Assembly (NCBI GenBank): GCA_947479455.1
Contig: CANJZE010000009.1
Location: 62,001-126,000, forward strand
Length of the DNA: 64,000 nucleotides
Origin: Bacteroidota bacterium
GTDB taxonomy: Bacteria; Bacteroidota; Bacteroidia; Chitinophagales; LD1
Direction: 5' to 3'
Shown in pieces: positions 1 to 64,000 of the stretch; the first letter of the stretch is position 1; every line of letters begins with the position of its first letter. Position numbers and translations under genes: made by a program. The notes under the pieces are model-generated. The model ran no database searches, was not told the DNA's origin, and saw only the letters and a list, made by a program, of their open reading frames with translations.

Positions 1-68
1 TCCATATTGTTTTGAGCAAAGCCGGTAGCAAAACAGAAGAGCAGAATTAGCACAAAGAATTTTTTCAT
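1..68 (-). CDS. secreted protein, N-terminal fragment only
   Basis: Only the first 22 codons lie in the window. Read leftward from an ATG at 68 they give a classic Bacteroidota signal peptide: a short n-region MKK, the hydrophobic stretch FFVLILLFCF, and a small-residue/AQ cleavage region (ATGFAQ), then NN. A second in-frame ATG at 77 would add three residues. The protein is exported, but its identity cannot be told from this fragment. It is divergent from the dehydrogenase gene that starts at 192. Confidence 0.6.
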   Translation of the reverse strand, partial: MKKFFVLILLFCFATGFAQNNM

Positions 69-191
69 GGTTGACATAATTTTCAATTTTATTTTACAAA
101 GATGAGGAATGAATCCAAGAAACGCTGAAATGAGGAATTATTGTGACTATTTAGTTAAGATAGATTTACTTTGAGCCATAAAATTGAGACT

Positions 192-1046
192 ATGTCAATA
201 GTAATTAAGAAAACAGGAGTAGCGGGAGCGGGTGCCATGGGCGCGGGAATTGCACAGGTATTTGCACAGGCAAATTTAGCAGTGGTATTGTTTGATGTAA
301 ATGCCGCGCAGTTAGAAAAAGCAAAAACAGAAATCGAAAAGAATCTAGCCTTCGCGGTTTCGAAAAGTAAAATTTCGGAAGCCGATAAAACTGCTGCCTT
401 ATCGCGGATTGTTTTTTCTGCCGATATCAATTCATTGAAATCTGATTTAATTGTTGAAGCGATTGTAGAAAAATTAGATGCCAAACGCGAGTTGTTTCAA
501 AAGCTTGCGGAAATTAATTCTGCTGAAACAATTTTAGCAACAAACACTTCTTCTATTCCTGTTACGCGAATAGCAAAAGATGTTTCGAATCCACAGCGCG
601 TGGTGGGTATGCACTTTTTTAATCCTGCTCATTTAATGAAACTGGTGGAAGTAATTTCGGGAGTTGAAACTTCTGCTGAAGTTGCCGAAACCATTAAACA
701 GCTTTCCCTAACTATTGGCAAAACGCCTATTATGTGTAAGGACTCACCGGGTTTTATTGTGAACCGGGTGGCTCGACATTATTATGTAGAGAGTTTAAAA
801 ATGCTCGAAGAAAAAGTGGCGAGCAATGAAACCATTGATGCCTTAATGGAAAGCGTAGGTTTTAAAATGGGTCCTTTTAAATTGATGGACCATGTAGGCA
901 ACGATATCAACTTTGCAGTTACTTCTTCGCTCTATGAATCATTTCATCAGGATGCAAAGTTTCGTCCTTCGCGCATTCAGCAGCAAAAAGTTGATGCTGG
1001 GCATCTCGGTAAAAAAACAGGAAAAGGATTTTACGACTACCTGTAA
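192..1046 (+). CDS. 3-hydroxyacyl-CoA (3-hydroxybutyryl-CoA type) dehydrogenase
   Basis: NAD-dependent oxidation of a 3-hydroxyacyl-CoA to the 3-oxoacyl-CoA in the cytoplasm. The 284-residue length is normal for the single-domain Hbd/PaaH family. The Rossmann motif GAGAMG is at residues 12-17 (usually GxGxMG), with the NAD-ribose acidic residue D35. The catalytic pair is H141 (in MHFFNP) and E153 (in LVEVI), and the family signature DSPGFIVNRV is at 184-193. A TTG at 171 is also in frame but overlaps a possible -7 promoter element (TTACTTTG, 166-173), so the ATG at 192 is preferred. The PaaN-like gene 0.8 kb away suggests 3-hydroxyadipyl-CoA oxidation in phenylacetate breakdown, but 3-hydroxybutyryl-CoA is equally possible from sequence alone. 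Confidence 0.9.
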   Translation: MSIVIKKTGVAGAGAMGAGIAQVFAQANLAVVLFDVNAAQLEKAKTEIEKNLAFAVSKSKISEADKTAALSRIVFSADINSLKSDLIVEAIVEKLDAKRELFQKLAEINSAETILATNTSSIPVTRIAKDVSNPQRVVGMHFFNPAHLMKLVEVISGVETSAEVAETIKQLSLTIGKTPIMCKDSPGFIVNRVARHYYVESLKMLEEKVASNETIDALMESVGFKMGPFKLMDHVGNDINFAVTSSLYESFHQDAKFRPSRIQQQKVDAGHLGKKTGKGFYDYL

Positions 1047-1081
1047 ACCTGTTTTCAACTTTTCAAATTCATTCGAACTTC

Positions 1082-1089
1082 TATTTTCG
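1082..1089 (+). promoter_or_regulatory. possible -7 element upstream of tRNA-Leu
   Basis: TATTTTCG matches the Bacteroidota -7 consensus TAnnTTTG at seven of eight positions and lies about 56 bases before the tRNA. No clear TTG -33 box is seen at the right distance, so this is only suggestive. Confidence 0.3.
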
Positions 1090-1113
1090 CACCCTCTGAA
1101 AAAGTGAAAGAGT

Positions 1114-1129
1114 GTCGGCTTTTGCCGAC
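1114..1129. repeat. perfect hairpin just 5' of tRNA-Leu
   Basis: GTCGGC and GCCGAC arms around a TTTT loop, 16 bases before the tRNA. No T-run follows, so it is not an obvious terminator; it would lie in the tRNA 5' leader. Its outer bases (TGTCGG...CCGACA) resemble the REP hairpins at 42740 and 43389, so it may be a distant member of that family. Confidence 0.45.
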
Positions 1130-1145
1130 AAGGTCTGCGAAAAAA

Positions 1146-1227
1146 GCCCGGGTGGCGAAACTGGTAGACGCGCTCGTTTCAGGTGCGAGAGCCGCAAGGT
1201 GTGTGGGTTCGAATCCCTTCCCGGGCA
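1146..1227 (+). tRNA. tRNA-Leu (anticodon CAG)
   Basis: Complete class II cloverleaf of 82 bases. The acceptor stem GCCCGGG (1146-1152) pairs with CCCGGGC (1220-1226), with discriminator A1227 and no encoded CCA. The D-arm contains GGCGAAACTGGTAGACGC. The anticodon stem CTCGT/GCGAG encloses the loop TTCAGGT with anticodon CAG, reading CUG. A short variable arm CC-GCAA-GG and the T-loop TTCGAAT follow. The T-stem has one T-T mismatch. The last 27 bases plus one flanking base recur in split form at 1513-1574. Confidence 0.93.
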
Positions 1228-1228
1228 C

Positions 1229-1260
1229 AAAAACGGTTGGATAAATTCCAACCGTTTTTT
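1229..1260 (+). terminator. rho-independent terminator after tRNA-Leu
   Basis: AAAAACGGTTGG and CCAACCGTTTTTT form a near-perfect stem with a 7-base loop (ATAAATT) and end in a run of T. It begins two bases after the tRNA and ends 14 bases before the GIY-YIG start codon, so that gene is either expressed by read-through or has its own weak signal. Confidence 0.8.
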
Positions 1261-1274
1261 ATTAAACCGAAAAT

Positions 1275-1535
1275 ATGTTTACAGTTTACGTGTTGAAGAG
1301 TTTAAATTCAGGAAAGCATTACGTTGGCTTTACCGAAAACATGCAGCGTAGACTACGAGAACATAATGCAGGAAAATCAAAATTTACATCAGGGCACTTA
1401 CCGTGGAAAATAATTTATACCGAAGAAGTTACAGACAGAATACTTGCCAGAGAACGCGAGAAATATTTGAAAACTGCCGCAGGCAAAAAATTTCTTAGCC
1501 ACAAAATTAACAGTGGGGGTTCCCTGCCCGACTGA
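1275..1535 (+). CDS. GIY-YIG nuclease-domain protein (UPF0213-like)
   Basis: Small single-domain nuclease-like protein of 86 residues. The GIY equivalent is VYVL (residues 4-7) and the YIG equivalent HYVG (15-18). The conserved Arg is in QRRLREHNAGK and the catalytic Glu in AREREKYLKT. Family members of about 80-100 residues are numerous in Bacteroidota and often lie beside tRNA or rRNA genes; their role is unknown, with DNA end processing or homing both proposed. The last codons (SLPD and stop) are encoded by a palindrome inserted at 1523-1556. Without it the frame would continue through the duplicated tRNA sequence to a TAG shortly after. The flanking tRNA-derived repeat makes a mobile or homing origin plausible. 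Confidence 0.85.
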   Translation: MFTVYVLKSLNSGKHYVGFTENMQRRLREHNAGKSKFTSGHLPWKIIYTEEVTDRILAREREKYLKTAAGKKFLSHKINSGGSLPD

Positions 1536-1574
1536 CTGCGTTAGCGGTCAGGCAAGGAATCCCTTCCCGGGCAC
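1513..1574. repeat. split duplicate of the tRNA-Leu 3' end
   Basis: Bases 1513-1522 (GTGGGGGTTC) and 1557-1574 (GAATCCCTTCCCGGGCAC) joined together equal tRNA-Leu bases 1201-1228 with one mismatch in 28. They are separated by a 34-base palindrome at 1523-1556, exactly between TTC and GAA of the T-loop. The arrangement resembles an att-site duplication flanking the GIY-YIG gene. Confidence 0.8.
1523..1556. repeat. 34-bp palindromic insert in the tRNA-fragment T-loop
   Basis: Imperfect inverted repeat: CCTGCCCGACTG on the left pairs with CGGTCAGGCAAG on the right around ACTGCGTTAG, with two mismatches and one G-T pair. It supplies the stop codon of the GIY-YIG gene. Its placement precisely between the two halves of the tRNA-derived copy shows that it was inserted after, or together with, the duplication. 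Confidence 0.7.
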
Positions 1575-1579
1575 TTTTC

Positions 1580-1615
1580 AATTAGCTAATTAGCCAATGT
1601 GCTGATTAGCTAATT
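1580..1615. repeat. TTAGC-rich inverted repeat
   Basis: Eleven-base arms AATTAGCTAAT (1580-1590) and ATTAGCTAATT (1605-1615) flank TAGCCAATGTGCTG. The same TTAGC/GCTAA unit builds the inverted repeat after atpG at 4551-4641, so this is a dispersed intergenic repeat family. Confidence 0.55.
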
Positions 1616-1640
1616 TTGTTTTGAGCGAAAAGACATCGTT

Positions 1641-1701
1641 GTCACCCTGAGCTTGTCGAAGGGTTGTTATTCGAAAGATGCTTCGACAAGCTCAGCATGA
1701 C
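1641..1701. repeat. long intergenic hairpin repeat (TGAGCTTGTCGAAG family)
   Basis: GTCACCCTGAGCTTGTCGAA at 1641-1660 pairs with the segment at 1682-1701 (TTCGACAAGCTCAGCATGAC); the arms match at all but the three bases at CCC/CAT. The loop is about 20 bases. The core TGAGCTTGTCGAAG is, to my knowledge, a widespread dispersed palindrome of environmental Bacteroidota genomes. The rest of the 276-base gap between the GIY-YIG and PaaN-like genes shows nothing else I recognise. Confidence 0.65.
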
Positions 1702-1811
1702 ATTTTATTTTCAACGGCTAAAAACAAAAGAGGAAAACATTTCTGTTGTCCTCTTTTGTAATTGCTACGACCTGCCGCTATTTATTGCTGCTATTTTTTT
1801 ACGACTACTTA

Positions 1812-3476
1812 CTACGCCACTCTTCGGTGTCCAATCCAAACAAAACGTTTATTTACATACTCAGGATTAGTGAACGAAGCGTTACCCGCTGGGTTACCAC
1901 CCGTAACGTGAAAATCACTAAAGCCCGCGTGTTGGTTTACCCAAATCATTCCTATAAGATTTAGTGACACAGGAGCAAAAACACTTTCCAGTTCTTCAGT
2001 AATAGTAGTTGCAATTGCTTCATCTGTTGTGTAAGCACTAAAGGTTATTGCACCATGTTTTTCAACAAGGTCTTTTGCCAGTTCAATACTTTGCGCGGTA
2101 TCTTTTGTTTTTACAATAATCACAATAGGTCCGAAAAGTTCTTCTTCATAAATGCCGCTGTCTTTAGCATCTACTTCTAAAACAATAGGAGAAATAACTC
2201 TTGCTTCAGGAAATTCTGCATTAACCACAGGTTTCGAATCGTGAAGAATAGTTGCTTCCAATTCTCTGACAGAGTTGACACGTTTTACTGTCAAAGGATT
2301 TTGAACCGCACCATAAGTTCCCGGTCCCATTTGCGGATGATTGGCAATTCCTGCAATGGCATCTACCAATGCTTTCTTCACTTCTTCATAAGGAATTACC
2401 GTATCGCCTTGCTTAATTCCACCTGCCGGAATAAAAAAGTTTTGAGGCGCAGTACACATTTGTCCGCTGTAAAGCGAAACGGCAAATGATAAATTCTGAA
2501 CCACCGGTTTTAAATCAACTACAGAATCAAGAATCACTGAATTCACTCCAGCCTTTTCTGTAAAAGTTGTTTTGCCAGGAATTGATTCAATATAATTTCC
2601 GAAGGTGCTTCCACCTGTGTAATCAATCAATTTAATAAGTTGATGTTCGGCTAATTGTTTTGTAATCAGTTTTGCTGAAGAGTCAACCGCTAACTGACAA
2701 ACATTAATGTCAATTCCTTTTGCCTGCAATGCATTTTGAATTTCAGAAACCACGATAGCAATGGGATAAACCGATTTTGGATGCGGTTTTACAATCACCG
2801 TGTTACCTGTGATAAGCGATGCAAAAATTCCTGGTACTGAATTCCAAATAGGAAAAGTTGAGCAACCGATGCAAAGCGAAATTCCTTTGGGCACGGGTTT
2901 AAATTGTTTTTGCAAAACCACACTCGCTTTACCCATAGGTTTTTCCCAGGTTACGTTTGCAGGAAAACGACTCAACTCTTCGTAACCCACAGCAAGTGCT
3001 TCCAATGCGCGGTCGCTTGCATGAGGACCACTCGCCTGAAAACTCATCATAAAACTTTGCCCTGTTGAATGCTGTGTAGCATGTGCAATTTCAAAAAAGC
3101 GATTCTTTACACGCTCCAACGCATCCACCAAAATTTCTGCGCGCGTATCAACGCTTACGTTTTTCCAAGCCGAAAAAGCGCGACCTGCACGCACAATAGT
3201 TGTCTCTACTTCAAAAACCGGATACGTAACGCCCAATGATTTTCCGGTATAATAAGGAGAAGCCTCTTCACCCGCCCACGATTCCGGATTTTGTTGTAAC
3301 AAACCCTGAAAAGATTTACCTAATTGATTGTTGAATGCCTCCAATCCTTTTATGGGAGCTTCTTCGCCATATGCTTTCGGATGCTCGGGATATTGCGCGT
3401 AAAACGTGCGCGCATGAATAGCTTTAATAGCGTTTTCAATTATCTCTTTGTAATTAGTAGCTGCTGTTGCCGACAT
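1812..3476 (-). CDS. paaN: PaaN-like aldehyde dehydrogenase (phenylacetate catabolism)
   Basis: 554 residues, the length of the PaaN (type 2) branch of the aldehyde dehydrogenase superfamily. The predicted reaction is NAD(P)-dependent oxidation of a semialdehyde made after ring opening in phenylacetyl-CoA catabolism. The catalytic Cys is C341 in YSGQMCTAPQNFF, a hallmark of this branch. The NAD-binding segment TGNTVIVKPHP includes K230, and E307 lies in FTEKAG where typical ALDHs have ELGGK. The C-terminus (VNQHAGFSDFHVTGGNPAGNAS) also fits PaaN. Unlike the E. coli fusion protein there is no MaoC hydratase domain. It is convergent with the GIY-YIG region and divergent from atpG; the 3-hydroxyacyl-CoA dehydrogenase at 192 may belong to the same pathway. 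Confidence 0.85.
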   Translation of the reverse strand: MSATAATNYKEIIENAIKAIHARTFYAQYPEHPKAYGEEAPIKGLEAFNNQLGKSFQGLLQQNPESWAGEEASPYYTGKSLGVTYPVFEVETTIVRAGRAFSAWKNVSVDTRAEILVDALERVKNRFFEIAHATQHSTGQSFMMSFQASGPHASDRALEALAVGYEELSRFPANVTWEKPMGKASVVLQKQFKPVPKGISLCIGCSTFPIWNSVPGIFASLITGNTVIVKPHPKSVYPIAIVVSEIQNALQAKGIDINVCQLAVDSSAKLITKQLAEHQLIKLIDYTGGSTFGNYIESIPGKTTFTEKAGVNSVILDSVVDLKPVVQNLSFAVSLYSGQMCTAPQNFFIPAGGIKQGDTVIPYEEVKKALVDAIAGIANHPQMGPGTYGAVQNPLTVKRVNSVRELEATILHDSKPVVNAEFPEARVISPIVLEVDAKDSGIYEEELFGPIVIIVKTKDTAQSIELAKDLVEKHGAITFSAYTTDEAIATTITEELESVFAPVSLNLIGMIWVNQHAGFSDFHVTGGNPAGNASFTNPEYVNKRFVWIGHRRVA

Positions 3477-3578
3477 AGAAAATTATTTTGTGTGTTGAAA
3501 ATTGAGGGTGTGAAAATAGAAAAAGCGGCAACATAACAGGAGGAACAAAAACCGTTTGGCGGGCGCCTGATTTACGTG

Positions 3579-3608
3579 TTGCATCTCTACGTTATTCTTC
3601 TATTTTTG
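3579..3608 (+). promoter_or_regulatory. atpG promoter (Bacteroidota type)
   Basis: TTG at 3579-3581, a 19-base spacer, then TATTTTTG at 3601-3608, a full match to TTG-N17..20-TAnnTTTG. Transcription would start near 3615, leaving a leader of about 33 bases before the ATG at 3648. It also argues against upstream in-frame starts for atpG. Confidence 0.65.
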
Positions 3609-3647
3609 CCGCGCAATTTTTTAAAAGATAACAGCGAGAATCTCCTT

Positions 3648-4538
3648 ATGGCAAATCTGAAAGAAGTAAGAATACGCATAGCCAGTGTAAACACTACACA
3701 GCAAATTACCAAAGCCATGAAATTGGTTTCGGCTTCAAAATTGAAACGTGCACAAGACCGTATTTTGCAAATGCGTCCGTATTCTGAGAAGTTGAATGAA
3801 ATGCTCAGCAACATTATGAGCGGAATGGAAGGTGGCTCTTCTTTAAGTTTCAACAAGCAACGTGAAGTGAAGAAAGTATTGATTGTGCTCATTACTTCCG
3901 ACAAAGGATTGTGTGGTGGCTTTAATTCGAACCTGATTAAAACAGCGCGCAAAGCAGTTACTGAAGATTACGCTACGCAGAAAAAAAACAAAGGTGTAAC
4001 TTTCCTTTGCGTTGGAAGAAAAGGATACGATTACTTTAAGAAAGATAAAGACCTCAATTTCATTACCGACCATGTGGGCTTAACTGCAAGACTTTCATTT
4101 GAAAACTCTCAACAGGTTTCTGAATTTTTGATGCAAAGTTTCATCGAAGAGAAATATGATGTTATTGAACTGGTGTATTCAAAGTTTGTGAATGCAGCTG
4201 TTCAGAAATATCAGTTCGAACGTTTTTTACCAGTGGCAGCATCGGCACAAAACCCGGCAGTGAAAACAAAAGCCGATTATATTTTCGAACCGGAGAAAGA
4301 AAAATTATTGGAAGAACTCGTTCCGAAGATTTTGAATACACAGCTTTTCAAAGCGCTTTGCGATAACTTAGCTTCAGAACATGGTGCGCGAATGGTAGCT
4401 ATGGATTCGGCAACTAACAATGCCAATGAACTTATTCGCAGTTTGAAAATTGTTTACAACCGCGAACGTCAGTCAACTATTACCAAGGAACTTTTGGAAA
4501 TTGTGGCAGGAGCAGCAGCATTGGAAGAGAAAGGATAA
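3648..4538 (+). CDS. atpG: F1Fo ATP synthase gamma subunit
   Basis: Central rotor shaft of F1; couples proton flow through Fo to ATP synthesis at the inner membrane. The 296 residues start with MANLKEVRIRIASVNTTQQI, the conserved N-terminal helix, followed by ITKAMKLVSASKLKRAQ; the C-terminal helix ends with RERQSTITKELLEIVAGAAAL, both typical of AtpG. The reading frame is open for 24 codons upstream, but those overlap the promoter. Unusually, no atpH or atpA precedes it: the neighbours are a divergent PaaN-like gene and scpB, so gamma is made from its own promoter apart from alpha. Confidence 0.96.
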   Translation: MANLKEVRIRIASVNTTQQITKAMKLVSASKLKRAQDRILQMRPYSEKLNEMLSNIMSGMEGGSSLSFNKQREVKKVLIVLITSDKGLCGGFNSNLIKTARKAVTEDYATQKKNKGVTFLCVGRKGYDYFKKDKDLNFITDHVGLTARLSFENSQQVSEFLMQSFIEEKYDVIELVYSKFVNAAVQKYQFERFLPVAASAQNPAVKTKADYIFEPEKEKLLEELVPKILNTQLFKALCDNLASEHGARMVAMDSATNNANELIRSLKIVYNRERQSTITKELLEIVAGAAALEEKG

Positions 4539-4550
4539 AAGACGATGAGT

Positions 4551-4641
4551 TGATGAGTAAATTAGCAGATGAGCAAATGGAATACATTGTCTGTTCTTTG
4601 AATCTTAACAGCAGCTCATTTGCTAATCGGCTAATCATCTA
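4551..4641. repeat. imperfect inverted repeat built of TTAGC/GAT units
   Basis: TGATGAGTAAATTAGCAGAT followed by GAGCAAATG (4551-4579) opposes CATTTGCTAATCGGCTAATC followed by ATCTA (4617-4641). The arms agree in GATGA, ATTAGC and GCAAATG with small offsets. It fills the atpG-scpB spacer and may attenuate or stabilise the transcript. It has no coding content. Confidence 0.5.
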
Positions 4642-4648
4642 ATTAAAC

Positions 4649-5260
4649 ATGGAAAATTTACACCAACATATCGAAGCCCTTGTTTTCAGTAGCGAAACTG
4701 CTGTTACCAAAGCTGATATTGTGCAGGTGATGAACAAAGCTTTTCCGGGAACTGTGCTCGATGAACAAATAGTGGAATCTGTACTTAGCGATTTACAGGA
4801 AAAATTCAGAAGCGATATTTTTGCGTTTGAGCTGCGCGTAATTGGTGGCGGCTATCAGTTTTTTACCAAAGCAGAATACTACGATGCCGTTTCTGTTTTC
4901 ATAGGACAAAAAGAAAAGAAACGTCTTTCTACTGCTGCGCTTGAAACACTTTCCATTATTGCTTACAAAGGACCCATTACCAAAGTAGAATGCGAAAAAA
5001 TTCGCGGAGTGGATTGCAATTACTCAGTAGAAAAATTGCTGGAAAAAGAATTGATTGAAATTTGCGGGCGCCTGGAAACACAGCCCGGCAAACCGATAGT
5101 ATATAAAGTAACACAAACCTTCCTCGACTATTTCGGCATTAACTCTACTACTGAACTTCCTAAATTAAAAGATGTGCTTCCGCAGCCCGATGATAACACC
5201 GTGGGCGAAGTACCGGAAGTAATCTCTGACCAAATTCCACCTGCAGAAACGGGAGAATAA
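4649..5260 (+). CDS. scpB: segregation and condensation protein B
   Basis: Winged-helix (kite) subunit of the SMC-ScpA-ScpB condensin that compacts and segregates the chromosome. Of its 203 residues the first 165 or so carry two winged-helix domains: the N-terminal LHQHIEALVFSSETAVTKADI and the second KRLSTAALETLSIIAYKGPITKVECEKIRGVDCNYSVEKLL, the most conserved ScpB stretch, followed by YKVTQTFLDYFGI. The C-terminal tail is acidic and proline-rich (TELPKLKDVLPQPDDN and on). No scpA is adjacent. The gene is 110 bases after atpG and could be co-transcribed through the repeat spacer. Confidence 0.93.
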   Translation: MENLHQHIEALVFSSETAVTKADIVQVMNKAFPGTVLDEQIVESVLSDLQEKFRSDIFAFELRVIGGGYQFFTKAEYYDAVSVFIGQKEKKRLSTAALETLSIIAYKGPITKVECEKIRGVDCNYSVEKLLEKELIEICGRLETQPGKPIVYKVTQTFLDYFGINSTTELPKLKDVLPQPDDNTVGEVPEVISDQIPPAETGE

Positions 5261-5319
5261 TTTCAGCCGGCTCGTTTTTAGTAATGTTTTTACATTCGTA
5301 AGCAACTAAAAACCTCATT

Positions 5320-5499
5320 ATGGAAATCATCAACAACAACAAAGAAAAAGACAAAATTGGCGGATTGCTTTTTGTAGGCTGCATGTTTATAGGCATGGGC
5401 ATAGGCAAATACATGGGCGCATTAAGCACCGGAACGCTGATAGGTTTAGGCGCAGGTTTTTTAGCAATGGCAATTTACCGCGTAGCCAAGAAAGATTAA
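5320..5499 (+). CDS. 59-residue two-helix membrane protein
   Basis: Starts MEIINNNKEKDKIGG and ends YRVAKKD. Two glycine-rich hydrophobic segments, LLFVGCMFIGMGIG (about 16-29) and TLIGLGAGFLAMAIY (about 39-53), are separated by KYMGALSTG, which predicts a helical hairpin in the inner membrane with charged ends. No family recognised. A near-consensus -7 box TACATTCG (5291-5298) lies 21 bases before the ATG. It is convergent with the isoprenoid fusion gene, whose stop lies two bases away. Coding status rests on the clean amphipathic hydrophobicity pattern and the well-placed start. Confidence 0.65.
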   Translation: MEIINNNKEKDKIGGLLFVGCMFIGMGIGKYMGALSTGTLIGLGAGFLAMAIYRVAKKD

Positions 5500-5501
5500 G
5501 C

Positions 5502-7769
5502 TTAGTAAGTTCTCTCTAACACAAACCAGCTGAAAGCACGCAGGTTCAACTTCACCATTGAATCACGCAGCATCGGGTCTATTTTTTTCCAGGCGCGTTC
5601 TAAAATTGTTTTGGCTTCGCGCTCGCAAAGTTCAATCGCCTTTACTTTATCGAGTAATGAAACTGCTTCTGTAATTAGCGGAATGCTTTCTGTTTTCATA
5701 CTCACAATCTTCCACAAACGCGCGCGGTCTTTTTTATCAAGCAGGGCAAGTGCTTTTGCGATGGGGTAAGTAATTTTCCCCGCAGTAATGTCTTCGCCTT
5801 TTGTTTTCAAATGGTCTTTGAATCCTTTCAAGTTGAGTGTATCGTCAATTATCTGAAACGAAATACCGAGTGCTTCAAAATAATTCCCCATCGCTTCTGC
5901 CTGTTCATCGGTTCCTTCGCCAAGCAAAACACCAATGCGCGCTAAGTAAGCAGCCGGTGCGGCAGACTTTAAACGATGCGTTGCAATTACTCTCTTCTGC
6001 AAAAGCTTTGCTACTTCATCATCTTTCAATGCAGCGGGCATCATGTAATCGAGCCCGTAAATATCCATTGCCTGCCCGCTATGCGAAGCACGCATAGCTT
6101 CGAAGTAAGCATTGTAAATTTTCACTTTACCTTCGGCATATTTATCAATGTGGTAAATACAATACTGCCCGATGAAATACGCAGCCGTTCCGCTGTTGAT
6201 TGCCGTAGCTTCACCATGCACTATGTGCGCGGCAGGTCCGCCTCTGCGCACCGTAGATTTATCCTGCACATCATCTACCATCAATGAACCAACGTGCATC
6301 AATTCAGGAAGAGCAAGCCAATCAATTGCTATTTGAGAGTTTCCTCCAACTGCATCGCAACAAGCAATGGTGGCATAACTACGCCAACTCTTTCCGCTTC
6401 GGTCGGTTATTTCGCGAATTGGTTTAATGAACTTTTCGATGTACGCATTCTTATCGAGCCCTTCGGTTAAATGTTTGTTTCCTTTTTTAGAAACAAGTTC
6501 TTCAAACTTTTCCTGTGTAGGGTCAAGCGGTAAAATTTTGCGCACCGAAGCAAGTGTAGCTTTTGAAACAGCTTTCAAAAACTCTTTCATGTTGCTGCTG
6601 TTTACAAAACCGTGACGCTCTATGTAAGCAGGGCCGCTCACTTTTTTGCCTTTCATTTTTCCGGTTACGTTCATTCTTCCTTCCCAAAAAGCGGGTTTCG
6701 AAATTACGGTGGCAAACTCCTGATTCGGAAAAGCGGCATCGGCAATTACCGATAAACCAAAATCAGGAACATCTAATTTCCATGTAGAAGGATACTCGTT
6801 GAAGGTGCGTGTACTCGTCCACAATTCGCCAACGGGCTTCAACGAAAATTTTGTAGAGTAATAACGTTTGCCTGCTTTATCAATCATGATTATAAACGAG
6901 CCGCAGTCTTCACCGGTTTTTAAATCAATCAAATCATAAGCAGTGAGTTCGCAGCCGTTGTCAAGTTGCATCGCAATCCAATTCCACGAAACATCTTTTT
7001 TAGCTTCATCAATTTGCCCTTCTTTTCTTTCGGCATGGCAACCGAATTCATGGTCGTACCAACCGCTTGCCGATTTAATTTTTAGTTTTTCTTTTTTCAG
7101 CTTCAAAGTTCCCTTCACTTCGCAGCGTGGAATGAAATAGTAGAACATATCTTCTGCCGAAACTCCGCGCACCACTCCATTGTCTCCGTGACGCACGGGT
7201 GCTTTCTTCGGGTTAAAATTTACATCAACGCCTAACTTCAATTCTTTGTGAGCGAGATGAAGCTGATACGACCCGTCTTTTAATTTCTCAAACGTGTTGC
7301 CATCGTAATTCAAATTCAATTTGGTGTAAGAAATGGTTGGTGTTTTCTTCAGCAACTCATCGGGATAAGGCATTACACCTTTGCTCAACATTTCAATTCC
7401 TGCTCTGCGGATATAAGGGTCTTTTACCAGTTCGCCTTTTTTCAAACGCTCCAAACCGAGTTTTGGTGCGCGCTTATCTACCAATGAAACGGTGTGATAT
7501 TTTTTTTCCTTCAAATCGCTGATGCCCCAGATAACGGAGTGCCCGTAATCTGATTTGCCAGTAGCTTTATCGTAACTAATGGCGTGCTGAAAAAACGAAG
7601 CGAAGAGCGAAAATTCTCTTCCGTCTTCTACTTTTATATGGCTGTGCATATACCACCATTCGGTAGAGGAAGAAAGATGCGGCAGGTCGTGAATTTTTAA
7701 ATCAATGGGACCGTCCTTAGGCCAGTCGGCTGCGAAGAATTTAGAAGTAGAAGGAGACTTTTTTTTCAT
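5502..7769 (-). CDS. CrtC/AttH-like hydratase-fold domain fused to polyprenyl diphosphate synthase
   Basis: Two unrelated isoprenoid domains in one 755-residue frame. Residues 1-390 look like the CrtC/AttH lipocalin-like fold (carotenoid 1,2-hydratase family): STEWWYMHSHI (35-45), ASGWYDHEFG (234-243) and SWNWIAMQLDNGCELTAYDL (261-280) match its signature blocks. After a charged linker (about 392-440), residues 440-755 form a trans-isoprenyl diphosphate synthase: first Asp motif DDVQD (499-503) followed by RR (508-509), second DDTLN (642-646), GEDITAGKITYPIA (658-671), and GKSWRS (459-464) in place of the usual GGKRLRP. Small residues G494/S495 before the first Asp motif suggest a C20 or longer product. 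No signal peptide, so cytoplasmic. Predicted role: make a prenyl diphosphate and hydrate or cyclise it or a derivative. The architecture is clear; the reaction is inference. Confidence 0.88.
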   Translation of the reverse strand: MKKKSPSTSKFFAADWPKDGPIDLKIHDLPHLSSSTEWWYMHSHIKVEDGREFSLFASFFQHAISYDKATGKSDYGHSVIWGISDLKEKKYHTVSLVDKRAPKLGLERLKKGELVKDPYIRRAGIEMLSKGVMPYPDELLKKTPTISYTKLNLNYDGNTFEKLKDGSYQLHLAHKELKLGVDVNFNPKKAPVRHGDNGVVRGVSAEDMFYYFIPRCEVKGTLKLKKEKLKIKSASGWYDHEFGCHAERKEGQIDEAKKDVSWNWIAMQLDNGCELTAYDLIDLKTGEDCGSFIIMIDKAGKRYYSTKFSLKPVGELWTSTRTFNEYPSTWKLDVPDFGLSVIADAAFPNQEFATVISKPAFWEGRMNVTGKMKGKKVSGPAYIERHGFVNSSNMKEFLKAVSKATLASVRKILPLDPTQEKFEELVSKKGNKHLTEGLDKNAYIEKFIKPIREITDRSGKSWRSYATIACCDAVGGNSQIAIDWLALPELMHVGSLMVDDVQDKSTVRRGGPAAHIVHGEATAINSGTAAYFIGQYCIYHIDKYAEGKVKIYNAYFEAMRASHSGQAMDIYGLDYMMPAALKDDEVAKLLQKRVIATHRLKSAAPAAYLARIGVLLGEGTDEQAEAMGNYFEALGISFQIIDDTLNLKGFKDHLKTKGEDITAGKITYPIAKALALLDKKDRARLWKIVSMKTESIPLITEAVSLLDKVKAIELCEREAKTILERAWKKIDPMLRDSMVKLNLRAFSWFVLERTY

Positions 7770-7924
7770 TAAGCAGCGTTACATTTTTTTCGAGGATGCG
7801 ATAATAGAGAATTAATAAAGTTGTGGTCATTCTATTTTTCATCTGGTTAAGTGAGTCAACTAAGTTTTGAGAAAAACGCTGGTTGATTCTCTTTCTGCCT
7901 CTCATTAATGAGGAAAAGGAAAAT

Positions 7925-7955
7925 TTGTAAAACCAAAATCAATACTGTTACTTTG
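7925..7955 (+). promoter_or_regulatory. possible promoter of the DUF4160/DUF2442 pair
   Basis: TTG at 7925-7927, a 20-base spacer and TTACTTTG at 7948-7955 (seven of eight to TAnnTTTG). The same TTACTTTG octamer lies upstream of the dehydrogenase gene at 166-173. The start codon at 7984 is 28 bases downstream. Confidence 0.4.
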
Positions 7956-7983
7956 AAAAAAATTTCCGAAGCCTGTTATATCT

Positions 7984-8238
7984 ATGTTTTACGGACTGAT
8001 TGTTACCATGTATTTTTTAGATACTAAACAGCACAAGCATCCGCACATACACGTAAAATACGGAGAGTATGAAGTTGTTTTGAAAATTCCTGATGGCGAA
8101 GTTTTAGAAGGAGACTTGCCAAAAGGCAAAATGAAATTAGCAAAGGCATGGATTGAAATTCATCAGGACGAGTTGATGGCAAATTGGGAACTCGCAGTAA
8201 AAGGAAATGAAATTTTTAAAATTGACCCGCTTAAATAA
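7984..8238 (+). CDS. DUF4160 domain protein
   Basis: 84 residues with the DUF4160 hallmark PHIHVKYGEYEVVLKI (about 21-36) and the helix KLAKAWIEIHQDELMANWELAV. Molecular function is unknown; DUF4160 genes usually precede a DUF2442 gene, as here, and the pairs are often listed as possible toxin-antitoxin modules without proof. The ATG at 7984 gives MFYGLIVTMYF; four family-like codons before it (PVIS) are open but offer no standard start. The next gene begins five bases after the stop, so the two form an operon. Confidence 0.75.
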   Translation: MFYGLIVTMYFLDTKQHKHPHIHVKYGEYEVVLKIPDGEVLEGDLPKGKMKLAKAWIEIHQDELMANWELAVKGNEIFKIDPLK

Positions 8239-8243
8239 AGTAT

Positions 8244-8477
8244 ATGAATCCGAGAGTGGAAAAAGTAAAACCGCAAGCTGATTATACTTTGCACCTTGTT
8301 TTTAAAAATGGCGAGGTGAAAACTTTTGATGTAAAACCTTATCTGGAAACGGGTGTTTTTAAAGCGTTGAAAAACACTGTGCTTTTTGCTACTGCACGTG
8401 CCGAATATGGCACGGTGGTTTGGCAAAACAATATTGACTTTGACCCTGACACTTTGTATTTAGAAGGCACCGCTTAA
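8244..8477 (+). CDS. DUF2442 domain protein
   Basis: 77 residues. The pattern YTLHLVFKNGEVKTFDVKPYLETGVFKALKN followed by FATARAEYGTVVWQNNIDFDPDTLYLEG is the standard DUF2442 layout: a beta-rich half with FxNGExxxFDV, then VxWxxxxDxxPDTLY. It is translated just after the DUF4160 gene. Function is not established; proteins of this family are proposed partners of small DUF4160 proteins. Convergent with the YdeI-like gene 17 bases on. Confidence 0.8.
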   Translation: MNPRVEKVKPQADYTLHLVFKNGEVKTFDVKPYLETGVFKALKNTVLFATARAEYGTVVWQNNIDFDPDTLYLEGTA

Positions 8478-8494
8478 ATTTCAAATCACTTCTC

Positions 8495-8989
8495 CTACTT
8501 CAACGCCCTTATCATTTCTCCATAATGCAAACCTCGCAACATGGCGCTGAGGGTTTGGGAAATTCGCTTGGCTTTGGTGGCATCGGTTTTGGCGCTGTCA
8601 ATCCACTTGCTGAAATACCGTTGCTCGGAGCCCGAAAGCTTTTTGAAGTTTTCAATTGCCTTGGGTTCATCTTCGAGGCAAGCCATTAAATCTGCATTAA
8701 ACGCAAAAGCCGATTCATCTAAAACCAATTGCACTTGCAGTTGCGCGCCTTTGCGTTTGCCAATGGCTTTACGCATGGCGGCATTCAGCGGCATTATGAA
8801 ATCGCCTTCGCCCATGGGTATAAGGGCTACTTGCTTAATGGTATGGTTATCTAATTTGCCTTTTACACGAAACGATTTTTTGAGCGCAGAAAGTTGTTGC
8901 GCCTGTTCAGCAGGTATAACAATATGAGTCCAGCCGGTTTTTTCGCCCTGCTCATCAAATTTTAAAATGGTGGTGGTGAATTTTATCAT
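8495..8989 (-). CDS. YdeI/OmpD-associated family protein (DUF1905 plus YdeI)
   Basis: 164 residues in two halves. The N-terminal DUF1905 barrel runs from KFTTTILKFDE through GWTHIVIPAEQAQQL to FRVKGKLDNHTIKQVALIPMGEGDFIMPLNAAMRKAIGKRKG. The C-terminal YdeI-type helical part reads LMACLEDEPKAIENFKKLSGSEQRYFSKWIDSAKTDATKAKRI. No signal peptide, so cytoplasmic. YdeI proteins have been linked to envelope stress and peptide resistance in enterobacteria, but no biochemical activity is known to me. Same strand as the secreted-protein gene nine bases upstream, so co-transcription is possible. Confidence 0.8.
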   Translation of the reverse strand: MIKFTTTILKFDEQGEKTGWTHIVIPAEQAQQLSALKKSFRVKGKLDNHTIKQVALIPMGEGDFIMPLNAAMRKAIGKRKGAQLQVQLVLDESAFAFNADLMACLEDEPKAIENFKKLSGSEQRYFSKWIDSAKTDATKAKRISQTLSAMLRGLHYGEMIRALK

Positions 8990-8998
8990 GAAGAACTA

Positions 8999-10570
8999 TT
9001 ACTGCTTTACCAATTTGCAATTAGCTATAGAAACTTTATTGCCGCTCAAGCCATTGCCATACAACTGAACGGTATAAACGCCTGCGGCTAATTGTTTCAC
9101 ACTAAAATTTTGCTTGGTAGAATACTTAGGAATCTGTTGCTCCATTACTACTCTGCCGCTCAAATCTTCAATCTTCAATTTTAAATCTTCAATGCTCTCC
9201 CATTCAACCCAGTTATAATCAAACTGCACTTCATCGGTAGCGGGGTTAGGGAAAACTTTTAGCCAGGGGGGTTGTGTGTAAAGAGGTTTTATATCGCTGT
9301 ATATGGTATCGCAGGCACTGCCGAGGAGGCGGCCGAGGCGGTAGTTGGGTGAAAACTGTAGTGAAAAAGCATCTAATTTAGTAAGCACTACGCTACGTAC
9401 ACCTACATGACAGGAAACTCCTCCACTATCAGGGAAGTCTATTGTACTCATGAATCTGCAACCACCTTTTGGCCCAATGTATATTTTACCATCAGGACCA
9501 TATTGTGTGAAATTGAAATAATATTTACCACCACTTGCATAAACAGTATCAGTAAAATAATCTACCGTACCTACCGTATCTAAACTGGCTTCCACATCGG
9601 GCGCTTCTAAATCGTACTGAAAAACAAAGCGGGACATACACAGATATAAATAACGGTTATTAGCACTTAAATCGCTCCCTTCAATATAATCTATAGTAGC
9701 GCCCGAAAAACTGTCTATTTCAAATACAGGATTCAAATGATGCAATAGTTGTAAATCACAACTACATCTATCAAACGAATAAATATCTGTGCCGTGCGCT
9801 GTACCCGTTTTCACAAAAACACTGCCGTCTAATGAAAAATATGATTTTATCCCGTCCGTCCAATCATAGGTTGTACCAAGACATTGAGATGATATAAAGA
9901 CTAATGTATCTGGTGTAAGTAAAAATTTATTGACGCAATTTGTTTCGACTTGCATGTATAAAATCCACCAGTCTCTACCATTGGCATGACGACAAGCATT
10001 AACACCACCGCAGGTTGGTCTAACCGTAGAAAGAAGCTGATTTTTTTTACTTGCCTCTAATTTCCCATCAGTCCTTTTTTTGATTACACTATAACACATT
10101 GAGCCCTTCCAAACTGGAGGGATAGTGTCAGCACGTTCATGAAATAGATAAAAAATGGAATCGTGTTGTGGTTGTGGTAGAGCAAAATGTGAATATGCAA
10201 CGGAATAGCTGTAATAACCTTGTAGTTCTTGAGTTCTACAATATTCCCAAAATGAGCCATAGTTTAAGCTATCTCCGTTAATAGTATTATGAGACGCACT
10301 GTCTTTTATTCTCATCCCATTGGTATAAAAAAGGAGATTGCCATCTACATCGCAAAAAGTGTGATTGGTGTAATCGAAAATCATTTCTCTAGGTACATCA
10401 GAAACAATAAAATTGTTTCCGATAAATTGCCCTTGGGAATTTCCCCTCCTCAAAATGGTTGAGTCCTGCAATTCAGGTTTAAATCCCCATAGCCAAGTAT
10501 TATCATACTTCTGTGCATTCAACAAAAGCCCAAAACTCAAAAGATAAAACAGAGAGATTGCCTTTTTCAT
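8999..10570 (-). CDS. T9SS type A-sorted secreted protein, propeller-like
   Basis: 523 residues. A Sec signal peptide (MKKAISLFYLLSFGLLLNAQ) is followed by a region of about 410 residues rich in Trp, Tyr and Asp, with repeating strands such as NGRDWWILYMQ, YFSLDGSVFVKTG and GPDGKIYIGPKGG, which suggests a beta-propeller. The last 85 residues or so are a T9SS type A sorting domain (VFPNPATDEVQFDYN, then DLSGRVVMEQQI, then LAAGVYTVQLYGNG). It is predicted to cross the outer membrane through the type IX machine and be released or anchored. Function of the main domain is unknown. The start lies seven bases after a 71-bp copy of the comM 3' end, implying that it once followed comM directly. Confidence 0.85.
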   Translation of the reverse strand: MKKAISLFYLLSFGLLLNAQKYDNTWLWGFKPELQDSTILRRGNSQGQFIGNNFIVSDVPREMIFDYTNHTFCDVDGNLLFYTNGMRIKDSASHNTINGDSLNYGSFWEYCRTQELQGYYSYSVAYSHFALPQPQHDSIFYLFHERADTIPPVWKGSMCYSVIKKRTDGKLEASKKNQLLSTVRPTCGGVNACRHANGRDWWILYMQVETNCVNKFLLTPDTLVFISSQCLGTTYDWTDGIKSYFSLDGSVFVKTGTAHGTDIYSFDRCSCDLQLLHHLNPVFEIDSFSGATIDYIEGSDLSANNRYLYLCMSRFVFQYDLEAPDVEASLDTVGTVDYFTDTVYASGGKYYFNFTQYGPDGKIYIGPKGGCRFMSTIDFPDSGGVSCHVGVRSVVLTKLDAFSLQFSPNYRLGRLLGSACDTIYSDIKPLYTQPPWLKVFPNPATDEVQFDYNWVEWESIEDLKLKIEDLSGRVVMEQQIPKYSTKQNFSVKQLAAGVYTVQLYGNGLSGNKVSIANCKLVKQ

Positions 10571-10577
10571 GTTGAGG

Positions 10578-10648
10578 TTTTATGCCGCCCAGTCTTCTCT
10601 ATCCAAACTTCTAAACTGAATGGCTTCGGCAAGGTGTTCGGTTTTAAT
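10578..10648 (-). repeat. displaced copy of the comM 3' end (71-bp direct repeat)
   Basis: Identical over 71 bases to 11282-11352, which contains the last 22 codons of comM and its stop. The duplicate lies on the far side of the toxin-antitoxin pair, next to the secreted-protein gene. It marks the original comM terminus, or an attachment-like site, bounding a 704-bp inserted unit. Confidence 0.9.
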
Positions 10649-10673
10649 GGAGAAGTGCATAGATGCTAATGGG

Positions 10674-11024
10674 TTAATCAATACCTAACTGAAATGAAAG
10701 TGCTGAAATAATTTCCTGTTGCACTGTTTCATCTTCTACCTCGCCATACTTCTTTACAAGGCGTTTCTTATCGAGCGTTCTTATTTGATAGCAAAGCACT
10801 ATTGATTCTTTTTTTAAGCCCGATAGTTTTGACGGAAGCTGGGCTTCGTTAGGATAAATGCTGCGGTTCTTTTTTCTGGAAGTTATGGGAAGCACATTCA
10901 CCACAGCAAGCACTTCATTGATTTGATTTTCGCTGATAACCATTACCGGCCGGGTTTTTCCTTGCTCTGAACCTACAACAGGGTCTAAGTTCGCCAGCCA
11001 TATCGTCCACCGCTCAAACTTCAT
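10674..11024 (-). CDS. MazF/PemK family toxin (endoribonuclease)
   Basis: 116 residues. WTIWLANLDPVVGSEQGKTRPVMVIS (about 6-31) is the canonical MazF/PemK barrel start with the G-x-E-x-x-K-x-R-P signature, followed by VLPITSRKK and SIVLCYQIRTLDKKRLVKKYGEV. Expected activity is sequence-specific mRNA cleavage, neutralised by the upstream antitoxin. The start overlaps the antitoxin stop by four bases, indicating translational coupling. The gene lies inside the 704-bp unit bounded by comM-end repeats. Confidence 0.9.
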   Translation of the reverse strand: MKFERWTIWLANLDPVVGSEQGKTRPVMVISENQINEVLAVVNVLPITSRKKNRSIYPNEAQLPSKLSGLKKESIVLCYQIRTLDKKRLVKKYGEVEDETVQQEIISALSFQLGID

Positions 11025-11248
11025 AGCCCTTCGTTGTTTATACTTTCAAAATCACTGTTCACTTCCTTCATATCCTGCATGTAAAGAGGGTCAGCAGCCG
11101 CGTGTTTCATCAGCTTCATTTTGTCTTTTTTCGACAGTGGCATTTCTTCTACCGTAACCATCACTTTCTTTTTTGAAGGAAAGTTTTGCGGAAGGTTGAT
11201 AGTGAGTTGATGGTTTTTAGGCACATCATATATTTCTTTGAACGACAT
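11021..11248 (-). CDS. antitoxin of the MazF-type pair
   Basis: 75 residues, directly upstream of and overlapping the toxin gene. The N-terminal half (LTINLPQNFPSKKKVMVTVEEMPLS) is strand-forming and probably the dimerising or DNA-binding part; the C-terminal half is charged and helical (KKDKMKLMKHAAADPLYMQDMKEVNSDFESIN), as expected for the segment that wraps the toxin. I assign it by position and composition rather than by a named family. Such antitoxins usually repress their own promoter, which would lie in the 33-base gap before comM's stop. Confidence 0.75.
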   Translation of the reverse strand: MSFKEIYDVPKNHQLTINLPQNFPSKKKVMVTVEEMPLSKKDKMKLMKHAAADPLYMQDMKEVNSDFESINNEGL

Positions 11249-11281
11249 ACAATAAATTTTAAACGAAGTTACACAAATTGA

Positions 11282-11352
11282 TTTTATGCCGCCCAGTCTT
11301 CTCTATCCAAACTTCTAAACTGAATGGCTTCGGCAAGGTGTTCGGTTTTAAT
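11282..11352 (-). repeat. comM 3' end, resident copy of the 71-bp direct repeat
   Basis: This copy is in frame with comM and includes its stop codon; it is identical to 10578-10648. The region between the two copies contains only the toxin-antitoxin pair and short spacers. Confidence 0.9.
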
Positions 11353-12828
11353 TTCTTCACTACCTGCTAAATCGGCAATGGTGCGGCTCACTTTTATAAT
11401 GCGGTCGTAAGCGCGGGCAGAGAGATTTAATTTTTGCATGGCCCGGCTCAATAAGGTTTTTCCGGCATCTGTAATCAGGCAAATTTCCTGCACTAATTGC
11501 GGTTCCATTTGCGCATTGCAATACAAATTGTTTTTGTCTTCGAATCGTTTCAGTTGAATTTCGCGCGCCTTCACCACGCGTTCACGAATGTTTTCGCTAC
11601 GCTCAAATTTTTTTCGGCTCGAAAGTTCATCGAATGAAACAGGCGTAACCTCTACATGCAAATCAATACGGTCCATGAGCGGACCGGAAATTTTGTTGAG
11701 GTATTTTTGTACCACTCCTGGTGCACAAACACATTCTTTTTCTGGATGATTAAAATAACCACAGGGGCAAGGATTCATACTAGCCACCAACATGAACGAT
11801 GCAGGATAAGTAACCGAAAACTTAGAGCGCGAAATAGTAACCATACGTTCTTCCATGGGTTGGCGCATTACTTCTAACACCGTCCGTTTGAACTCGGGCA
11901 ATTCATCTAAAAACAAGACACCATTATGCGCCAAAGAAATTTCACCCGGGTGAGGATTGCTGCCTCCGCCAACTAAGGCTACATCGCTAATGGTATGATG
12001 AGGCGAACGAAAAGGCCTTTGATAAACGAGTGATGAATTTTTTGAAAGCTTTCCAGCCACCGAATAAATTTTAGTGGTTTCCAATGCTTCGTTTAAACCC
12101 AAAGGTGGAAGAATGGTAGAGAATCTTTTTGCCAGCATGGTTTTGCCCGCTCCCGGTGGACCAATCAAAATTACATTGTGTCCGCCTGCAGCTGCAATTT
12201 CCAACGCGCGTTTAATATTCTCCTGTCCTTTTACATCGGCAAAATCGTATTCGGTTTGCAACACATTGTTTTCAAATTCGGCACGCGTATCCACTACCGT
12301 TGGTTTCAGCTCGCCTTTGCCTTCTAAAAAATCAATTACTTCTTTCAGGTTCTCTGCACCTAGCACATCAAGGTTATTGACGATGGCGGCTTCGCGAGCA
12401 TTTTGTTTGGGCAATATAATTCCTTTGAATTTTTCTTTGCGTGCTTGTATAGCAATAGGCAGCGCGCCTTTAATAGGAAGAATGCCGCCATCGAGCGAAA
12501 GCTCGCCCATGATGATATAGTCCTTGAGCGCATCGGCTTTCATTTGATTAGACGAAGCCAGAATGCCAATAGCCATAGGTAAATCGTAAGCAGTTCCCTC
12601 TTTGCGAATGTCGGCAGGAGATAGATTCAACACAATTCGTGCGCGAGGCATGCGCAGTTTAGCGTGTTTAATGGCAAGTTCAATTCGCGATATTCCCTCG
12701 CGCACTGCACTATCGGGAAGCCCTACCACCACATAATTCAGTTTGCCTTCACCCGCTACATTTACTTCGATTGTGATGGTAGCCGCATCCACACCGTAAA
12801 CCGCGCTTCCAAATGTTTTTACCAGCAT
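11284..12828 (-). CDS. comM: ComM/YifB family Mg-chelatase-like AAA+ ATPase
   Basis: 514 residues. The N-terminal ChlI-like (Lon-protease-fold) domain (about 1-175) includes VVGLPDSAVREGISRIE and LNLSPADIRKEGTAYDLPMA. The AAA+ core has Walker A GPPGAGKT at 223-230, Walker B GVLFLDELPEF and a Cys-rich finger NPCPCGYFNHPEKECVC. The C-terminal lid has LNLSARAYDRIIKVSRTIADLAG. In other bacteria ComM is a hexameric branch-migration helicase used in natural transformation and recombination. Its last 22 codons are duplicated at 10578, so insertion of the toxin-antitoxin unit left a complete comM gene. Confidence 0.95.
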   Translation of the reverse strand: MLVKTFGSAVYGVDAATITIEVNVAGEGKLNYVVVGLPDSAVREGISRIELAIKHAKLRMPRARIVLNLSPADIRKEGTAYDLPMAIGILASSNQMKADALKDYIIMGELSLDGGILPIKGALPIAIQARKEKFKGIILPKQNAREAAIVNNLDVLGAENLKEVIDFLEGKGELKPTVVDTRAEFENNVLQTEYDFADVKGQENIKRALEIAAAGGHNVILIGPPGAGKTMLAKRFSTILPPLGLNEALETTKIYSVAGKLSKNSSLVYQRPFRSPHHTISDVALVGGGSNPHPGEISLAHNGVLFLDELPEFKRTVLEVMRQPMEERMVTISRSKFSVTYPASFMLVASMNPCPCGYFNHPEKECVCAPGVVQKYLNKISGPLMDRIDLHVEVTPVSFDELSSRKKFERSENIRERVVKAREIQLKRFEDKNNLYCNAQMEPQLVQEICLITDAGKTLLSRAMQKLNLSARAYDRIIKVSRTIADLAGSEEIKTEHLAEAIQFRSLDREDWAA

Positions 12829-12978
12829 AAAAAAGAATGATGCGAACTAAAGTAAAAACATTGAATGATTTATGAAGCATTGAAAAAGAAATGTCACCCT
12901 TACAGCCCGCAAAAAAACATTCACCCATCTTTTGCGTTATTATATTTATAAAGCATTTTCACTCAACACATTTTTAGT

Positions 12979-13632
12979 ATGAGCAGACGCGAACAAACTC
13001 TTAGCGAAGAAAAAGCAAACTACATTACACATGCATTCGGCATTTTGTTTTCGCTCATTGCAATTCCGGTGTTATTGATTTATGCAGCAGAAAAGAGCAG
13101 TGCTTCCAACGTATGGGGTGTAGCCGTTTTTAGTTTTGGAATGCTGATGGTCTATATGGCTTCGACTATTTATCATGCAGTAAAACAAAACACCAAAGCC
13201 AAGCGCGTGCTGCGCATTTTTGACCACATCGGCATTTTTGTAATGATAGGCGGTAGCTATACACCACTTGTTATAAAGTACACCGATACCGAAACAGCCA
13301 CTTTATTTCTGGGAACGATGTGGGGGATAATTCTGTTCGGAAGTTTTTTGAAAATTTTTTTTACCGGAAAATATTTGCTGCTCGAAGTAGGAATTTACCT
13401 CGCGCTTGGCTGGATGATTGTTTTCATCATTAAACCGTTGATTGCAAATATGCCTTCGCAAATTTTTCTTTTCATTTTAGTGAGTGGAATTTTTTATTCG
13501 ATTGGCGTGGTATTCTATTTATGGAAGAAATTGAATTACCATCATGCCGTGTGGCATGTGTTTGTTTTAGCGGGAACAGTCACTCATTTTTTCGCTGTCT
13601 ACAATAGTATTCCTCTCCACATAAAACTTTAG
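12979..13632 (+). CDS. hemolysin III / PAQR family membrane protein
   Basis: 217 residues with seven predicted membrane helices, starting with NYITHAFGILFSLIAIPVLLIYA. Conserved PAQR polar positions are present: the His in ASTIYHAV, the D-H in FDHIGIFVMIGGSYTP, and the final pair in HHAVWHVFVLAGTVTHF. These residues bind zinc in eukaryotic adiponectin receptors, which act as ceramidases. Bacterial members (YqfA/hemolysin III) are probably lipid-active or membrane-fluidity proteins rather than haemolysins. The nearest gene is the serine hydrolase downstream, which has its own promoter-like sequence. Confidence 0.9.
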   Translation: MSRREQTLSEEKANYITHAFGILFSLIAIPVLLIYAAEKSSASNVWGVAVFSFGMLMVYMASTIYHAVKQNTKAKRVLRIFDHIGIFVMIGGSYTPLVIKYTDTETATLFLGTMWGIILFGSFLKIFFTGKYLLLEVGIYLALGWMIVFIIKPLIANMPSQIFLFILVSGIFYSIGVVFYLWKKLNYHHAVWHVFVLAGTVTHFFAVYNSIPLHIKL

Positions 13633-13642
13633 TTATCAGCGC

Positions 13643-13672
13643 TTGCAGGTTTTTAGCTGAAACATATCTTCG
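13643..13672 (+). promoter_or_regulatory. promoter of the serine hydrolase gene
   Basis: TTG at 13643-13645, a 19-base spacer and TATCTTCG at 13665-13672 (TAnnTTTG with one change). The ATG at 13690 is 17 bases downstream of the box, so the leader would be only about 10 bases. Confidence 0.5.
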
Positions 13673-13689
13673 CGCTTTCAGTAAAAAGA

Positions 13690-14940
13690 ATGACTAAAGT
13701 TTTTGAACCGAAAATCTTTACCACAGTGAAAAACACGAAGCATATTTTTGCAGGGCTCTCGCTTTTGCTATTGCTGTGTATTCCATTCAATCCCACTTCA
13801 GGGGCGGGTAATTCAACTACTCCCGGTGTTAGTGAAACCGAAAATTGTTACGATGAAGTAGTGCCGCTTAGTTTAGAAGAAATTTTTTCAAAACGTGTTT
13901 CAGACCAGCTCGATTCTTTTTACAAAAGACGCCATAAAGTAGATGGCTTTAACGGTTGTGTAATGATAGCTAAAGACGGCAAGCCGATTTACTCCTGTGC
14001 GTTTGGTTACGGCAATATCGGGTTGAGAGATACGCTCACTACTGAATCTTCTATCCAATTGGCTTCGGTTACAAAAACATTTACTTCCACTGCTATTTTG
14101 CTTTTGGCAGAGCAGGGATTTTTTTCTTTAGATGATTCCGTACAGAAATTTTTTCCTGATTTTCCTTACCACGGAATTACCATTCGTCTTTTGCTCAGTC
14201 ACCGCACAGGCTTGCCTGATTATACTTACTGGGATAAATATTTTATTGGAAAAGATGTGCAGTATCTCACCAACCAATCGTTGATGGAATTGCTGGCCGC
14301 AAAAAAACCGCAGGTGCGCTGCAGACCCGACCATATGTTTATTTACTGCAACACCAACTACGCCATTCTCGCTTCAATTATGGAGAATGTAACGGCTATG
14401 TCGTATCACAAATTCATGCACGATTTTATTTTTTCTCCGCTCGGCATGACCCACACGTTTGCTTATGATGCAGGGAATTCGGCAGGACAGTACTGCACTA
14501 TCAGTTACGATTCGAAAGGAAGAATATGGAAAGATTGTCCAAGCGATGGAGTAGTGGGCGACAAAGGAATTTATTCATCGGTAGATGATATGCTGAAGTG
14601 GGATAACGCTTTGCGTTCGGGTTTAATATTGAGCAAAGAAAGTTTGGAAGAAGCATATAAGCCGCGCAGTTTAGACCGTTACTCTTTTGCTAAAGAGAAA
14701 GGCAAAAACTATGGCTACGGATGGAGAATGCTTAAACAGCCCGATAAGTCCTATTTAGTTTATCACAACGGTTTCTGGCATGGCAGCAATAATGTTTTTG
14801 CGCGCGATTTGAATAATGGATTCACCGTAATTGTTCTTGGAAATAAATCGAACCACGCCAACTATTGGACACAACCCATTTGGAACACCTTAGGGCAAAT
14901 GAAGAATTTAGAGAACATGGCTGAGGGCGAGGTGCAATAA
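13690..14940 (+). CDS. serine hydrolase, class C beta-lactamase / DD-peptidase fold
   Basis: 416 residues. An N-terminal hydrophobic segment (IFAGLSLLLLLCIPF, about 19-33) is probably a signal anchor or uncleaved signal. The catalytic S126-V-T-K129 sits in IQLASVTKTFTSTAILLLAEQG, and Y219-C-N in MFIYCNTNYAIL. A late HNGFWHGSNN stretch takes the place of the KTG triad. Family members include esterases, D-amino-acid amidases and penicillin-binding proteins acting in the periplasm. Substrate cannot be inferred; true beta-lactamase activity is unlikely without the KTG motif. It stands alone, followed by a 0.5-kb non-coding gap. Confidence 0.9.
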   Translation: MTKVFEPKIFTTVKNTKHIFAGLSLLLLLCIPFNPTSGAGNSTTPGVSETENCYDEVVPLSLEEIFSKRVSDQLDSFYKRRHKVDGFNGCVMIAKDGKPIYSCAFGYGNIGLRDTLTTESSIQLASVTKTFTSTAILLLAEQGFFSLDDSVQKFFPDFPYHGITIRLLLSHRTGLPDYTYWDKYFIGKDVQYLTNQSLMELLAAKKPQVRCRPDHMFIYCNTNYAILASIMENVTAMSYHKFMHDFIFSPLGMTHTFAYDAGNSAGQYCTISYDSKGRIWKDCPSDGVVGDKGIYSSVDDMLKWDNALRSGLILSKESLEEAYKPRSLDRYSFAKEKGKNYGYGWRMLKQPDKSYLVYHNGFWHGSNNVFARDLNNGFTVIVLGNKSNHANYWTQPIWNTLGQMKNLENMAEGEVQ

Positions 14941-15419
14941 TTTCTGCCTCCTTAATTTATCTTACCCCTTTTATCGCCCTTCCCATCTCAGAAAATAAAC
15001 AAAAAACAGTACCCTATCAAATTGAATAGAAAGGTAAAATTCATTTTGCGTAACACACAAAATTTTGATTAGCCATCTGTCCTCGATACCAAGGTGAAAG
15101 CATAACAATATCACTTAAAATAAGCCGAGCATTTACGACTGTGAAACATTGAATATTACGTTTCATGTACTAAAAAGTAAGTAACTCCTTTCCGTTTTTG
15201 ATATATGCTGGTTTTCCTTTTCAATCGCGAACCAGCCTTCTCAAAATACTAATTTACAAATGCAGCCTCGCACTTCCTACCTCCAAATTACAATGCCAAT
15301 TTTCAGCGTAACCATAATGCATAAAGCGAGCTAAAAGAAGCAGGTCACTAAATTCCTTTGAAGATATTTCCTCTAGTTAAGGGAATGGGATGGGTAAGAG
15401 ACAAAATAGGTTAGGTATT
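14941..15419. other. gene-free stretch between serine hydrolase and PorP
   Basis: About 480 bases without a convincing reading frame on either strand. The only structure I find is an inverted repeat GCTGGTT ... AACCAGC at 15207-15236 with a 16-base loop. No tRNA, terminator or clear promoter could be identified. It could hold a small RNA or an eroded gene, but nothing in the sequence proves either. Confidence 0.4.
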
Positions 15420-15461
15420 AAAACAGAAACGCCCTGCAAAATTGCAAGGCGTTTCTGTTTT
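15420..15461 (-). terminator. terminator of the adhesin-1/PorP locus
   Basis: Fourteen-base arms AAAACAGAAACGCC and GGCGTTTCTGTTTT are perfectly complementary and enclose CTGCAAAATTGCAA, which can extend the stem. Read on the minus strand, the stem ends in TTTT 15 bases after the PorP stop. The symmetric A/T flanks would let it act in both directions. Confidence 0.85.
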
Positions 15462-15476
15462 AATATTTCAGGAGTA

Positions 15477-16547
15477 TTAGAATCTCGGACAGTATACAGT
15501 TGAAGGACCTCTCTTCTTCCATTTTCCGATGTAAGCTAGACCAACTTCAAACCCACCTCTTGATTTAGAACCACTTATTAATTGCGAAACATTGATGTCA
15601 TAAGCTACACCCAATTCCACACCGTGCCAAACTACACCCGCGTTTAACACCACAGATTCAGCTACCATTCGCTTATCTCTCCAAGGAGCATTCGGATCGC
15701 CACCTACCATACGGAACATAGCACCAATTCTAAAATTGTCCCCCTCCGGATATCTTTCTTCAAACAAAATTCTGAAATCAGTCGCCAAAATCATTTCGAT
15801 TGATTTGCCTTGGCTCATTACAATAAATTTCGGTTGTAAATCAAATCGACCTTTTAATGGAAAACGAATTCCTCCGTGTCCAACTATCTTCATGTTCAGT
15901 CTCACATTTTTATCACCCAAGAAAGAAATTGCCGGACGGTTGATGTGATAAACCGCTCCACCCAAATAAACACTTGTTCTTTTAGACACTTTCATATACC
16001 AAAGTAAACCTGCGTTCACATCCCAGTATAAAAGTTTATTGTCAACCAAAAATTCATTGGTTGGTAACAACGAGTTGTAAGCATTGCCATCCCATTGACT
16101 ACCGAATTGCAAATGAGAAAAATCTATCGTCTGCTGAAAAATTTGTGAAGAGAACCCTAATGTTAAGTAGTTGGTATTTTTTTGATTCAACGATTTGTGA
16201 TACGCTACAGCTATACCACCAATGTTATAACCAAACTTCGATTCTCCGGCTTGGTCGCCAACGAAAGAAGCACCAAAACCAAAAGCATCGCCTTTCATAA
16301 AACCTTTGTTGGTTCTGAAATCGGCTGAGAACGTGTAAGTGCGATACATCGGCACTTGCTCATTCTGTAAAATTGCGCCCCACTGCCCCCGGAACAATCC
16401 TGTAATACGGTAATTGCCATCAAACGCACCTGCCATGGCAGGATTGAGGTAAAGAGGCGACATATAAAATTGAGAAAGGTGTGGATCTTGCGCAGATGCC
16501 TTCAACATCATGACTACAAGAACAGTGAGTTGTAAAATTTTCTTCAT
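15477..16547 (-). CDS. PorP/SprF family T9SS outer-membrane protein (locus 1)
   Basis: 356 residues. The signal peptide MKKILQLTVLVVMMLKASAQ is followed by the family opening DPHLSQFYMSPLYLNPAMAGAF, then alternating amphipathic strands of an outer-membrane beta-barrel (FGFGASFVGDQAG, VYLGGAVYHIN). SprF-type proteins are needed for secretion or surface attachment of a cognate SprB-like protein carrying a type B C-terminal domain. Here the partner is clearly the giant adhesin immediately upstream (16710-22400), 162 bases away in the same direction. A possible own promoter (TTG-N17-TATTTTAG) is visible in that gap. The C-terminus ends RGPSTVYCPRF, typical of the family. Confidence 0.93.
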   Translation of the reverse strand: MKKILQLTVLVVMMLKASAQDPHLSQFYMSPLYLNPAMAGAFDGNYRITGLFRGQWGAILQNEQVPMYRTYTFSADFRTNKGFMKGDAFGFGASFVGDQAGESKFGYNIGGIAVAYHKSLNQKNTNYLTLGFSSQIFQQTIDFSHLQFGSQWDGNAYNSLLPTNEFLVDNKLLYWDVNAGLLWYMKVSKRTSVYLGGAVYHINRPAISFLGDKNVRLNMKIVGHGGIRFPLKGRFDLQPKFIVMSQGKSIEMILATDFRILFEERYPEGDNFRIGAMFRMVGGDPNAPWRDKRMVAESVVLNAGVVWHGVELGVAYDINVSQLISGSKSRGGFEVGLAYIGKWKKRGPSTVYCPRF

Positions 16548-16709
16548 TATCTCGGTTTTAAAAAGTAATCTAAAATATAAATAATTCGGTTCTGCAAAAT
16601 CTTTTCAAAAGAAATTTGACGGAATTCTGCACTCCTTTTATCGTTTTTGTCAAACAAAGGTTTCAAAACTTGCCTTGTGTTTTACGGTTTTACTTTGTGT
16701 GTCTCCTTT

Positions 16710-19700
16710 TTATCGAATTAACGATACTGTTCCCTTCTTCTCTTTCACCTTGCCATTCAAATAAACTCCTTCTAAATAGTAAGTGTAAACTCCCGGATTT
16801 TGAACAACTCCTTTATACGTTCCGTCCCAACCTAACCATTGATTTTGGGAATCAAAAACCTTTTCGCCCCAACGATTAAAGATTTTCAAATTTGCTTTTG
16901 CCAATCCCGAACCATAAACGGTGAAGATATCATTGTTGCCGTCTCCATTGGGAGAAAAGGCATTCGGCACAAAAATATCATCGCCATTCCCTACATAGAC
17001 GGTAACTGTTTGCGAAACGCTGCAATCATGCAAATAATTTACGACTAAATTATAAAGTGTATGTGTGTAAGGCGAAGCCACCACCGAAGAACACTCGCCA
17101 CAATTCAATCCTGTGAGAGGCGACCACGAATAAAAATTGATATCGTTAGCTGTGTAATCACTGAGGTTCGAAACAAGCGTAATTGATTTCCCTAAATCAA
17201 TGATACTGTCCTGCGGCAAAATGGCAAGCGTTGGTTTCACCGGCTCATAAACAAACACGATGGTATCTTTCATACAACCTTGTCCGTCCTTTATATACAG
17301 ATGATAAGTTCCTGCACTTAAATTTTCAAACAACTCGCCCGATTGAAAATTAATCCCATCGGTTGAATAGGTATAAGCTACAGGAATACCCGGTGTGCCG
17401 CCTGTTCCTTCAATGTGAATAGAAGCATCGGAATATTGCGGGCAAGAAGCAGAGTCAATCGTGAGCAACGCAATGTCAATCAATGGTGGCGCGGTGAAAC
17501 TCGCGCTGAGAATTGTATCGCAACCATTATTATCAGCAACTGTTACTGTATAAGTTCCAGGAGCCAAATTGCTGATGATTGACGTGGTTGTGCTATTGCT
17601 CCAAACAAATCCTATTGGTGGAGTTCCTCCATTTACACTCGCTTCTACAGAACCATCCTGTGCATTCGCGCAACTTATTTCATGTTTATTAATGAGCAGC
17701 GCATTGAGCGAAGGAGGATTAGTAAGTGTAACACTTCCTTGTGTTGCGCAAAGATTTACATCCTGTACTACTACATCATACAATCCAGCAACAAGATTTG
17801 TTATCGTGCTGTTGTCGTTCGCTCCCGGTATAACCGACCAGTCATAAACATATCCCGCTGTTCCACCGTTTGCAGTAACGGTTGCAGTTCCTGTAGCATC
17901 ACCTGTGCAAAGCGGATCGGTGTGAGTGAAGGAAATAGTTACTGCTGTTGGTTCAGAAATAGTTGCGGTAGTTGTAGCTGTGCAATTTTTTGAATCGGTT
18001 ATAGTCACTAAATAATTTCCTGCAACAACACCATTCAAATCTTCAGTAGCAGCTAAATTGCTCCATACATAAGTATATGTTACAGTTCCGCCTGCGGCAG
18101 TAATATCAATAGCTCCGTTAGTTCCTCCATTGCAAATTTCATTGATTACAGAAGTTACGCTTACCGTCAATTGACTCGGTTCAGTAATAACAAACGAAGC
18201 AGTTGCTGTGCAAGCATTTAAATCAGTAACAGTTACCGATTGATTATTTGCAGCAAATCCTGAAGCAGGATTTGTAGTAGCTACAATATTGCTCCATGCA
18301 TAAGTATATGTTGGCGTTCCTCCGTTTACCGTTGCTGTTGCGCTTCCATCATTTCCTCCAAAACACGAAACGTTTGTAGATGCAGAAATGGAAACTGTCT
18401 GTAATGGCGGTTCAATCGCAGTCCATGATGATTGTGCGGTGCAACTGTTCGCATCTGTTGCAGTAACTATATAGGTGCCAGGCCCGAGATTCGTGTTTGG
18501 ATTTACAGTGCCACCAATATTCCAATTATAAGTAAACGCTCCTGTGCCGCCACTCGCTGTTGCAAGAACACTTCCGTTGTTGGCTCCAAAGCAAGTGATA
18601 TTAATTGTGTCAAGCACAATAAAAATTTGTGTTGGCTCAGTTATGTTGATGTTTCCAGAAACAGTTACACCCGCACTATCAGTTGCTGTTACTATATATA
18701 CTCCTGCACAAAGATTACTCACTACATTTCCGTTCGTGCCTTGGCTCCATGCAAAAGTGTAAGGAGAAATTCCACCTGTTGCAGAAACGGTTGAAGTGCC
18801 GTTGCAATAACCAAAGCAAAGATTACTCACTGTAACAAAGGTTAATTGAATCGGTGGCGGGTCGGTGACAACGGCAGTATCAAAAAGACAACATCCGTTT
18901 GCATCGCACACGGTTACATAATAAGTTCCTGCAAAAAGATTTTGAATGGTATCGTTTGTTGAACCTGTGTTCCAGCTGTAAGTGTAATTCGGAGTTCCTC
19001 CGTTAGCAATTACAAAAGCCCAACCTTCATTTCCACCGTTAGTAATTGCATTGAATGAAAGTGTATTGATAACCAAACTAATTGGCTGTGTGACACTTGC
19101 CGAACTTGTTGCTGTGCATCCTCGTGAATCAGTAACAGTCACTAAATAATTTCCGACACCAAGTCCGCTAATGGTTGCAGCGTTTGGCTCTGAAGGATTC
19201 CATAAGTAAGAATAATTTGGAGCGCCACCATTTGCAGTAACGGTTATCGTTCCGTTGCTAGAACCGTTGCAAGTAATGTTTTGTGCAACAGATGTTGCTG
19301 TTAACTGAGATGGAACACTCAAGGTTGCAGCAGCAGTTCCCGAGCATCCTTGTGAATCACTAATGCTCACGGTGTAAGTTCCTGCTCCAAGATTTTGTAT
19401 TGAATCAATTACAGGTCCTGTACTCCACGAATAATTTATTGGCGGAGTTCCGCCACCTGCAACTGCCACAATTTTTCCATCGGTTTGCCCGAAACAGGAA
19501 ATAGAATCTACAATCAAATTGATAGGAAGATTATTTCCGATAACCACATGCACGGTATCGTGAATCACACATGAACCTCCTGTTAGCGTAGCGAGATAAT
19601 CGGTAGAAACGTTTGGCGTAACAGAAAGTATGGCACCATTTCCTACAACTGAATTATTCGAAAGATTGCGCCATTCATACACGAAACTATTTCCCGGAAG

Positions 19701-22400
19701 TGGACTACCGGTAGTAGTAGTGGTAAGCAGCAAATTAGGTGGCGTGCAGAAAAAAGTATCGTCAGGGAAAGCATGAAACTGCACCGATGTATCAACATCA
19801 ACATAAACATAATCTTGCGTGTGACATCCGTTTAGTGCAGTCACATCTACATGATAAATGACAGGCGTTTCCGGATGTGAAACGGGATTATGAATGTTAT
19901 CAGGCACCACAGCATTAGCTCCTGAATTCGGAGTCCAGGAAATTGGCAGGTTGTCAATGTCAGTAACACATACAGTAAAAATTGTGTTTGGTCGTTTGGT
20001 AGAAGCTAGCGGAGTTCCAGTTACACCGCATTGAGAAGTTGGTCCTGCTGAATAATAAACAGAATTAAAGGCGGTTGGCGTGATGCGCATTCGATTATTC
20101 AGGATTGCAGCACCTGCAGGATTTGTAAAACAGATATCAATAACTAAGTTGGAAGTACCATCCCAATCGTACGGGAAATCAAGTTTATGAGTAATCCATC
20201 CATCAACAACTCCCAGCATTAATTTTTTAGGAGTAAAAACCGTTACCAAATTTGGCTGCCACAAAACCGGTGGAGTAGCGTTTGGTTCTACAGGAAGCGC
20301 AGTTGCCTGGGTGCACGACATTTTAATTTCAAAATTCATTAAAGAATCAATGTTGTTGTTCGTATGCACCATGTAAAATGAAATACTATCAATGGCTCCT
20401 CCAGAACCGATTTGTGCAATCAACTCGCTTTGCAAATACAAAAACTGATGTCGCGCACTGTTTTGGTAATGACCATAAATGGTTGGATATTGGGTGGGTG
20501 AATTGCTACTGAGCGTGGTGCCCGTTCCAATTTGTCCTTGTACCACGTGACCTACGCAAGGAGTATTACTAATGCCGCAACTTTGTGGATTTGCCACCAC
20601 ATTCAGATTTACCAAATCACCAGGGCAAACAACTAATGGTTGTGCCTTCGCTACAATGTTTGGTCCTGCTCCAGAAATATTTACAGTGAGCGAATCAACA
20701 TTGGTACAACCATTATCACCGCTGATATAACATTTGTATTCTGTGCTTCCGAGTGGACTTGCCACGGGGTTTGGAATAGTATCATTCGGCAAACCTGAAA
20801 CAGGATCAAATAAACCTGCTGATGGCACCCACTGAAAAGTATAAGGCGCATAAAGATTATCGGTAGTCGCATTTAAGTTCACTTGTCCGTTCAAACAAAC
20901 TGTTCCGCCTGGTCCTGCATCATAAATAAAAGGTGGTGCAGCATTTACAAACAACGAATCTGTTCCGCAATCGGAAGTGAAATAATACATGGTAGGTGTA
21001 ACCGGAGAAACAGAAGGTGTGTAACTCAAAGGATTTGAAACTGCATTGGGACCAACAGAAGGTGTCCATGTAAAATTGGTTCCGCCTGTAGCTGTTAATT
21101 GCACTGGCGTTCCGCAAAATGTAAGACTTGCCGAAAGCACCTGAACTTTAGTAAACACACAAATTGAATAAGCTCTTGTGTATCTTCCATTAATTGGGCA
21201 GTCGTTATTTTCTGCTGTTAAAATAAAATCGTGGCAACCGGTATCGCCTGGTAGAGGAGTCCATGTAATGTGTGCGGTTACGCTGTCGCCTGTGCCTATT
21301 TGTGTCATCAGTGCACCAGGTATAGCCGATGGAACGCTATTGATATTGCTGGTTAAAGTGATGCTGTGATTAGCAGGGTCATTACATTTTATGTCAAAAG
21401 TAAGCGGGGTGCCCGGGCAAACTATCACGTTCACTTGGCTCGCCTGAAAACCATTGGTTACATTTGAAATACTATCGGTATAAGGAATAGCAATGGTGCA
21501 CGGCAAAACAGCCACTTGCATATCGCGAATAGTAGTGCCTACTAAAACTCCATTTCTATATTCATTAACCTGAATGGCCAAAACATCTACTTCCTGATTT
21601 GGGCAGGTGTAACTAATTTGTCCTGTTGAAGAATCGAACTGAAAACTATTTGGCGGATTAGTGCTCATGGGTTGATTTGCTGACCAACTTCCTGCAAACG
21701 GAAGTGGGTTGTACCCTGCATTCAAAGGATTAATAAGTGTGTACGAAATTGAATCACCATCAACATCTACTGCACCGTTGTTGTAAGTAATCAGAGAATT
21801 TAAGCAAACAAATGGTACAGGCAGAGTAGAGAACGACACAGAACTATTGCAATACGGCAAACCCGTTATAGGGTCAATAGTGTTATTAATTAAGGATTGT
21901 ATACCAAAGCCAAGACCTCCTCCACCGGCATTTGCAAGATTGGTGATGGCTGCATTCCTGCAACAAGTATTTGTTCGCAAGTACCAACTATTGCAAGCAT
22001 AGGGTAGAGAAATGGTTCCTTCATATGTGTACATTTGTACCCCCGGATAAGTAGGTGGAGATGCTGTGGGATTTCCCGGGCAATTAGCTGGGTTTGCACA
22101 ACAGCTTTGACCCAACTGTGCAGGGCACAACTCCGAAACTTCGGTAGGTCCGGCTATTAAATCAACATTAAAATTTGTAACTGCGAAACCGGCACACCCA
22201 TCATAGAGTTCTACACTAAAGGAATTACCCGGGTCAATACCATAACAATCGCGGTAAATTTTTAGGGTTACTGTGTAATTATTATTTCCGGTGCACACAT
22301 ACGAAAGGTCTGAACCCATGATGTGCGAAGCGCGGCTCGCTGTGGGGTTAAACAACCACATTAAAAATGTAAGAGAAATAGTTTTGTAGAAATGCTTCAA
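16710..22400 (-). CDS. giant SprB-repeat surface adhesin, T9SS type B (locus 1)
   Basis: 1896 residues. The signal peptide ends at about residue 24 (ASRASHIMGSD; mature ASHIMG is a common start in this family). The first 960 residues or so form Ig-like and jelly-roll regions with many Cys (SCCANPANCPGN, NTCCRNA). Then come about ten tandem SprB repeats of 75-78 residues (roughly 960-1720), each with the pattern C-x-G-x-x-x-G ... Y-x-W-S ... G-x-Y-x-V-x-x-x-D-x-x-x-C. The last 90 residues (1807-1896) are the gliding-motility-associated C-terminal domain (IFVPNAFSPNGDGNND, FNRWGEKVF, GWDGTYKG, GTVSLIR). Predicted to be exported by T9SS and moved or anchored on the cell surface for gliding or adhesion. 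The downstream PorP is its likely partner. Confidence 0.95.
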   Translation of the reverse strand: MKHFYKTISLTFLMWLFNPTASRASHIMGSDLSYVCTGNNNYTVTLKIYRDCYGIDPGNSFSVELYDGCAGFAVTNFNVDLIAGPTEVSELCPAQLGQSCCANPANCPGNPTASPPTYPGVQMYTYEGTISLPYACNSWYLRTNTCCRNAAITNLANAGGGGLGFGIQSLINNTIDPITGLPYCNSSVSFSTLPVPFVCLNSLITYNNGAVDVDGDSISYTLINPLNAGYNPLPFAGSWSANQPMSTNPPNSFQFDSSTGQISYTCPNQEVDVLAIQVNEYRNGVLVGTTIRDMQVAVLPCTIAIPYTDSISNVTNGFQASQVNVIVCPGTPLTFDIKCNDPANHSITLTSNINSVPSAIPGALMTQIGTGDSVTAHITWTPLPGDTGCHDFILTAENNDCPINGRYTRAYSICVFTKVQVLSASLTFCGTPVQLTATGGTNFTWTPSVGPNAVSNPLSYTPSVSPVTPTMYYFTSDCGTDSLFVNAAPPFIYDAGPGGTVCLNGQVNLNATTDNLYAPYTFQWVPSAGLFDPVSGLPNDTIPNPVASPLGSTEYKCYISGDNGCTNVDSLTVNISGAGPNIVAKAQPLVVCPGDLVNLNVVANPQSCGISNTPCVGHVVQGQIGTGTTLSSNSPTQYPTIYGHYQNSARHQFLYLQSELIAQIGSGGAIDSISFYMVHTNNNIDSLMNFEIKMSCTQATALPVEPNATPPVLWQPNLVTVFTPKKLMLGVVDGWITHKLDFPYDWDGTSNLVIDICFTNPAGAAILNNRMRITPTAFNSVYYSAGPTSQCGVTGTPLASTKRPNTIFTVCVTDIDNLPISWTPNSGANAVVPDNIHNPVSHPETPVIYHVDVTALNGCHTQDYVYVDVDTSVQFHAFPDDTFFCTPPNLLLTTTTTGSPLPGNSFVYEWRNLSNNSVVGNGAILSVTPNVSTDYLATLTGGSCVIHDTVHVVIGNNLPINLIVDSISCFGQTDGKIVAVAGGGTPPINYSWSTGPVIDSIQNLGAGTYTVSISDSQGCSGTAAATLSVPSQLTATSVAQNITCNGSSNGTITVTANGGAPNYSYLWNPSEPNAATISGLGVGNYLVTVTDSRGCTATSSASVTQPISLVINTLSFNAITNGGNEGWAFVIANGGTPNYTYSWNTGSTNDTIQNLFAGTYYVTVCDANGCCLFDTAVVTDPPPIQLTFVTVSNLCFGYCNGTSTVSATGGISPYTFAWSQGTNGNVVSNLCAGVYIVTATDSAGVTVSGNINITEPTQIFIVLDTINITCFGANNGSVLATASGGTGAFTYNWNIGGTVNPNTNLGPGTYIVTATDANSCTAQSSWTAIEPPLQTVSISASTNVSCFGGNDGSATATVNGGTPTYTYAWSNIVATTNPASGFAANNQSVTVTDLNACTATASFVITEPSQLTVSVTSVINEICNGGTNGAIDITAAGGTVTYTYVWSNLAATEDLNGVVAGNYLVTITDSKNCTATTTATISEPTAVTISFTHTDPLCTGDATGTATVTANGGTAGYVYDWSVIPGANDNSTITNLVAGLYDVVVQDVNLCATQGSVTLTNPPSLNALLINKHEISCANAQDGSVEASVNGGTPPIGFVWSNSTTTSIISNLAPGTYTVTVADNNGCDTILSASFTAPPLIDIALLTIDSASCPQYSDASIHIEGTGGTPGIPVAYTYSTDGINFQSGELFENLSAGTYHLYIKDGQGCMKDTIVFVYEPVKPTLAILPQDSIIDLGKSITLVSNLSDYTANDINFYSWSPLTGLNCGECSSVVASPYTHTLYNLVVNYLHDCSVSQTVTVYVGNGDDIFVPNAFSPNGDGNNDIFTVYGSGLAKANLKIFNRWGEKVFDSQNQWLGWDGTYKGVVQNPGVYTYYLEGVYLNGKVKEKKGTVSLIR

Positions 22401-22543
22401 AACCTTGTGCTTTTTGTCATTCGTGTAAAAAAGATGCGAAAGATAGAAATATGGTTGTAATTGCAGAAAAGAAAATTTGTATCTGACCCTAAGCAGCCTC
22501 TCGAAGCATTTATCTATTTTGCCGTTTTATTAAATTTTTATTT

Positions 22544-23074
22544 ATGAAAACCGAAAAACTACAACAACAAACGGATGCTATTATTGATTATTGGATTACT
22601 GAATTCAAACGCTACGATTGGGAAAAGGTAATTGAAAAACCTTCGGAGAACGATTGGAGTTTGGGGCAAGTGGGCATTCATTTATGGATGGCGAGTAAAG
22701 GTTTCTTTTTTAAAAATGCCGAGAAATGTTTGAACCAAGAAGGAACGGAAAAAGGGAAGCAGAAGAAATTTGCTGCGCATCTCATTTTTAGTTTCGGTAT
22801 GCTGCCACCGGTAAAATACGATATGCCAAAGCAAGTAGCAGTAGTTCCCAAACAACCTGAATCACTGGAACAATTGATTGGCAAGTTGGAAGAAGTAAAA
22901 AAAATGGCAACCGATTATATCAAACGGATTCCTGAAAGCGACTCTTCTCTTAAAATACGTCACCCTTTTTTAGGATGGCTCAATACCGCAGAGTGGATTC
23001 AACTTTGCAATATTCATTTTCGCCATCATCTGCGACAGAAGAAAAGAATTGAGAAACAATTAGGCTTAAAGTAA
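22544..23074 (+). CDS. DinB-like four-helix protein
   Basis: 176 residues with the DinB/YfiT layout: an N-terminal helix ending DWSLGQVGIHLWMASKGFF (first metal His in IHLW) and a C-terminal LNTAEWIQLCNIHFRHHLRQKKRI with the second and third His ligands. Family members are metal-dependent, often thiol-S-transferases or proteins of unknown function. Cytoplasmic. Divergent from the adhesin gene. A weak TATTTTG element lies upstream. Confidence 0.8.
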   Translation: MKTEKLQQQTDAIIDYWITEFKRYDWEKVIEKPSENDWSLGQVGIHLWMASKGFFFKNAEKCLNQEGTEKGKQKKFAAHLIFSFGMLPPVKYDMPKQVAVVPKQPESLEQLIGKLEEVKKMATDYIKRIPESDSSLKIRHPFLGWLNTAEWIQLCNIHFRHHLRQKKRIEKQLGLK

Positions 23075-23132
23075 AATTTCTGTTTCGTCAAATCGTTTAC
23101 TTTAGCGCACTCAAATTTTTTGTCTAGTGAAT

Positions 23133-24533
23133 ATGTTGCGCTTACCGGTTTTATCTGCTCTGCTTTTTTCTTCTTCAATTTTATTTTCTCAAACTGCTGA
23201 AAAATGGACTTTGGAAAAGTGCATTGATTATGCTATGCAGAACAATATTCAAGTGAAGCAAACAGCAGTAACTTCTCAAATTTATGCTAACGATAATCTT
23301 CAAAGCAAACTGAATTTTCTTCCCGCCATAGAGGGCAATTTGAACTACAATAGCAATTACGGAAACAGTATTAACCCTCAGACCTATACTTTTACTTCAG
23401 GAAATGCACAATCTGCTTCTACCTCTTTGCAGGGTTCATTGCCTGTGTTTACAGGCTTACAACAAATTTTTAATGTAGAGCGAACCAAGTATGAATTGCT
23501 TGCTTCAAAATTTGATTATGAAAATGCAAAGCGCAATATTGCTTTGTCGGTGGCTTCCTCTTATTTGCAATTGTTGCTGAATAAAGAAATTTTGAAAGTT
23601 GCGGAGAAGCAAAAACAATTAACCGAAACACAACACAGCACCATTCAATCGAAAATTAATTCAGGCTTGCTTCCCGAAACTTCTTTATTTGAAGTGGATG
23701 CTCAATTAGCACGCGATGAAGTCAATGTGGTAAACGCAAAAAGTTCAATTGACCTTGGTTTCTTGCAACTTCGCCAGTTGCTTCAAATTGCCGATGAAAA
23801 ATTTGATGTAGAAACTCCTGAAGTAAAATTTGAAAGTGTGGAAGATGTTGCGGCTCTTTCTTCACTTGCTATTTATCAATATGCTTTGGGCAATCAGCCG
23901 AGTATAATGAGTGCAGAAGCACGAGTGAAAAGCGCGAATGCCTCACGCAAAATTTCGATGGGTGCATTGAGCCCTACCATTGCTGTGTTTGGAAATGTTA
24001 GTTCAGGTTATTCTAGCCAGGACAGGAAAATTACAGGCACCGAAACAAAAATTGACAGTTCACTTGGTGTACCTATTCCCTATCAATCACCGCTGTACGC
24101 AAACAAACCTTTTAGTGAACAATTGAAAGATAATTTTAGAAAAGTGATAGGTGTCCAAATGAATGTTCCGCTCTTTAGCAAGTGGCAGCGTGTTACTAAT
24201 ATTCAAAATGCGAAACTGCAAATGCAAATTCGCGAGTTGCAATTAGAAGGAACAAAGAACCAATTGCGCAGCGATATTGAGCAGGCATATACCAATGCAA
24301 AAGCGGCCGTACATAGTTATTTAGCAAATAAAAAAAGTGTGGAGGCGGCTGAGAAATCTTTTACCGCCATGGAGAAAAGATTTATGGCGGGCATGTTGGG
24401 TTCTTACGAATTTCAACAGGCAAAAAATGGTATGGCGGTAGCTGAATCAGAAATGATAAAATCGAAATACACTTATGTTTTTCGCCAGAAGGTACTTGAT
24501 TTTTATCAGGGAAAACCGTTGAAACTGGAGTAA
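23133..24533 (+). CDS. TolC family outer-membrane efflux protein
   Basis: 466 residues from the ATG at 23133; a GTG at 23127 would add two. The signal peptide (MLRLPVLSALLFSSSILFSQ) is followed by the family start AEKWTLEKCIDYAMQNNIQVKQ, then long coiled-coil helices in two OEP repeats (for example LLNKEILKVAEKQKQLTETQHSTIQSKI; YTNAKAAVHSYLANKKSVEAAEKSFTAMEKRF). It forms the trimeric outer-membrane exit duct of a tripartite pump or type I system. The HlyD-like adaptor gene follows about 50 bases later. A CCCC/GGGG hairpin repeat begins exactly at its stop codon. Confidence 0.93.
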   Translation: MLRLPVLSALLFSSSILFSQTAEKWTLEKCIDYAMQNNIQVKQTAVTSQIYANDNLQSKLNFLPAIEGNLNYNSNYGNSINPQTYTFTSGNAQSASTSLQGSLPVFTGLQQIFNVERTKYELLASKFDYENAKRNIALSVASSYLQLLLNKEILKVAEKQKQLTETQHSTIQSKINSGLLPETSLFEVDAQLARDEVNVVNAKSSIDLGFLQLRQLLQIADEKFDVETPEVKFESVEDVAALSSLAIYQYALGNQPSIMSAEARVKSANASRKISMGALSPTIAVFGNVSSGYSSQDRKITGTETKIDSSLGVPIPYQSPLYANKPFSEQLKDNFRKVIGVQMNVPLFSKWQRVTNIQNAKLQMQIRELQLEGTKNQLRSDIEQAYTNAKAAVHSYLANKKSVEAAEKSFTAMEKRFMAGMLGSYEFQQAKNGMAVAESEMIKSKYTYVFRQKVLDFYQGKPLKLE

Positions 24534-24560
24534 ACCCCAAACCCCTTCATGGGGGCTTTA
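24531..24560 (+). repeat. stop-anchored CCCC/GGGG palindromic repeat, copy A
   Basis: The 30-base segment begins with the TAA stop of the TolC gene: TAAACCCCAAACCCC, then TTCATGGGGGCTTTA. CCCC and GGGG pair around TTCAT. A homologous unit (32 bases, opposite strand) begins at the TAA of the iron alcohol dehydrogenase gene at 56289-56320. It lies between tolC and the HlyD gene and may be a weak attenuator. Confidence 0.65.
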
Positions 24561-24581
24561 ATGCAAATACAATATACAGTT

Positions 24582-25958
24582 ATGAAGAACAATAGACTTT
24601 TAGTTGGCCTGGGAATAACACTAGTGTTACTCATCATTATTGCGGTAGCCGGAAAAAGATTTGGATGGTTTGGTCAAGGCGATGTACTTGAAGTAGCTAC
24701 GGATAAAGCCACGAAACGCTCGTTAGTCGAAACCGTTACAGCCAGTGGAAAAATAAATCCACAAACAGAGGTAAAACTAAGTTCAGAAGTTTCGGGTGAA
24801 GTAATTGAGTTAAATGTGCATGAAGGAGATTCCGTAAAAAAGGGGAAACTGATGGCTATTGTAAACCCAGCTATTTACGAAGCTATAGTTACACAAGCAA
24901 CTGCTGGACTAAATCAGTTTAAAGCAAATTTAGCCAGCTCCCGAGCTACGGCTATACAAGCCAAGGCCGCCTTTGAACAAGCAAAGCGAAATTTTGATAG
25001 AAATGAAAAACTGTTCAAGGATAAAGTAATCTCCCAGGCTGAGTTCGAAGCATCGCAACTGCAATACGACCAGGCTAATTCAAATTACGAAACGGCAAAA
25101 GAACAAGTGAATGCAGCAACGTTTAGTGTAGGTAGTGCCGAAGCGCAATTAAAACAAGCCAACGACAACTTAAAAAAGACAAATATTGTTGCTCCTATGA
25201 GCGGCATAGTTTCATTGGTAAATGTGAAGTTAGGTGAGCGTGTGGTTGGAACCGCACAAATGGCAGGAACCGAAATTTTTCGCATTGCCGACCTCAACAA
25301 TATGCAGGCTGAAGTTGACGTAAATGAAAATGATGTGCTGCGCATTTCTATTGGCGATACTGCCGATATTGAAGTGGATGCTTACATCAAGAAAAAATTT
25401 AGAGGAGTGGTTACGCAAGTTTCTTATTCGGCTACCAATACCATTAATCAAGTTATCAGCACTTCGCAGGCAACAAATTTTACAGTGAAAATGAAATTGC
25501 TGAAAGAATCTTATGCCGATTTAATTAAACCGGAGTTAGGAAAAAATTTTCCGTTTCGGCCGGGCATGAGTGCTACGGTAGATATTAAAACTGAATCGCG
25601 CGAGAACGTGCTTACTGTTCCTATCCAATCGGTAACTACTCGAGAAGAAACTGATTTAAAAGAACAAGATGAAGAGTTTGCCAAAACAAAAAGGGCAGAG
25701 AAAGCCGCAGCTAATGACAAAAAAGAATTAGCCGAAATTGTATTTGTAGTAGAAAAGGGGAAAGCGAAAGCAAAGCAAGTGAAAACAGGAATTCAGGATG
25801 CCAACTACATGGAAATTATTTCGGGCATTAACGAAGGTGAAGCAATTGTAAAAGCACCTTTCAAATTAATTTCAAAAACGTTGAAAGACGGAAGCGCTGT
25901 AAAGGAGGTTGCCGAAAAAGATTTGTTTAAAGAACAAAACGCAGGAACTGCTGAATAA
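24582..25958 (+). CDS. HlyD/MacA-type periplasmic adaptor of an efflux system
   Basis: 458 residues from MKNNRLLVGLGITLVLL, an N-terminal membrane anchor; in-frame ATGs at 24549 and 24561 lie in the repeat or just before and are less likely. Domain order: first lipoyl half (GKINPQTEVKLSSEVSGEVIELNVHEGDSVKKGKLM), alpha-helical hairpin (about 85-185: FEQAKRNFDRNEKLFKDKVISQAEFEASQLQYDQANSNYETAKEQV), second lipoyl half (NIVAPMSGIVSLVNVKLGERV), beta-barrel and membrane-proximal domain. Such proteins bridge TolC and a MacB- or RND-type pump. No pump gene follows: the next genes are on the other strand, so the partner must be elsewhere or lost. Confidence 0.92.
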   Translation: MKNNRLLVGLGITLVLLIIIAVAGKRFGWFGQGDVLEVATDKATKRSLVETVTASGKINPQTEVKLSSEVSGEVIELNVHEGDSVKKGKLMAIVNPAIYEAIVTQATAGLNQFKANLASSRATAIQAKAAFEQAKRNFDRNEKLFKDKVISQAEFEASQLQYDQANSNYETAKEQVNAATFSVGSAEAQLKQANDNLKKTNIVAPMSGIVSLVNVKLGERVVGTAQMAGTEIFRIADLNNMQAEVDVNENDVLRISIGDTADIEVDAYIKKKFRGVVTQVSYSATNTINQVISTSQATNFTVKMKLLKESYADLIKPELGKNFPFRPGMSATVDIKTESRENVLTVPIQSVTTREETDLKEQDEEFAKTKRAEKAAANDKKELAEIVFVVEKGKAKAKQVKTGIQDANYMEIISGINEGEAIVKAPFKLISKTLKDGSAVKEVAEKDLFKEQNAGTAE

Positions 25959-26056
25959 AATACTACAGTGCAGCGAATCGGCAAAAACTAAAAATACGTT
26001 CTTGAACTATTCGTGCAACTGCGGCTTAGCTATTTATATTTTCATTTCGAAAAATT

Positions 26057-26090
26057 AAAAAAAACCCGTACAGATTGCTCTGTGACGGGT
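26057..26090 (-). terminator. terminator of the cytochrome c gene
   Basis: ACCCGTACAGA and TCTGTGACGGGT pair with one bulged G around TTGC. On the minus strand the stem is followed by eight T residues. It sits about 54 bases after the cytochrome stop. Confidence 0.85.
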
Positions 26091-26143
26091 CTACCTAAGA
26101 TTCCTTCAATCCTCGGCAAAGAGTTATTCAACAATCAATGTTT

Positions 26144-27109
26144 TTAATCCTGATCCCACCTTCTATCTACTACATTCTTTATCTTGGGAATTGTTTGCAA
26201 ATATGCCCAAATCGCTTTCACTTCTAAATCGGTCATGCCATTATAAGGCAGCATAGGTTCGCGCAGCGTTTTTCCTTCTTTGTTTTTAGCCTCACGCATA
26301 GCTTTTGAAAAATCTTCAAGCGTCCATCTACCTAAACCGGTTTCTTCATCACCTGTAATATTTGCAGTAAATCTTTCTTTGCCTTCAAGCGTAAGCATTT
26401 TGTTTCCGCCACCGCAATAGCCGGGTGTTTTTTCAGGAAACTCCATGTTCAGTGTTTTAAAATCGGCTGAGTGACAAGGCTAACAATCGTAGCGACCGGT
26501 TACTAAATAGTGCCCAAATTCAACTAAGTCATTTGTATCGGGATGTGCGATAGGCGCAGCCGGGTAAGGAATTTTCTTAAACGCCACAAAACATAAAAAC
26601 TTAGTAAGTAATGAGGGCTCGCTTGGCACTTTAGGAATTTCAGATGCCTGCACATAAGAATCACCGCTTCTTAAATAAGCAATGATGCTCTTTATATCGT
26701 ATTCGCTGGCATGCGGAAACTTAGGCATATAAACCGGCAGGTATTGTCCATCGGGCTTTACCCCGGTGCGAAGTAGGTATGCAATCTCAGCATCGGTCCA
26801 TTTGCCAATGCCGTGCTCTTTGCTTTGTGTGATGTTGGCGGAATGAATTTCTCCAAAATCCGGTGGGAGTTCCTGCAACAATCTTCCCGATAATTTGCCA
26901 TCGCTACCACGGTGGCAAACAATACATTGCACCGCTGCAATTTTCATTCCGTTAGCCACCAAATCAGAATCAGATTGTACTTGCGGGTAATCAATTTTAT
27001 CCACTTCATACTTCGGAATACCGCGTAATTGAATAAAACTTACAAAGCCAACAGCGGCTACTATTACAAAAATGAGGAGATAGAAAAAGATGCGTAAAAT
27101 AGTTTTCAT
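26144..27109 (-). pseudogene. membrane-anchored di-haem cytochrome c, interrupted by TAG in the second haem motif
   Basis: One frame of 321 codons plus the final stop, interrupted at codon 210. The N-terminal part (209 residues) has a membrane anchor (LRIFFYLLIFVIVAAVGFVSF) and a first cytochrome c domain with haem motif CIVCH (62-66) and axial Met in YMPKFP. The second domain should begin with another CxxCH, but its sequence is C-TAG-P-C-H: the amber codon (26480-26482) replaces the residue directly after the first haem Cys. The frame then runs on without further damage (SADFKTLN ... CGGGNKMLTLEGKERFTANITGD ... MLPYNGM) to a normal stop and terminator. Likely a fresh nonsense mutation of a Tyr codon, or a sequencing error. 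Related proteins carry electrons in the periplasm. Confidence 0.85.
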
Positions 27110-27204
27110 AAAAAATGGGTTTGGTTAGGTTTCGGAAAAATACAAAGCCTTTTTAAAAAGAAGAAACATTTTATTGCCAATTTTCTCAAACCAATAAAGC
27201 TATT

Positions 27205-27233
27205 TTGATTTCTATCGAATTCATTTAGGTTTG
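27205..27233 (+). promoter_or_regulatory. efp promoter (Bacteroidota type)
   Basis: TTG at 27205-27207, an 18-base spacer and TAGGTTTG at 27226-27233, a full consensus match. It overlaps the in-frame TTG at 27231, which rules that codon out as the efp start and supports the ATG at 27255. Confidence 0.7.
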
Positions 27234-27254
27234 CCATCCCTAAAAATTAACAGC

Positions 27255-27830
27255 ATGGCTACTACAGCAGAGATTAAAAACGGACTTTGTATAGAGTTCA
27301 ACAACGACATTTTCCAATTCGTAGAATTTCAACACGTAAAGCCCGGTAAAGGAAACGCTTTTGTACGTTGTCGTATGAAAGGTCTTAAATCAGGAAGAAT
27401 GCTGGAGCATACTTTTCCCGCAGGTCACGAAATCATTACTGCTCGAGTAGTGCGCAAACCACATCAATTTCTTTACAAGGATGATATGGGCTATAACTTT
27501 ATGGACCAGGAAACCTTTGAACAAATTTCAATTGACGGTAAGACGATTGAGAATAACGACTTTTTGAAAGAAGGCGATGTGTGCGAGGTAGTTATACACG
27601 AAGAAACCAATCAAATACTAGGTTGCGAGTTACCGCAACATGTAGTACTTCAAATTACTTATAGCGAAGATGCTGTCGCAGGTAATACTGCTACTAACGC
27701 ACAAAAGCCGGCAACCCTCGAAACAGGTGCTACTGTTATGGTTCCCCTTTTTGTAAACCAAGGCGAAAAAATTAAAATAGATACACGCACTCGTTCATAT
27801 GTAGAACGAGTGAAACAAGCGAAGAGCTAA
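27255..27830 (+). CDS. efp: elongation factor P
   Basis: Translation factor that relieves ribosome stalling at polyproline. 191 residues with the three EF-P domains: KOW-like N-terminal domain (ATTAEIKNGLCIEFNNDIFQFVEFQHVKPGKGNAFVRCRMKGLKSGRMLEHTF), the OB domain, and the C-terminal OB domain ending LETGATVMVPLFVNQGEKIKIDTRTRSYVERV. The tip lysine that may be modified is K32 in KPGKGNAF. It is the first gene of an apparent efp-accB-accC unit (41 and 12 bases apart), an arrangement common in Bacteroidota and other phyla. Confidence 0.97.
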   Translation: MATTAEIKNGLCIEFNNDIFQFVEFQHVKPGKGNAFVRCRMKGLKSGRMLEHTFPAGHEIITARVVRKPHQFLYKDDMGYNFMDQETFEQISIDGKTIENNDFLKEGDVCEVVIHEETNQILGCELPQHVVLQITYSEDAVAGNTATNAQKPATLETGATVMVPLFVNQGEKIKIDTRTRSYVERVKQAKS

Positions 27831-27871
27831 GCAAGTTTATTTGACAAACACCACCATAAATTTTTTAAACT

Positions 27872-28330
27872 ATGGATATCAAGAAAATTCAGGAGCTGAT
27901 TAAACTGGTTAAGAAAACCGATATAGGTGAATTGAAAGTACGCGAAGGAGATTTTTCTATTACTATAAAAGCGAAGGGAAGCCAACCTGTTTATACTTCT
28001 TCTGCCCCTGTTGCGCAAGCCATTGTTTCGGCTGCAACAACCGAAACATCCACAACAAAAACCGAGACCTCTGTTATAAACGAAAACCTAATCACATTCC
28101 GTTCCCCAATGGTGGGAACTTTCTATCGCAAACCAGGCACCGATAAAGATGTGTTTGTGAAAGTAGGCGACACAATTAAAAGTGGCGATACGCTTTGCAT
28201 TATCGAAGCTATGAAGCTGTTTAATGAAATTGAGTTTGATGGCACCGGTGGCAAAATTGTAAAAATACTTGCCGAAGATGCTTCACCTGTTGAATACGAC
28301 CAACCTTTATTTCTGATTGAGAAAAACTAA
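27872..28330 (+). CDS. accB: acetyl-CoA carboxylase biotin carboxyl carrier protein
   Basis: 152 residues. The N-terminal part MDIKKIQELIKLVKKTDIGELKVREGDFSITIKA is the BCCP head domain; a Ser/Thr/Ala linker (about 40-72) follows, then the biotinyl domain with K115 in IIEAMKLFNEI. It carries carboxybiotin between AccC and the carboxyltransferase in the first step of fatty acid synthesis. accC begins 12 bases after the stop. Confidence 0.97.
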   Translation: MDIKKIQELIKLVKKTDIGELKVREGDFSITIKAKGSQPVYTSSAPVAQAIVSAATTETSTTKTETSVINENLITFRSPMVGTFYRKPGTDKDVFVKVGDTIKSGDTLCIIEAMKLFNEIEFDGTGGKIVKILAEDASPVEYDQPLFLIEKN

Positions 28331-28342
28331 TTGGAGAATTCA

Positions 28343-29704
28343 ATGTTCAAAAAAATTCTCATAGCCAACCGTGGCGAAATTGCTCTTCGCATTATTCGTA
28401 CTTGTAAAGAAATGGGTATTCAAACCGTTGCCGTTTACTCTACTGCCGACCGCGATAGCTTACACGTGCGTTTTGCCGATGAAGCCGTTTGTATTGGCCC
28501 ACCAAAGAGCAAAGATTCGTATTTGAACATGCAAAATATTATGGCAGTAGCAGAATTGGTAAATGCGGATGCTATTCACCCGGGCTATGGATTTCTTGCC
28601 GAAAACGCAGAGTTCGCAGAGTTGTGCAATACCTACAAAATAAAATTTATTGGACCCACACCTGCGCAAATGCGCTCGATGGGCGATAAGATAACAGCAA
28701 AAGAAACCATGTTGAAAGCCGGAGTGCCGTGCATACCGGGGAGCGAGGGATTGATTAATACAGTGGCAGAAGCAAAGACTATTGCACAGCAAATCGGATA
28801 TCCGGTTATACTTAAAGCAACTGCCGGTGGTGGCGGAAAAGGCATGCGTATTGTACGCGATGATTCGGGATTAGAACATGCGTACAATATGGCGCGCACA
28901 GAAGCCGGTGCAAGTTTTGGTAACGATGCCGTGTATCTCGAAAAATTTATTGAAGAACCGCATCATATAGAAATTCAAGTAGCCGGTGACCGTTATGGTG
29001 CAGCAACACACTTAAGCGAGAGAGATTGTTCGGTTCAACGTAGACATCAGAAATTAGTAGAAGAAGCGCCTTCGCCATTTGTAGATGAAGAGTTACGTAA
29101 GAAAATGGGCGATGCCGCTGTGAAAGCTGTGAAGGCAATTGCTTATGAAAGCGTAGGTACAGTGGAATTTTTAGTTGACAAGCACGAGAATTTCTATTTC
29201 ATGGAAATGAATACACGAATTCAGGTGGAACATCCTGTTACCGAAGAGGTAATGGATTTTGATTTAGTGAAAGAACAAATTTTGATTGCTGCCGGAACTC
29301 CTATTTCCGGTGTTCTTTATTTTCCTGATAAAATGCACGCCATCGAATGCCGTGTAAATGCCGAAGACCCACTCCATAATTTTGCGCCAAGCCCGGGAAA
29401 AATTACTGCGCTGCATACTCCTAAAGGTTATGGCGTAAGAGTAGATACGCATGTTTACGCAGGTTATACCGTTCCGCCTTATTATGATTCGCTATTGGCA
29501 AAAGTAATTTGCCGCGCTAAAAGCCGCGAGGAATGCATTGTAAAAATGAAACGTGCGCTAGAAGAGTTTATCATTGAAGGAGTAAAAACCACCATCCCCT
29601 TTCACATTGCTTTAATGGATAACGAAGAATTTCGCACTGGCAAATTCGATACCGGTTTGCTCGACCGTTTTGATTATGTGAGTGCCATTAAAGAATTGGG
29701 CTAA
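28343..29704 (+). CDS. accC: acetyl-CoA carboxylase biotin carboxylase subunit
   Basis: 453 residues from [25 protein letters not shown]; an in-frame TTG at 28331 lies between accB and this ATG and is less likely. ATP-grasp enzyme that carboxylates the biotin of AccB using ATP and bicarbonate. Visible motifs: the Gly-rich lid [46 protein letters not shown], and [15 protein letters not shown] with catalytic Glu and Arg. The length fits standalone AccC rather than the longer propionyl or pyruvate carboxylase chains. Confidence 0.97.
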
Positions 29705-29817
29705 GTCACTTTCGTTTTTATTCGAAAACAAAAGATCGCGATGATGGAGGCAGCAAAAATTGAATTCAAATTCAAAACGAGAAGTGAACAGTGATCAAAT
29801 TCAACAACCGGTTTTGA

Positions 29818-32800
29818 CTACCTGATTAAAGTTACTGTGCCAATTTTCTCATCCTTCTTATCATTTAAGAAAGTGACTTTGGCTATGTAAGTAAATACTT
29901 GCGGTGTTTGCAACTGCCCTTTGTAAGTACCATCCCAACCTTCCAATTGGTTATTTGTTTTATAAACCAATTCTCCCCAGCGGTTAAAAATTTTTACGTC
30001 CACTAATTTTATATCCTCCCCGTAAACCAAGAACATATCATTGTTGCCATCGCCATTTGGACTAAACGAATTTGGAACAAAAACAGGCTTATGCGGTTCA
30101 ACCTCCACATGCAACATAGCAGTTGTATAACAAGTTGATGTGCCGTGTTCAATGCTAACAGTAACTAAATAATCTCCGGTGCGATATGCACTTGCTACAG
30201 GATTAGCGCAATCGATACAACTCAACCCTTCAGCAGGGGTCCAACTAAAACTTGGATTAGTGGCGTTTTGATAAGAGACTTGCACCTGGTGTGCTTCGCC
30301 TAAAGGAAGAACAACCGTATCCGGATTCACCGTTGCAAGAATCGGAAGAGGTTCAAGCACTAGCACAGGTATATCGCTTTCGCAACCATTAAAACTAACA
30401 GCATGAATGGTATGGGCACCTGCTGTAAGAAAATAAAAATCACCGGAGTATTGCAAATTTCCACCGTCAACAGAATATTGATAAGGTCCATTTTGAATAG
30501 AAGTAGTGAGTATATGCGCTGCGCCATCCATGTATTGTTCTCCGTAGCAACTGGTAGAATCGGCCGAAGCAATAAACGAATCAACGGTTGCATTAGGCAC
30601 ACTGACCGTATCGGTTTTGGTGCAGCCATTGTTATCTGAAACAATAATTATGTAATCGCCAATTGTTAGACCGGGAATAAGTCCGGCATTGGCAAAAATG
30701 AAATTTGACCCATCCAATGTGGCAGCATAAGTATATGGAGAAGTTCCACCTTGCGCATCAACAGTTATGGTTCCGTTAGCATCGCCAATGCACTTTACCG
30801 GAGTAACCGAAGTATTAAAAGTCATATCTGCCGGTTCGTTTACCACACCGGCTGCAGTGGTTATACAACCGCTTTGGTCAGTTACTGTGCAAGAATAAAG
30901 GCCCATAGTAAGTCCAAAAATAGAAGAAGTGGTTCCAAGATTTATCCATAAATAAGTATAGGGTAAGGTTCCACCAGTAGCGGTAACTGTAGCACTTCCG
31001 GTTGGCGAACCATAGCATACCGCATTGGTGGTAACAACTGAAGCAGAAAATATGGAAGGTTCTGTAATGGTAAATGTTTGCGAAGCAGTGCAGTTGTTTC
31101 CATCGGTTGCAGTAACTGTTACAGAACCGGCTGGCAAACCAATTGCAGTCACACCTGTCTGCCCGGCATAATCCCACAAGTAGGTATATGGAGGTGCAAT
31201 TCCTGGCGTGCCACCGGTGGCAACTACTGTTTCAGTTCCATTACTGCCACCATTACAGCTCACAGCAGTTTGCGAAACTTCGGTAATTGAAATTGCTGAA
31301 GGTTCAGTTATCGTAAAATTAATATTGAGTGTACAGTTAGCGTCAGCTATAATTACAAAAGGGGTTCCAGCACTAACACCTGTTAATGTTGTGTTAGTAG
31401 TTGCAGGATTTCCATTCCAGCTATAAGAATAAGGTGGTGTGCCACTGGTTACGTTTACCGTAGCCGTGCCATCACTTCCTCCATTGCAAGAAGTGTTTGT
31501 AGAACTTTGCGTAGCGGTTAGCGGTGTAATAGCTGTAATTGCATACGTAGCCGTAACCGTGCACGCGTTTGCATCGGTCACTGTTAAATTATAATTATCA
31601 ACGGCTAGAGAAGTTATAGCTGAATCAATAAAGGTTTGACCATTTGATTGCTCCACCCAACTATAGGTATAAGCTACCGTTCCTCCTGCTACGTGAGCAG
31701 TAATAGAACCGTTGTTTCCGCCTGCACATCCAATCGTAACTACATCAGCCGAAGTGATAACTAAAGGAGTTGGCTCATTGATAGTATAGGATGCTGTTGC
31801 CGTGCATGTGTTTTGATCAGTGGCAATTACAGAATAAGTTCCTGCAATCAAATTGACAGCGGCATTTCCGGTTTGCGCATTAGACCAACCCGGTGAAATA
31901 GCTCCTGTTCCACCGCTGGTTGTAATATTTATTGCTCCATTGTTTCCTCCGTTGCATAGTACGTCAATAGTGTTAACCAAAGCAATACTCACCGCTGTTG
32001 GTTCAGAAAGTGTGAACGTTGCTGTAGCGGAACAATTAGCATCAGTAATGGTCACGTTGACAGTGGCGGCAGTAACACCGGTTAATGTTCCGTTAAGTGT
32101 GGCTCCTGTACCATTCCAATCATAATTATAGGGAGCGGTACCGGTGGTTACACTTATTGTGGTTGTGCCATTGCTGCCACCATTACATGTCGGGTCAACT
32201 TGCGACTGTGTAAATGTAAGCGGAGTTACAGCGGTAATCTGGTAACTGCCCGTAACGGAACAAGCATTGGCATCGGTAAGAGTTAAGTTGTAAGTATCAG
32301 GTAAAAGACCACTAATAGAAGAACCCGAATAAACCTGACTGTTCGATAAACGAACCCAATTATAATTTAGGTTTGGAGTTCCTCCAGATGCAAACACATC
32401 AATATTTCCAGTTACGGCTCCGCTGCAACCTATATTTACCACGTTGGTTGAATCTATAACAAGTTGAGTTGGCTGTGTAATGTTGTAGGTTGCGCTGGCA
32501 GTACAACCTGTTCCATCATCTACTAATAAAGAATATGCTCCTGCTATAAGCGCGCTGGCGGTAGCCGTATTTTGTAAATTGCTCCAGGCATAAGTATAAG
32601 AACCACTTCCTCCACTCACACTTATGGCCACACTTCCGGTATTATTGCCAAAGCAATTTACATTGGTAACAACAGGATTATTAATAGCCACATTATTTCC
32701 TCCTATATTAATCGTTAGCGTAGCATTGTCACTAGCTGTGCAACCACGTTGGTCGGTAACAGTTACCGTGTAGTTTGCAGGAGCAACTCCGTTAAGTACT

Positions 32801-34137
32801 GAATCTGTTTGCGCACCCCCTGTCCAGGCATACGAATAAACATAAGTGCCGCCAGTTACAGTTGCAGTTAATGTGCCGGTACCCGCACCAGAGCAATTCG
32901 TTTGACTTACATCAGGCACATTCACCACCAGTTGTGTTGGCTCTGTAATAACTACAGTATCTGTACGTGTACATGCAAGGGCATCGGTAGCTGTAAAAAC
33001 ATAAGTGCCCGCTGATAATCCGTTTCGTGTAAGTGTAGTTGGTCCGTCTGTCCAACCATAATTCAATGGAGGGTTTGCAGTTGTTGCTGAAACTGTAACC
33101 GAGCCGTTTGTACCACCAAAGCAGGAAACATTTTGAACAGCCGTTGTAGAAACCTGAAGTGTGCCGGCAAGATTAACGTTTACATCATCTGTAACTACTA
33201 CAGGCGTACCACCTGCACAAGGCAGATAAGTTGCCTTAGCAGTATAAGTTGTGTTACTACCTGGGCAAACATTTACAGTTGCACCTGTTCCTATTGGTGT
33301 TGCTCCATTAAACCAATCAATTGTAACAATCGAAGGGCCATTAGGTGTAAATCGCCATCCTTCGTTTGTGGCATTCCAAACATTGTTATTTCTTCCTGCT
33401 GCCACATAGGCGGTGGTTCCGTTTGCATCCTGAATTCCCAAAGTAGCTAAACCATCGTTCCAACCAGTACAGGCTTCTTTGTCTTTTATGTAAACCTCTA
33501 TTGCATTTGTTGTTTCATACAAAACAATTTGGTGTGTAGCTTCGGTAGTTCCCCAGCAGGAACCGATTAAAAAAATGTCATCGAACATAGGAACTTGATA
33601 ATACGACACCACAAAAATTCTGCATGGAGCAGTGCCAATAATCTGGTACTTAATTGTCCCTCCCAAAGAAGGATCAATATCATGGTACGGGCCCATGATC
33701 GAATTTGTATAGAGTGTGGGAGTAGGAAGTGTAGGGTTCGGTGCTCCGGTTGTTGCCCACGCACAAGTGCCTCCTGCTTCCGAAATATCAAACGTTATTA
33801 ACCCATTTGCTCCAACCACCACCTGCGTGTAAGCCGAATCAAAAAAGCAAAAAGTAAATGGCAGATTAATTACACTAGACCAAATATCATCAATGTTTAC
33901 CAATATAGGAGTTCCGGCAGTATATGAAAATGGAGTGTAAGGAATTGAAGAAACACCGTAAGTTGAAGTATTGCCCGAGTTGAAATAAGTGGCGGTCAAA
34001 TTGGTACAATTGGTTCCGCAGGGCAAGGTTACATCGCCTCCCGCATTTACCTGTGGACATCCCGGTTGAGCGTTGGCAACAGTAAAAAATGAAAGAATAA
34101 TAGAAGCTAAAAGGAATCGGATGTAAAATCGCTTCAT
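29818..34137 (-). CDS. SprB-repeat surface adhesin, T9SS type B (locus 2)
   Basis: 1439 residues. Signal peptide MKRFYIRFLLASIILSFFTVANAQ; an N-terminal jelly-roll-like domain of about 320 residues (SSVINLPFTFCFFDSAYTQVVVGANGLITF, NEGWRFTPNG); then about twelve SprB repeats (roughly 350-1265); a PKD-like linker; and the type B sorting domain in the last 90 residues (FVPNSFSPNGDGNNDMFLVYG, FNRWGELVY, GWDGTYKG, GTVTLIR). Repeats 4-6 and 7-9 resemble each other as blocks, pointing to duplication of a three-repeat module. Predicted role: exported adhesin or gliding track protein. Its PorP/SprF partner is upstream (34276-35301), but a terminator lies between, so each has its own transcript. Confidence 0.95.
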   Translation of the reverse strand: MKRFYIRFLLASIILSFFTVANAQPGCPQVNAGGDVTLPCGTNCTNLTATYFNSGNTSTYGVSSIPYTPFSYTAGTPILVNIDDIWSSVINLPFTFCFFDSAYTQVVVGANGLITFDISEAGGTCAWATTGAPNPTLPTPTLYTNSIMGPYHDIDPSLGGTIKYQIIGTAPCRIFVVSYYQVPMFDDIFLIGSCWGTTEATHQIVLYETTNAIEVYIKDKEACTGWNDGLATLGIQDANGTTAYVAAGRNNNVWNATNEGWRFTPNGPSIVTIDWFNGATPIGTGATVNVCPGSNTTYTAKATYLPCAGGTPVVVTDDVNVNLAGTLQVSTTAVQNVSCFGGTNGSVTVSATTANPPLNYGWTDGPTTLTRNGLSAGTYVFTATDALACTRTDTVVITEPTQLVVNVPDVSQTNCSGAGTGTLTATVTGGTYVYSYAWTGGAQTDSVLNGVAPANYTVTVTDQRGCTASDNATLTINIGGNNVAINNPVVTNVNCFGNNTGSVAISVSGGSGSYTYAWSNLQNTATASALIAGAYSLLVDDGTGCTASATYNITQPTQLVIDSTNVVNIGCSGAVTGNIDVFASGGTPNLNYNWVRLSNSQVYSGSSISGLLPDTYNLTLTDANACSVTGSYQITAVTPLTFTQSQVDPTCNGGSNGTTTISVTTGTAPYNYDWNGTGATLNGTLTGVTAATVNVTITDANCSATATFTLSEPTAVSIALVNTIDVLCNGGNNGAINITTSGGTGAISPGWSNAQTGNAAVNLIAGTYSVIATDQNTCTATASYTINEPTPLVITSADVVTIGCAGGNNGSITAHVAGGTVAYTYSWVEQSNGQTFIDSAITSLAVDNYNLTVTDANACTVTATYAITAITPLTATQSSTNTSCNGGSDGTATVNVTSGTPPYSYSWNGNPATTNTTLTGVSAGTPFVIIADANCTLNINFTITEPSAISITEVSQTAVSCNGGSNGTETVVATGGTPGIAPPYTYLWDYAGQTGVTAIGLPAGSVTVTATDGNNCTASQTFTITEPSIFSASVVTTNAVCYGSPTGSATVTATGGTLPYTYLWINLGTTSSIFGLTMGLYSCTVTDQSGCITTAAGVVNEPADMTFNTSVTPVKCIGDANGTITVDAQGGTSPYTYAATLDGSNFIFANAGLIPGLTIGDYIIIVSDNNGCTKTDTVSVPNATVDSFIASADSTSCYGEQYMDGAAHILTTSIQNGPYQYSVDGGNLQYSGDFYFLTAGAHTIHAVSFNGCESDIPVLVLEPLPILATVNPDTVVLPLGEAHQVQVSYQNATNPSFSWTPAEGLSCIDCANPVASAYRTGDYLVTVSIEHGTSTCYTTAMLHVEVEPHKPVFVPNSFSPNGDGNNDMFLVYGEDIKLVDVKIFNRWGELVYKTNNQLEGWDGTYKGQLQTPQVFTYIAKVTFLNDKKDEKIGTVTLIR

Positions 34138-34214
34138 GAGTGGTGGAATTGTTTCGTTTTATAGATGATATTTTGCTCTGTTTCGTTGTGCGGTCTAAAC
34201 TTTTCTTCCTAACT

Positions 34215-34241
34215 AAAAAAGCACCTTACTTAAGATGCTTT
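34215..34241 (-). terminator. terminator after PorP (locus 2)
   Basis: AAAGCACCTTA and TAAGATGCTTT pair with one mismatch around a tiny loop; on the minus strand six T residues follow. Located 35 bases after the PorP stop and 78 before the adhesin start, it separates the two transcripts. Confidence 0.7.
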
Positions 34242-34275
34242 CTGATTATGCTGGTTTGTACTTATTCTGCTGTAA

Positions 34276-35301
34276 TTAAAAGGTTGGACAATATTTTTCG
34301 TATTGAATAGGTCCCGGCTTTTCTTTCTTGAAAATATAAATTGCCGAAAGCTCAATTCCCCCTTGTGCTTTTGAAGCTGTTCTTAAACTTGAATGGTTTA
34401 CATCGTAGCTGATTCCTACGCGGCAGTTGTAAAATTCGGCTCCTAAATTTAAGATCACCGCATCTTTAATTCTATACCATCCTCCACCAAAAATGGCAAT
34501 GTCATCATTCAGCCAATAGTTCAAACCTAAACCAACATTATACTGTTGTGCATTGGATTGAAGCATGAATAAAAAAGTTGGAGTCATACTGAAAGTATAA
34601 TCGTGGTTTAGGAAAATTTCCATTCCAGCATTTACTTTATACAAATAGTTGATCTTGTTTCTTTCATCGCCCAAAAAAGATTCGCGCGGTTTTGAAAGGT
34701 GATTCATAGCAAATCCCAAGTAGTAACGGAAATTGTCTTTAGGAGCATGGGTCCACATAGCCCCTACATTTACATCGGGATAAAGAATTGATTTACCGCT
34801 GTAGCTTTCACCATTTGAAAGTTGCGTGTTCCATCCATAACCATCTAACTGCGTTTCGAAAACTAAATTTTGCATTTTAATTTGCTTCGATACAATACCG
34901 GCTTGCAAGCCCAATGAAATTCTACCCCGACCATAACGGTCAACTGCTTTGTGATATGCCAACGAAACCATTCCGCTAAAAGTAGTCAAGGCTCCATCGC
35001 CTGCACGATCACAATAAAACATACCTCCAACTCCAAATCCATCGTTACCTAAACGATCGCGCAGCAAAGCTGCATCGCCCGAGAACTGATAGGTTTGATA
35101 AGGAGCTACTAAACCAAGCGTAGGAATAGTAAACCATTGATTGCGATAGTTGGCTGCTAAACGAAACATACCATTGATGTTTCCGGTCAACGCAGGATTA
35201 AGCGTTAATGGCGAAGCGTAGTATTGCGAAAAGTGAATGTCTTGCGCTAAAGCGGTAGCCGAAATTGCGAGGGCTAAAAATGCGGAGTAAATTTTTCTCA
35301 T
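34276..35301 (-). CDS. PorP/SprF family T9SS outer-membrane protein (locus 2)
   Basis: 341 residues. Signal peptide MRKIYSAFLALAISATALAQ, then the family opening DIHFSQYYASPLTLNPALTGNINGMFRLAANYRNQW. About a dozen amphipathic strands follow, with GVGGMFYCDRAGDG and YYLGFAMNHLSKPRESFLGDERN, typical of the barrel, and a C-terminus GPIQYEKYCPTF. Probable partner of the adhesin at 29818-34137. Unlike loci 1 and 3, the barrel gene here precedes its adhesin. A clear promoter lies 27 bases upstream. Confidence 0.93.
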   Translation of the reverse strand: MRKIYSAFLALAISATALAQDIHFSQYYASPLTLNPALTGNINGMFRLAANYRNQWFTIPTLGLVAPYQTYQFSGDAALLRDRLGNDGFGVGGMFYCDRAGDGALTTFSGMVSLAYHKAVDRYGRGRISLGLQAGIVSKQIKMQNLVFETQLDGYGWNTQLSNGESYSGKSILYPDVNVGAMWTHAPKDNFRYYLGFAMNHLSKPRESFLGDERNKINYLYKVNAGMEIFLNHDYTFSMTPTFLFMLQSNAQQYNVGLGLNYWLNDDIAIFGGGWYRIKDAVILNLGAEFYNCRVGISYDVNHSSLRTASKAQGGIELSAIYIFKKEKPGPIQYEKYCPTF

Positions 35302-35327
35302 GCCAAACAGTTTGAATTATGGACTGA

Positions 35328-35357
35328 TAAAAGTAGATAAATATACCTCTCTTCCAA
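35328..35357 (-). promoter_or_regulatory. promoter of PorP (locus 2)
   Basis: On the minus strand: TTG (35357-35355), a 19-base spacer and TACTTTTA (35335-35328), seven of eight to TAnnTTTG. The ATG at 35301 is 26 bases after the box. Confidence 0.5.
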
Positions 35358-35386
35358 ACCCGATATTAAAAATAAAGATGCCGTTT

Positions 35387-36301
35387 TTAAGAAAATCGTT
35401 GTGTAATGTTTTTAAGCAGATTCGTTTGCAGATTATAGAAAGTTTCGGGGCTTGCTCCAAAGCCCTCATAAAATCGCGCAACACCCGCAATGCTTGAGCC
35501 CTCGAAATCGAGAACAAGATTTTTAGAAGCATATTCTTTTATGATTTGCGAAAAAAGAAAATGAGAAGCACCACTCTTTTTTCCTTCAGTTGAAGAAGTG
35601 TTGATGATATTGATGATTCTGTTTTTATGCTTGATCAACAAACAGGCAGCCATCGGCTTACCCGCTTGATCTGAAACTGCAAGGAACATTCCAGCGCTTT
35701 TTTTCGAAACTACTTCTGTGAGTTGTTTGAAAATTTTTTCGTGTTGGGGCTTGAAATTTTCTTTTGCACGATTGATATTTTGCAAATAGAATTCTTGAAA
35801 ATCTTTTACCGAAGCAATTTCCTCAAACAACATTCCAGCCTTAGTAGCTTTTGAAATATTTCGTTTATGGTTTTCGGAATATTTTTTTTCGATGGAAGAA
35901 AAGGATGCACTTAAATCGAGCAGTAAATTTTTCTTTGGCAAAAGATGAAACTGTTCGCTTACATTTTTTGCCGAATGATTGAGGTTGATATGCGCGTAGA
36001 GGTATTTGCTCGTTACATAACTCAAAAACTCTGTTTGGATTTTTGGATCAACACTTTTTCCAAAAACGCCCAGCTGTTGACAATAATACGGCTGATACAA
36101 ACAAGGCACTCCAAACTTTCGCAGCCAAACCAATGGCATTACAAACTCATAATCGTTGAACACAAGCGCGTCCCAGTTTTCGGCAACAGAATCTAAATAC
36201 CAGGTTAGCGCGTAAGGCAAACTATTCACCGCATTCTCAATGCAAGAATTCCATTTGGCTTCATCAATTTCTTTGCGCTTTATAAAATGAAGTTGGCTCA
36301 C
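35387..36301 (-). CDS. FemAB/GNAT-like acyltransferase
   Basis: 304 residues. The C-terminal half has the GNAT-type core seen in FemAB and Acetyltransf_6 proteins: FSSIEKKYSENHKRNISKATKAGM (acyl-acceptor helix), SAGMFLAVSDQAGKPMAACLLIKHKNRIINIINTSSTEGKKSGASHFLFSQIIKEYA, and LDFEGSSIAGVARFYEGFGASPETFYN. The N-terminal half (SLPYALTWYLDSVAENWDALV) resembles the first FemAB lobe. Start overlaps the stop of the deacetylase-like gene by four bases, and a 3HCDH-like gene lies before that, so the three form an operon. The context suggests modification of a surface glycan or peptide; the substrate is unknown. Confidence 0.75.
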   Translation of the reverse strand: MSQLHFIKRKEIDEAKWNSCIENAVNSLPYALTWYLDSVAENWDALVFNDYEFVMPLVWLRKFGVPCLYQPYYCQQLGVFGKSVDPKIQTEFLSYVTSKYLYAHINLNHSAKNVSEQFHLLPKKNLLLDLSASFSSIEKKYSENHKRNISKATKAGMLFEEIASVKDFQEFYLQNINRAKENFKPQHEKIFKQLTEVVSKKSAGMFLAVSDQAGKPMAACLLIKHKNRIINIINTSSTEGKKSGASHFLFSQIIKEYASKNLVLDFEGSSIAGVARFYEGFGASPETFYNLQTNLLKNITQRFS

Positions 36302-37626
36302 TGTTGCTTCATTAGTTCTGCGGCTTCATAAGCCACGGTTTCAAAAACACTTCTCCAACCTTTCCATTCTTTCTCTTCGGTAAAGGAACTGTTGTGCCAA
36401 ATGCCAATCATGGTGCCACCCACTTCATGCACACTTTTCATCAACTGCCGAATTTTTTCAAGTGAGTTTTCGGTGTTCGTTCTATAATAATGGGTGAAGG
36501 TGGCGTCCATAAATGTAAAAGGAAAAATGCGAAGAGAAGTTTGGTCATTGGTGCGCACATTGAAAAAATAAAATGGTGTACACATGCCCGCACGAAAGCC
36601 TGAATGTGCTGCGTACCCGAGAGAATAATCTTCAGCCATGCCATGCTTTACTAAACGCGGATACGAAGATTGCACGTGAAAACGCAAATAATGATACCGA
36701 TTTATCGTAGGTCTTTTACCAATGATTTGTTCCAGACGGTTAATTTCTAATTGGCTTTTAGAAGAAGAAATGTGGCTCTTAAAAGAGAGATGAATGCCTG
36801 TTTCTGTTTTTTTTGAAATATCTTGAATGAGTTCAATAAATTTAGGATTATCGGGAGCAATGTTTTTATCGAAACGCGATTCATCGGCAACCAGAAAAAA
36901 AAATTTAGTGGGTATACCATTTTCGTTACACACTTTAAAAATATAATCGTACGTATCGAAAGGATCTTTAACCCTGCCACTAAGAACCAATGCTCGTTTT
37001 CGTAAATCTTTCATGTCAGATAGAAAGAATGATTTCATAAACCCCCCTAAGTTTCGTCTAAGCCCTTTCTCTAAATACGAGTACGCCATATCAATATCAA
37101 AAGTAGCCTGGTACTCAAACTTTGTTTTTTTGTAAACGAGCGATGGAAATTTTTCGGAAAACATTTTCTGCAATTCCTTGGCATATAGATTTACCATGGG
37201 CTTATGCAAAAAACCTGCTTTCTGATTCATGCTTTGACTACCTCGGTAACGGTCGTATTTATCGAGTTTGCTCGGCAAGTATTCTTCATAACGCGTAACC
37301 ATAAAAAATGCCGATGCAAAAAGGTCGAAAGGAAGAGATGAGGTGGTTTTATAAACCGGAAAAAATCCATGAAGGCGACCATGTTCACAAAAATTGATGG
37401 GTTGTGGTTTTATTTCAGTTTCGAACAACAAGGAAACAGCCTCAAAAAATATTTCGCTGCCAATTGGTTCAGCTCCGTATGAAAATTTAGGTAAGGTTGA
37501 ATTTGAAAACGATTCTTTGTCTGCTGTTATTTCATATTCCAATCCCATCAAATCGGTCAGCACCAAATCAAAAATGTATTTGAGGCGTTTCGATTTTTGT
37601 TCAGTAAATATTAGCAGTTTGTTCAT
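36298..37626 (-). CDS. polysaccharide deacetylase-like protein with DUF7033-type N-terminus
   Basis: 442 residues. The N-terminal 180 or so fit the DUF7033 layout (ending in VYKTTSSLPFDLFASAFFMVTRYEEYLPSKLDKYDRYRGSQSMN). The second part is a NodB-like barrel: FEYQATFDIDMAYSYL contains the D-x-D expected of the metal site, then GIPTKFFFLVADESRFDKN, ETGIHLSFKSHISSSKSQLEINRLEQIIGKRP (H of the metal site) and GTMIGIWHNSSF. Such proteins are common in Bacteroidota and probably deacetylate or bind a cell-wall or surface polysaccharide. No signal peptide. Middle gene of a three-gene operon with an acyltransferase (overlapping) and a 3HCDH-like protein (one base apart). Confidence 0.82.
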   Translation of the reverse strand: MNKLLIFTEQKSKRLKYIFDLVLTDLMGLEYEITADKESFSNSTLPKFSYGAEPIGSEIFFEAVSLLFETEIKPQPINFCEHGRLHGFFPVYKTTSSLPFDLFASAFFMVTRYEEYLPSKLDKYDRYRGSQSMNQKAGFLHKPMVNLYAKELQKMFSEKFPSLVYKKTKFEYQATFDIDMAYSYLEKGLRRNLGGFMKSFFLSDMKDLRKRALVLSGRVKDPFDTYDYIFKVCNENGIPTKFFFLVADESRFDKNIAPDNPKFIELIQDISKKTETGIHLSFKSHISSSKSQLEINRLEQIIGKRPTINRYHYLRFHVQSSYPRLVKHGMAEDYSLGYAAHSGFRAGMCTPFYFFNVRTNDQTSLRIFPFTFMDATFTHYYRTNTENSLEKIRQLMKSVHEVGGTMIGIWHNSSFTEEKEWKGWRSVFETVAYEAAELMKQQ

Positions 37627-37627
37627 G

Positions 37628-38356
37628 CTATGATTTTAACCACTCCTCATCTGCCGAGGCAATAGTTTCCTTTTTCTTCTTGTAAAAAGTTTCGTTACGC
37701 AGGTATTTTGTTTTCAGCAGCGGACAAATTTTATAGCGCTCATCTTTTGTGTCTTCATACAAAACCGCCAACGTTTCAAATACATTGGTGATTCCAATTT
37801 TATCGCACCATTCAAACGGACCAAAAGGATAGTTGGTTCCCAATTTCATAGCCGTGTCAATGTCTTCAATGCTTGCTGTTCCCTCTTGCAAAGTGTAACA
37901 CGCTTCATTAATAATCATGAAAATAATTCGAGGTTTCACCAATCCTACACGGTCTTCAACCGTTCTAAATTCAATGCCGAACGCTTTCATTAATTTTTCG
38001 AGTTCTGGTGTTTCAAATTTTCTGTAAAGCGAAACTTCCCACAGCGACTGACCGATAAAACCCGGAAGTGCATTGATGCCAAACAAGCGACATTTTATTT
38101 TTGAACCCGAAGCATAAACTGCTTCATTCAAACTGAGTTTAACTGCGTTTACAAAAACAGGAACATCTTTAAGCGATGCGTAATGCTCAATGGCGGACGG
38201 GTCATCATCAAAATTTAAATCGAAAATACAATCGTAGTCTTTGTAATCTTCGTCTTCATCGCCATCGCTGAAATCAATTTCCAATGTCTTGTTCATCGAA
38301 AGTTTTTCTCTCAGCAATTGCGCGCGACTTTCTTCTCCTGTCAACAGTATCTTCAT
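37628..38356 (-). CDS. 3-hydroxyacyl-CoA dehydrogenase-like protein with degenerate NAD domain
   Basis: 242 residues. The C-terminal half carries the complete 3HCDH C-terminal signature: IIFMIINEACYTLQEGTASIEDIDTAMKLGTNYPFGPFEWCDKIGI. The N-terminal half is short and lacks the Rossmann GxGxxG (it begins MKILLTGEESRAQ), and instead has an acidic stretch (FSDGDEDEDYKDYDCIFDLNFDDD). It may therefore bind acyl-CoA without normal dehydrogenase chemistry, or use a diverged cofactor site. First gene of the operon with the deacetylase-like and acyltransferase genes; divergent from ridA across 35 bases. Confidence 0.78.
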   Translation of the reverse strand: MKILLTGEESRAQLLREKLSMNKTLEIDFSDGDEDEDYKDYDCIFDLNFDDDPSAIEHYASLKDVPVFVNAVKLSLNEAVYASGSKIKCRLFGINALPGFIGQSLWEVSLYRKFETPELEKLMKAFGIEFRTVEDRVGLVKPRIIFMIINEACYTLQEGTASIEDIDTAMKLGTNYPFGPFEWCDKIGITNVFETLAVLYEDTKDERYKICPLLKTKYLRNETFYKKKKETIASADEEWLKS

Positions 38357-38364
38357 AGAGTTTT

Positions 38365-38372
38365 TACATTCG
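38365..38372 (+). promoter_or_regulatory. possible -7 element of ridA
   Basis: TACATTCG, preceded by TTTT, matches TAnnTTTG at seven of eight. The same octamer occurs 21 bases before the small membrane protein gene (5291-5298). No -33 TTG is present at the usual distance. Confidence 0.3.
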
Positions 38373-38391
38373 AAGTGAAAATAATTTTTTT

Positions 38392-38775
38392 ATGAACAAG
38401 CAAATCATTCAAACCGAAAACGCTCCTGCTGCTATTGGTCCTTATTCGCAAGCAGTAAAAGCTGGTGGGTTTATTTTTCTCTCAGGTCAAATAGCCATTG
38501 ACCCAGCAACCGGAAATTTGGAACAAGCAGATATTGAAACTGAAACACATCGCGTAATGAAAAATATAGAAGCAATTTTAGAACAAGCGAATTTGAAATT
38601 GGAAAACATAGTGAAGGCAACTATTTTTTTAAAAAGCATGGACGACTTTGCAAAAGTAAATTCAGTTTACTCCGCTTATTTTAAATCTGAGTTTCCAGCG
38701 CGCGAAACTGTTGAAGTTTCGCGCCTTCCTAAAAATGTAAACATTGAAATTAGTGTGATTGCGTTTGCTTCGTAG
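38392..38775 (+). CDS. ridA: RidA family enamine/imine deaminase
   Basis: 127 residues, standard RidA length. Hydrolyses reactive 2-aminoacrylate and related enamines released by PLP enzymes. Motifs: NAPAAIGPYSQAVKAGGFIFLSGQIAIDPATG at the N-terminus, VKATIFLKSMDDFAKVNSVYSAYF in the middle, and FPARETVEVSRLPKNVNIEISVIA at the end with R104 and E119, the substrate-binding Arg and Glu of active RidA. The 3' end overlaps the convergent DMT transporter gene by 26 bases. Cytoplasmic trimer by family analogy. Confidence 0.95.
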   Translation: MNKQIIQTENAPAAIGPYSQAVKAGGFIFLSGQIAIDPATGNLEQADIETETHRVMKNIEAILEQANLKLENIVKATIFLKSMDDFAKVNSVYSAYFKSEFPARETVEVSRLPKNVNIEISVIAFAS

Positions 38776-39637
38776 TGAAGTAAACTCCAGTCAAGATCAT
38801 TGCCATTCCGCCTAACTGAAAAACAGAAAGTACCTCGCCATCGAGCAATCCAAGCGTTACGGCAAGCACAGGAATAATGTATGTAACGCTTGCTCCGAAA
38901 AGTGCATCGGTGCGTTGCACCAAATAATAAAAGAGCAGCCAGGCAATCAACGTTCCGAAAATGGCTAGAAATAAAACACTGATGAGTGAAAGACTAAATC
39001 CTGTGGCTAAAATTTTTGTTGGAGCTTCCGTCATAAACAAACCGCAAAGTGCAGGAATACCAACCATCATCATGGCCATTGAAGTAGTGTAAATAGGGTT
39101 TTGGCTTTGCAGTTTTTGCTTCATCAAATTGGTGCTCATGCCATAGCAAAATGTAGCGAGTATGGGAAGTGAAGTGTAAAGAATGTCTACATTATAATCG
39201 CCATTGCCTTTTCCGAGAACTAACACCAAGGCACCTAAAAAGCCAATGAAAACCCCCAGCGTTTTTTGTTTCGTAATTTCTACTTTGAAAAGGAAATAAC
39301 CTACAATCAATGTCCAAAGTGGTGAAAGAGAATTGATGATGCCGTTAATGGCGCTTCCGCTTTTTGTCATGGAAAGCGCAAACAAAAATGCAGGCGCACC
39401 GCTACCAAAAATTCCTGAGAGAAAAACCACAAAATATTTTTCGCGCGGAATAGTTCTAAATGCCCAAAACAAAAACGGTGTAGATGCGAGAAACGAAATA
39501 CTCACGCGCAAGCACGCCAACTCAACTGGTGAAAAAAGAATCAATCCCTTTTTGATTAGAATATAACTGCTGCCCCAAATGACGGTCAACAAGCCCAGTA
39601 AAATGAAATTGAGAAAGTTGTGATGTGAGTTTGCCAA
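38750..39637 (-). CDS. EamA/DMT family transporter
   Basis: 295 residues with ten predicted membrane helices arranged as two EamA repeats: LLGLLTVIWGSSYILIKKGL (TM1) through FFLVLVLGKG, and LPILATFCYGMSTNLMKQKL through VTYIIPVLAVTLGLLDGEVLS. W-G-S-S-Y near the start and the GxxxxxxxL-PV-A pattern near the end are typical. Exports or imports a small metabolite; the substrate is unknown. The 3' end overlaps ridA; upstream, 15 bases away on the same strand, is the pseudouridine synthase gene. Confidence 0.9.
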   Translation of the reverse strand: MANSHHNFLNFILLGLLTVIWGSSYILIKKGLILFSPVELACLRVSISFLASTPFLFWAFRTIPREKYFVVFLSGIFGSGAPAFLFALSMTKSGSAINGIINSLSPLWTLIVGYFLFKVEITKQKTLGVFIGFLGALVLVLGKGNGDYNVDILYTSLPILATFCYGMSTNLMKQKLQSQNPIYTTSMAMMMVGIPALCGLFMTEAPTKILATGFSLSLISVLFLAIFGTLIAWLLFYYLVQRTDALFGASVTYIIPVLAVTLGLLDGEVLSVFQLGGMAMILTGVYFTTKQTQSH

Positions 39638-39652
39638 TGCGAAAAAAGAATT

Positions 39653-40651
39653 TTAGATGAAGTGCTTCAACAAGCGCACTTCTTCTTCGCTCAAAAATTT
39701 CCATCGACCACGCGGCACATCTTTTTTGGTAAGACCCGCAAAAAAAACACGGTCGAGTTTCAACACTTCATAATCGAGTGCTTCGAAAAGTCTTCTTATA
39801 AATCTGTTTTTGCCGGTATGAATTTCAATACCTACTTCAGCTTTATTCTTTGGATTAGGTAGCGCTATTTCGTCTATTTCTGCAATACCATCTTCGAGCA
39901 CCACACCGCCTTCAGCTATTTTATTGAAATCTTCCATACGCAATTTCTTGTCAAGCGTTACATGATAAACTTTGCGCACTTCGGTGCTCGGGTGTGTCAA
40001 TTTCTGCGCTAACTCTCCATCGTTGGTTATCAGCAAAACGCCTGTAGTGTTTCTGTCCAATCTGCCTACAGGATAAAGACGCGGTTTTTGAAGCGAAGTA
40101 ATTTGCTCATAAGCACCACGCAAAAGTTGCATCACCGTTTTGCGGTCTTTCTCATCTTTCAATGTGGTGATATAATCTTTCGGCTTGTTCAGTAGCAGGT
40201 AATATTTTTTCTCGAGCGAAAGCGACTTTTTATCAAACTGCACTTTGTCTTTCAACTTCACTTTGTAACCCATTTCGGTTACTACAACTCCGTTCACTGT
40301 TACACGACCTTCTTTAATTAATTCATCGGCTGCTCTGCGCGATGCCACACCCGCGTGCGACAAATATTTGTTCAGGCGAATTTCATCCGAAACTTTTTGT
40401 TCTTCTGAAAAAATGCCGTCTGCATCAATGTGTTCACCCTTTGGAGAAGAATATTTTTTGTTTCCGAGCCCAACTGTTTCAGCTATTTTTTTCTTTTCAA
40501 TTCTTTTTTTGTCGGAAGCCGCAGCGGTTTCAAAATATTTTTTAGCCACCGCTTCCATAGCAGGATTTCCTTTCCGTTTTACTTTCTTGAAAGGAATAGA
40601 AGATGTTTTGCTTTCGCGCTTCGGAGACTTGTCTGTTGGTTTTTTCTGCAC
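39653..40651 (-). CDS. RluB/RsuA family rRNA pseudouridine synthase
   Basis: 332 residues. The first 85 or so are a lysine-rich extension (KRESKTSSIPFKKVKRKGN, KKRIEKKKIAE) probably for RNA contact. The S4 domain follows (IRLNKYLSHAGVASRRAADELIKEGRVTVNGVVV, 91-124), then the RsuA-type catalytic domain with YLLLNKPKDYITTL and the active Asp D199 in YPVGRLDRNTTGVLLITNDGEL. Converts a uridine in 23S (RluB) or 16S (RsuA) rRNA to pseudouridine; the basic extension and S4 domain fit RluB better. Cytoplasmic. Confidence 0.92.
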   Translation of the reverse strand: MQKKPTDKSPKRESKTSSIPFKKVKRKGNPAMEAVAKKYFETAAASDKKRIEKKKIAETVGLGNKKYSSPKGEHIDADGIFSEEQKVSDEIRLNKYLSHAGVASRRAADELIKEGRVTVNGVVVTEMGYKVKLKDKVQFDKKSLSLEKKYYLLLNKPKDYITTLKDEKDRKTVMQLLRGAYEQITSLQKPRLYPVGRLDRNTTGVLLITNDGELAQKLTHPSTEVRKVYHVTLDKKLRMEDFNKIAEGGVVLEDGIAEIDEIALPNPKNKAEVGIEIHTGKNRFIRRLFEALDYEVLKLDRVFFAGLTKKDVPRGRWKFLSEEEVRLLKHFI

Positions 40652-40711
40652 GAGGGTAAATATAGAAACAGTTATGAGTTGCAGATGAAGTCGGAATTAT
40701 TTTTGTCCGAA

Positions 40712-42763
40712 TTATTTCAGCTCCACCGAAATAATTTCAACTCTGCGTTCAACCGCAGCAGAAGGATTGTAAACCGAATTTGGTTTGTCTTCGCGATTAT
40801 CACTGATAGTTTTCGAAGCGGTTTCTTCTCCCAGCGATTCTGTTTTCAAATTCAAATTTCCATTGGTAATAAATGGAAGAAGAATGCCATCGCGGTAATG
40901 GAAAAAATAATTTCGAAGCGAGGCAACTCTACGATAACCGAGTTTAATATTGTATTCGTTGAAGTTAAGCGGAGAGCAATATCCTTTGATGGTTACATCT
41001 AATTTATTTCCACTTTGCAGCAGTTGCAAAAGCTGTGATGTGAAAGCCACTAAATCATAATAACCGTTGTCGACTTTCTCATTAAATAAATTTTCGACTT
41101 CTTTTTCTGCAGTTTGTTTCTCCTCTTTCTTCACACTCTTCGGATATTCCCTTTCATATTCAAAATGCAAAGCCGAATATGCTTCGTACGTTTTTCTATA
41201 ATCAAGCGAAGTCGTATCGCTTAAAGTTTTTGCATCGGGTTCATCGTTATGAAAATAAAGTTGAACCGGCAAAAGCTGTTTTACTTTTTTCAATTTGTCA
41301 TCTACAAAAATTCTTGGTTCAATAGGAATTGGCACTTGTGCAATAGGCGTTGAGTCAGGAATTACTGCAACAACGGTGTCGTGTTTTACAACAGGCGTAT
41401 CTAACTTCGCCACCACCGTATCAATTTTGTGCTCCATCTTTTTGCCGGTGTTGTAAGCATAAATATCGTTGCAGCAGGTTTCGGCTTCTATGAAATACGA
41501 ACCTTTACGATTCGATGTAATGAACGCTCTTGAGTTGTCAATTGCCTTGGTGTAATACAAATCATTCTGTGGAGTATTGATCGGCTGTAACAAATTTTTG
41601 GGTAAAGTCCAATTGGTTGATTCGCCTTGTGTTTCAAAAATATCGTAGTCCCCAAAACCATAATGCCAATCGCTGCTGAAAAAAAGTTTGCGATTGTTTA
41701 CATCGTAAAACGGAGTTACTTCATTTCCCGATGAATTGATTTTGTCACCCACATTTACCGCCTGCGAATAAGTTCCATCAGTATTCAGTTTGCTCATCCA
41801 AATATCCATCATGCCGTTTCCTCCTTCGCGGTCAGAAGAGAAAAACAAAATTTCGTTTCCCGATAAATCATACCCAATAGAAGGATGCGTATTCGTTGCT
41901 TTCGCTTCGTTCACATGGTCGCTTAATTTTTCTGCCGGTGTCCATTTATAGTTGTCGTACTTCGTTACATAAATATCGCAACGCGTGGTTGATTTATCTT
42001 TCTGTTCGCATTGGGTGAAAAAGAATTTTCTTGAATCGGGTGAGTAAGCGCCATTACCAATATTCAATTCCTGATTTGCTCCGTTGGGATTGTAAATAAT
42101 TTCGCGATTTGGTGGTTGATTGTAAAGTCGCACCAAATATTTTCCGTTCTTCTTATCAGCAGAAATATTTCTGAGCGAAGAGAATTGAATCCTGTCAGGA
42201 AAAACATGAATAGCATTAAACTCCGATTGTGGTGTGTTTACCTCCTTTCCTAAATGTTCAATTTTAACTGAGTCATCTTTCTTAGTATGGTCGCGCACCC
42301 AGGCACAAGCTTCAATTTCCTGCTGTGCTTTTGCATAATAGTAATCGCGCTTTCTGTATTTAGTTTGAAAACGGTGAAATTGTTTTTGCGCGTCTTCGCA
42401 TTTACATTCGCAGGTGCTGCGCAAGTTTTCCCCGAGCCAGAAATAGCTCATCGGAAACTGATTCTGTTTATCCAATTTTATCACCGCTCTGTAGCCGCTA
42501 TTTGCTCCTTCTAAATCATTGAACATTCTGCACGCTTCTGCATATTTGAAATTCAACTCCATGTTCTCTTCGTCTTTCTTGAGCGCATCTTTGTAATAAA
42601 GCGAAGCAGCATAGTAATCGCCTTCAGTAATTTTTTTGTCGCCCGCTTTGGTGAGTTGTGAAACGGTTTGGGAGAAAGACGATAGACAATAGACGAAAGG
42701 CAATAGAATGAGAAAAAAACGATAAGTAGTGCGAAGGTGGTGTCGGATGCTTCCATCCGACAC
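40712..42763 (-). CDS. OmpA-family protein with TPR and PD40 repeats, T9SS-associated (locus 3)
   Basis: About 683 residues from a GTG at 42763, chosen because it gives a normal signal peptide (RHHLRTTYR then FFLILLPFVYCLSSFSQ). The frame stays open to ATGs at 42832 (overlapping the transposase stop) and 42901 (inside the transposase), but these would bury the signal peptide. Order: TPR-like helices (AGDKKITEGDYYAASLYYKDALKK), PD40 propeller repeats (NEILFFSSDREGGNGMMDIWMSKL, NRKLFFSSDWHYGFGDYDIFE), then an OmpA-like peptidoglycan-binding domain (VTIKGYCSPLNFNEYNIKLGYRRVASLRNYF, VERRVEII). OmpA/PD40 proteins of this kind often follow an adhesin-PorP pair in Bacteroidota and probably anchor the PorP complex to the wall. 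The GTG start lies inside a REP hairpin, so a transposition event reshaped the 5' end. Confidence 0.85.
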   Translation of the reverse strand: MSDGSIRHHLRTTYRFFLILLPFVYCLSSFSQTVSQLTKAGDKKITEGDYYAASLYYKDALKKDEENMELNFKYAEACRMFNDLEGANSGYRAVIKLDKQNQFPMSYFWLGENLRSTCECKCEDAQKQFHRFQTKYRKRDYYYAKAQQEIEACAWVRDHTKKDDSVKIEHLGKEVNTPQSEFNAIHVFPDRIQFSSLRNISADKKNGKYLVRLYNQPPNREIIYNPNGANQELNIGNGAYSPDSRKFFFTQCEQKDKSTTRCDIYVTKYDNYKWTPAEKLSDHVNEAKATNTHPSIGYDLSGNEILFFSSDREGGNGMMDIWMSKLNTDGTYSQAVNVGDKINSSGNEVTPFYDVNNRKLFFSSDWHYGFGDYDIFETQGESTNWTLPKNLLQPINTPQNDLYYTKAIDNSRAFITSNRKGSYFIEAETCCNDIYAYNTGKKMEHKIDTVVAKLDTPVVKHDTVVAVIPDSTPIAQVPIPIEPRIFVDDKLKKVKQLLPVQLYFHNDEPDAKTLSDTTSLDYRKTYEAYSALHFEYEREYPKSVKKEEKQTAEKEVENLFNEKVDNGYYDLVAFTSQLLQLLQSGNKLDVTIKGYCSPLNFNEYNIKLGYRRVASLRNYFFHYRDGILLPFITNGNLNLKTESLGEETASKTISDNREDKPNSVYNPSAAVERRVEIISVELK
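42740..42763. repeat. REP hairpin, copy 1 (3' side of the transposase)
   Basis: Perfect 10-bp arms GTGTCGGATG and CATCCGACAC around a CTTC loop. The mirror copy at 43389-43412 has loop GAAG, that is, the same hairpin in opposite orientation. Outer flanks are also similar between the copies (GTGG before; CGTT-A-GCA after). Confidence 0.9.
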
Positions 42764-42824
42764 TTCGTTCACGCATACGATCAGCGATGTATTGGTTCGA
42801 GATTTTTTGTTTACAGACAATCTG

Positions 42825-43370
42825 TTATTCATAACCGAAAATTTCTGCATAGTGCGTGATAGGAATTTTAGGTTCACCGTTACATAAATAGTAAGAGGCA
42901 CTGGAATGCAAATAATCTTCAGGGGATGCCACTAAATTTTTGCGTACAGGATTTTCATGTATGTAATCTAACTTGACCAACATTACTTTTTGGGTGGTCA
43001 AAACCACATCGTCAAACCTATCCATCCAAATTTTGAATTCCTGTTTTGCAGTTTTAAATCTCAATTTTTCAAGTAACTGTATTTCCCGGTCAAAGTCTAT
43101 CATTCGTCTCAATTCACCGGAAGTAAATTTTTTAAAGTCACGCATGTAGGGTGACAACTTGTTTAACTGTGAGAAGAAAATAATAAAATGAATATGGTTA
43201 GGCATAATTACGTACGACAGAAGTTGTGCATCATATTTTTTGTTATAGAAATCGAAACTTGAATAAAGAATTTCAAAACGCATTTCCTCATTAAAAACAT
43301 TCAACCACTCATGACAAGTAGTGGTTACAAAAAACACATTGTCTTCTATACTTCTTCCTCTTAATCCCAT
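42825..43370 (-). CDS. REP-associated tyrosine transposase (RAYT, Y1/IS200-like)
   Basis: 181 residues from MGLRGRSIEDNVFFVTTTCHEW. The 15 upstream in-frame residues are a translation of the REP hairpin, so the ATG at 43370 is preferred. HUH motif H59-I-H61 in YVIMPNHIHFII; likely catalytic Tyr Y136 in KLDYIHENPVRKNLV. This is the standard TnpA-REP layout: single-strand DNA nicking and joining at hairpins. The gene is intact. It stands between two oppositely oriented REP hairpins and its stop overlaps a possible ATG of the next gene, so it may be expressed with the PorP operon. Confidence 0.92.
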   Translation of the reverse strand: MGLRGRSIEDNVFFVTTTCHEWLNVFNEEMRFEILYSSFDFYNKKYDAQLLSYVIMPNHIHFIIFFSQLNKLSPYMRDFKKFTSGELRRMIDFDREIQLLEKLRFKTAKQEFKIWMDRFDDVVLTTQKVMLVKLDYIHENPVRKNLVASPEDYLHSSASYYLCNGEPKIPITHYAEIFGYE

Positions 43371-43388
43371 GGTATTTGCTTTAACGCT

Positions 43389-43412
43389 GTGTCGGATGGA
43401 AGCATCCGACAC
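43389..43412. repeat. REP hairpin, copy 2 (5' side of the transposase)
   Basis: Arms GTGTCGGATG and CATCCGACAC with loop GAAG, inverted relative to copy 1. It lies six bases before the PorP stop codon at 43419. Confidence 0.9.
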
Positions 43413-43418
43413 CACAAC

Positions 43419-44468
43419 TCATAAAAATGCCGGACACACCGCACCCGGTTTATTTATTTTTTTCACTTTGGCTAAAATGTAAATCACACTCACTTCAAAT
43501 CCTCCGTTGTATCGACTGGCAACATGCAGTTTCGAAAAATTCATATCGTAACTCAAATTCACTTGCAGGTTGTCGTAATCCATTCCAGCTAATAGCCAAC
43601 CTGCTTCGGCACTTCTACCGTATGCACCCAAGTTAAGTGCAACCGTGTGCGGAATATTCATGGGCAGATAATATTTTATGTGCGCGCCATAATCAATTTC
43701 ATATTTCGAATCCTGTATTTGAAACATTAGCTCAGGAACAAGATCTAATCGCTTTGTTACTTTTACTTGCGCGCGCGTGTGAACCGTGAACCGCGGATTT
43801 AATTTCACCGAATTGTCATTGTAGAAACTTTGTTTGGGTTGCGACAAATGCGTTGCACCAAAACCCAACGTAAAATTGGTGCGCTCGTTTTTTGAATAGC
43901 GGTAAGCCAAACCAACTCCCAAATCGAAATAATTGAAACGCGTGCGTGAAAAACTTTCATCAATAGAAATGTTCGGGTCATACACATCGCCATTCCATTG
44001 ATTATCGAAATTCAATTTGCTGTAATTGATGTTACGGTTCACCAATCCAAATTGAATTCCACCGCTGATGGCATTGTGAAATTTTTTGTCTAAGGATTTG
44101 ATGTAAGAAATTGAAAGAGCGGTATTCAACGAAGTAAAACGCGAATCACCTGCTCGGTCAAAGAAGAAAACCAATCCTGCACCAATGCGGTCATTGTTTT
44201 TCAGTCTTAGAAAATTTGCTTCTGCTGAAAACGAAAATGTATTGTAACGAACCGGAACACTCGGCCATTGATTTCGGTAATTGCCAACGAAACGATAATC
44301 GCCATCAAACAAATTTGTGTTAGCCGGGTTTTGATTGAGTGGTGAGAAGTTGAACTGAGAGAAGTGAATGTCCTGAGAATTACTAATTAAAAACAGCCAA
44401 TTACTAATTACTAATAGCAATACACATTTGCTCAGTTTACTTGTATTAAATTGTAATTTGTAATTCAT
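43419..44468 (-). CDS. PorP/SprF family T9SS outer-membrane protein (locus 3)
   Basis: 349 residues. Signal region LSKCVLLLVISNWLFLISNSQ, then DIHFSQFNFSPLNQNPANTNLFDGDYRFVGNYRNQWPSV, the family opening. Barrel strands follow (RIGAGLVFFFDRAGDSRF, FTLGFGATHLSQPKQSFYND), ending KKINKPGAVCPAFL. Starts ten bases after the stop of the PKD adhesin, so the two are co-transcribed; the OmpA/PD40 gene that would complete the set is now separated by the RAYT unit. The signal peptide is encoded partly by ATTAGTAATT repeats. Confidence 0.93.
   Translation of the reverse strand: MNYKLQFNTSKLSKCVLLLVISNWLFLISNSQDIHFSQFNFSPLNQNPANTNLFDGDYRFVGNYRNQWPSVPVRYNTFSFSAEANFLRLKNNDRIGAGLVFFFDRAGDSRFTSLNTALSISYIKSLDKKFHNAISGGIQFGLVNRNINYSKLNFDNQWNGDVYDPNISIDESFSRTRFNYFDLGVGLAYRYSKNERTNFTLGFGATHLSQPKQSFYNDNSVKLNPRFTVHTRAQVKVTKRLDLVPELMFQIQDSKYEIDYGAHIKYYLPMNIPHTVALNLGAYGRSAEAGWLLAGMDYDNLQVNLSYDMNFSKLHVASRYNGGFEVSVIYILAKVKKINKPGAVCPAFL
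44378..44417. repeat. ATTACTAATT tandem units inside a signal-peptide coding region
   Basis: Three copies of AATTACTAATT-like units (44378-44388 and two overlapping copies at 44399-44417), read on the minus strand as ATTAGTAATT and translated as (V/L)ISN twice. A simple AT-rich repeat has been captured as the hydrophobic core of the PorP signal peptide. Confidence 0.5.
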
Positions 44469-44478
44469 AAAATCGTAA

Positions 44479-47400
44479 TTAACGCAAGAGCGTTACATTT
44501 CCTTTCTTAAAAAACTTCTCCCCGCTTTCGCAAAGACCTTCGCAATACCAGCCAAAAACAGCCGGGTCAATTTTCTTTCCTTTAAAATTTCCATCCCAAC
44601 CTTTGGTTATGTCGTGTGTTTCAAAAACTTTCTGTCCCCAACGATCATACACAGCAAAATAAAGTTTGGTGATGCTATTGCCGCGCACATACAATACATC
44701 ATTCTTTCCATCGTTGTTCGGTGAAAAAGCATTGGGTATGTAGAGATTTGATTCGGCACATGGCGTATGAAGGATGTAAACCCAAACACTATCGGTTTTT
44801 CTGCAACCATTTTCGTCCTGAACTTGCACCACGTAAACGTGATTGTCATAAGGAGTAGCAACCGGATTTGTAATGTCAATTGCACTTAATGTTGAATCGG
44901 CTTGCCACATCAACCAAATTGCATTCGAAGAATCTGCATTGAGTTGCGAAGAGCCACCCCAGGTTATTGTATCAGGATTTGCAGTGGCAATAACATTTGC
45001 CTGCGAAGAGAACACGTTCACCACAGTTGAATCAATGTAGCGACAATGCAAAGCATTTTCTGCGGTTACAATAAATGTTGTTGTGTTCGAAGCAAAAACT
45101 GTAGGGCTGTTTGTTGAATCACCGCTCAAAATATTTGCGTTCGGTTTCCAATCGTAAACTAAAGGCAATGAATTATAATGGCTAACGAGCAATCGAATAT
45201 TTCCTCCCGAACAAATCACAGTATCGCCAATAGCATGAATCGAATCTTTGTAAACGTTCACTGTTTGAAAAATTGAATCGCTGCAAATTCCATTGGAAAT
45301 AATCAGCAAGTAAGTAGTCGTATCTTTTGGAAAAGCACTAGGATTTGAAATAGAAGAATTAGTAAGTGTAGTTGCAGGCTGCCAATGATAAGTGAGCACC
45401 GTATCGTTAGTCACAAAACCAATTTGTGCCGAATCATTTAAGCAAATTGTTTTTGCAGGCAATGAATAAGTAGTATCAGATAGAAGAATAAGTTGCTTAG
45501 TTACCGAATCAATTTTATTGCAGGCGTTGTTGTCGCGCACAATCAAGGTGACGTTATACAGGTTCGAAGAAGTATACGTGTGCGAAGGATTTTGCAAAGT
45601 GGAAGTTGTGCCATCACCAAAATGCCATTCGTAAGTTGCGGTTCCGCTTGCATTGCTGGTGTTATTGAACTGCGCGCTATACGGTGTGCAACCGGATGGT
45701 GGTGGAATAAAATCAGCATTTGCAATTGGTGGTGAAGATGGGAATGTAACAGTTACAGAATCGGTAAAAAAGCAATGTTGTGCAGTTTCAACAGTTACAT
45801 AAAAAGTAGTGTTGGTCAACGGAACAGCTAATGGATTTGCAGTATTTGCTCCCGCAATAATTAGAGAAGACGGAGTCCATGTGTAATTGATAAATGAATT
45901 TCCGGTGCTGCTTACGACCGAAAGCACAATCGTATCTCCGTGGCAAAGAAGACTTGTTGATGTTGCGTTAATCGTATCAATTACGTTCAACACTTTTTGA
46001 ATAAATGTATCGGTGCAAAGTCCGTTTGATATCAATAACTGATAGGTGGTGTTCTGTGTAGTATTGCTGAACGGATTGGAAACATTAGGTGGCGAAAGTG
46101 TACTGCTCGGATTCCAGAAATAATGAAACGAGGTATCGGGATTTGCGGGCAAACCAATTTGAACCGATTGAGAAACACACTTTGTGATGGCGGGAATTGT
46201 ATCGCGTGCATGATTCGCCACGATTAAAATTTGTTTGGTAATTGTATCGCTGCTATTGCAACTTGCAGGGTCTATTACTACTAACTGAATGGTATAGAGC
46301 CCAGCCTGCGTATATGTATGTGATGGGTTGAATTGCGTGGAAGTTCCTCCATCGCCAAAAGTCCATTGATAAGTTGGCGACAAAACAACTTTACTTGTAT
46401 TAGTAAACGAAGCAGTGAAAGGCGCACAAGCAGTCGGTGGCGCGGCAAAATCAGCTGCCACTAAAGGCAAATCTAAACTGAATTTAAAAACGGCATTGTT
46501 GCAATTATAACTATTGTTGGTTTGAGAAACCGCACCGGCAGTTGTAGGAAACGTACTTACACCGCCACAGCCTGCACAAACAGATTGGTACATAATTCCC
46601 TTCCTATCAAAACGCGAAGTTCCCCCATCCACATGCTCTTCGGCATTCGGGCTTCCGAAGTAGGTTGCATACGAAAGTGCCGAAGCATCATCTTCCAAAA
46701 CCATTACATAAAAATCTTTTCCGTCAGTGGTGTTTTGATATGCATCGGGAGTAATATCTAGTCCGGCTGTGGTTAAACGAGGCTCAGCGGCAGCACCCAC
46801 AAGCGGATACGAACCCCAACCACTTACATACATTTTGTTGCATACATCTACCAAGAAAGCAGTAGGCGAAATATCGGGCGTGCTATCGCCTCTTCCAAAT
46901 GCTGTTGACCAAATTATGGAATCGAGAAGCGGTGTAATTTTACTGATGAACTGTCCGCTGCTTGGTCGGTTGTAAATAGCATTCTTGATAAAAGTATTTC
47001 CCGTAGCCGCAGTTTGCCCAAGCACATAAACGTTTCCCGTTTTGCTGGTTTCTACAAAATAAATTTGGTCGTAAGCAGGCGACCCATAATAAGTAGCCTG
47101 AAAAAGTTGATTGCCGTTTTTGCTCAAGTGCGCAATAAAACCATCGGCTCTTCCACCTAAGTTTGTTCCTTGAATAACCCCTGCCGTTGCCGGAAAATTT
47201 TGTGATTGTGTTCCTCCGGAAACATACAAATCATCATTGCCATCAAAGGTTACTGAATAAATAGCATCATCATCACTTCCTCCAATGTAAGTGGACCAAA
47301 TTAGGTTAGTGAGGTTATTATCTAGTTTTATAATTACGCCTTCCATCAATCCAGCACTGGTAGTTTGATAAGCCCCGGGTGTAGTTGGAAAATTTGTGGA

Positions 47401-48783
47401 GCGCGTGCAAGTAGCTATATAAACGTTATTATTTTTATCAATGTCAATTTCACCTCGCACCTCATCGGCATAATTAAAATGCAAGCCAGCATATTCGGGA
47501 TAAGTTAGTCCGTCATTTCCTGTACCTCCTAAATAGGTGGAAGCAAGCAGTGCGGTTCCATTTGGATTGAAACGCGTAATGATAATATCGGAACCCGTTA
47601 AATAATGAACGGCAAGCCCTGTAAAAACGCCAGGGTTGATTCCACCATTGAAAGAAGTATCGTAAGCATTTGGCGTAACAGGAAAATTACTGGATGCTGT
47701 TGTGCCGAACACAAACAATTCATCGTTGGTGTTCACCACCAAACTATGTGGCAAATCATCATGATTGCCTCCAAGGTAAGTGGAATAAATGCGTTGCGTT
47801 CCTGCTGAATCATACTTGGTGATTCCAATATCAGTTCCTGTTCCACTTCTGTTCGAAGCGTTGTTGTAACCCAATCCACCTGCCCATGTAGTTTGAAACG
47901 CGCCAACCGTTGTAGGAAAAAAATCTCCTGCAAAATTGAAAACGCTTCCTGCGGCATACACTTCCCCGCGGCTATCATAAGTAGCAGAGTAACCAAAGTT
48001 ATCAGCCGTTGAACCACTAAAGGTCGAAAAAATCAAAGTAGGGTCAATCACTAAATCAAAATTTTTGTCGTAACCATCAGGAAAAGAAAATGAAACTTTT
48101 TCGCCTTTCAATTCATATGCACATTTCACTTCTTTCTTTTCACCGTTGATAATTTGATATGCGTATGGATTCATCTCTACCACATCACCTACCGAAGTTT
48201 TAATTCTCAATTGCGCGTTCTCTTTTAAAACTTCACTAGCACCTTCGTAACGAATTGTAATGTTTTGGGCATCTGCATTTTTCTTCACCACAAAATCATA
48301 CTTCATATTTCCATCGGCAGAATATACTTTAAGGTCAATACCGTTGTAAATATTTTCGTAACCAATTTGATGAAAAGCATTTACGCCTGCCGCCCAATGT
48401 TTCGGGTCGTTGCCCAAGTAATAATTGAAATACTCTTTCAGTTTTTCACCACCAACTATTTTGCAATTCGTATTTGCATTTTCAAAAACAGCACGAAATG
48501 CATGAGTATGAATGGTAGGGTCTAAGTCGGGTTTGTATTCTATATGTCTGTGCAAATCGTGGCGAAGGCGTTTCATGTCTTCTTCGCTTGCTAACAAGTA
48601 GGTGAAATTATTTTGACAGAAAAAGACATGCGCGTTCGGCATTTCGAGTTTGTAGTGAACCTCATTATGCCATTGCCCTTTATTCTCAGTAAAATACAAA
48701 CTACGGCATGAAGCGCAAAACTCCGCAGCATTGATTTTGCTGTGTAAGAGAAGCAGAATTAAAAACGGGTAAAATTTTTTCAT
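44479..48783 (-). CDS. PKD-repeat adhesin with SBBP-type propeller, T9SS type B (locus 3)
   Basis: 1434 residues. Signal peptide MKKFYPFLILLLLHSKINAA; then the DUF7948-type N-terminus (YFTENKGQWHNEVHYKLE, GIDLKVYSADGNMKYDFVVKKNADAQNI); then an SBBP-like seven- or eight-bladed propeller with repeated S-T-Y-L/I-G-G (YSTYLGGNHDD, ASTYLGGTGND, WSTYIGGSDDD). Two clear PKD domains follow (FTASFTNTSK ... YQWTFGDGGTST and YSAQFNNTS ... YEWHFGDGTTST), with Cys-containing Ig-like segments between and after them. The last 90 residues are the gliding-motility-associated sorting domain (YIPNAFSPNNDGKND, YDRWGQKVFE, GWDGNFKG, GNVTLLR). Surface protein exported by T9SS with the PorP encoded ten bases downstream. 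Confidence 0.94.
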   Translation of the reverse strand: MKKFYPFLILLLLHSKINAAEFCASCRSLYFTENKGQWHNEVHYKLEMPNAHVFFCQNNFTYLLASEEDMKRLRHDLHRHIEYKPDLDPTIHTHAFRAVFENANTNCKIVGGEKLKEYFNYYLGNDPKHWAAGVNAFHQIGYENIYNGIDLKVYSADGNMKYDFVVKKNADAQNITIRYEGASEVLKENAQLRIKTSVGDVVEMNPYAYQIINGEKKEVKCAYELKGEKVSFSFPDGYDKNFDLVIDPTLIFSTFSGSTADNFGYSATYDSRGEVYAAGSVFNFAGDFFPTTVGAFQTTWAGGLGYNNASNRSGTGTDIGITKYDSAGTQRIYSTYLGGNHDDLPHSLVVNTNDELFVFGTTASSNFPVTPNAYDTSFNGGINPGVFTGLAVHYLTGSDIIITRFNPNGTALLASTYLGGTGNDGLTYPEYAGLHFNYADEVRGEIDIDKNNNVYIATCTRSTNFPTTPGAYQTTSAGLMEGVIIKLDNNLTNLIWSTYIGGSDDDAIYSVTFDGNDDLYVSGGTQSQNFPATAGVIQGTNLGGRADGFIAHLSKNGNQLFQATYYGSPAYDQIYFVETSKTGNVYVLGQTAATGNTFIKNAIYNRPSSGQFISKITPLLDSIIWSTAFGRGDSTPDISPTAFLVDVCNKMYVSGWGSYPLVGAAAEPRLTTAGLDITPDAYQNTTDGKDFYVMVLEDDASALSYATYFGSPNAEEHVDGGTSRFDRKGIMYQSVCAGCGGVSTFPTTAGAVSQTNNSYNCNNAVFKFSLDLPLVAADFAAPPTACAPFTASFTNTSKVVLSPTYQWTFGDGGTSTQFNPSHTYTQAGLYTIQLVVIDPASCNSSDTITKQILIVANHARDTIPAITKCVSQSVQIGLPANPDTSFHYFWNPSSTLSPPNVSNPFSNTTQNTTYQLLISNGLCTDTFIQKVLNVIDTINATSTSLLCHGDTIVLSVVSSTGNSFINYTWTPSSLIIAGANTANPLAVPLTNTTFYVTVETAQHCFFTDSVTVTFPSSPPIANADFIPPPSGCTPYSAQFNNTSNASGTATYEWHFGDGTTSTLQNPSHTYTSSNLYNVTLIVRDNNACNKIDSVTKQLILLSDTTYSLPAKTICLNDSAQIGFVTNDTVLTYHWQPATTLTNSSISNPSAFPKDTTTYLLIISNGICSDSIFQTVNVYKDSIHAIGDTVICSGGNIRLLVSHYNSLPLVYDWKPNANILSGDSTNSPTVFASNTTTFIVTAENALHCRYIDSTVVNVFSSQANVIATANPDTITWGGSSQLNADSSNAIWLMWQADSTLSAIDITNPVATPYDNHVYVVQVQDENGCRKTDSVWVYILHTPCAESNLYIPNAFSPNNDGKNDVLYVRGNSITKLYFAVYDRWGQKVFETHDITKGWDGNFKGKKIDPAVFGWYCEGLCESGEKFFKKGNVTLLR

Positions 48784-49095
48784 GTGCTTAATGACCGATT
48801 GAAAATATTAAAGTTGTTCAGCTTTTTCTAATCAGTGAATTACAAGATTGTATTTGTAAGTCAATAGTTGCTTTCTATTTTCATTGGGAAAGTCTCGTTT
48901 TTCTAACTCGTTCATCTCCTCTCCTCTGCCTTTACCTCGAAACGTAGCAGAGCCGTTTGCGTAAAGAGTAGCAAACAAGAAAAAATGATAGACAGTTTTA
49001 CAAAATATGTGCATATCCTGTAAGTAGTAAAAAGGAATCTGCCTCGTAAATGTTTATTTTTAAAGTGAATTTATTTTCTGTAAAAAATTTTCAAC
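48784..49095. other. divergent intergenic region between two surface-protein genes
   Basis: 312 bases between the oppositely oriented PKD adhesin and delta-60 genes; it must hold both promoters, but no box closer than five or six of eight to TAnnTTTG is evident. A 60-codon frame on the minus strand (48832-49014) has no family likeness and is probably not a gene. Confidence 0.4.
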
Positions 49096-52000
49096 ATGAA
49101 TAATCTATACACTCGCAAAATTGCCCATATCCTTACCTTCGCTTTTTTAGCGCTAAGTTTAGTTTCAAACGCCCAGCTTGGCAAAATTGACACTGCTTAT
49201 TACCGTGGTAAAGGAATTGATTACAAGTGCACAGGTGGGCTTGTACTATCCGACAACTCGCTGATAGTAACCGGCCGTTTTGCTTATGCCAACGAAAGCC
49301 AAAATCAGTGCATTGTAAAATTGATGCCCGATGGCAGCACCGATAACTCATTTTCTATTGGCAGCGGAGCTGATGAGCATGTGAATGTAGTGGTTCGTCA
49401 ACCCGATGGGAAATTGATTATTGGAGGAGACTTTATTCAATTCAACGGGCAAACTAAAAACCGTTTAGCGCGTTTGAATGCTGATGGAAGCACCGATGCC
49501 ACCTTTAACACAGGAACAGGTTTCAATGGTTCGGTGTATGCCATTTGCCTGCAACCCGATGGAAAAATTTTAATGGGCGGAACCTTCTTTACGTATAACG
49601 GAGATACGCTGGCTTATATCGTTCGTTTAAATTCAAACGGAACCCGAGATACTACTTTCAATATTGGAACAGGATTTACCTATACCGTTTACAGTATAGA
49701 AAGACAAACAGATGGAAAATATATTGTAGGTGGTGACTTTACTTCCTACAATGGAAATACAGTTGCACGAATAGCTCGTCTTGATGCTACAGGCGCGCTC
49801 GATAACACATTTAATTCAGGAGGTGCAGGTGCTGATGGTATCGTGACCGTGGCCACAATTTTGCCAAGCGGAAAAATTATTGCCGCAGGGTATTTTGCAA
49901 ATTATAATGGCGTATCGAGCCCTAGAATGGTTAGATTAAATTCTGATGGCTCTGCGGATGGCACATTTAACATAGGCACAGGTTTTAATCAAAATGTGAA
50001 TGAAGTATGTGTACAAACCGATGGCAAAATTATGGCCACCGGAAATTTTACCACTTACAAAGGGGCTTCTATTACGCGCATCATTCGAATTGATACAGCC
50101 GGAAACCGAGATATGAGTTTCAATCCCGGTACGGGACCAAACTCTAGTTGTAATACCGTTTTTATGAACCCCGATGGAAAAGTTTATGTAGGTGGTTTCT
50201 TTACTCAAATTGATTCGTTCGCACGCTTACATTTTGCCCGTCTGTTAGCTACCGGCTTTGTTGACCAAAGTTTCTTTTACGATTCAAAAGTTAACAATCC
50301 AATTCTGGCTATTGCCTTTCAAAAAAATGGCAAGGCAATTATTGGTGGACAGTTCACTAAATACAATTCCATTTCAGCCAATAGAATTGCCCGATTAACT
50401 AATGACGGAAGTTTAGATCCTACCTTTACTATAGGTACAGGGGCAAACAATACCATTCGAACTATTGCTGTATTGCCGAACGATAAAATTTTAATTGGTG
50501 GCGATTTTACAACCTACAACGGGGTTGCCCGAAATAGAATTGCGCAGTTAAATGCCGATGGCACATTGGATAATAGTTTTACAGTAGGTACAGGCGCCCA
50601 AAGCACGGTCTACTCCATTGTTGCATTAAGCAGCGGTAAAATTATTGTTGGTGGAAAATTCATTAGCTATAACGGCACAGCATGCAATCGCATAGTCCAA
50701 TTAAACAGCAATGGAACCTACGACAACAGTTTGGTGATAGGAACTGGATTCAACAACATTGTTTACAAATTATTGATACAGCCCGATGGGAAAATTTTAG
50801 CAGGAGGTTCGTTTACAACATACAACGGCACCGCCCAAAACCGAATTGTCAGACTTACTACCGCAGGAGCACTAGATGCCGGTTTTACGATAGGCTCAGG
50901 TGCATCGGGAACTGTTTTAGCTATGACCCTTCAACCCGATGGGAAAATTGTTATTGGTGGTGCGTTTACAAAATACAATGCCATTACTCACAATCGCATA
51001 GCCCGATTAAATACAGACGGAACTATTGACGGAACTTATAACGCCTCTATTGGTTCGCAGGTAAATGATCTTGTGTTTATGAACAACACGGCATTTTTTA
51101 CAGGTGGCGTGTTAGTTGGTGGTGTGTTTACTTTGGTAAATACGGTAGCTTGCAGCAGAGTCATTTTTCTAGACAACAACGGTGCCATTGATAATGTAAA
51201 CTATTACACCGGAAGTGGACTGGATAACACACTATTCGCTATGGCCATTAACCCCGTGCTCCGTAAAATATTTATTGGTGGAGATTTTAAGGGTGCACAG
51301 TCGCGTATTGCGAATCGTTTGGCAGGCTTCAGAAATACTTACATTGACTTTGAAAGTGTATCACCCATTCTTTGCCCCGGAGCTGTTTCTCAAGTTTATT
51401 TCAGCAAAGCCGAAACATTTTATGGTAACAATAATTTTATAGTTCAACTCTCCGATTCTACAGGCGATTTTACAAATGCAAGTGACATAGGCACACAATC
51501 ATCGGTTGATATTGGTCACGATTCGATTACCATTAATATTCCGATCAACACACCTGCGGGTAGCAATTATCTAGTGCGCATTATTTCTACAAATCCTAAC
51601 GACACCAGCAGTATTTCATCGGCTATACTTATTACTGCCCCTACCGCACAAACAGTTAGCGCCAGCGGGCCCACCACTTTTTGCAGTGGCGGTAGTGTAA
51701 TTTTAAGTGTGCCTGCCGGTGGAAACTATACCTGGAGTAATGGCGAGGTTAGTTCGGCTATAACAGTAACTCAATCGGGAAGTTATGCTGTAACGGCAGA
51801 CTATTCGGGTTGTGCAGCAGCATCAAACCCTACAGCGGTAACTGTAGAAGCATCACCGGACTCTTCTGTTGCTATCTCGAATATTGGTTTGTGTGGGGGC
51901 GGCAATGCTATTCTTACAGCAGCAGCGGGGTTAACCTATAACTGGAGTAATTCTGAAACAACACAGGTTATTAATATAACCCAATCTGGTTCTTATACGG

Positions 52001-52758
52001 TTTCTGTAGCTGCCGGAAACGGTTGTGGTGCTGATTCCACTTTCTATTTTGACTTTACTGCTTACTTCGATAGTAATTTAATTACAGTTGCCGGGCCTAC
52101 TACTTTTTGTGCGGGAGGAAGTGTTATACTTTCTTCGTTGCCTGGGTTTAGTTATTCATGGAGCAATGGCGCTTCAACGCAAAGCACAACTATCTCTGCC
52201 AGCGGAGATTATGTAGTAACTGTTTCTGATGGAGGATGTGCAGATACGTCTTCGGCCATACAAGTAACCGCCTATCCGTTGCCTACTATTTCTTTCAGTT
52301 TGCCGAGCGATACAATTTGCAGCAATGGAGGTACCATTAATTTAACTGCAACACCAAGTGGTGGAGCCTTCACCGGCAATGGAGTAACAGGAACAAGTTT
52401 TGACCCGTTGACTTTTAGCGGAACCAACGTGGTTATTCTGTATGATTATACCGATGGAAATTCGTGTTCAAATTCGAAGAGCGATACCGTTTTTGTGGAT
52501 GTGTGCACAGGCGTAAACGAAATTGCCGATAACACAATTAGCATTTTTCCTAATCCGGCAACAAATGCGTTGTTCATTAGCAGCTCTTCAAATGACTTAA
52601 AGAATTTAGAAATTCTGAATCTTGTTGGGCAAACTGTGTTGAGATTAAATAATGAAAACAGACAAAGCCATATTTCTTTAGATATTTCATTCCTAGCCAC
52701 AGGAACTTATTTTGTAAAAACCGGGAATAAAAAATTCAGATTTGTGAAGGCGGAGTAA
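49096..52758 (+). CDS. delta-60 repeat surface protein, T9SS type A
   Basis: 1220 residues. Signal peptide through NLYTRKIAHILTFAFLALSLVSNAQ. About 13 delta-60 repeats (roughly 45-730) with the unit Q-P-D-G-K-I-x-x-G-G-x-F-T-x-Y-N-G ... R-I-A-R-L-N-x-D-G-x-x-D-x-x-F-x-x-G-T-G, predicted to form a large propeller or solenoid. Next come Ig-like regions with TFCSGGSVILSV / TFCAGGSVILSS repeats (about 850-1050). The C-terminal 80 residues are a type A sorting domain (SIFPNPATNALFISSS, LEILNLVGQTVLRL, LATGTYFVK). Exported by T9SS; ligand unknown. Single gene with a strong terminator. Confidence 0.93.
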   Translation: MNNLYTRKIAHILTFAFLALSLVSNAQLGKIDTAYYRGKGIDYKCTGGLVLSDNSLIVTGRFAYANESQNQCIVKLMPDGSTDNSFSIGSGADEHVNVVVRQPDGKLIIGGDFIQFNGQTKNRLARLNADGSTDATFNTGTGFNGSVYAICLQPDGKILMGGTFFTYNGDTLAYIVRLNSNGTRDTTFNIGTGFTYTVYSIERQTDGKYIVGGDFTSYNGNTVARIARLDATGALDNTFNSGGAGADGIVTVATILPSGKIIAAGYFANYNGVSSPRMVRLNSDGSADGTFNIGTGFNQNVNEVCVQTDGKIMATGNFTTYKGASITRIIRIDTAGNRDMSFNPGTGPNSSCNTVFMNPDGKVYVGGFFTQIDSFARLHFARLLATGFVDQSFFYDSKVNNPILAIAFQKNGKAIIGGQFTKYNSISANRIARLTNDGSLDPTFTIGTGANNTIRTIAVLPNDKILIGGDFTTYNGVARNRIAQLNADGTLDNSFTVGTGAQSTVYSIVALSSGKIIVGGKFISYNGTACNRIVQLNSNGTYDNSLVIGTGFNNIVYKLLIQPDGKILAGGSFTTYNGTAQNRIVRLTTAGALDAGFTIGSGASGTVLAMTLQPDGKIVIGGAFTKYNAITHNRIARLNTDGTIDGTYNASIGSQVNDLVFMNNTAFFTGGVLVGGVFTLVNTVACSRVIFLDNNGAIDNVNYYTGSGLDNTLFAMAINPVLRKIFIGGDFKGAQSRIANRLAGFRNTYIDFESVSPILCPGAVSQVYFSKAETFYGNNNFIVQLSDSTGDFTNASDIGTQSSVDIGHDSITINIPINTPAGSNYLVRIISTNPNDTSSISSAILITAPTAQTVSASGPTTFCSGGSVILSVPAGGNYTWSNGEVSSAITVTQSGSYAVTADYSGCAAASNPTAVTVEASPDSSVAISNIGLCGGGNAILTAAAGLTYNWSNSETTQVINITQSGSYTVSVAAGNGCGADSTFYFDFTAYFDSNLITVAGPTTFCAGGSVILSSLPGFSYSWSNGASTQSTTISASGDYVVTVSDGGCADTSSAIQVTAYPLPTISFSLPSDTICSNGGTINLTATPSGGAFTGNGVTGTSFDPLTFSGTNVVILYDYTDGNSCSNSKSDTVFVDVCTGVNEIADNTISIFPNPATNALFISSSSNDLKNLEILNLVGQTVLRLNNENRQSHISLDISFLATGTYFVKTGNKKFRFVKAE

Positions 52759-52774
52759 AATATATACCGAAAAT

Positions 52775-52808
52775 AAAAGCCTGCCTTAGAAATGTAGCAG
52801 GCTTTTTT
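52775..52808 (+). terminator. terminator of the delta-60 gene
   Basis: AAAAGCCTGC and GCAGGCTTTT flank a 12-base loop and are followed by further T residues, 17 bases after the stop codon. Confidence 0.9.
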
Positions 52809-52933
52809 ATTTTTTACTACCGAAGAAGCAAGGCTCACTGCATTTTTATTTTGTGGTATTGTTCAAACCACAACCTTGATTGTACGTTTAGCTTAACTGG
52901 TTTAAAGAAGAAGTTAAAAAGCAGATGCCTTTA

Positions 52934-53539
52934 CTACAACAAAGTCCCTTTATCATCAAACGCGATTAGGGAAACAACAGAAGGATTGAGAAAATATTTC
53001 TCTCGCGTAATTTCCCAATTCAACATTTCGTTTTCTTGACTTCGATCTTTTTGAACGTGCGTCAATGCGTTATTACACAAACCAAATCCGGTTCGTGCTG
53101 CCACCCTTATACTGGCTAAATTGTTTTTGTGGCAACAAATGACCATTCGCTCAAGGCCTTCAATTTCAAACCCAACTTTGGTTAAGGCAAAAACAATTTC
53201 GGTGGCTATTCCTTCCTTGATGTAATTCACGTTTACCCAATAACCAATCTCCCGCGCAGTTGGTTCCACCCGTGTATGCAATCCTGTTGAAGCTATCAAT
53301 TGAGTTTCATTTTTATTGAAAACACCCAACACATAATCTTCTCCCTGCTCAAATTGTGTTTGAAATTTTTGTATGCGAACAATTTTTTCGTCCAGTGTTT
53401 GAGGTTCATCTTTTGCCCAAGGCATCCAGGGCTTTAAATGGTCTAAACTTTCGTCAATAGATTTTTTGAGTAGCAATGCATCTGCTTCTTTATAACAACG
53501 AATAACCAAGCGGTCTGTTTCTATTCGGTAAGTTTTCAT
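52934..53539 (-). CDS. GNAT family acetyltransferase (RimJ/RimL-like)
   Basis: 201 residues from MKTYRIETDRLVIRCYKEADALLLKKSIDESLDHLKPWMPWA, the usual RimJ-like start. Upstream in-frame codons run into the aldehyde dehydrogenase gene and are not used. Core: YVLGVFNKNETQLIASTGLHTRVEPTAREIGYWVNVNYIKEGIATEIVFALTKVGFEIEGLERMVICCHKNNLASIRVAARTGFGL, with acetyl-CoA loop and N-x-A-S-x-R-V-A motif. Likely acetylates an N-terminal amine or small molecule. Lies 25 bases after the aldehyde dehydrogenase gene on the same strand. Confidence 0.9.
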   Translation of the reverse strand: MKTYRIETDRLVIRCYKEADALLLKKSIDESLDHLKPWMPWAKDEPQTLDEKIVRIQKFQTQFEQGEDYVLGVFNKNETQLIASTGLHTRVEPTAREIGYWVNVNYIKEGIATEIVFALTKVGFEIEGLERMVICCHKNNLASIRVAARTGFGLCNNALTHVQKDRSQENEMLNWEITREKYFLNPSVVSLIAFDDKGTLL

Positions 53540-53564
53540 TCGGGCATTAGTGGCATTCCAACTA

Positions 53565-54926
53565 TTACTTTCGTAAATGCAAACCCTTGGGTTGCGTAAA
53601 CGCTCGCAAGCCCGCATGCGATAATGTTGCTCCAAAACCCGAATGCTTTCTTCCACTCCAGGGTAAGGCTGCACTCACGCGGTCGCAACAGTTCCAATAG
53701 CCCGTTCCGCTGTTCATAGCGGAAAGAATTTTTTCTGCACGCGGTTGTGATGATGAATAGACGGAAGAAGTTAAACCATACTCTGTATCGTTCATTAATT
53801 GAATTGCCTCTTCATCGCTATTCACTTTTTGAATACCTATGATGGGTCCGAAACTTTCATCGCGCATTACGCTCATATTGTGATTCACATCAACGAGCAC
53901 AGTCGGTTCGAAGAAGTAACCTTTCCCTTCTACTCTTTTTCCTCCGCTTAAAACTTTCGCGCCTTTCGAAACTGCATCCTTCACTTGTCCCTCAACAAAT
54001 TCTAATTGTGGTTTGCGTGTAATTGCGCCTATGTAAACATCCTCATTCGGATTACCGAGTTTCCAGCTCTTCACTTCTTTCAAAAACTCATCTACATAAG
54101 CATCGTAAACTTTTTCGTGTACGTAAATGCGTTCAACGCTACAACAACTTTGTCCGTTGTTGTAAAAAGCCCCATCCGCAGTTCCTGCGGCTATTGATTT
54201 AATATCGGCAACATCATCGGCAACATATAACGGGTCTTTGCCGCCAAGTTCCAATTGACAAGGAACCATTTTGTGCGCCACTTTTTCATAAATGTATTGA
54301 CCCGTTTTGTAAGAGCCGGTGAAATAGTATCCATCGAAACTCATTTCAAGCAATGTTTTCCCAACTTCTCCTGCGCCAATGGCAATTTGAAAAACATCGT
54401 CAGGCACGCCCGCTTGTTTCAAAAACTTTTCAATTTCTAAACCTGTGAGCGAAGAAAATTCAGAAGGCTTATATATAACCGCATTGCCAGCCAACAAAGC
54501 CGGAACAAAAACATTTGTTCCAACCAAGTAAGGATAATTCCATGCGCTGATATTGCAGATAACCCCAAGTGCTTCGTAGCGAATTACTTCTTTCATATTC
54601 GCATCTTCGTTCATCACTTCATCGCTCAGAAATTTTTCTGCGTTATCCGTCAGCCATTTTATTCTGGTGCATGCTCCGTTTACTTCATTGCGACTTTGTT
54701 GCAATGGCTTACCAACTTCACTGGTAAGTACGCGAGCTAATTCTTCAATATTTTCTTTCAACAACACCGAAAATTTTTGGAGCACTGCAATTCTATCTTT
54801 CAATGAAACAGCATTCCATTTTTTCTGACCTTGTGTAAGCGTTTCGAATTTTTGTTGAAGAGAATTGGTGTTGTCTTCTTTTAGGTCTGCAATAATTTCT
54901 TCGGTAGCAGGATTTGCAATTTTCAT
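53565..54926 (-). CDS. aldehyde dehydrogenase family protein
   Basis: 453 residues, full ALDH fold. Oxyanion Asn N130 (CNISAWNYPY), cofactor K153 (YKPSEFSSLTG), general base E226 (CQLELGGKDP) and catalytic nucleophile C261 (NNGQSCCSVERI). Oxidises an aldehyde to the acid with NAD(P). Genes for a gamma-glutamyl-GABA-hydrolase-like enzyme and an iron alcohol dehydrogenase lie upstream on the same strand, so GABA/putrescine-like or other amino-aldehyde catabolism is a reasonable guess. A GxxExxY cassette interrupts the cluster just before this gene. Confidence 0.9.
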   Translation of the reverse strand: MKIANPATEEIIADLKEDNTNSLQQKFETLTQGQKKWNAVSLKDRIAVLQKFSVLLKENIEELARVLTSEVGKPLQQSRNEVNGACTRIKWLTDNAEKFLSDEVMNEDANMKEVIRYEALGVICNISAWNYPYLVGTNVFVPALLAGNAVIYKPSEFSSLTGLEIEKFLKQAGVPDDVFQIAIGAGEVGKTLLEMSFDGYYFTGSYKTGQYIYEKVAHKMVPCQLELGGKDPLYVADDVADIKSIAAGTADGAFYNNGQSCCSVERIYVHEKVYDAYVDEFLKEVKSWKLGNPNEDVYIGAITRKPQLEFVEGQVKDAVSKGAKVLSGGKRVEGKGYFFEPTVLVDVNHNMSVMRDESFGPIIGIQKVNSDEEAIQLMNDTEYGLTSSVYSSSQPRAEKILSAMNSGTGYWNCCDRVSAALPWSGRKHSGFGATLSHAGLRAFTQPKGLHLRK

Positions 54927-54936
54927 AGATAAAAAT

Positions 54937-54965
54937 TAACCACTGAGGACATTAAGGTCACTAAG
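54937..54965. repeat. left inverted repeat of the GxxExxY cassette
   Basis: 29 bases starting TAACCACTGAGGACATTAAG and ending in CACTAAG; 24 of 29 match the reverse complement of 55444-55472. It lies ten bases before the aldehyde dehydrogenase start codon. Confidence 0.75.
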
Positions 54966-54979
54966 TGTTGTTTTCAAAT

Positions 54980-55390
54980 TTATTCTTTAGGTAAGTCAGC
55001 AAACTTTTCGGTTACAAAATGCTTAGTAGTGTCAATAATTTTTGTCGAATTAAAATTAATGAGAACGCCTTTGTAGTTGTCGGTTAATTTTAGATAAGTA
55101 ATTATTTGTGCTTCGTGAATTGGCAACAAAGACTCCACAGCTTTCAATTCAACAACAACTTCATCTTCGACTAAAATGTCAATTACCAAATGTCCGCCCA
55201 AATCAATTCCTTTGTATAAAACAGGTATTCGAACTTGCGATGCCGCTTGCAATCCTACTTTTTTCAATTCATAAAGCAAACACAATTCATAAACAGATTC
55301 GAGCAATCCTGGACCTTGATGTTTATTTACCTCAATAGCACAACCAACAACCTTGTAAGCAATATTATTAAGGTATTTCTGAGTAATCAT
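54980..55390 (-). CDS. GxxExxY family protein (PD-(D/E)XK nuclease-like)
   Basis: 136 residues. Name-giving motif in GPGLLESVYELCLLYELKKVG (about 27-47), then IPVLYKGIDLGGHLVIDILVEDEVVVELKAVESL with D ... E-x-K catalytic-type residues, and AQIITYLKLTDNYKGVLINFNS. The fold is related to PD-(D/E)XK nucleases; function is unknown. Such genes are scattered through Bacteroidota genomes in many copies. Here it sits between inverted repeats and splits a catabolic gene cluster, consistent with a small mobile cassette. Confidence 0.88.
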   Translation of the reverse strand: MITQKYLNNIAYKVVGCAIEVNKHQGPGLLESVYELCLLYELKKVGLQAASQVRIPVLYKGIDLGGHLVIDILVEDEVVVELKAVESLLPIHEAQIITYLKLTDNYKGVLINFNSTKIIDTTKHFVTEKFADLPKE

Positions 55391-55443
55391 GATTTTAAAA
55401 GTATTGCCACTAAGGGTACAAAGTTCATTTAGAAATTCAAAAC

Positions 55444-55472
55444 CTTAATGACCTAAGTGTTCTTAGTGGTTA
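55444..55472. repeat. right inverted repeat of the GxxExxY cassette
   Basis: Inverse of 54937-54965 with five mismatches. It overlaps the last codons and stop of the amidotransferase gene (NH and TAA are encoded by TTAGTGGTTA read backward). A further related copy in the other orientation (CCACTAAGGGTACAAAG) starts at 55407. Confidence 0.75.
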
Positions 55473-56161
55473 GCTACTGCCTTTAAAAAACTTTCTCTAA
55501 TATTTTTCGAACAAACTTCATCTGCTTTCATTCTTTCAGGATGCCATTGCACTGCCAACATCCACGCCTCGCCTTCTTTTTCTTTCCATTCTACTGCTTC
55601 AATTACTCCATCTTCTGAAACTGCTGTAGCCACTAATTCATCACTCAATTTTCCAATTGCCTGATGATGTGCACCATTTATATTTGCAGAATTGCTTCCT
55701 GCAATTTCTTTCATCAACGAATTTTCGGAAATAGAAATAGTGTGTTCATCATCAACATCATTCATTCTGCGGTGGTTTTTCTTTCCTGCTTCTTCCAAAT
55801 CCTGAATTAAATCTCCACCCAGCGCAACATTCACTAATTGCAAACCGCGACAAATTGCGAGAACCGGAAGATTGAAATTCAATGCAGTTTCAAAAACGTG
55901 CATTTCAAATTCATCGCGGTCTTCATTGAACTTTCCATCGCCATTCGGAAATTCAGTTCTTTCATTTTCATAAAAACGCGGATGAATATCTACGCCACCG
56001 GTCAATACAATTCCATCGCAATCCTCAACTAAATCCCACACCTCATCTAAATTGTGTTTCTCCCAATGCAGTTCTACAATTTCAATATTGTCGTCATTGC
56101 CTTTTACCCACTTTGGATAATTTTCGTAACGTGTTTCGGAGAAGGTGAGTCCAATTTTCAT
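55463..56161 (-). CDS. gamma-glutamyl-GABA hydrolase-like class I amidotransferase
   Basis: 232 residues from MKIGLTFSETRYENYPKW; upstream ATG at 56212 lies in repetitive DNA and is unlikely. Peptidase C26 family: nucleophile C104 in VLAICRGLQLVNVALGGDLIQD, H207 and E209 in LAVQWHPER. The oxyanion region VLTGGVDIHPRFY is PuuD-like. Predicted to cleave gamma-glutamyl-GABA or a similar amide. Its last residues are encoded by the inverted repeat bounding the GxxExxY cassette, so its C-terminus may have been altered by that insertion; the catalytic core is complete. Confidence 0.88.
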   Translation of the reverse strand: MKIGLTFSETRYENYPKWVKGNDDNIEIVELHWEKHNLDEVWDLVEDCDGIVLTGGVDIHPRFYENERTEFPNGDGKFNEDRDEFEMHVFETALNFNLPVLAICRGLQLVNVALGGDLIQDLEEAGKKNHRRMNDVDDEHTISISENSLMKEIAGSNSANINGAHHQAIGKLSDELVATAVSEDGVIEAVEWKEKEGEAWMLAVQWHPERMKADEVCSKNIRESFLKAVANH

Positions 56162-56194
56162 AACAAGTATTGAGTAGTTAGTATTGAGTATTAA

Positions 56195-56207
56195 GACAAA
56201 TGCAAAA
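56195..56207 (-). promoter_or_regulatory. shared upstream motif, amidotransferase copy
   Basis: GACAAATGCAAAA (plus strand), read toward the gene as TTTTGCATTTGTC, ends 33 bases before the ATG at 56161. The identical 13-mer lies upstream of the alcohol dehydrogenase (57481-57493). It contains TGCATTTG, a near -7 box. Co-regulation is possible. Confidence 0.4.
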
Positions 56208-56288
56208 TACAAATTCGCTTCGCGATGATTACACAGATAACAGCCATTGATTGCATCGATAATACAAATTGCAAAAGTGAGTTTGTAT

Positions 56289-56320
56289 TAAAGTCCCCTT
56301 TAGGGGATTTAGGGGTTTTA
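56289..56320 (-). repeat. stop-anchored CCCC/GGGG palindromic repeat, copy B
   Basis: On the minus strand the segment begins with the alcohol dehydrogenase stop TAA, then AACCCCTAAATCCCCTAAAG and GGGACTTTA. CCCC and GGGG pair around TAAA. Same layout as copy A at 24531-24560, which likewise begins exactly at a TAA stop. Confidence 0.65.
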
Positions 56321-57457
56321 TAACGCTTCTCCATACAGTTGTCTGAAATCATTTCTGCTCACCTGCTTCGGATTATTCGGATGTGCAAAATCGGCAAATG
56401 CTAAATCGGCCAGTGTTTCCAAATGTTCTTCCTTCACACCAATGTCGCGCAGCTTATGCGGAATGTTTATTCGTGTATTCAAATCGAAAAGATAATTCAC
56501 TACACCGTTTCCTGTTTCATCTTTCAAGTCAAGCGTGCGGGCAATTCGTTTGAATTTATCTTCGAAACCTGCTATGTTGAATTTCATTCCGTAAGGAATG
56601 TTTACCGCATTCGCAAGACCGTGATGCGTATCTAATAAACTCGAAAGCGGATGCGCCAATGAGTGAACAACGCCTAAACCTTTTTGAAATGCGATTGCAC
56701 CCATCATAGAAGCGAGCAACATATTTGAGCGTGATTCCACATCAGGATTCTTCACCGCTTTTTCAAGTGAGAGAGAAATCAAGCGCATTCCTTCCAGGGC
56801 AATACCATCGCAAATAGGATGATAATTTTTTGCAAGGAAGGCTTCCATGTTATGCGTTAGCGCATCCATGCCGGTAGCTGCTGTAATGAAACCCGGAAGT
56901 TCCATCGTGAGCATAGGGTCTGCGAAAACAATTTTTGCAAGCAACTTTGGTGAGAAGAGAATTTTCTTTTGATGCGTTTCATCATCGGCAATAATGGCAC
57001 TGCGACCAACTTCGCTACCGGTGCCTGCAGTGGTAGGAATGGTTACAAAATGCGGAACATCGTTGGTTACATAAACATCACCACCAATCAAATCATCATA
57101 CTTAAATAAATCTTCGCGGTGATTGATGCGAAGTAAAATCGCTCGTGCTACATCCAATCCTGCACCTCCGCCAATTCCAACAATGCAATCTGCTTGGTGA
57201 TTATCGTAAGCATCGCTGCCCGCATACACATCACTCTTCACGGGGTTCTTGTGAATATTGCTGAAGGTTTCAACCGCAAATCCTTTCGTTTTTAAATCAT
57301 CAACAATACTTTTGAAAAAACCAAGTTGCGCAACGTTCGGGTCGGTAACCAATAGCGGACGGCTGATATTGTTCTTCTTTAAATAATCGGGAAGTTCCTT
57401 TACTACACCAGCTCCGAAACGAATAGTAGTTGGAAAATTGAATTGGCTAATAGACAT
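56318..57457 (-). CDS. iron-containing alcohol dehydrogenase
   Basis: 379 residues. NAD(P) site GGGAGLD (96-102) and TTAGTGSEV (142-150). Metal ligands by family alignment are D198, H202, H265 and H279 (MDALTHNMEAF; VVHSLAHPLSSLLDTHHG), with H269 as the second-shell His. Interconverts an alcohol and aldehyde; with the neighbouring aldehyde dehydrogenase and amidotransferase it could act on 4-hydroxybutyrate or a related compound. First gene of the cluster; 13-base motif GACAAATGCAAAA lies 23 bases upstream. Confidence 0.92.
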   Translation of the reverse strand: MSISQFNFPTTIRFGAGVVKELPDYLKKNNISRPLLVTDPNVAQLGFFKSIVDDLKTKGFAVETFSNIHKNPVKSDVYAGSDAYDNHQADCIVGIGGGAGLDVARAILLRINHREDLFKYDDLIGGDVYVTNDVPHFVTIPTTAGTGSEVGRSAIIADDETHQKKILFSPKLLAKIVFADPMLTMELPGFITAATGMDALTHNMEAFLAKNYHPICDGIALEGMRLISLSLEKAVKNPDVESRSNMLLASMMGAIAFQKGLGVVHSLAHPLSSLLDTHHGLANAVNIPYGMKFNIAGFEDKFKRIARTLDLKDETGNGVVNYLFDLNTRINIPHKLRDIGVKEEHLETLADLAFADFAHPNNPKQVSRNDFRQLYGEAL

Positions 57458-57480
57458 TAGACGTTAGATTTAATATGTTA

Positions 57481-57493
57481 GACAAATGCAAAA
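57481..57493 (-). promoter_or_regulatory. shared upstream motif, alcohol dehydrogenase copy
   Basis: Second copy of GACAAATGCAAAA, 23 bases before the ATG at 57457. See 56195-56207. Confidence 0.4.
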
Positions 57494-57589
57494 ACTGAAG
57501 CGCGAACTTAGCAGAGTGAAAGAGAAAAATAAAACTTTGGAGAAAAACTTTCATCACGGTCTGCACCAAAGGTCTGACCTGATAAAAAC

Positions 57590-58057
57590 TTAGTTGCGAA
57601 GGAAAATAATCTTGGGACCATCAACAGGCGAATTGTCAATGATGAGATAGTTGCCGCAGATTCTTACACCGCCAATAGCGCCATGCACTTCGGGATGAGA
57701 GGAAGTAAAAGTATCAGTAATCGAAATTCCTGATTCATAGCTTTGGTAAAAAGTATAATTAGCATTGGAAGTAAAATTGCCGTTCTCGTAAACCTTCAAA
57801 TTTCCATTTTCGTGAAACTCATAAGCATAATTGAAAGTATCGGTACAGGGGTTTGTTTTTGCTTGTGTCCAACTGCTAATGGTTTGTGTCCAGTTCCATT
57901 TACCTAACAACAATGGCTTCACGTAGTTTGAATCGGTAATGCAATCACCTATTCCTAATTCGGGTTCGGCACAAAGATTTTGAATAGTCTTGGTTTCCTT
58001 TTTACAACAAGAAGAGATGAAGAGGATAGTAAGCAGAAGGGCAACAATGTTTTTCAT
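57590..58057 (-). CDS. lipoprotein of unknown function
   Basis: 155 residues. Lipoprotein signal peptide MKNIVALLLTILFISSCCKK with lipobox ISSC (Cys at about 17). The mature part has a lipocalin-like start (LLGKWNWTQTISSW) and aromatic strands (YAYEFHENGNLKVYENGNF), a pattern common in small Bacteroidota lipoproteins that resemble an eight-stranded barrel. Four further Cys could form disulfides. No family assigned. Divergent from the POT transporter. Confidence 0.8.
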   Translation of the reverse strand: MKNIVALLLTILFISSCCKKETKTIQNLCAEPELGIGDCITDSNYVKPLLLGKWNWTQTISSWTQAKTNPCTDTFNYAYEFHENGNLKVYENGNFTSNANYTFYQSYESGISITDTFTSSHPEVHGAIGGVRICGNYLIIDNSPVDGPKIIFLRN

Positions 58058-58163
58058 GTTTCAATAACGCTTGAAAATACATAATGGTTGCTTGAATAGT
58101 CAATTTAAAAAAACCAGTTTTACAATTCACATATTCATTTAGTTTCACAAAAAATAAAAATTC

Positions 58164-59525
58164 ATGGCAGGTATTCTCGAGCGGTTCAAGAGTTTTCCAA
58201 AAGCGGCACCTTATATTGTGGTAACCGAAACTGCCGAGCGTTTCAGTTTTTATGGCATGAAGGCCATTCTCTCTACATTTTTGATTTCGCAATTTTTTAA
58301 TCCCACCAATAACCCTGAATTACAAGCAACAGCCGAAGCACACAGCAATGAAGTAACGCACTTGTTTGTAGCCTTGGTTTATTTGCTCTCGATTGCGGGC
58401 GGAATTCTGGCAGATTACTTTCTAGGCCGTTACCGCACTATTTTATTTCTCTCCGTTGTTTATTGCATCGGCCATGCGTTTCTTGCCATGTTCGATACCA
58501 ACTATCAGTTATTCTATGCCGGTTTGCTTTTGATTGCAATTGGTGCCGGTGGTGTAAAACCAAACGTTTCGGTGATGGTGGGCGACCAGTTTGAAAATGA
58601 AAGCGATGCTAACATTGCTAAACTCTACGACATTTTTTATTTCGGAATAAACGTGGGCGCATTCTTTTCTATGCTCATTACTCCCGTTTTGAAAAACAGC
58701 CGATACGGTGCGCCACTCGCTTTTGGCGTGCCGGGAATCTTAATGTTTTTTGCTCTGGTAACTTTCTATTTGGGCAAAAGCAAGTACAAAATAAAATTAC
58801 CGAAGCACACGCGCAACACCGAAAAAATTTCGTTCAAGGAACAATTTATGTCGGTTTGGAAAGTGCTTGTTGTGTTTTCGTTTATCCCAATTTTTTGGGC
58901 TTTGTATGACCAAAATGGAAGTGAGTGGGTTATACAGGCGGGCAAAATGGATTTGCATTTTATGGGTATAGATTGGTTACAAGAACAAATTCAAGTAGTA
59001 AATGCGTTGCTCATTTTAATTCTGATTCCTGTTTTCAGTTTTGGAATTTATCCCTGGCTTGAACGAATTGGCATTCGCGTAACCGCTTTGCGAAAAATAG
59101 GTTGGGGTTTTGTAATGGTCACTATCACTTTTGCCTTAATTGCTTGGATTCAATCGCAAATTGATCAAGGCATAAAATTGAATATTGGTTGGCAATTGTT
59201 TGCTTATGTACTGTTAACCATTGCCGAAATTTTTGTTTCCATTACAGGCTTAGAGTACGCGTTTTCTCAAGCTCCCAAGAATATTAAAGGTACCATTATG
59301 GGGCTTTTTTGGTTCACGGTTTTTCTTGGAAATATTTTAGTGAGTTACATCAACAACAATACACAGGCAGGAGGATTTTTCAGTCATTATAAAGGAGCAG
59401 ATTACTTCTGGCTATTCACCGGAATTATGGCGGTAAACGCGTTGCTTTATTATGTGGCTATCTGGGCTTTCAATATTCGCGATACGGTTACTATAGATAG
59501 TGTGCGCGATGAATTGCATCAATAA
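58164..59525 (+). CDS. POT/PTR family proton-coupled oligopeptide transporter
   Basis: 453 residues with twelve or more predicted helices. The POT hallmark E-x-x-E-R-F appears in VTETAERFSFYGMKAILSTFLISQF, and the second signature in GGILADYFLGRYRTILFLSVVYCIGH. The PTR2 block IGAGGVKPNVSVMVGDQF is present, followed by ALYDQNGSEWVIQAGKMDLHFMG. Imports di- and tripeptides with protons across the inner membrane. Monocistronic. Confidence 0.93.
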   Translation: MAGILERFKSFPKAAPYIVVTETAERFSFYGMKAILSTFLISQFFNPTNNPELQATAEAHSNEVTHLFVALVYLLSIAGGILADYFLGRYRTILFLSVVYCIGHAFLAMFDTNYQLFYAGLLLIAIGAGGVKPNVSVMVGDQFENESDANIAKLYDIFYFGINVGAFFSMLITPVLKNSRYGAPLAFGVPGILMFFALVTFYLGKSKYKIKLPKHTRNTEKISFKEQFMSVWKVLVVFSFIPIFWALYDQNGSEWVIQAGKMDLHFMGIDWLQEQIQVVNALLILILIPVFSFGIYPWLERIGIRVTALRKIGWGFVMVTITFALIAWIQSQIDQGIKLNIGWQLFAYVLLTIAEIFVSITGLEYAFSQAPKNIKGTIMGLFWFTVFLGNILVSYINNNTQAGGFFSHYKGADYFWLFTGIMAVNALLYYVAIWAFNIRDTVTIDSVRDELHQ

Positions 59526-59537
59526 ATTCGAGAGACT

Positions 59538-60791
59538 TTAGTTCACCAATGCTTTTACGCGCCTGTCAATTACGTTCAGCATTTCGTTGACTGCATTGTG
59601 CGCTTCCATTTCGGTAAGTGAATAGTTTTTTGCAAGCCAGGCATAATCAAACTGCGAAAATTTAATCTGCATTTTTTCACGCCAACCATCCATGCCACGG
59701 GCAAATATTTCTACACCTGCTCCTTCGGCACTTGCTTCTCCGCTTAAATATGGAAGAGAAAGCAAAACGAGTACACACAAACAGGCGTGCTGATAATCGT
59801 TCATCATTTCTTCCTTTGTATAATCACTCACTCCGTTTGCGACTAAATAGTTATAGTAAGTTTCTAAAGACTTTGCTTCTGTCTGTTTTCTATTGTCGGG
59901 CGTCAAACTGAGCACATTAAAATAGGCGAGGTCGTAAACTGCTTTTCCTTTACGCACCGCCTGCCAATCCAATAAAACAAAACGTCCATGGTTTTCATCT
60001 TTCGGAAACATCATGTTTCCAATTCGCGAATCGCCATGCAGCACTGTTTGAAACTCATTCATGTTATGCCAGCTTTGAAATAAAATTTTTCTTGCGGCTT
60101 CACTCCAAGTAGAAGCTACGATAGAATCGAACAAGAGTAAAGTGCTGTCTTCAATGGGCAATATTTTTTCCATGCGCGCAGATTTCTCTTTCCAATAACG
60201 CGCGTGCAGTGTTGCTAAACCTTTAAGCACCATATTTAAATGCTCATCGGTAAAGTTGGTATAAGCACCTTCTTTGAACTCAATGCAATCGTCCATTAGT
60301 TCGGTAATAAGACAAAGATTCCCTGTGATGAATCCGAGCTTGGCAACGAATACTTTCGGAATAAAATCACTTGCATCATCACCAAAATTTTGGTTGAAAG
60401 CAATTTCCTTAATGTGGTTGAGTTGCAGATTAAAAATGGTTTTGTTCCAAACCGTTCCGGTAACAGGAGCGAATTTGGCAAAACAACGAAGTGTTTTTTG
60501 TTCGCTCTTTTCAGTGTAACTTATTTCAATTGTCCCTGCGTTAGAACGAAAGATGATGTCCTGATTGAGAGGAGTAACCTTATAGGAGTTTACGATGGCA
60601 TCATTTACCAAAACTCCATTCGCTTTTAATTCAGCAATACACCAACTTTCCTTTTTTGCCAGTTCATTTAAGTCGCGCGGAAAGGACAAGCGGAATTTTA
60701 CTTTTCTATCTAACCAAACAATGAAGTAAGTAGCAAACACCACCGGCATATAGACCATCCAGATGAAAGCAATCTTCAGTTTCCTTGACAT
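59538..60791 (-). CDS. membrane-anchored APH/ecdysteroid-kinase-like phosphotransferase
   Basis: 417 residues. N-terminal hydrophobic segment (IAFIWMVYMPVVFATYFIVWL, 8-28) is unusual for this family. Kinase core: TEKSEQKTLRCFAKFAP (Lys of the N-lobe), LHGDSRIGNMMFP with H252-G-D254 and N259, and VLLDWQAVRKGKAVYDLAYF with D275. It resembles the DUF1679/ecdysteroid-kinase branch more than antibiotic kinases. Predicted to phosphorylate a small hydroxylated molecule at the membrane; substrate unknown. Confidence 0.82.
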   Translation of the reverse strand: MSRKLKIAFIWMVYMPVVFATYFIVWLDRKVKFRLSFPRDLNELAKKESWCIAELKANGVLVNDAIVNSYKVTPLNQDIIFRSNAGTIEISYTEKSEQKTLRCFAKFAPVTGTVWNKTIFNLQLNHIKEIAFNQNFGDDASDFIPKVFVAKLGFITGNLCLITELMDDCIEFKEGAYTNFTDEHLNMVLKGLATLHARYWKEKSARMEKILPIEDSTLLLFDSIVASTWSEAARKILFQSWHNMNEFQTVLHGDSRIGNMMFPKDENHGRFVLLDWQAVRKGKAVYDLAYFNVLSLTPDNRKQTEAKSLETYYNYLVANGVSDYTKEEMMNDYQHACLCVLVLLSLPYLSGEASAEGAGVEIFARGMDGWREKMQIKFSQFDYAWLAKNYSLTEMEAHNAVNEMLNVIDRRVKALVN

Positions 60792-60812
60792 GGGTTGTTT
60801 TATTGAACTTGC

Positions 60813-62045
60813 TTATTTGCCACTGGCAACAAATTGCTGTGCCAGAGGTTTAGCATGTTCCAAATCTTTTTTGATTTCGTCTTTCAACGGATGTTCATCT
60901 AAAGCATCGTAATCGTTCCAGAATTTATCATCGTATTTGTAAGTGTCTGAATAAAGGTTTGTAAACGCACTGAATCTTCCTTTGCGCAAAACATCGCCAG
61001 CGTTTTCGGCATTGAAATCATCAAAATATAATTCGAAACTTTCTTCTACAATAAAGTCAACATTACCGGTATGCAGGTTGAGCACGTGATGATTGTAACT
61101 GCGGGTGATGGATTTAACCACGTATTTTTCGTTCACCTTCTCCGTTTCAATCACATCTTTTTCATTTACAAGTTTCCAACGGCTGTCATTAGCATAGCGC
61201 GTTTTTACATAGTAAGGATTCGGGAACTTTTCAATTTCCATGCGTGTCATAGCGAAGGTTTCTTTATGTACCCAAACTTTTGCGCGCTCCAGTTTCAAGC
61301 TGCTGCTTTCTTTGTATTGCAAGCTGATAACATATTCAATGCTGTCCTCCCCTGTAATTTTAGGCGAGTAAAAATCCAGCTTCTTCGGGTCGAGAAAATT
61401 ATTCTTGTTATAGCTGTAAGGATTTTCTTTGAGTAAATCAACGATATGGTCGCCATGTATATCGCCATTGGTTTCGTAGTTCTCGGCTCTGCGCTGTTTA
61501 TTTATCTGAACCAGTTCATGAAATGAATATTTATAAGGGCTCTTACAATTGAAGGCTACACTTGCATCGGCTTCAATCAAACGTACATACTTTCCGTTTT
61601 CTTTATGATACTGACGATACAAGCCGGTTGCAATCAGGGAATCGTAAAGCAGATTCTGTTTCATATTGGCAATAGCTTTCAGCAAAATTCCTTTTGCGTT
61701 CATAGCCACAATCACTACTTCCTGCTTTGTTTCAGCAGATGAAGAAAGATAGATACGCAAAGTGTCGCCTTCTTTATAAGCCGTAATAGACATGGCTTGC
61801 GCCTGATAACCCACATACGAAACTTTGAGCGAGTCTTTCAGATTCATTTTAGGAACGGGCACTTCGAAATAGCCGTTGTCATCGGTTAATCCACCGAGTT
61901 GTGAGTTTTTAATTTGCACGGCAGCGGTGCCAAGCGGAGCGTTGTTAGCGTCTTTGTCGTAAACAAATCCGCGCAAATAAATATTCTCTTGAGCAAATGA
62001 TGCAAGTGTTGCGAATACGCAAACGATGATGATTCCCTTTTTCAT
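60813..62045 (-). CDS. carboxypeptidase-regulatory-domain secreted protein
   Basis: 410 residues. Signal peptide MKKGIIIVCVFATLASFAQ, then a CarboxypepD-reg-like fold (LRGFVYDKDANNAPLGTAAVQIKNSQLGGLTDDNGYFEVPVP, DSLKVSYVGYQAQAMSI). The remaining 300 residues (for example MKQNLLYDSLIATGLYRQYHKENGKYVRLIEADASV) match the unnamed domain common to Bacteroidota carboxypeptidase-regulatory proteins that lack a TonB receptor. Likely periplasmic or outer-membrane associated. Same strand as the kinase 21 bases downstream; co-transcription is likely, but no functional link is known. Confidence 0.85.
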   Translation of the reverse strand: MKKGIIIVCVFATLASFAQENIYLRGFVYDKDANNAPLGTAAVQIKNSQLGGLTDDNGYFEVPVPKMNLKDSLKVSYVGYQAQAMSITAYKEGDTLRIYLSSSAETKQEVVIVAMNAKGILLKAIANMKQNLLYDSLIATGLYRQYHKENGKYVRLIEADASVAFNCKSPYKYSFHELVQINKQRRAENYETNGDIHGDHIVDLLKENPYSYNKNNFLDPKKLDFYSPKITGEDSIEYVISLQYKESSSLKLERAKVWVHKETFAMTRMEIEKFPNPYYVKTRYANDSRWKLVNEKDVIETEKVNEKYVVKSITRSYNHHVLNLHTGNVDFIVEESFELYFDDFNAENAGDVLRKGRFSAFTNLYSDTYKYDDKFWNDYDALDEHPLKDEIKKDLEHAKPLAQQFVASGK

Positions 62046-62165
62046 GTTGACGAATTTATAAACTTAACGCAGGTACCGTAAAAACTGATGTACGGCAATG
62101 CCACTGATTTGTTGTTGAAAAAATGATTGCGCTGAAAAAAATCTTAGCTGCATACTTGCGTTTAA

Positions 62166-62969
62166 ATGTTGCTCTCACTTTTTGAATCGCTTACCGGTAC
62201 CAAACCCGCTCCCTCTAAATTAGAAGAAGAAGTTTCTTTACAACGCGAGTTTGAAATTGAAGTGAATGGTGGAAATGTTCCCGTTCGGATTCTTTTTGAA
62301 TCTAGGTTTAATAACCGAGTTACCGTAAACAAGAACGGAATTCTGATTCGCATTTCTGACCGACAACCAAAAGAAGAACAGCGTAAAAACGTAGACACAC
62401 TTTTAAAATGGGCAAAAGAAAAACTGGGCGATAAACCACAGTTGCTCGAATCGCTTCCACAGCGACAGTACAGAAACGGAGAGATTTTGAAAGTAGGCGA
62501 TTACGAATTTGTGATTTCTATTTTTTACCACGACCTGGCTAAATCAACCGCCAAGATTTTCAAAAACAATATTGTGCTTTCGGTTTCAAAAGGGTTGAAT
62601 AAAGAAGTGGAAGCGAATGCAGCTTCGTATCTCGTAGCGAAATGTCTTTGCAAATTTTTTCTGCCCATAATTACTGAACGCATTCACGAACTCAACACCC
62701 GCTACTTTAGAAAAGAAGTGAAGAGTGTGAAGATGAAACATGCCACCAGTTTTTGGGGTCATTGCTCGCGCAATGGAAATCTGGTTATTTCTGTTCGCTT
62801 GCTTTTTGCTCCCGCTAAAGTGGTAGACTATGTACTCATTCACGAACTGGCGCATTTAATTCATCACGATCATTCGCCACGTTTTTGGAAAGCCGTGGAG
62901 CAAGTAATGCCCGATTATCAGAATGCCGAAAAGCATTTAAAGGAGTTTGGCAGTAAGTATTATTTGTAG
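62166..62969 (+). CDS. YgjP-like (DUF45) zinc metallopeptidase
   Basis: 267 residues. The catalytic helix HELAH (226-230) with third ligand H236 in HHDHSPRFW is typical of the YgjP/WLM group. Upstream core SFWGHCSRNGNLVISVRLLFAPAKVVDYVLIHELAHL is the strongest conserved block. No signal peptide, so cytoplasmic or peripheral. Physiological substrate unknown. Convergent with the DNRLRE/T9SS gene across a 16-bp palindrome. Confidence 0.92.
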   Translation: MLLSLFESLTGTKPAPSKLEEEVSLQREFEIEVNGGNVPVRILFESRFNNRVTVNKNGILIRISDRQPKEEQRKNVDTLLKWAKEKLGDKPQLLESLPQRQYRNGEILKVGDYEFVISIFYHDLAKSTAKIFKNNIVLSVSKGLNKEVEANAASYLVAKCLCKFFLPIITERIHELNTRYFRKEVKSVKMKHATSFWGHCSRNGNLVISVRLLFAPAKVVDYVLIHELAHLIHHDHSPRFWKAVEQVMPDYQNAEKHLKEFGSKYYL

Positions 62970-63000
62970 AGAAAAAATTAGGCTTCGAAAATTTTCGAAT

Positions 63001-64000
63001 TTACATTTTCATAAATCTCTTTCGCACACTAGCCTCTTTGGAAATAATTTCAGCAATGTAAATTCCGGTTGGGAGATTGATGATTGATAATTGATTGTTG
63101 ATTATTGAAGCAGCCGACATTGCCAAACTACCCGTGGTGTTATAAATATTTATTTGCTCTACTTCTAACCCATTTGTTTGAATAAACAATCTATCGTTTG
63201 CCGGATTTGGATAAAGCGATACGCGATGCTCATAAGGAGTTTGGTCTTCAACAATTCCTGAAGGAACGGAGTAGCAAATTTTCATAGCCGGATGTTTTGC
63301 TATAGTTGGGTGGTCGCTCGAAGCAAAATTCAATCTGCGATAATGTTGTTCTGTATTTAACTTCAACAAAAACCCATAGTTGTCGCTATTGATAATATCC
63401 TGTACCAATGGCTTTACATTTATATCTAGGTAATCTTCCGTTGCAAAATTAGAAGCATGAACACTCACTTGATTTGAATTGCTGGCAGTTGGCTGTGTGT
63501 TCCATGTAACGGTTTGTTCGTTCCAAGGGCTAGTGACGCGTTGTAGCCAAGCTTCATTTGAACCGCTTTGTTGCGAATGATCTCCGCTACTCGAACCCGT
63601 ATTTTCATATAAAGAGAGAAGTGCGGAATCAATAATGGCGTTAGCGGGAATATTACCGAAATCGAATTTTATCAAACTCCTCACAATACCGGGTGTTGGA
63701 GTAAATGTCCAGGCATTTGCTTGTAAGTCACTTCCGTTGCCGTAATTATTATTTGGAAAAAGGTCAAACACCATTGCATCATAACCCGATTCAGTATCAG
63801 TGTTTAGTGTAACGCAAGTAAGTTCTGGAAGTGTGTAATTGATTTGCATAATAGGATGCAAAGTAGAATCGACATGGTCGCTCGATGCAAAGGTAAGTCT
63901 GCGATAGTATTGCTCAGTAGCTAACTTCAACAGAAAACCGTTATTGTTTCCGCTGGAAATAATATCCTGCACTAAAGCTGTCACATCTATATTCGGATAA
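63001..64000 (-). CDS. DNRLRE-domain protein with T9SS type A sorting domain (N-terminus beyond window)
   Basis: The frame is open past the right edge (YPNIDVTALVQDII continues upstream of the GTG at 63984), so at least 332 residues and no start in view. Two tandem DNRLRE-like modules are visible: an incomplete one ending ALVQDIISSGNNNGFLLKLATEQYYRRLTFASSDH, then a complete one with DAMVFDLFPNNNYGNGSDLQANAWT and PLVQDIINSDNYGFLLKLNTEQHYRRLNFASSDH. The last 85 residues or so are a type A sorting domain (VSLYPNPANDRLFIQ, INIYNTTGSLAMSA, LPTGIYIAEI). Surface or secreted structural protein. Confidence 0.85.
   Translation of the reverse strand, partial: YPNIDVTALVQDIISSGNNNGFLLKLATEQYYRRLTFASSDHVDSTLHPIMQINYTLPELTCVTLNTDTESGYDAMVFDLFPNNNYGNGSDLQANAWTFTPTPGIVRSLIKFDFGNIPANAIIDSALLSLYENTGSSSGDHSQQSGSNEAWLQRVTSPWNEQTVTWNTQPTASNSNQVSVHASNFATEDYLDINVKPLVQDIINSDNYGFLLKLNTEQHYRRLNFASSDHPTIAKHPAMKICYSVPSGIVEDQTPYEHRVSLYPNPANDRLFIQTNGLEVEQINIYNTTGSLAMSAASIINNQLSIINLPTGIYIAEIISKEASVRKRFMKM

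Follow-up and report, generated by a model that had tools for sequence, protein, structure and literature searches.

The 64-kb window, the whole stretch of DNA analysed here, carries on its minus strand a 755-codon gene (5502..7769; ATG at 7769, stop codon at 5502-5504, no internal stops) in which an AttH/CrtC-type domain is joined to a polyprenyl diphosphate synthase. The uninterrupted fusion frame described in an earlier note is thereby confirmed, and the domains are found by Pfam: PF07143, the 'CrtC N-terminal lipocalin domain' (residues 36-243; 7041..7664, E 2.4e-18), PF17186, Lipocalin_9 (residues 257-385; 6615..7001, E 5.8e-20), and PF00348 (residues 447-704; E 1.6e-43), all minus-strand features that score far beyond curated cut-offs. 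An AlphaFold model and matches to the solved structures 2ich and 7a0q delimit a two-barrel lipocalin-like (AttH-type) N-terminal domain at residues ~13-392 (6594..7733, minus strand), and PF00348 together with the structure 1wy0 delimits the C-terminal trans-polyprenyl diphosphate synthase at residues ~394-755 (5505..6590, minus strand). The N-terminal motifs that had been pointed out, EWWYMH (residues 37-42), GWYDHEFG (236-243), and WNWIAMQLDNG (262-272), are all present, and the synthase motif DDVQD lies at 499-503. The gene is present as a single copy in the host genome (G000; 3.76 Mb, 95.9% complete).

The neighbours in the window are ordinary genes, for 3-hydroxyacyl-CoA dehydrogenase, aldehyde dehydrogenase, ScpB, DUF4160, YdeI/OmdA, HlyIII, and a beta-lactamase-like protein. 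Elsewhere in the window there are very large repeat-domain proteins (16710-22400, 29818-34137, and 44479-48783), which by eye have gliding/type IX-type C-terminal ends, each adjoined by a PorP/SprF-like gene, also recognised by eye.

Conservation and distribution of the fusion

The earlier note had singled out independent assemblies as the place where two separate genes might come to light, and the fusion survives that comparison, with a single frame retained in independent metagenome assemblies at 98% (L004), 97% (L005), and 87% (L006) identity. A scan of the genome collection found 65 loci encoding relatives, and at least 59 distinct near-full-length homologues have the two domains in a single frame. 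Purifying selection on each half is strong, with dN/dS of about 0.01-0.06: relative to L004 the values are 0.014 for the N-terminal half, 0.026 for the C-terminal half, and 0.066 for the linker, and relative to L006 they are 0.059 and 0.047 for the N- and C-terminal halves, respectively. One homologue, in Flavobacterium sp. Root935 (L065, 7947-10219), has a frame change near residue 417 that puts the halves in different frames, and this break may be a sequencing error or a decayed gene. It is the one observation in favour of an assembly artefact or a chance joining of two genes, a possibility that we regard as negligible, given that independent assemblies and isolates supply 59 distinct homologues with an unbroken frame and that dN/dS is far below 1 throughout both halves and the linker; two genes fused by assembly error are ruled out by the same independent assemblies and signs of selection.

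Pairwise divergence in the two halves is strongly correlated (Mantel r 0.944, a value reached by 0 of 2000 permutations), which excludes frequent domain swapping, although common ancestry accounts for the correlation more than a functional link does. The N-domains of all 58 fusions in the tree form one clade relative to 27 stand-alone AttH-like proteins (support 0.991). For the synthase domains, a quick tree with the two most divergent fusions included recovers no clean single clade (low support), and a single fusion event is thus backed by the N-terminal half only. As judged from these comparisons, the fusion is real, old, and conserved, with its halves inherited together across phyla.

Listing the genomes that share the fusion, as the earlier note had proposed, places the 59 homologues in several bacterial phyla, with single-frame full-length homologues in at least five. 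The close relatives are in Bacteroidota metagenome-assembled genomes (MAGs), several with the label Chitinophagales or Sphingobacteriales. In the host's own family the gene is present in 24 of 30 genomes (20 intact frames and four cut at contig ends), and 20 of the 23 PF17186 matches in that family lie in the fusion; the 31 other genomes of the order contain one full fusion and one 28-residue fragment. Homologues with 42-67% identity occur in Saprospirales, Flavobacterium, Telluribacter, Myxococcota, a Verrucomicrobia MAG, and the cyanobacterium Iningainema, and distant fusions reside on plasmids of Tolypothrix (35% identity) and Streptomyces canus (28%). A further Bacteroidota genome codes for a 25% identical fusion with the identical three Pfam domains (L116, 415-2598, minus strand), and frames of 697-735 amino acids in three more genomes (G176, G383, and G393) resemble additional members. 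A MAG labelled 'Thermoplasmata' (L058) also carries the fusion, but its contig is 70% GC and the sequence groups weakly with Myxococcota, so we do not count it as an archaeal occurrence. Searches among phage sequences and viral structures returned unfused distant prenyl synthases and one distant fold resembling the N-terminal half, with no fusion among them.

The Verrucomicrobia copy is nested within a Bacteroidota group, beside that of a Bacteroidetes MAG (L063; tree support 100/99), and the two have an upstream glycosyltransferase gene in common; together, these two observations suggest that a cassette was transferred horizontally. On Streptomyces plasmids, a stand-alone synthase with 37% identity to the C-terminal half (L101, 11959-12984) and a full fusion (L099, 11986-14229) are both adjoined by a divergent ABC ATPase/permease pair, which suggests that the AttH-type half was gained or lost within one locus type. 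A Nitrosomonas stercoris plasmid (L100, 11365-13314) codes for a 649-amino-acid protein whose synthase half is related but whose N-terminal part matches no Pfam model; a ferredoxin-NADP reductase gene follows.

An AttH-type barrel and a prenyl diphosphate synthase

The AlphaFold model, built with 51 family members as input (mean pLDDT 89, pTM 0.86), presents the N-terminal half as a beta double barrel. Its closest solved fold is AttH NE1406 (2ich; Z 35.8 over 303 residues, rmsd 2.4), and it also matches kievitone hydratase (7a0q; Z 32.7 over 301 residues, rmsd 3.0); these are likewise the only two solved families found with its sequence profile, 2ich at E 3e-29 and 7a0q at E 1.6e-12. The hallmarks of AttH/DUF2006-type double lipocalins are all found, namely PF07143 and PF17186 in tandem, two barrels, and the EWWY and WxD motifs. 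Residue D239 (7053..7055, minus strand), the proposed general acid, aligns with an Asp of both AttH and kievitone hydratase; in conservation counts taken over 58 fusion proteins, the WxD core including D239 is retained in 57, with Glu in place of this Asp in the remaining one. By both sequence and model, the N-terminal half is thus an AttH/kievitone-hydratase-type double barrel with the family Asp in its conserved place. Neither relative is a full parallel: AttH NE1406 is a stand-alone protein, whereas the N-terminal half is joined to a synthase, and kievitone hydratase, although sharing the fold and an aligned WYD motif, is a secreted, single-domain, detoxifying enzyme of fungi with ~17% identity to the N-terminal half.

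The domain had been described as CrtC/AttH-like, of which the AttH part stands and the CrtC part does not. We took as reference the CrtC encoded in the Roseobacter litoralis photosynthesis cluster (L152, 10801-11673), which scores 1.3 bits against the N-domain profile, compared with 192 for Agrobacterium AttH. Conversely, the CrtC equivalog NF045922 gives 521 bits with R. litoralis CrtC and no match to the N-terminal half of the fusion. R. litoralis CrtC itself has no PF07143 match below E 0.01, whereas AttH matches strongly, and the Pfam name 'CrtC' for PF07143 is misleading for annotation. Four residues of CrtC, His239, Trp241, Tyr266, and Asp268 in Rubrivivax numbering, are essential by mutation, and Asp268 has been proposed to act as the acid, with protonation by the Asp (PMC4717167). 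With two aligners, the CrtC 'GYFD' is aligned to the fusion 'GWYD' such that Asp268 corresponds to D239, while His239, Trp241, and Tyr266 correspond to D207, F209, and W237; an initial placement of His239 and Trp241 on Y210 and F212 was superseded when the real R. litoralis CrtC was aligned. Only one of the four catalytic residues is therefore identical, and since the other three are replaced, we regard the N-terminal half as AttH-type and not a true CrtC, and the CrtC mechanism is not simply transferable. A true CrtC acting on carotenoids is ruled out by these replacements, the lack of an NF045922 match, and the missing carotenoid pathway of the host (see below).

Conservation within the barrel gives a mixed picture. 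Residues F212, P214, F323, and P359 are near-invariant in the fusions and missing from stand-alone Bacteroidota AttH-like proteins, as expected if the cavity had changed with a new role. D239 and most of the conserved N-domain residues are common to stand-alone AttH proteins, and their conservation is thus no proof of terpene chemistry.

The structural matches also raise the alternative that the N-terminal half removes or ionises the (di)phosphate, acting as a metal-independent class I-like lyase that yields a terpene or terpene alcohol. Structures of 25-phosphosteroid lyase (9g4c, 9g2i, and 9fzn) are among the Foldseek matches (E ~2e-9), and in the pathway of this enzyme a tertiary isoprenoid phosphate loses its phosphate by elimination (PMC8449060); the glycosyl- and sulfotransferases that adjoin the fusion in some relatives would moreover be well matched to a free hydroxyl. 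The match is loose, however (TM 0.26 by query and 0.50 by target, rmsd ~11), and far weaker than those to AttH and kievitone hydratase, and no phosphate-binding residues were identified, so that we consider a lyase quite unlikely. That 25-phosphosteroid lyase is not among the 50 VIA-align structural matches listed is neutral either way.

In the C-terminal half, the PF00348 match spans profile positions 4-249 of 251, from which we take the synthase domain to be complete, and the modelled half superimposes on the GGPP synthase 1wy0 with Z 36.9 and rmsd 2.1 over 326 residues. Both Asp-rich motifs noted previously are there, with a correction to the second: the first is DDVQD (residues 499-503; 6261..6275, minus strand; D499, D500, and D503 in 58/58 fusions), whereas the second is DDTLN, of the DDxxN form (residues 642-646; 5832..5846, minus strand; D642 and D643 in 58/58, N646 in 57/58). 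R508 and R509 are invariant in all 58. The GKSWRS segment, which had been regarded as an altered FARM-side motif, was over-read, because it keeps both the Lys of the canonical GGKRxRP and the Arg three positions further on (K+3). This IPP-binding Lys/Arg motif, K460-R463 (GKSWR; 6381..6392, minus strand), is the family norm (K460 in 57 and R463 in 58 of the 58 fusions) and therefore no anomaly of the host copy. By sequence and structure, the C-terminal half is accordingly a trans-prenyl diphosphate synthase that is complete and lacks none of the motifs for binding metal and substrate.

The product of the synthase is probably C20, possibly slightly longer. Three features underlie this prediction: the residues ahead of the first Asp-rich motif are small (G494 in 57 and S495 in 56 of the 58 fusions); the C-terminal half lacks the aromatic floor that FPP synthases have before this motif; and its best matches among solved sequences are the plant and human GGPP synthases. 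The profile and structure searches that the earlier note had recommended thus lead to AttH and kievitone hydratase for one half and to GGPP synthases for the other.

A complete and typical synthase half is also what would be seen in an ordinary chain-elongating prenyl synthase, making a quinone or cell-wall lipid tail and carrying an accessory domain. The host, however, has two other prenyl synthase genes elsewhere in its genome, which can cover housekeeping needs, most fusion-bearing genomes likewise have two others, and the fusion is missing from six of the 30 family members and from nearly all other families of the order; such patchy presence indicates that it is not a housekeeping gene, and we think an ordinary synthase very improbable.

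Host metabolism and gene neighbourhoods

The absence of terpene and carotenoid genes nearby, remarked on in the earlier note, holds in the window and extends to the 95.9% complete host genome, in which we detected neither a phytoene/squalene synthase (PF00494; the search was positive in 7 of 14 controls) nor a squalene-hopene cyclase (PF13243); the N-terminal half is consequently not expected to serve carotenoids or squalene of the host's own making. A supply of IPP does exist: the host has a mevalonate-pathway decarboxylase-like gene, as we take it to be from its 83% identity to a neighbour of the fusion in L028 that was recognised by eye. Genes presumably of the mevalonate type, also recognised by eye, lie divergently upstream of the fusion in three relatives (L006, L007, and L028). 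In the host's genus, no biosynthetic neighbours of the fusion were seen within the 64-kb window, and glycosyltransferase partners are absent or represented by weak matches, which are perhaps other GT28-type enzymes.

Elsewhere, the fusion is accompanied by candidate tailoring genes. Two Telluribacter species have, in one direction, genes for a GT28-type glycosyltransferase, the fusion, an LMF1-like protein, an FkbM methyltransferase, and two P450s, with gaps of 14-17 bp across the first four genes (L038, 6773-16160). The Bacteroidetes MAG L063 has the order glycosyltransferase-fusion-LMF1-P450, together with a second protein of the P450 cluster; the order is glycosyltransferase-fusion-HMG-CoA synthase in the Verrucomicrobia MAG and fusion-glycosyltransferase in Iningainema. 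Plasmids of Tolypothrix PCC 7601/7712 carry one annotated gene of 4530 bp (L098, 9676-14205; L102, 5676-10205), coding for a 1509-amino-acid chain in the order sulfotransferase-glycosyltransferase-AttH-type domain-synthase; it lies between ABC exporter genes (a membrane fusion protein and DevC), with IS701 transposases near. The 'self-contained route' to an isoprenoid envisaged in the earlier note is doubtful as a general statement, because tailoring genes adjoin the fusion in several relatives.

The neighbourhoods also bear on whether the N-terminal half is an enzyme at all. It could be a non-catalytic lipocalin-type carrier or chaperone, which would bind what the synthase makes, a hydrophobic molecule, and pass it on to a transporter or an enzyme in the membrane. 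ABC genes do adjoin the fusion in several lineages: in L031, L051, and L068 it is followed by genes for an MlaE permease and an ABC ATPase, in addition to the Streptomyces pair and to DevC and an ATPase in Tolypothrix. The lipocalin/calycin-like fold, the suggestion of ligand binding for AttH NE1406 (PMC2954199), and the loss of three CrtC catalytic residues would fit such a role; against it, the WxD core with D239 is kept in all but one of the 58 fusions, and the superfamily members CrtC, kievitone hydratase, PenF, and AsqC each act as enzymes (PMC6013536). We consider a carrier role unlikely.

A putative bifunctional isoprenoid enzyme

The reading we favour, with confidence a little above even, is a bifunctional isoprenoid enzyme in which the synthase half makes a prenyl diphosphate and the N-terminal half hydrates or cyclises it by means of an Asp acid. 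The C-terminal half would condense IPP with an allylic diphosphate to a prenyl diphosphate of C20 or slightly longer, which, held near by the covalent link, would enter the N-terminal barrel; D239 would then donate a proton to a C=C bond, in line with the mechanism put forward for CrtC and by analogy with squalene-hopene cyclase, and the cation would either react with water, which amounts to hydration, or close a ring. The terpene alcohol or cyclic prenyl diphosphate formed in this way may be finished by a lineage-specific glycosyltransferase, P450, methyltransferase, or sulfotransferase, and where tailoring enzymes are missing, as at the host locus, the product of the N-terminal half may be used as such.

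We infer the hydration or cyclisation of the synthase product by analogy. Kievitone hydratase, of the solved relatives the nearest whose reaction is known, hydrates a double bond in an isoprenoid side chain, and CrtC, which hydrates carotenoids, also has some activity on the C20 alcohol geranylgeraniol (PMC6013536). In PaFS, a fungal chimera, the greater part of the GGPP is retained on the enzyme to be cyclised (PMC8190136). A hydroxyl introduced by hydration would, in addition, explain the glycosyl- and sulfotransferases beside the fusion.

The parallel with fungal bifunctional enzymes drawn in the earlier note, with an unrelated N-terminal fold, is borne out: in fungal chimeric terpene synthases (PTTS, such as the fusicoccadiene synthase PaFS), a C-terminal prenyl synthase is likewise combined with an N-terminal, product-consuming terpene synthase domain (PMC8307374, PMC8190136). 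The PTTS N-domain, however, is an alpha-helical class I terpene synthase, unlike the beta-barrel AttH-type domain here, and PTTS are described as fungi-only (PMC8307374), whereas the hosts of the fusion are bacteria. Bacterial class II/class I diterpene cyclase-synthases (CseDCS), reported in 2024, resemble the fusion as multi-domain proteins that carry out consecutive terpenoid steps in one chain, but neither of their domains is a prenyl synthase or AttH-type (PMC11469919).

The bifunctional copalyl diphosphate synthase PvCPS offers another comparison, its prenyl synthase half having been matched in our structure search (8v0f and 6v0k). PvCPS consists of a class II cyclase of the helical beta-gamma fold and a prenyl synthase, and proton-initiated chemistry is expected of both its N-domain and that of the fusion. 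The fusion has no Pfam match to the helical beta-gamma domain of class II terpene cyclases (SHC/CPS), and its model is a beta-barrel.

The individual parts, an AttH-type domain and a prenyl synthase, are already known; our literature search, which left most subscription journals and preprints outside its reach, found no paper describing their fusion. NCBI names for such proteins refer to the synthase half only ('polyprenyl synthetase family protein'), and pipelines seeking helical cyclases would therefore pass them over. It is conceivable, and we advance it tentatively, that the fusions are terpene cyclases or hydratases of a new class, in which the Asp acid of an AttH fold acts on the prenyl diphosphate of its own synthase as an independent counterpart of the fungal chimeras, and that the Tolypothrix chain builds, modifies, glycosylates, and sulfates a terpenoid. 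Should the AttH-type half turn out to be a cyclase, the fusion would be categorically new. A conserved bacterial family that has the PTTS layout but an unrelated beta-barrel as its second domain would have solved the task independently and would offer genome mining a new starting point. As the fused synthase points to a class of substrate, the fusion also provides a direct handle on the widespread AttH-type proteins, a family without a known reaction.
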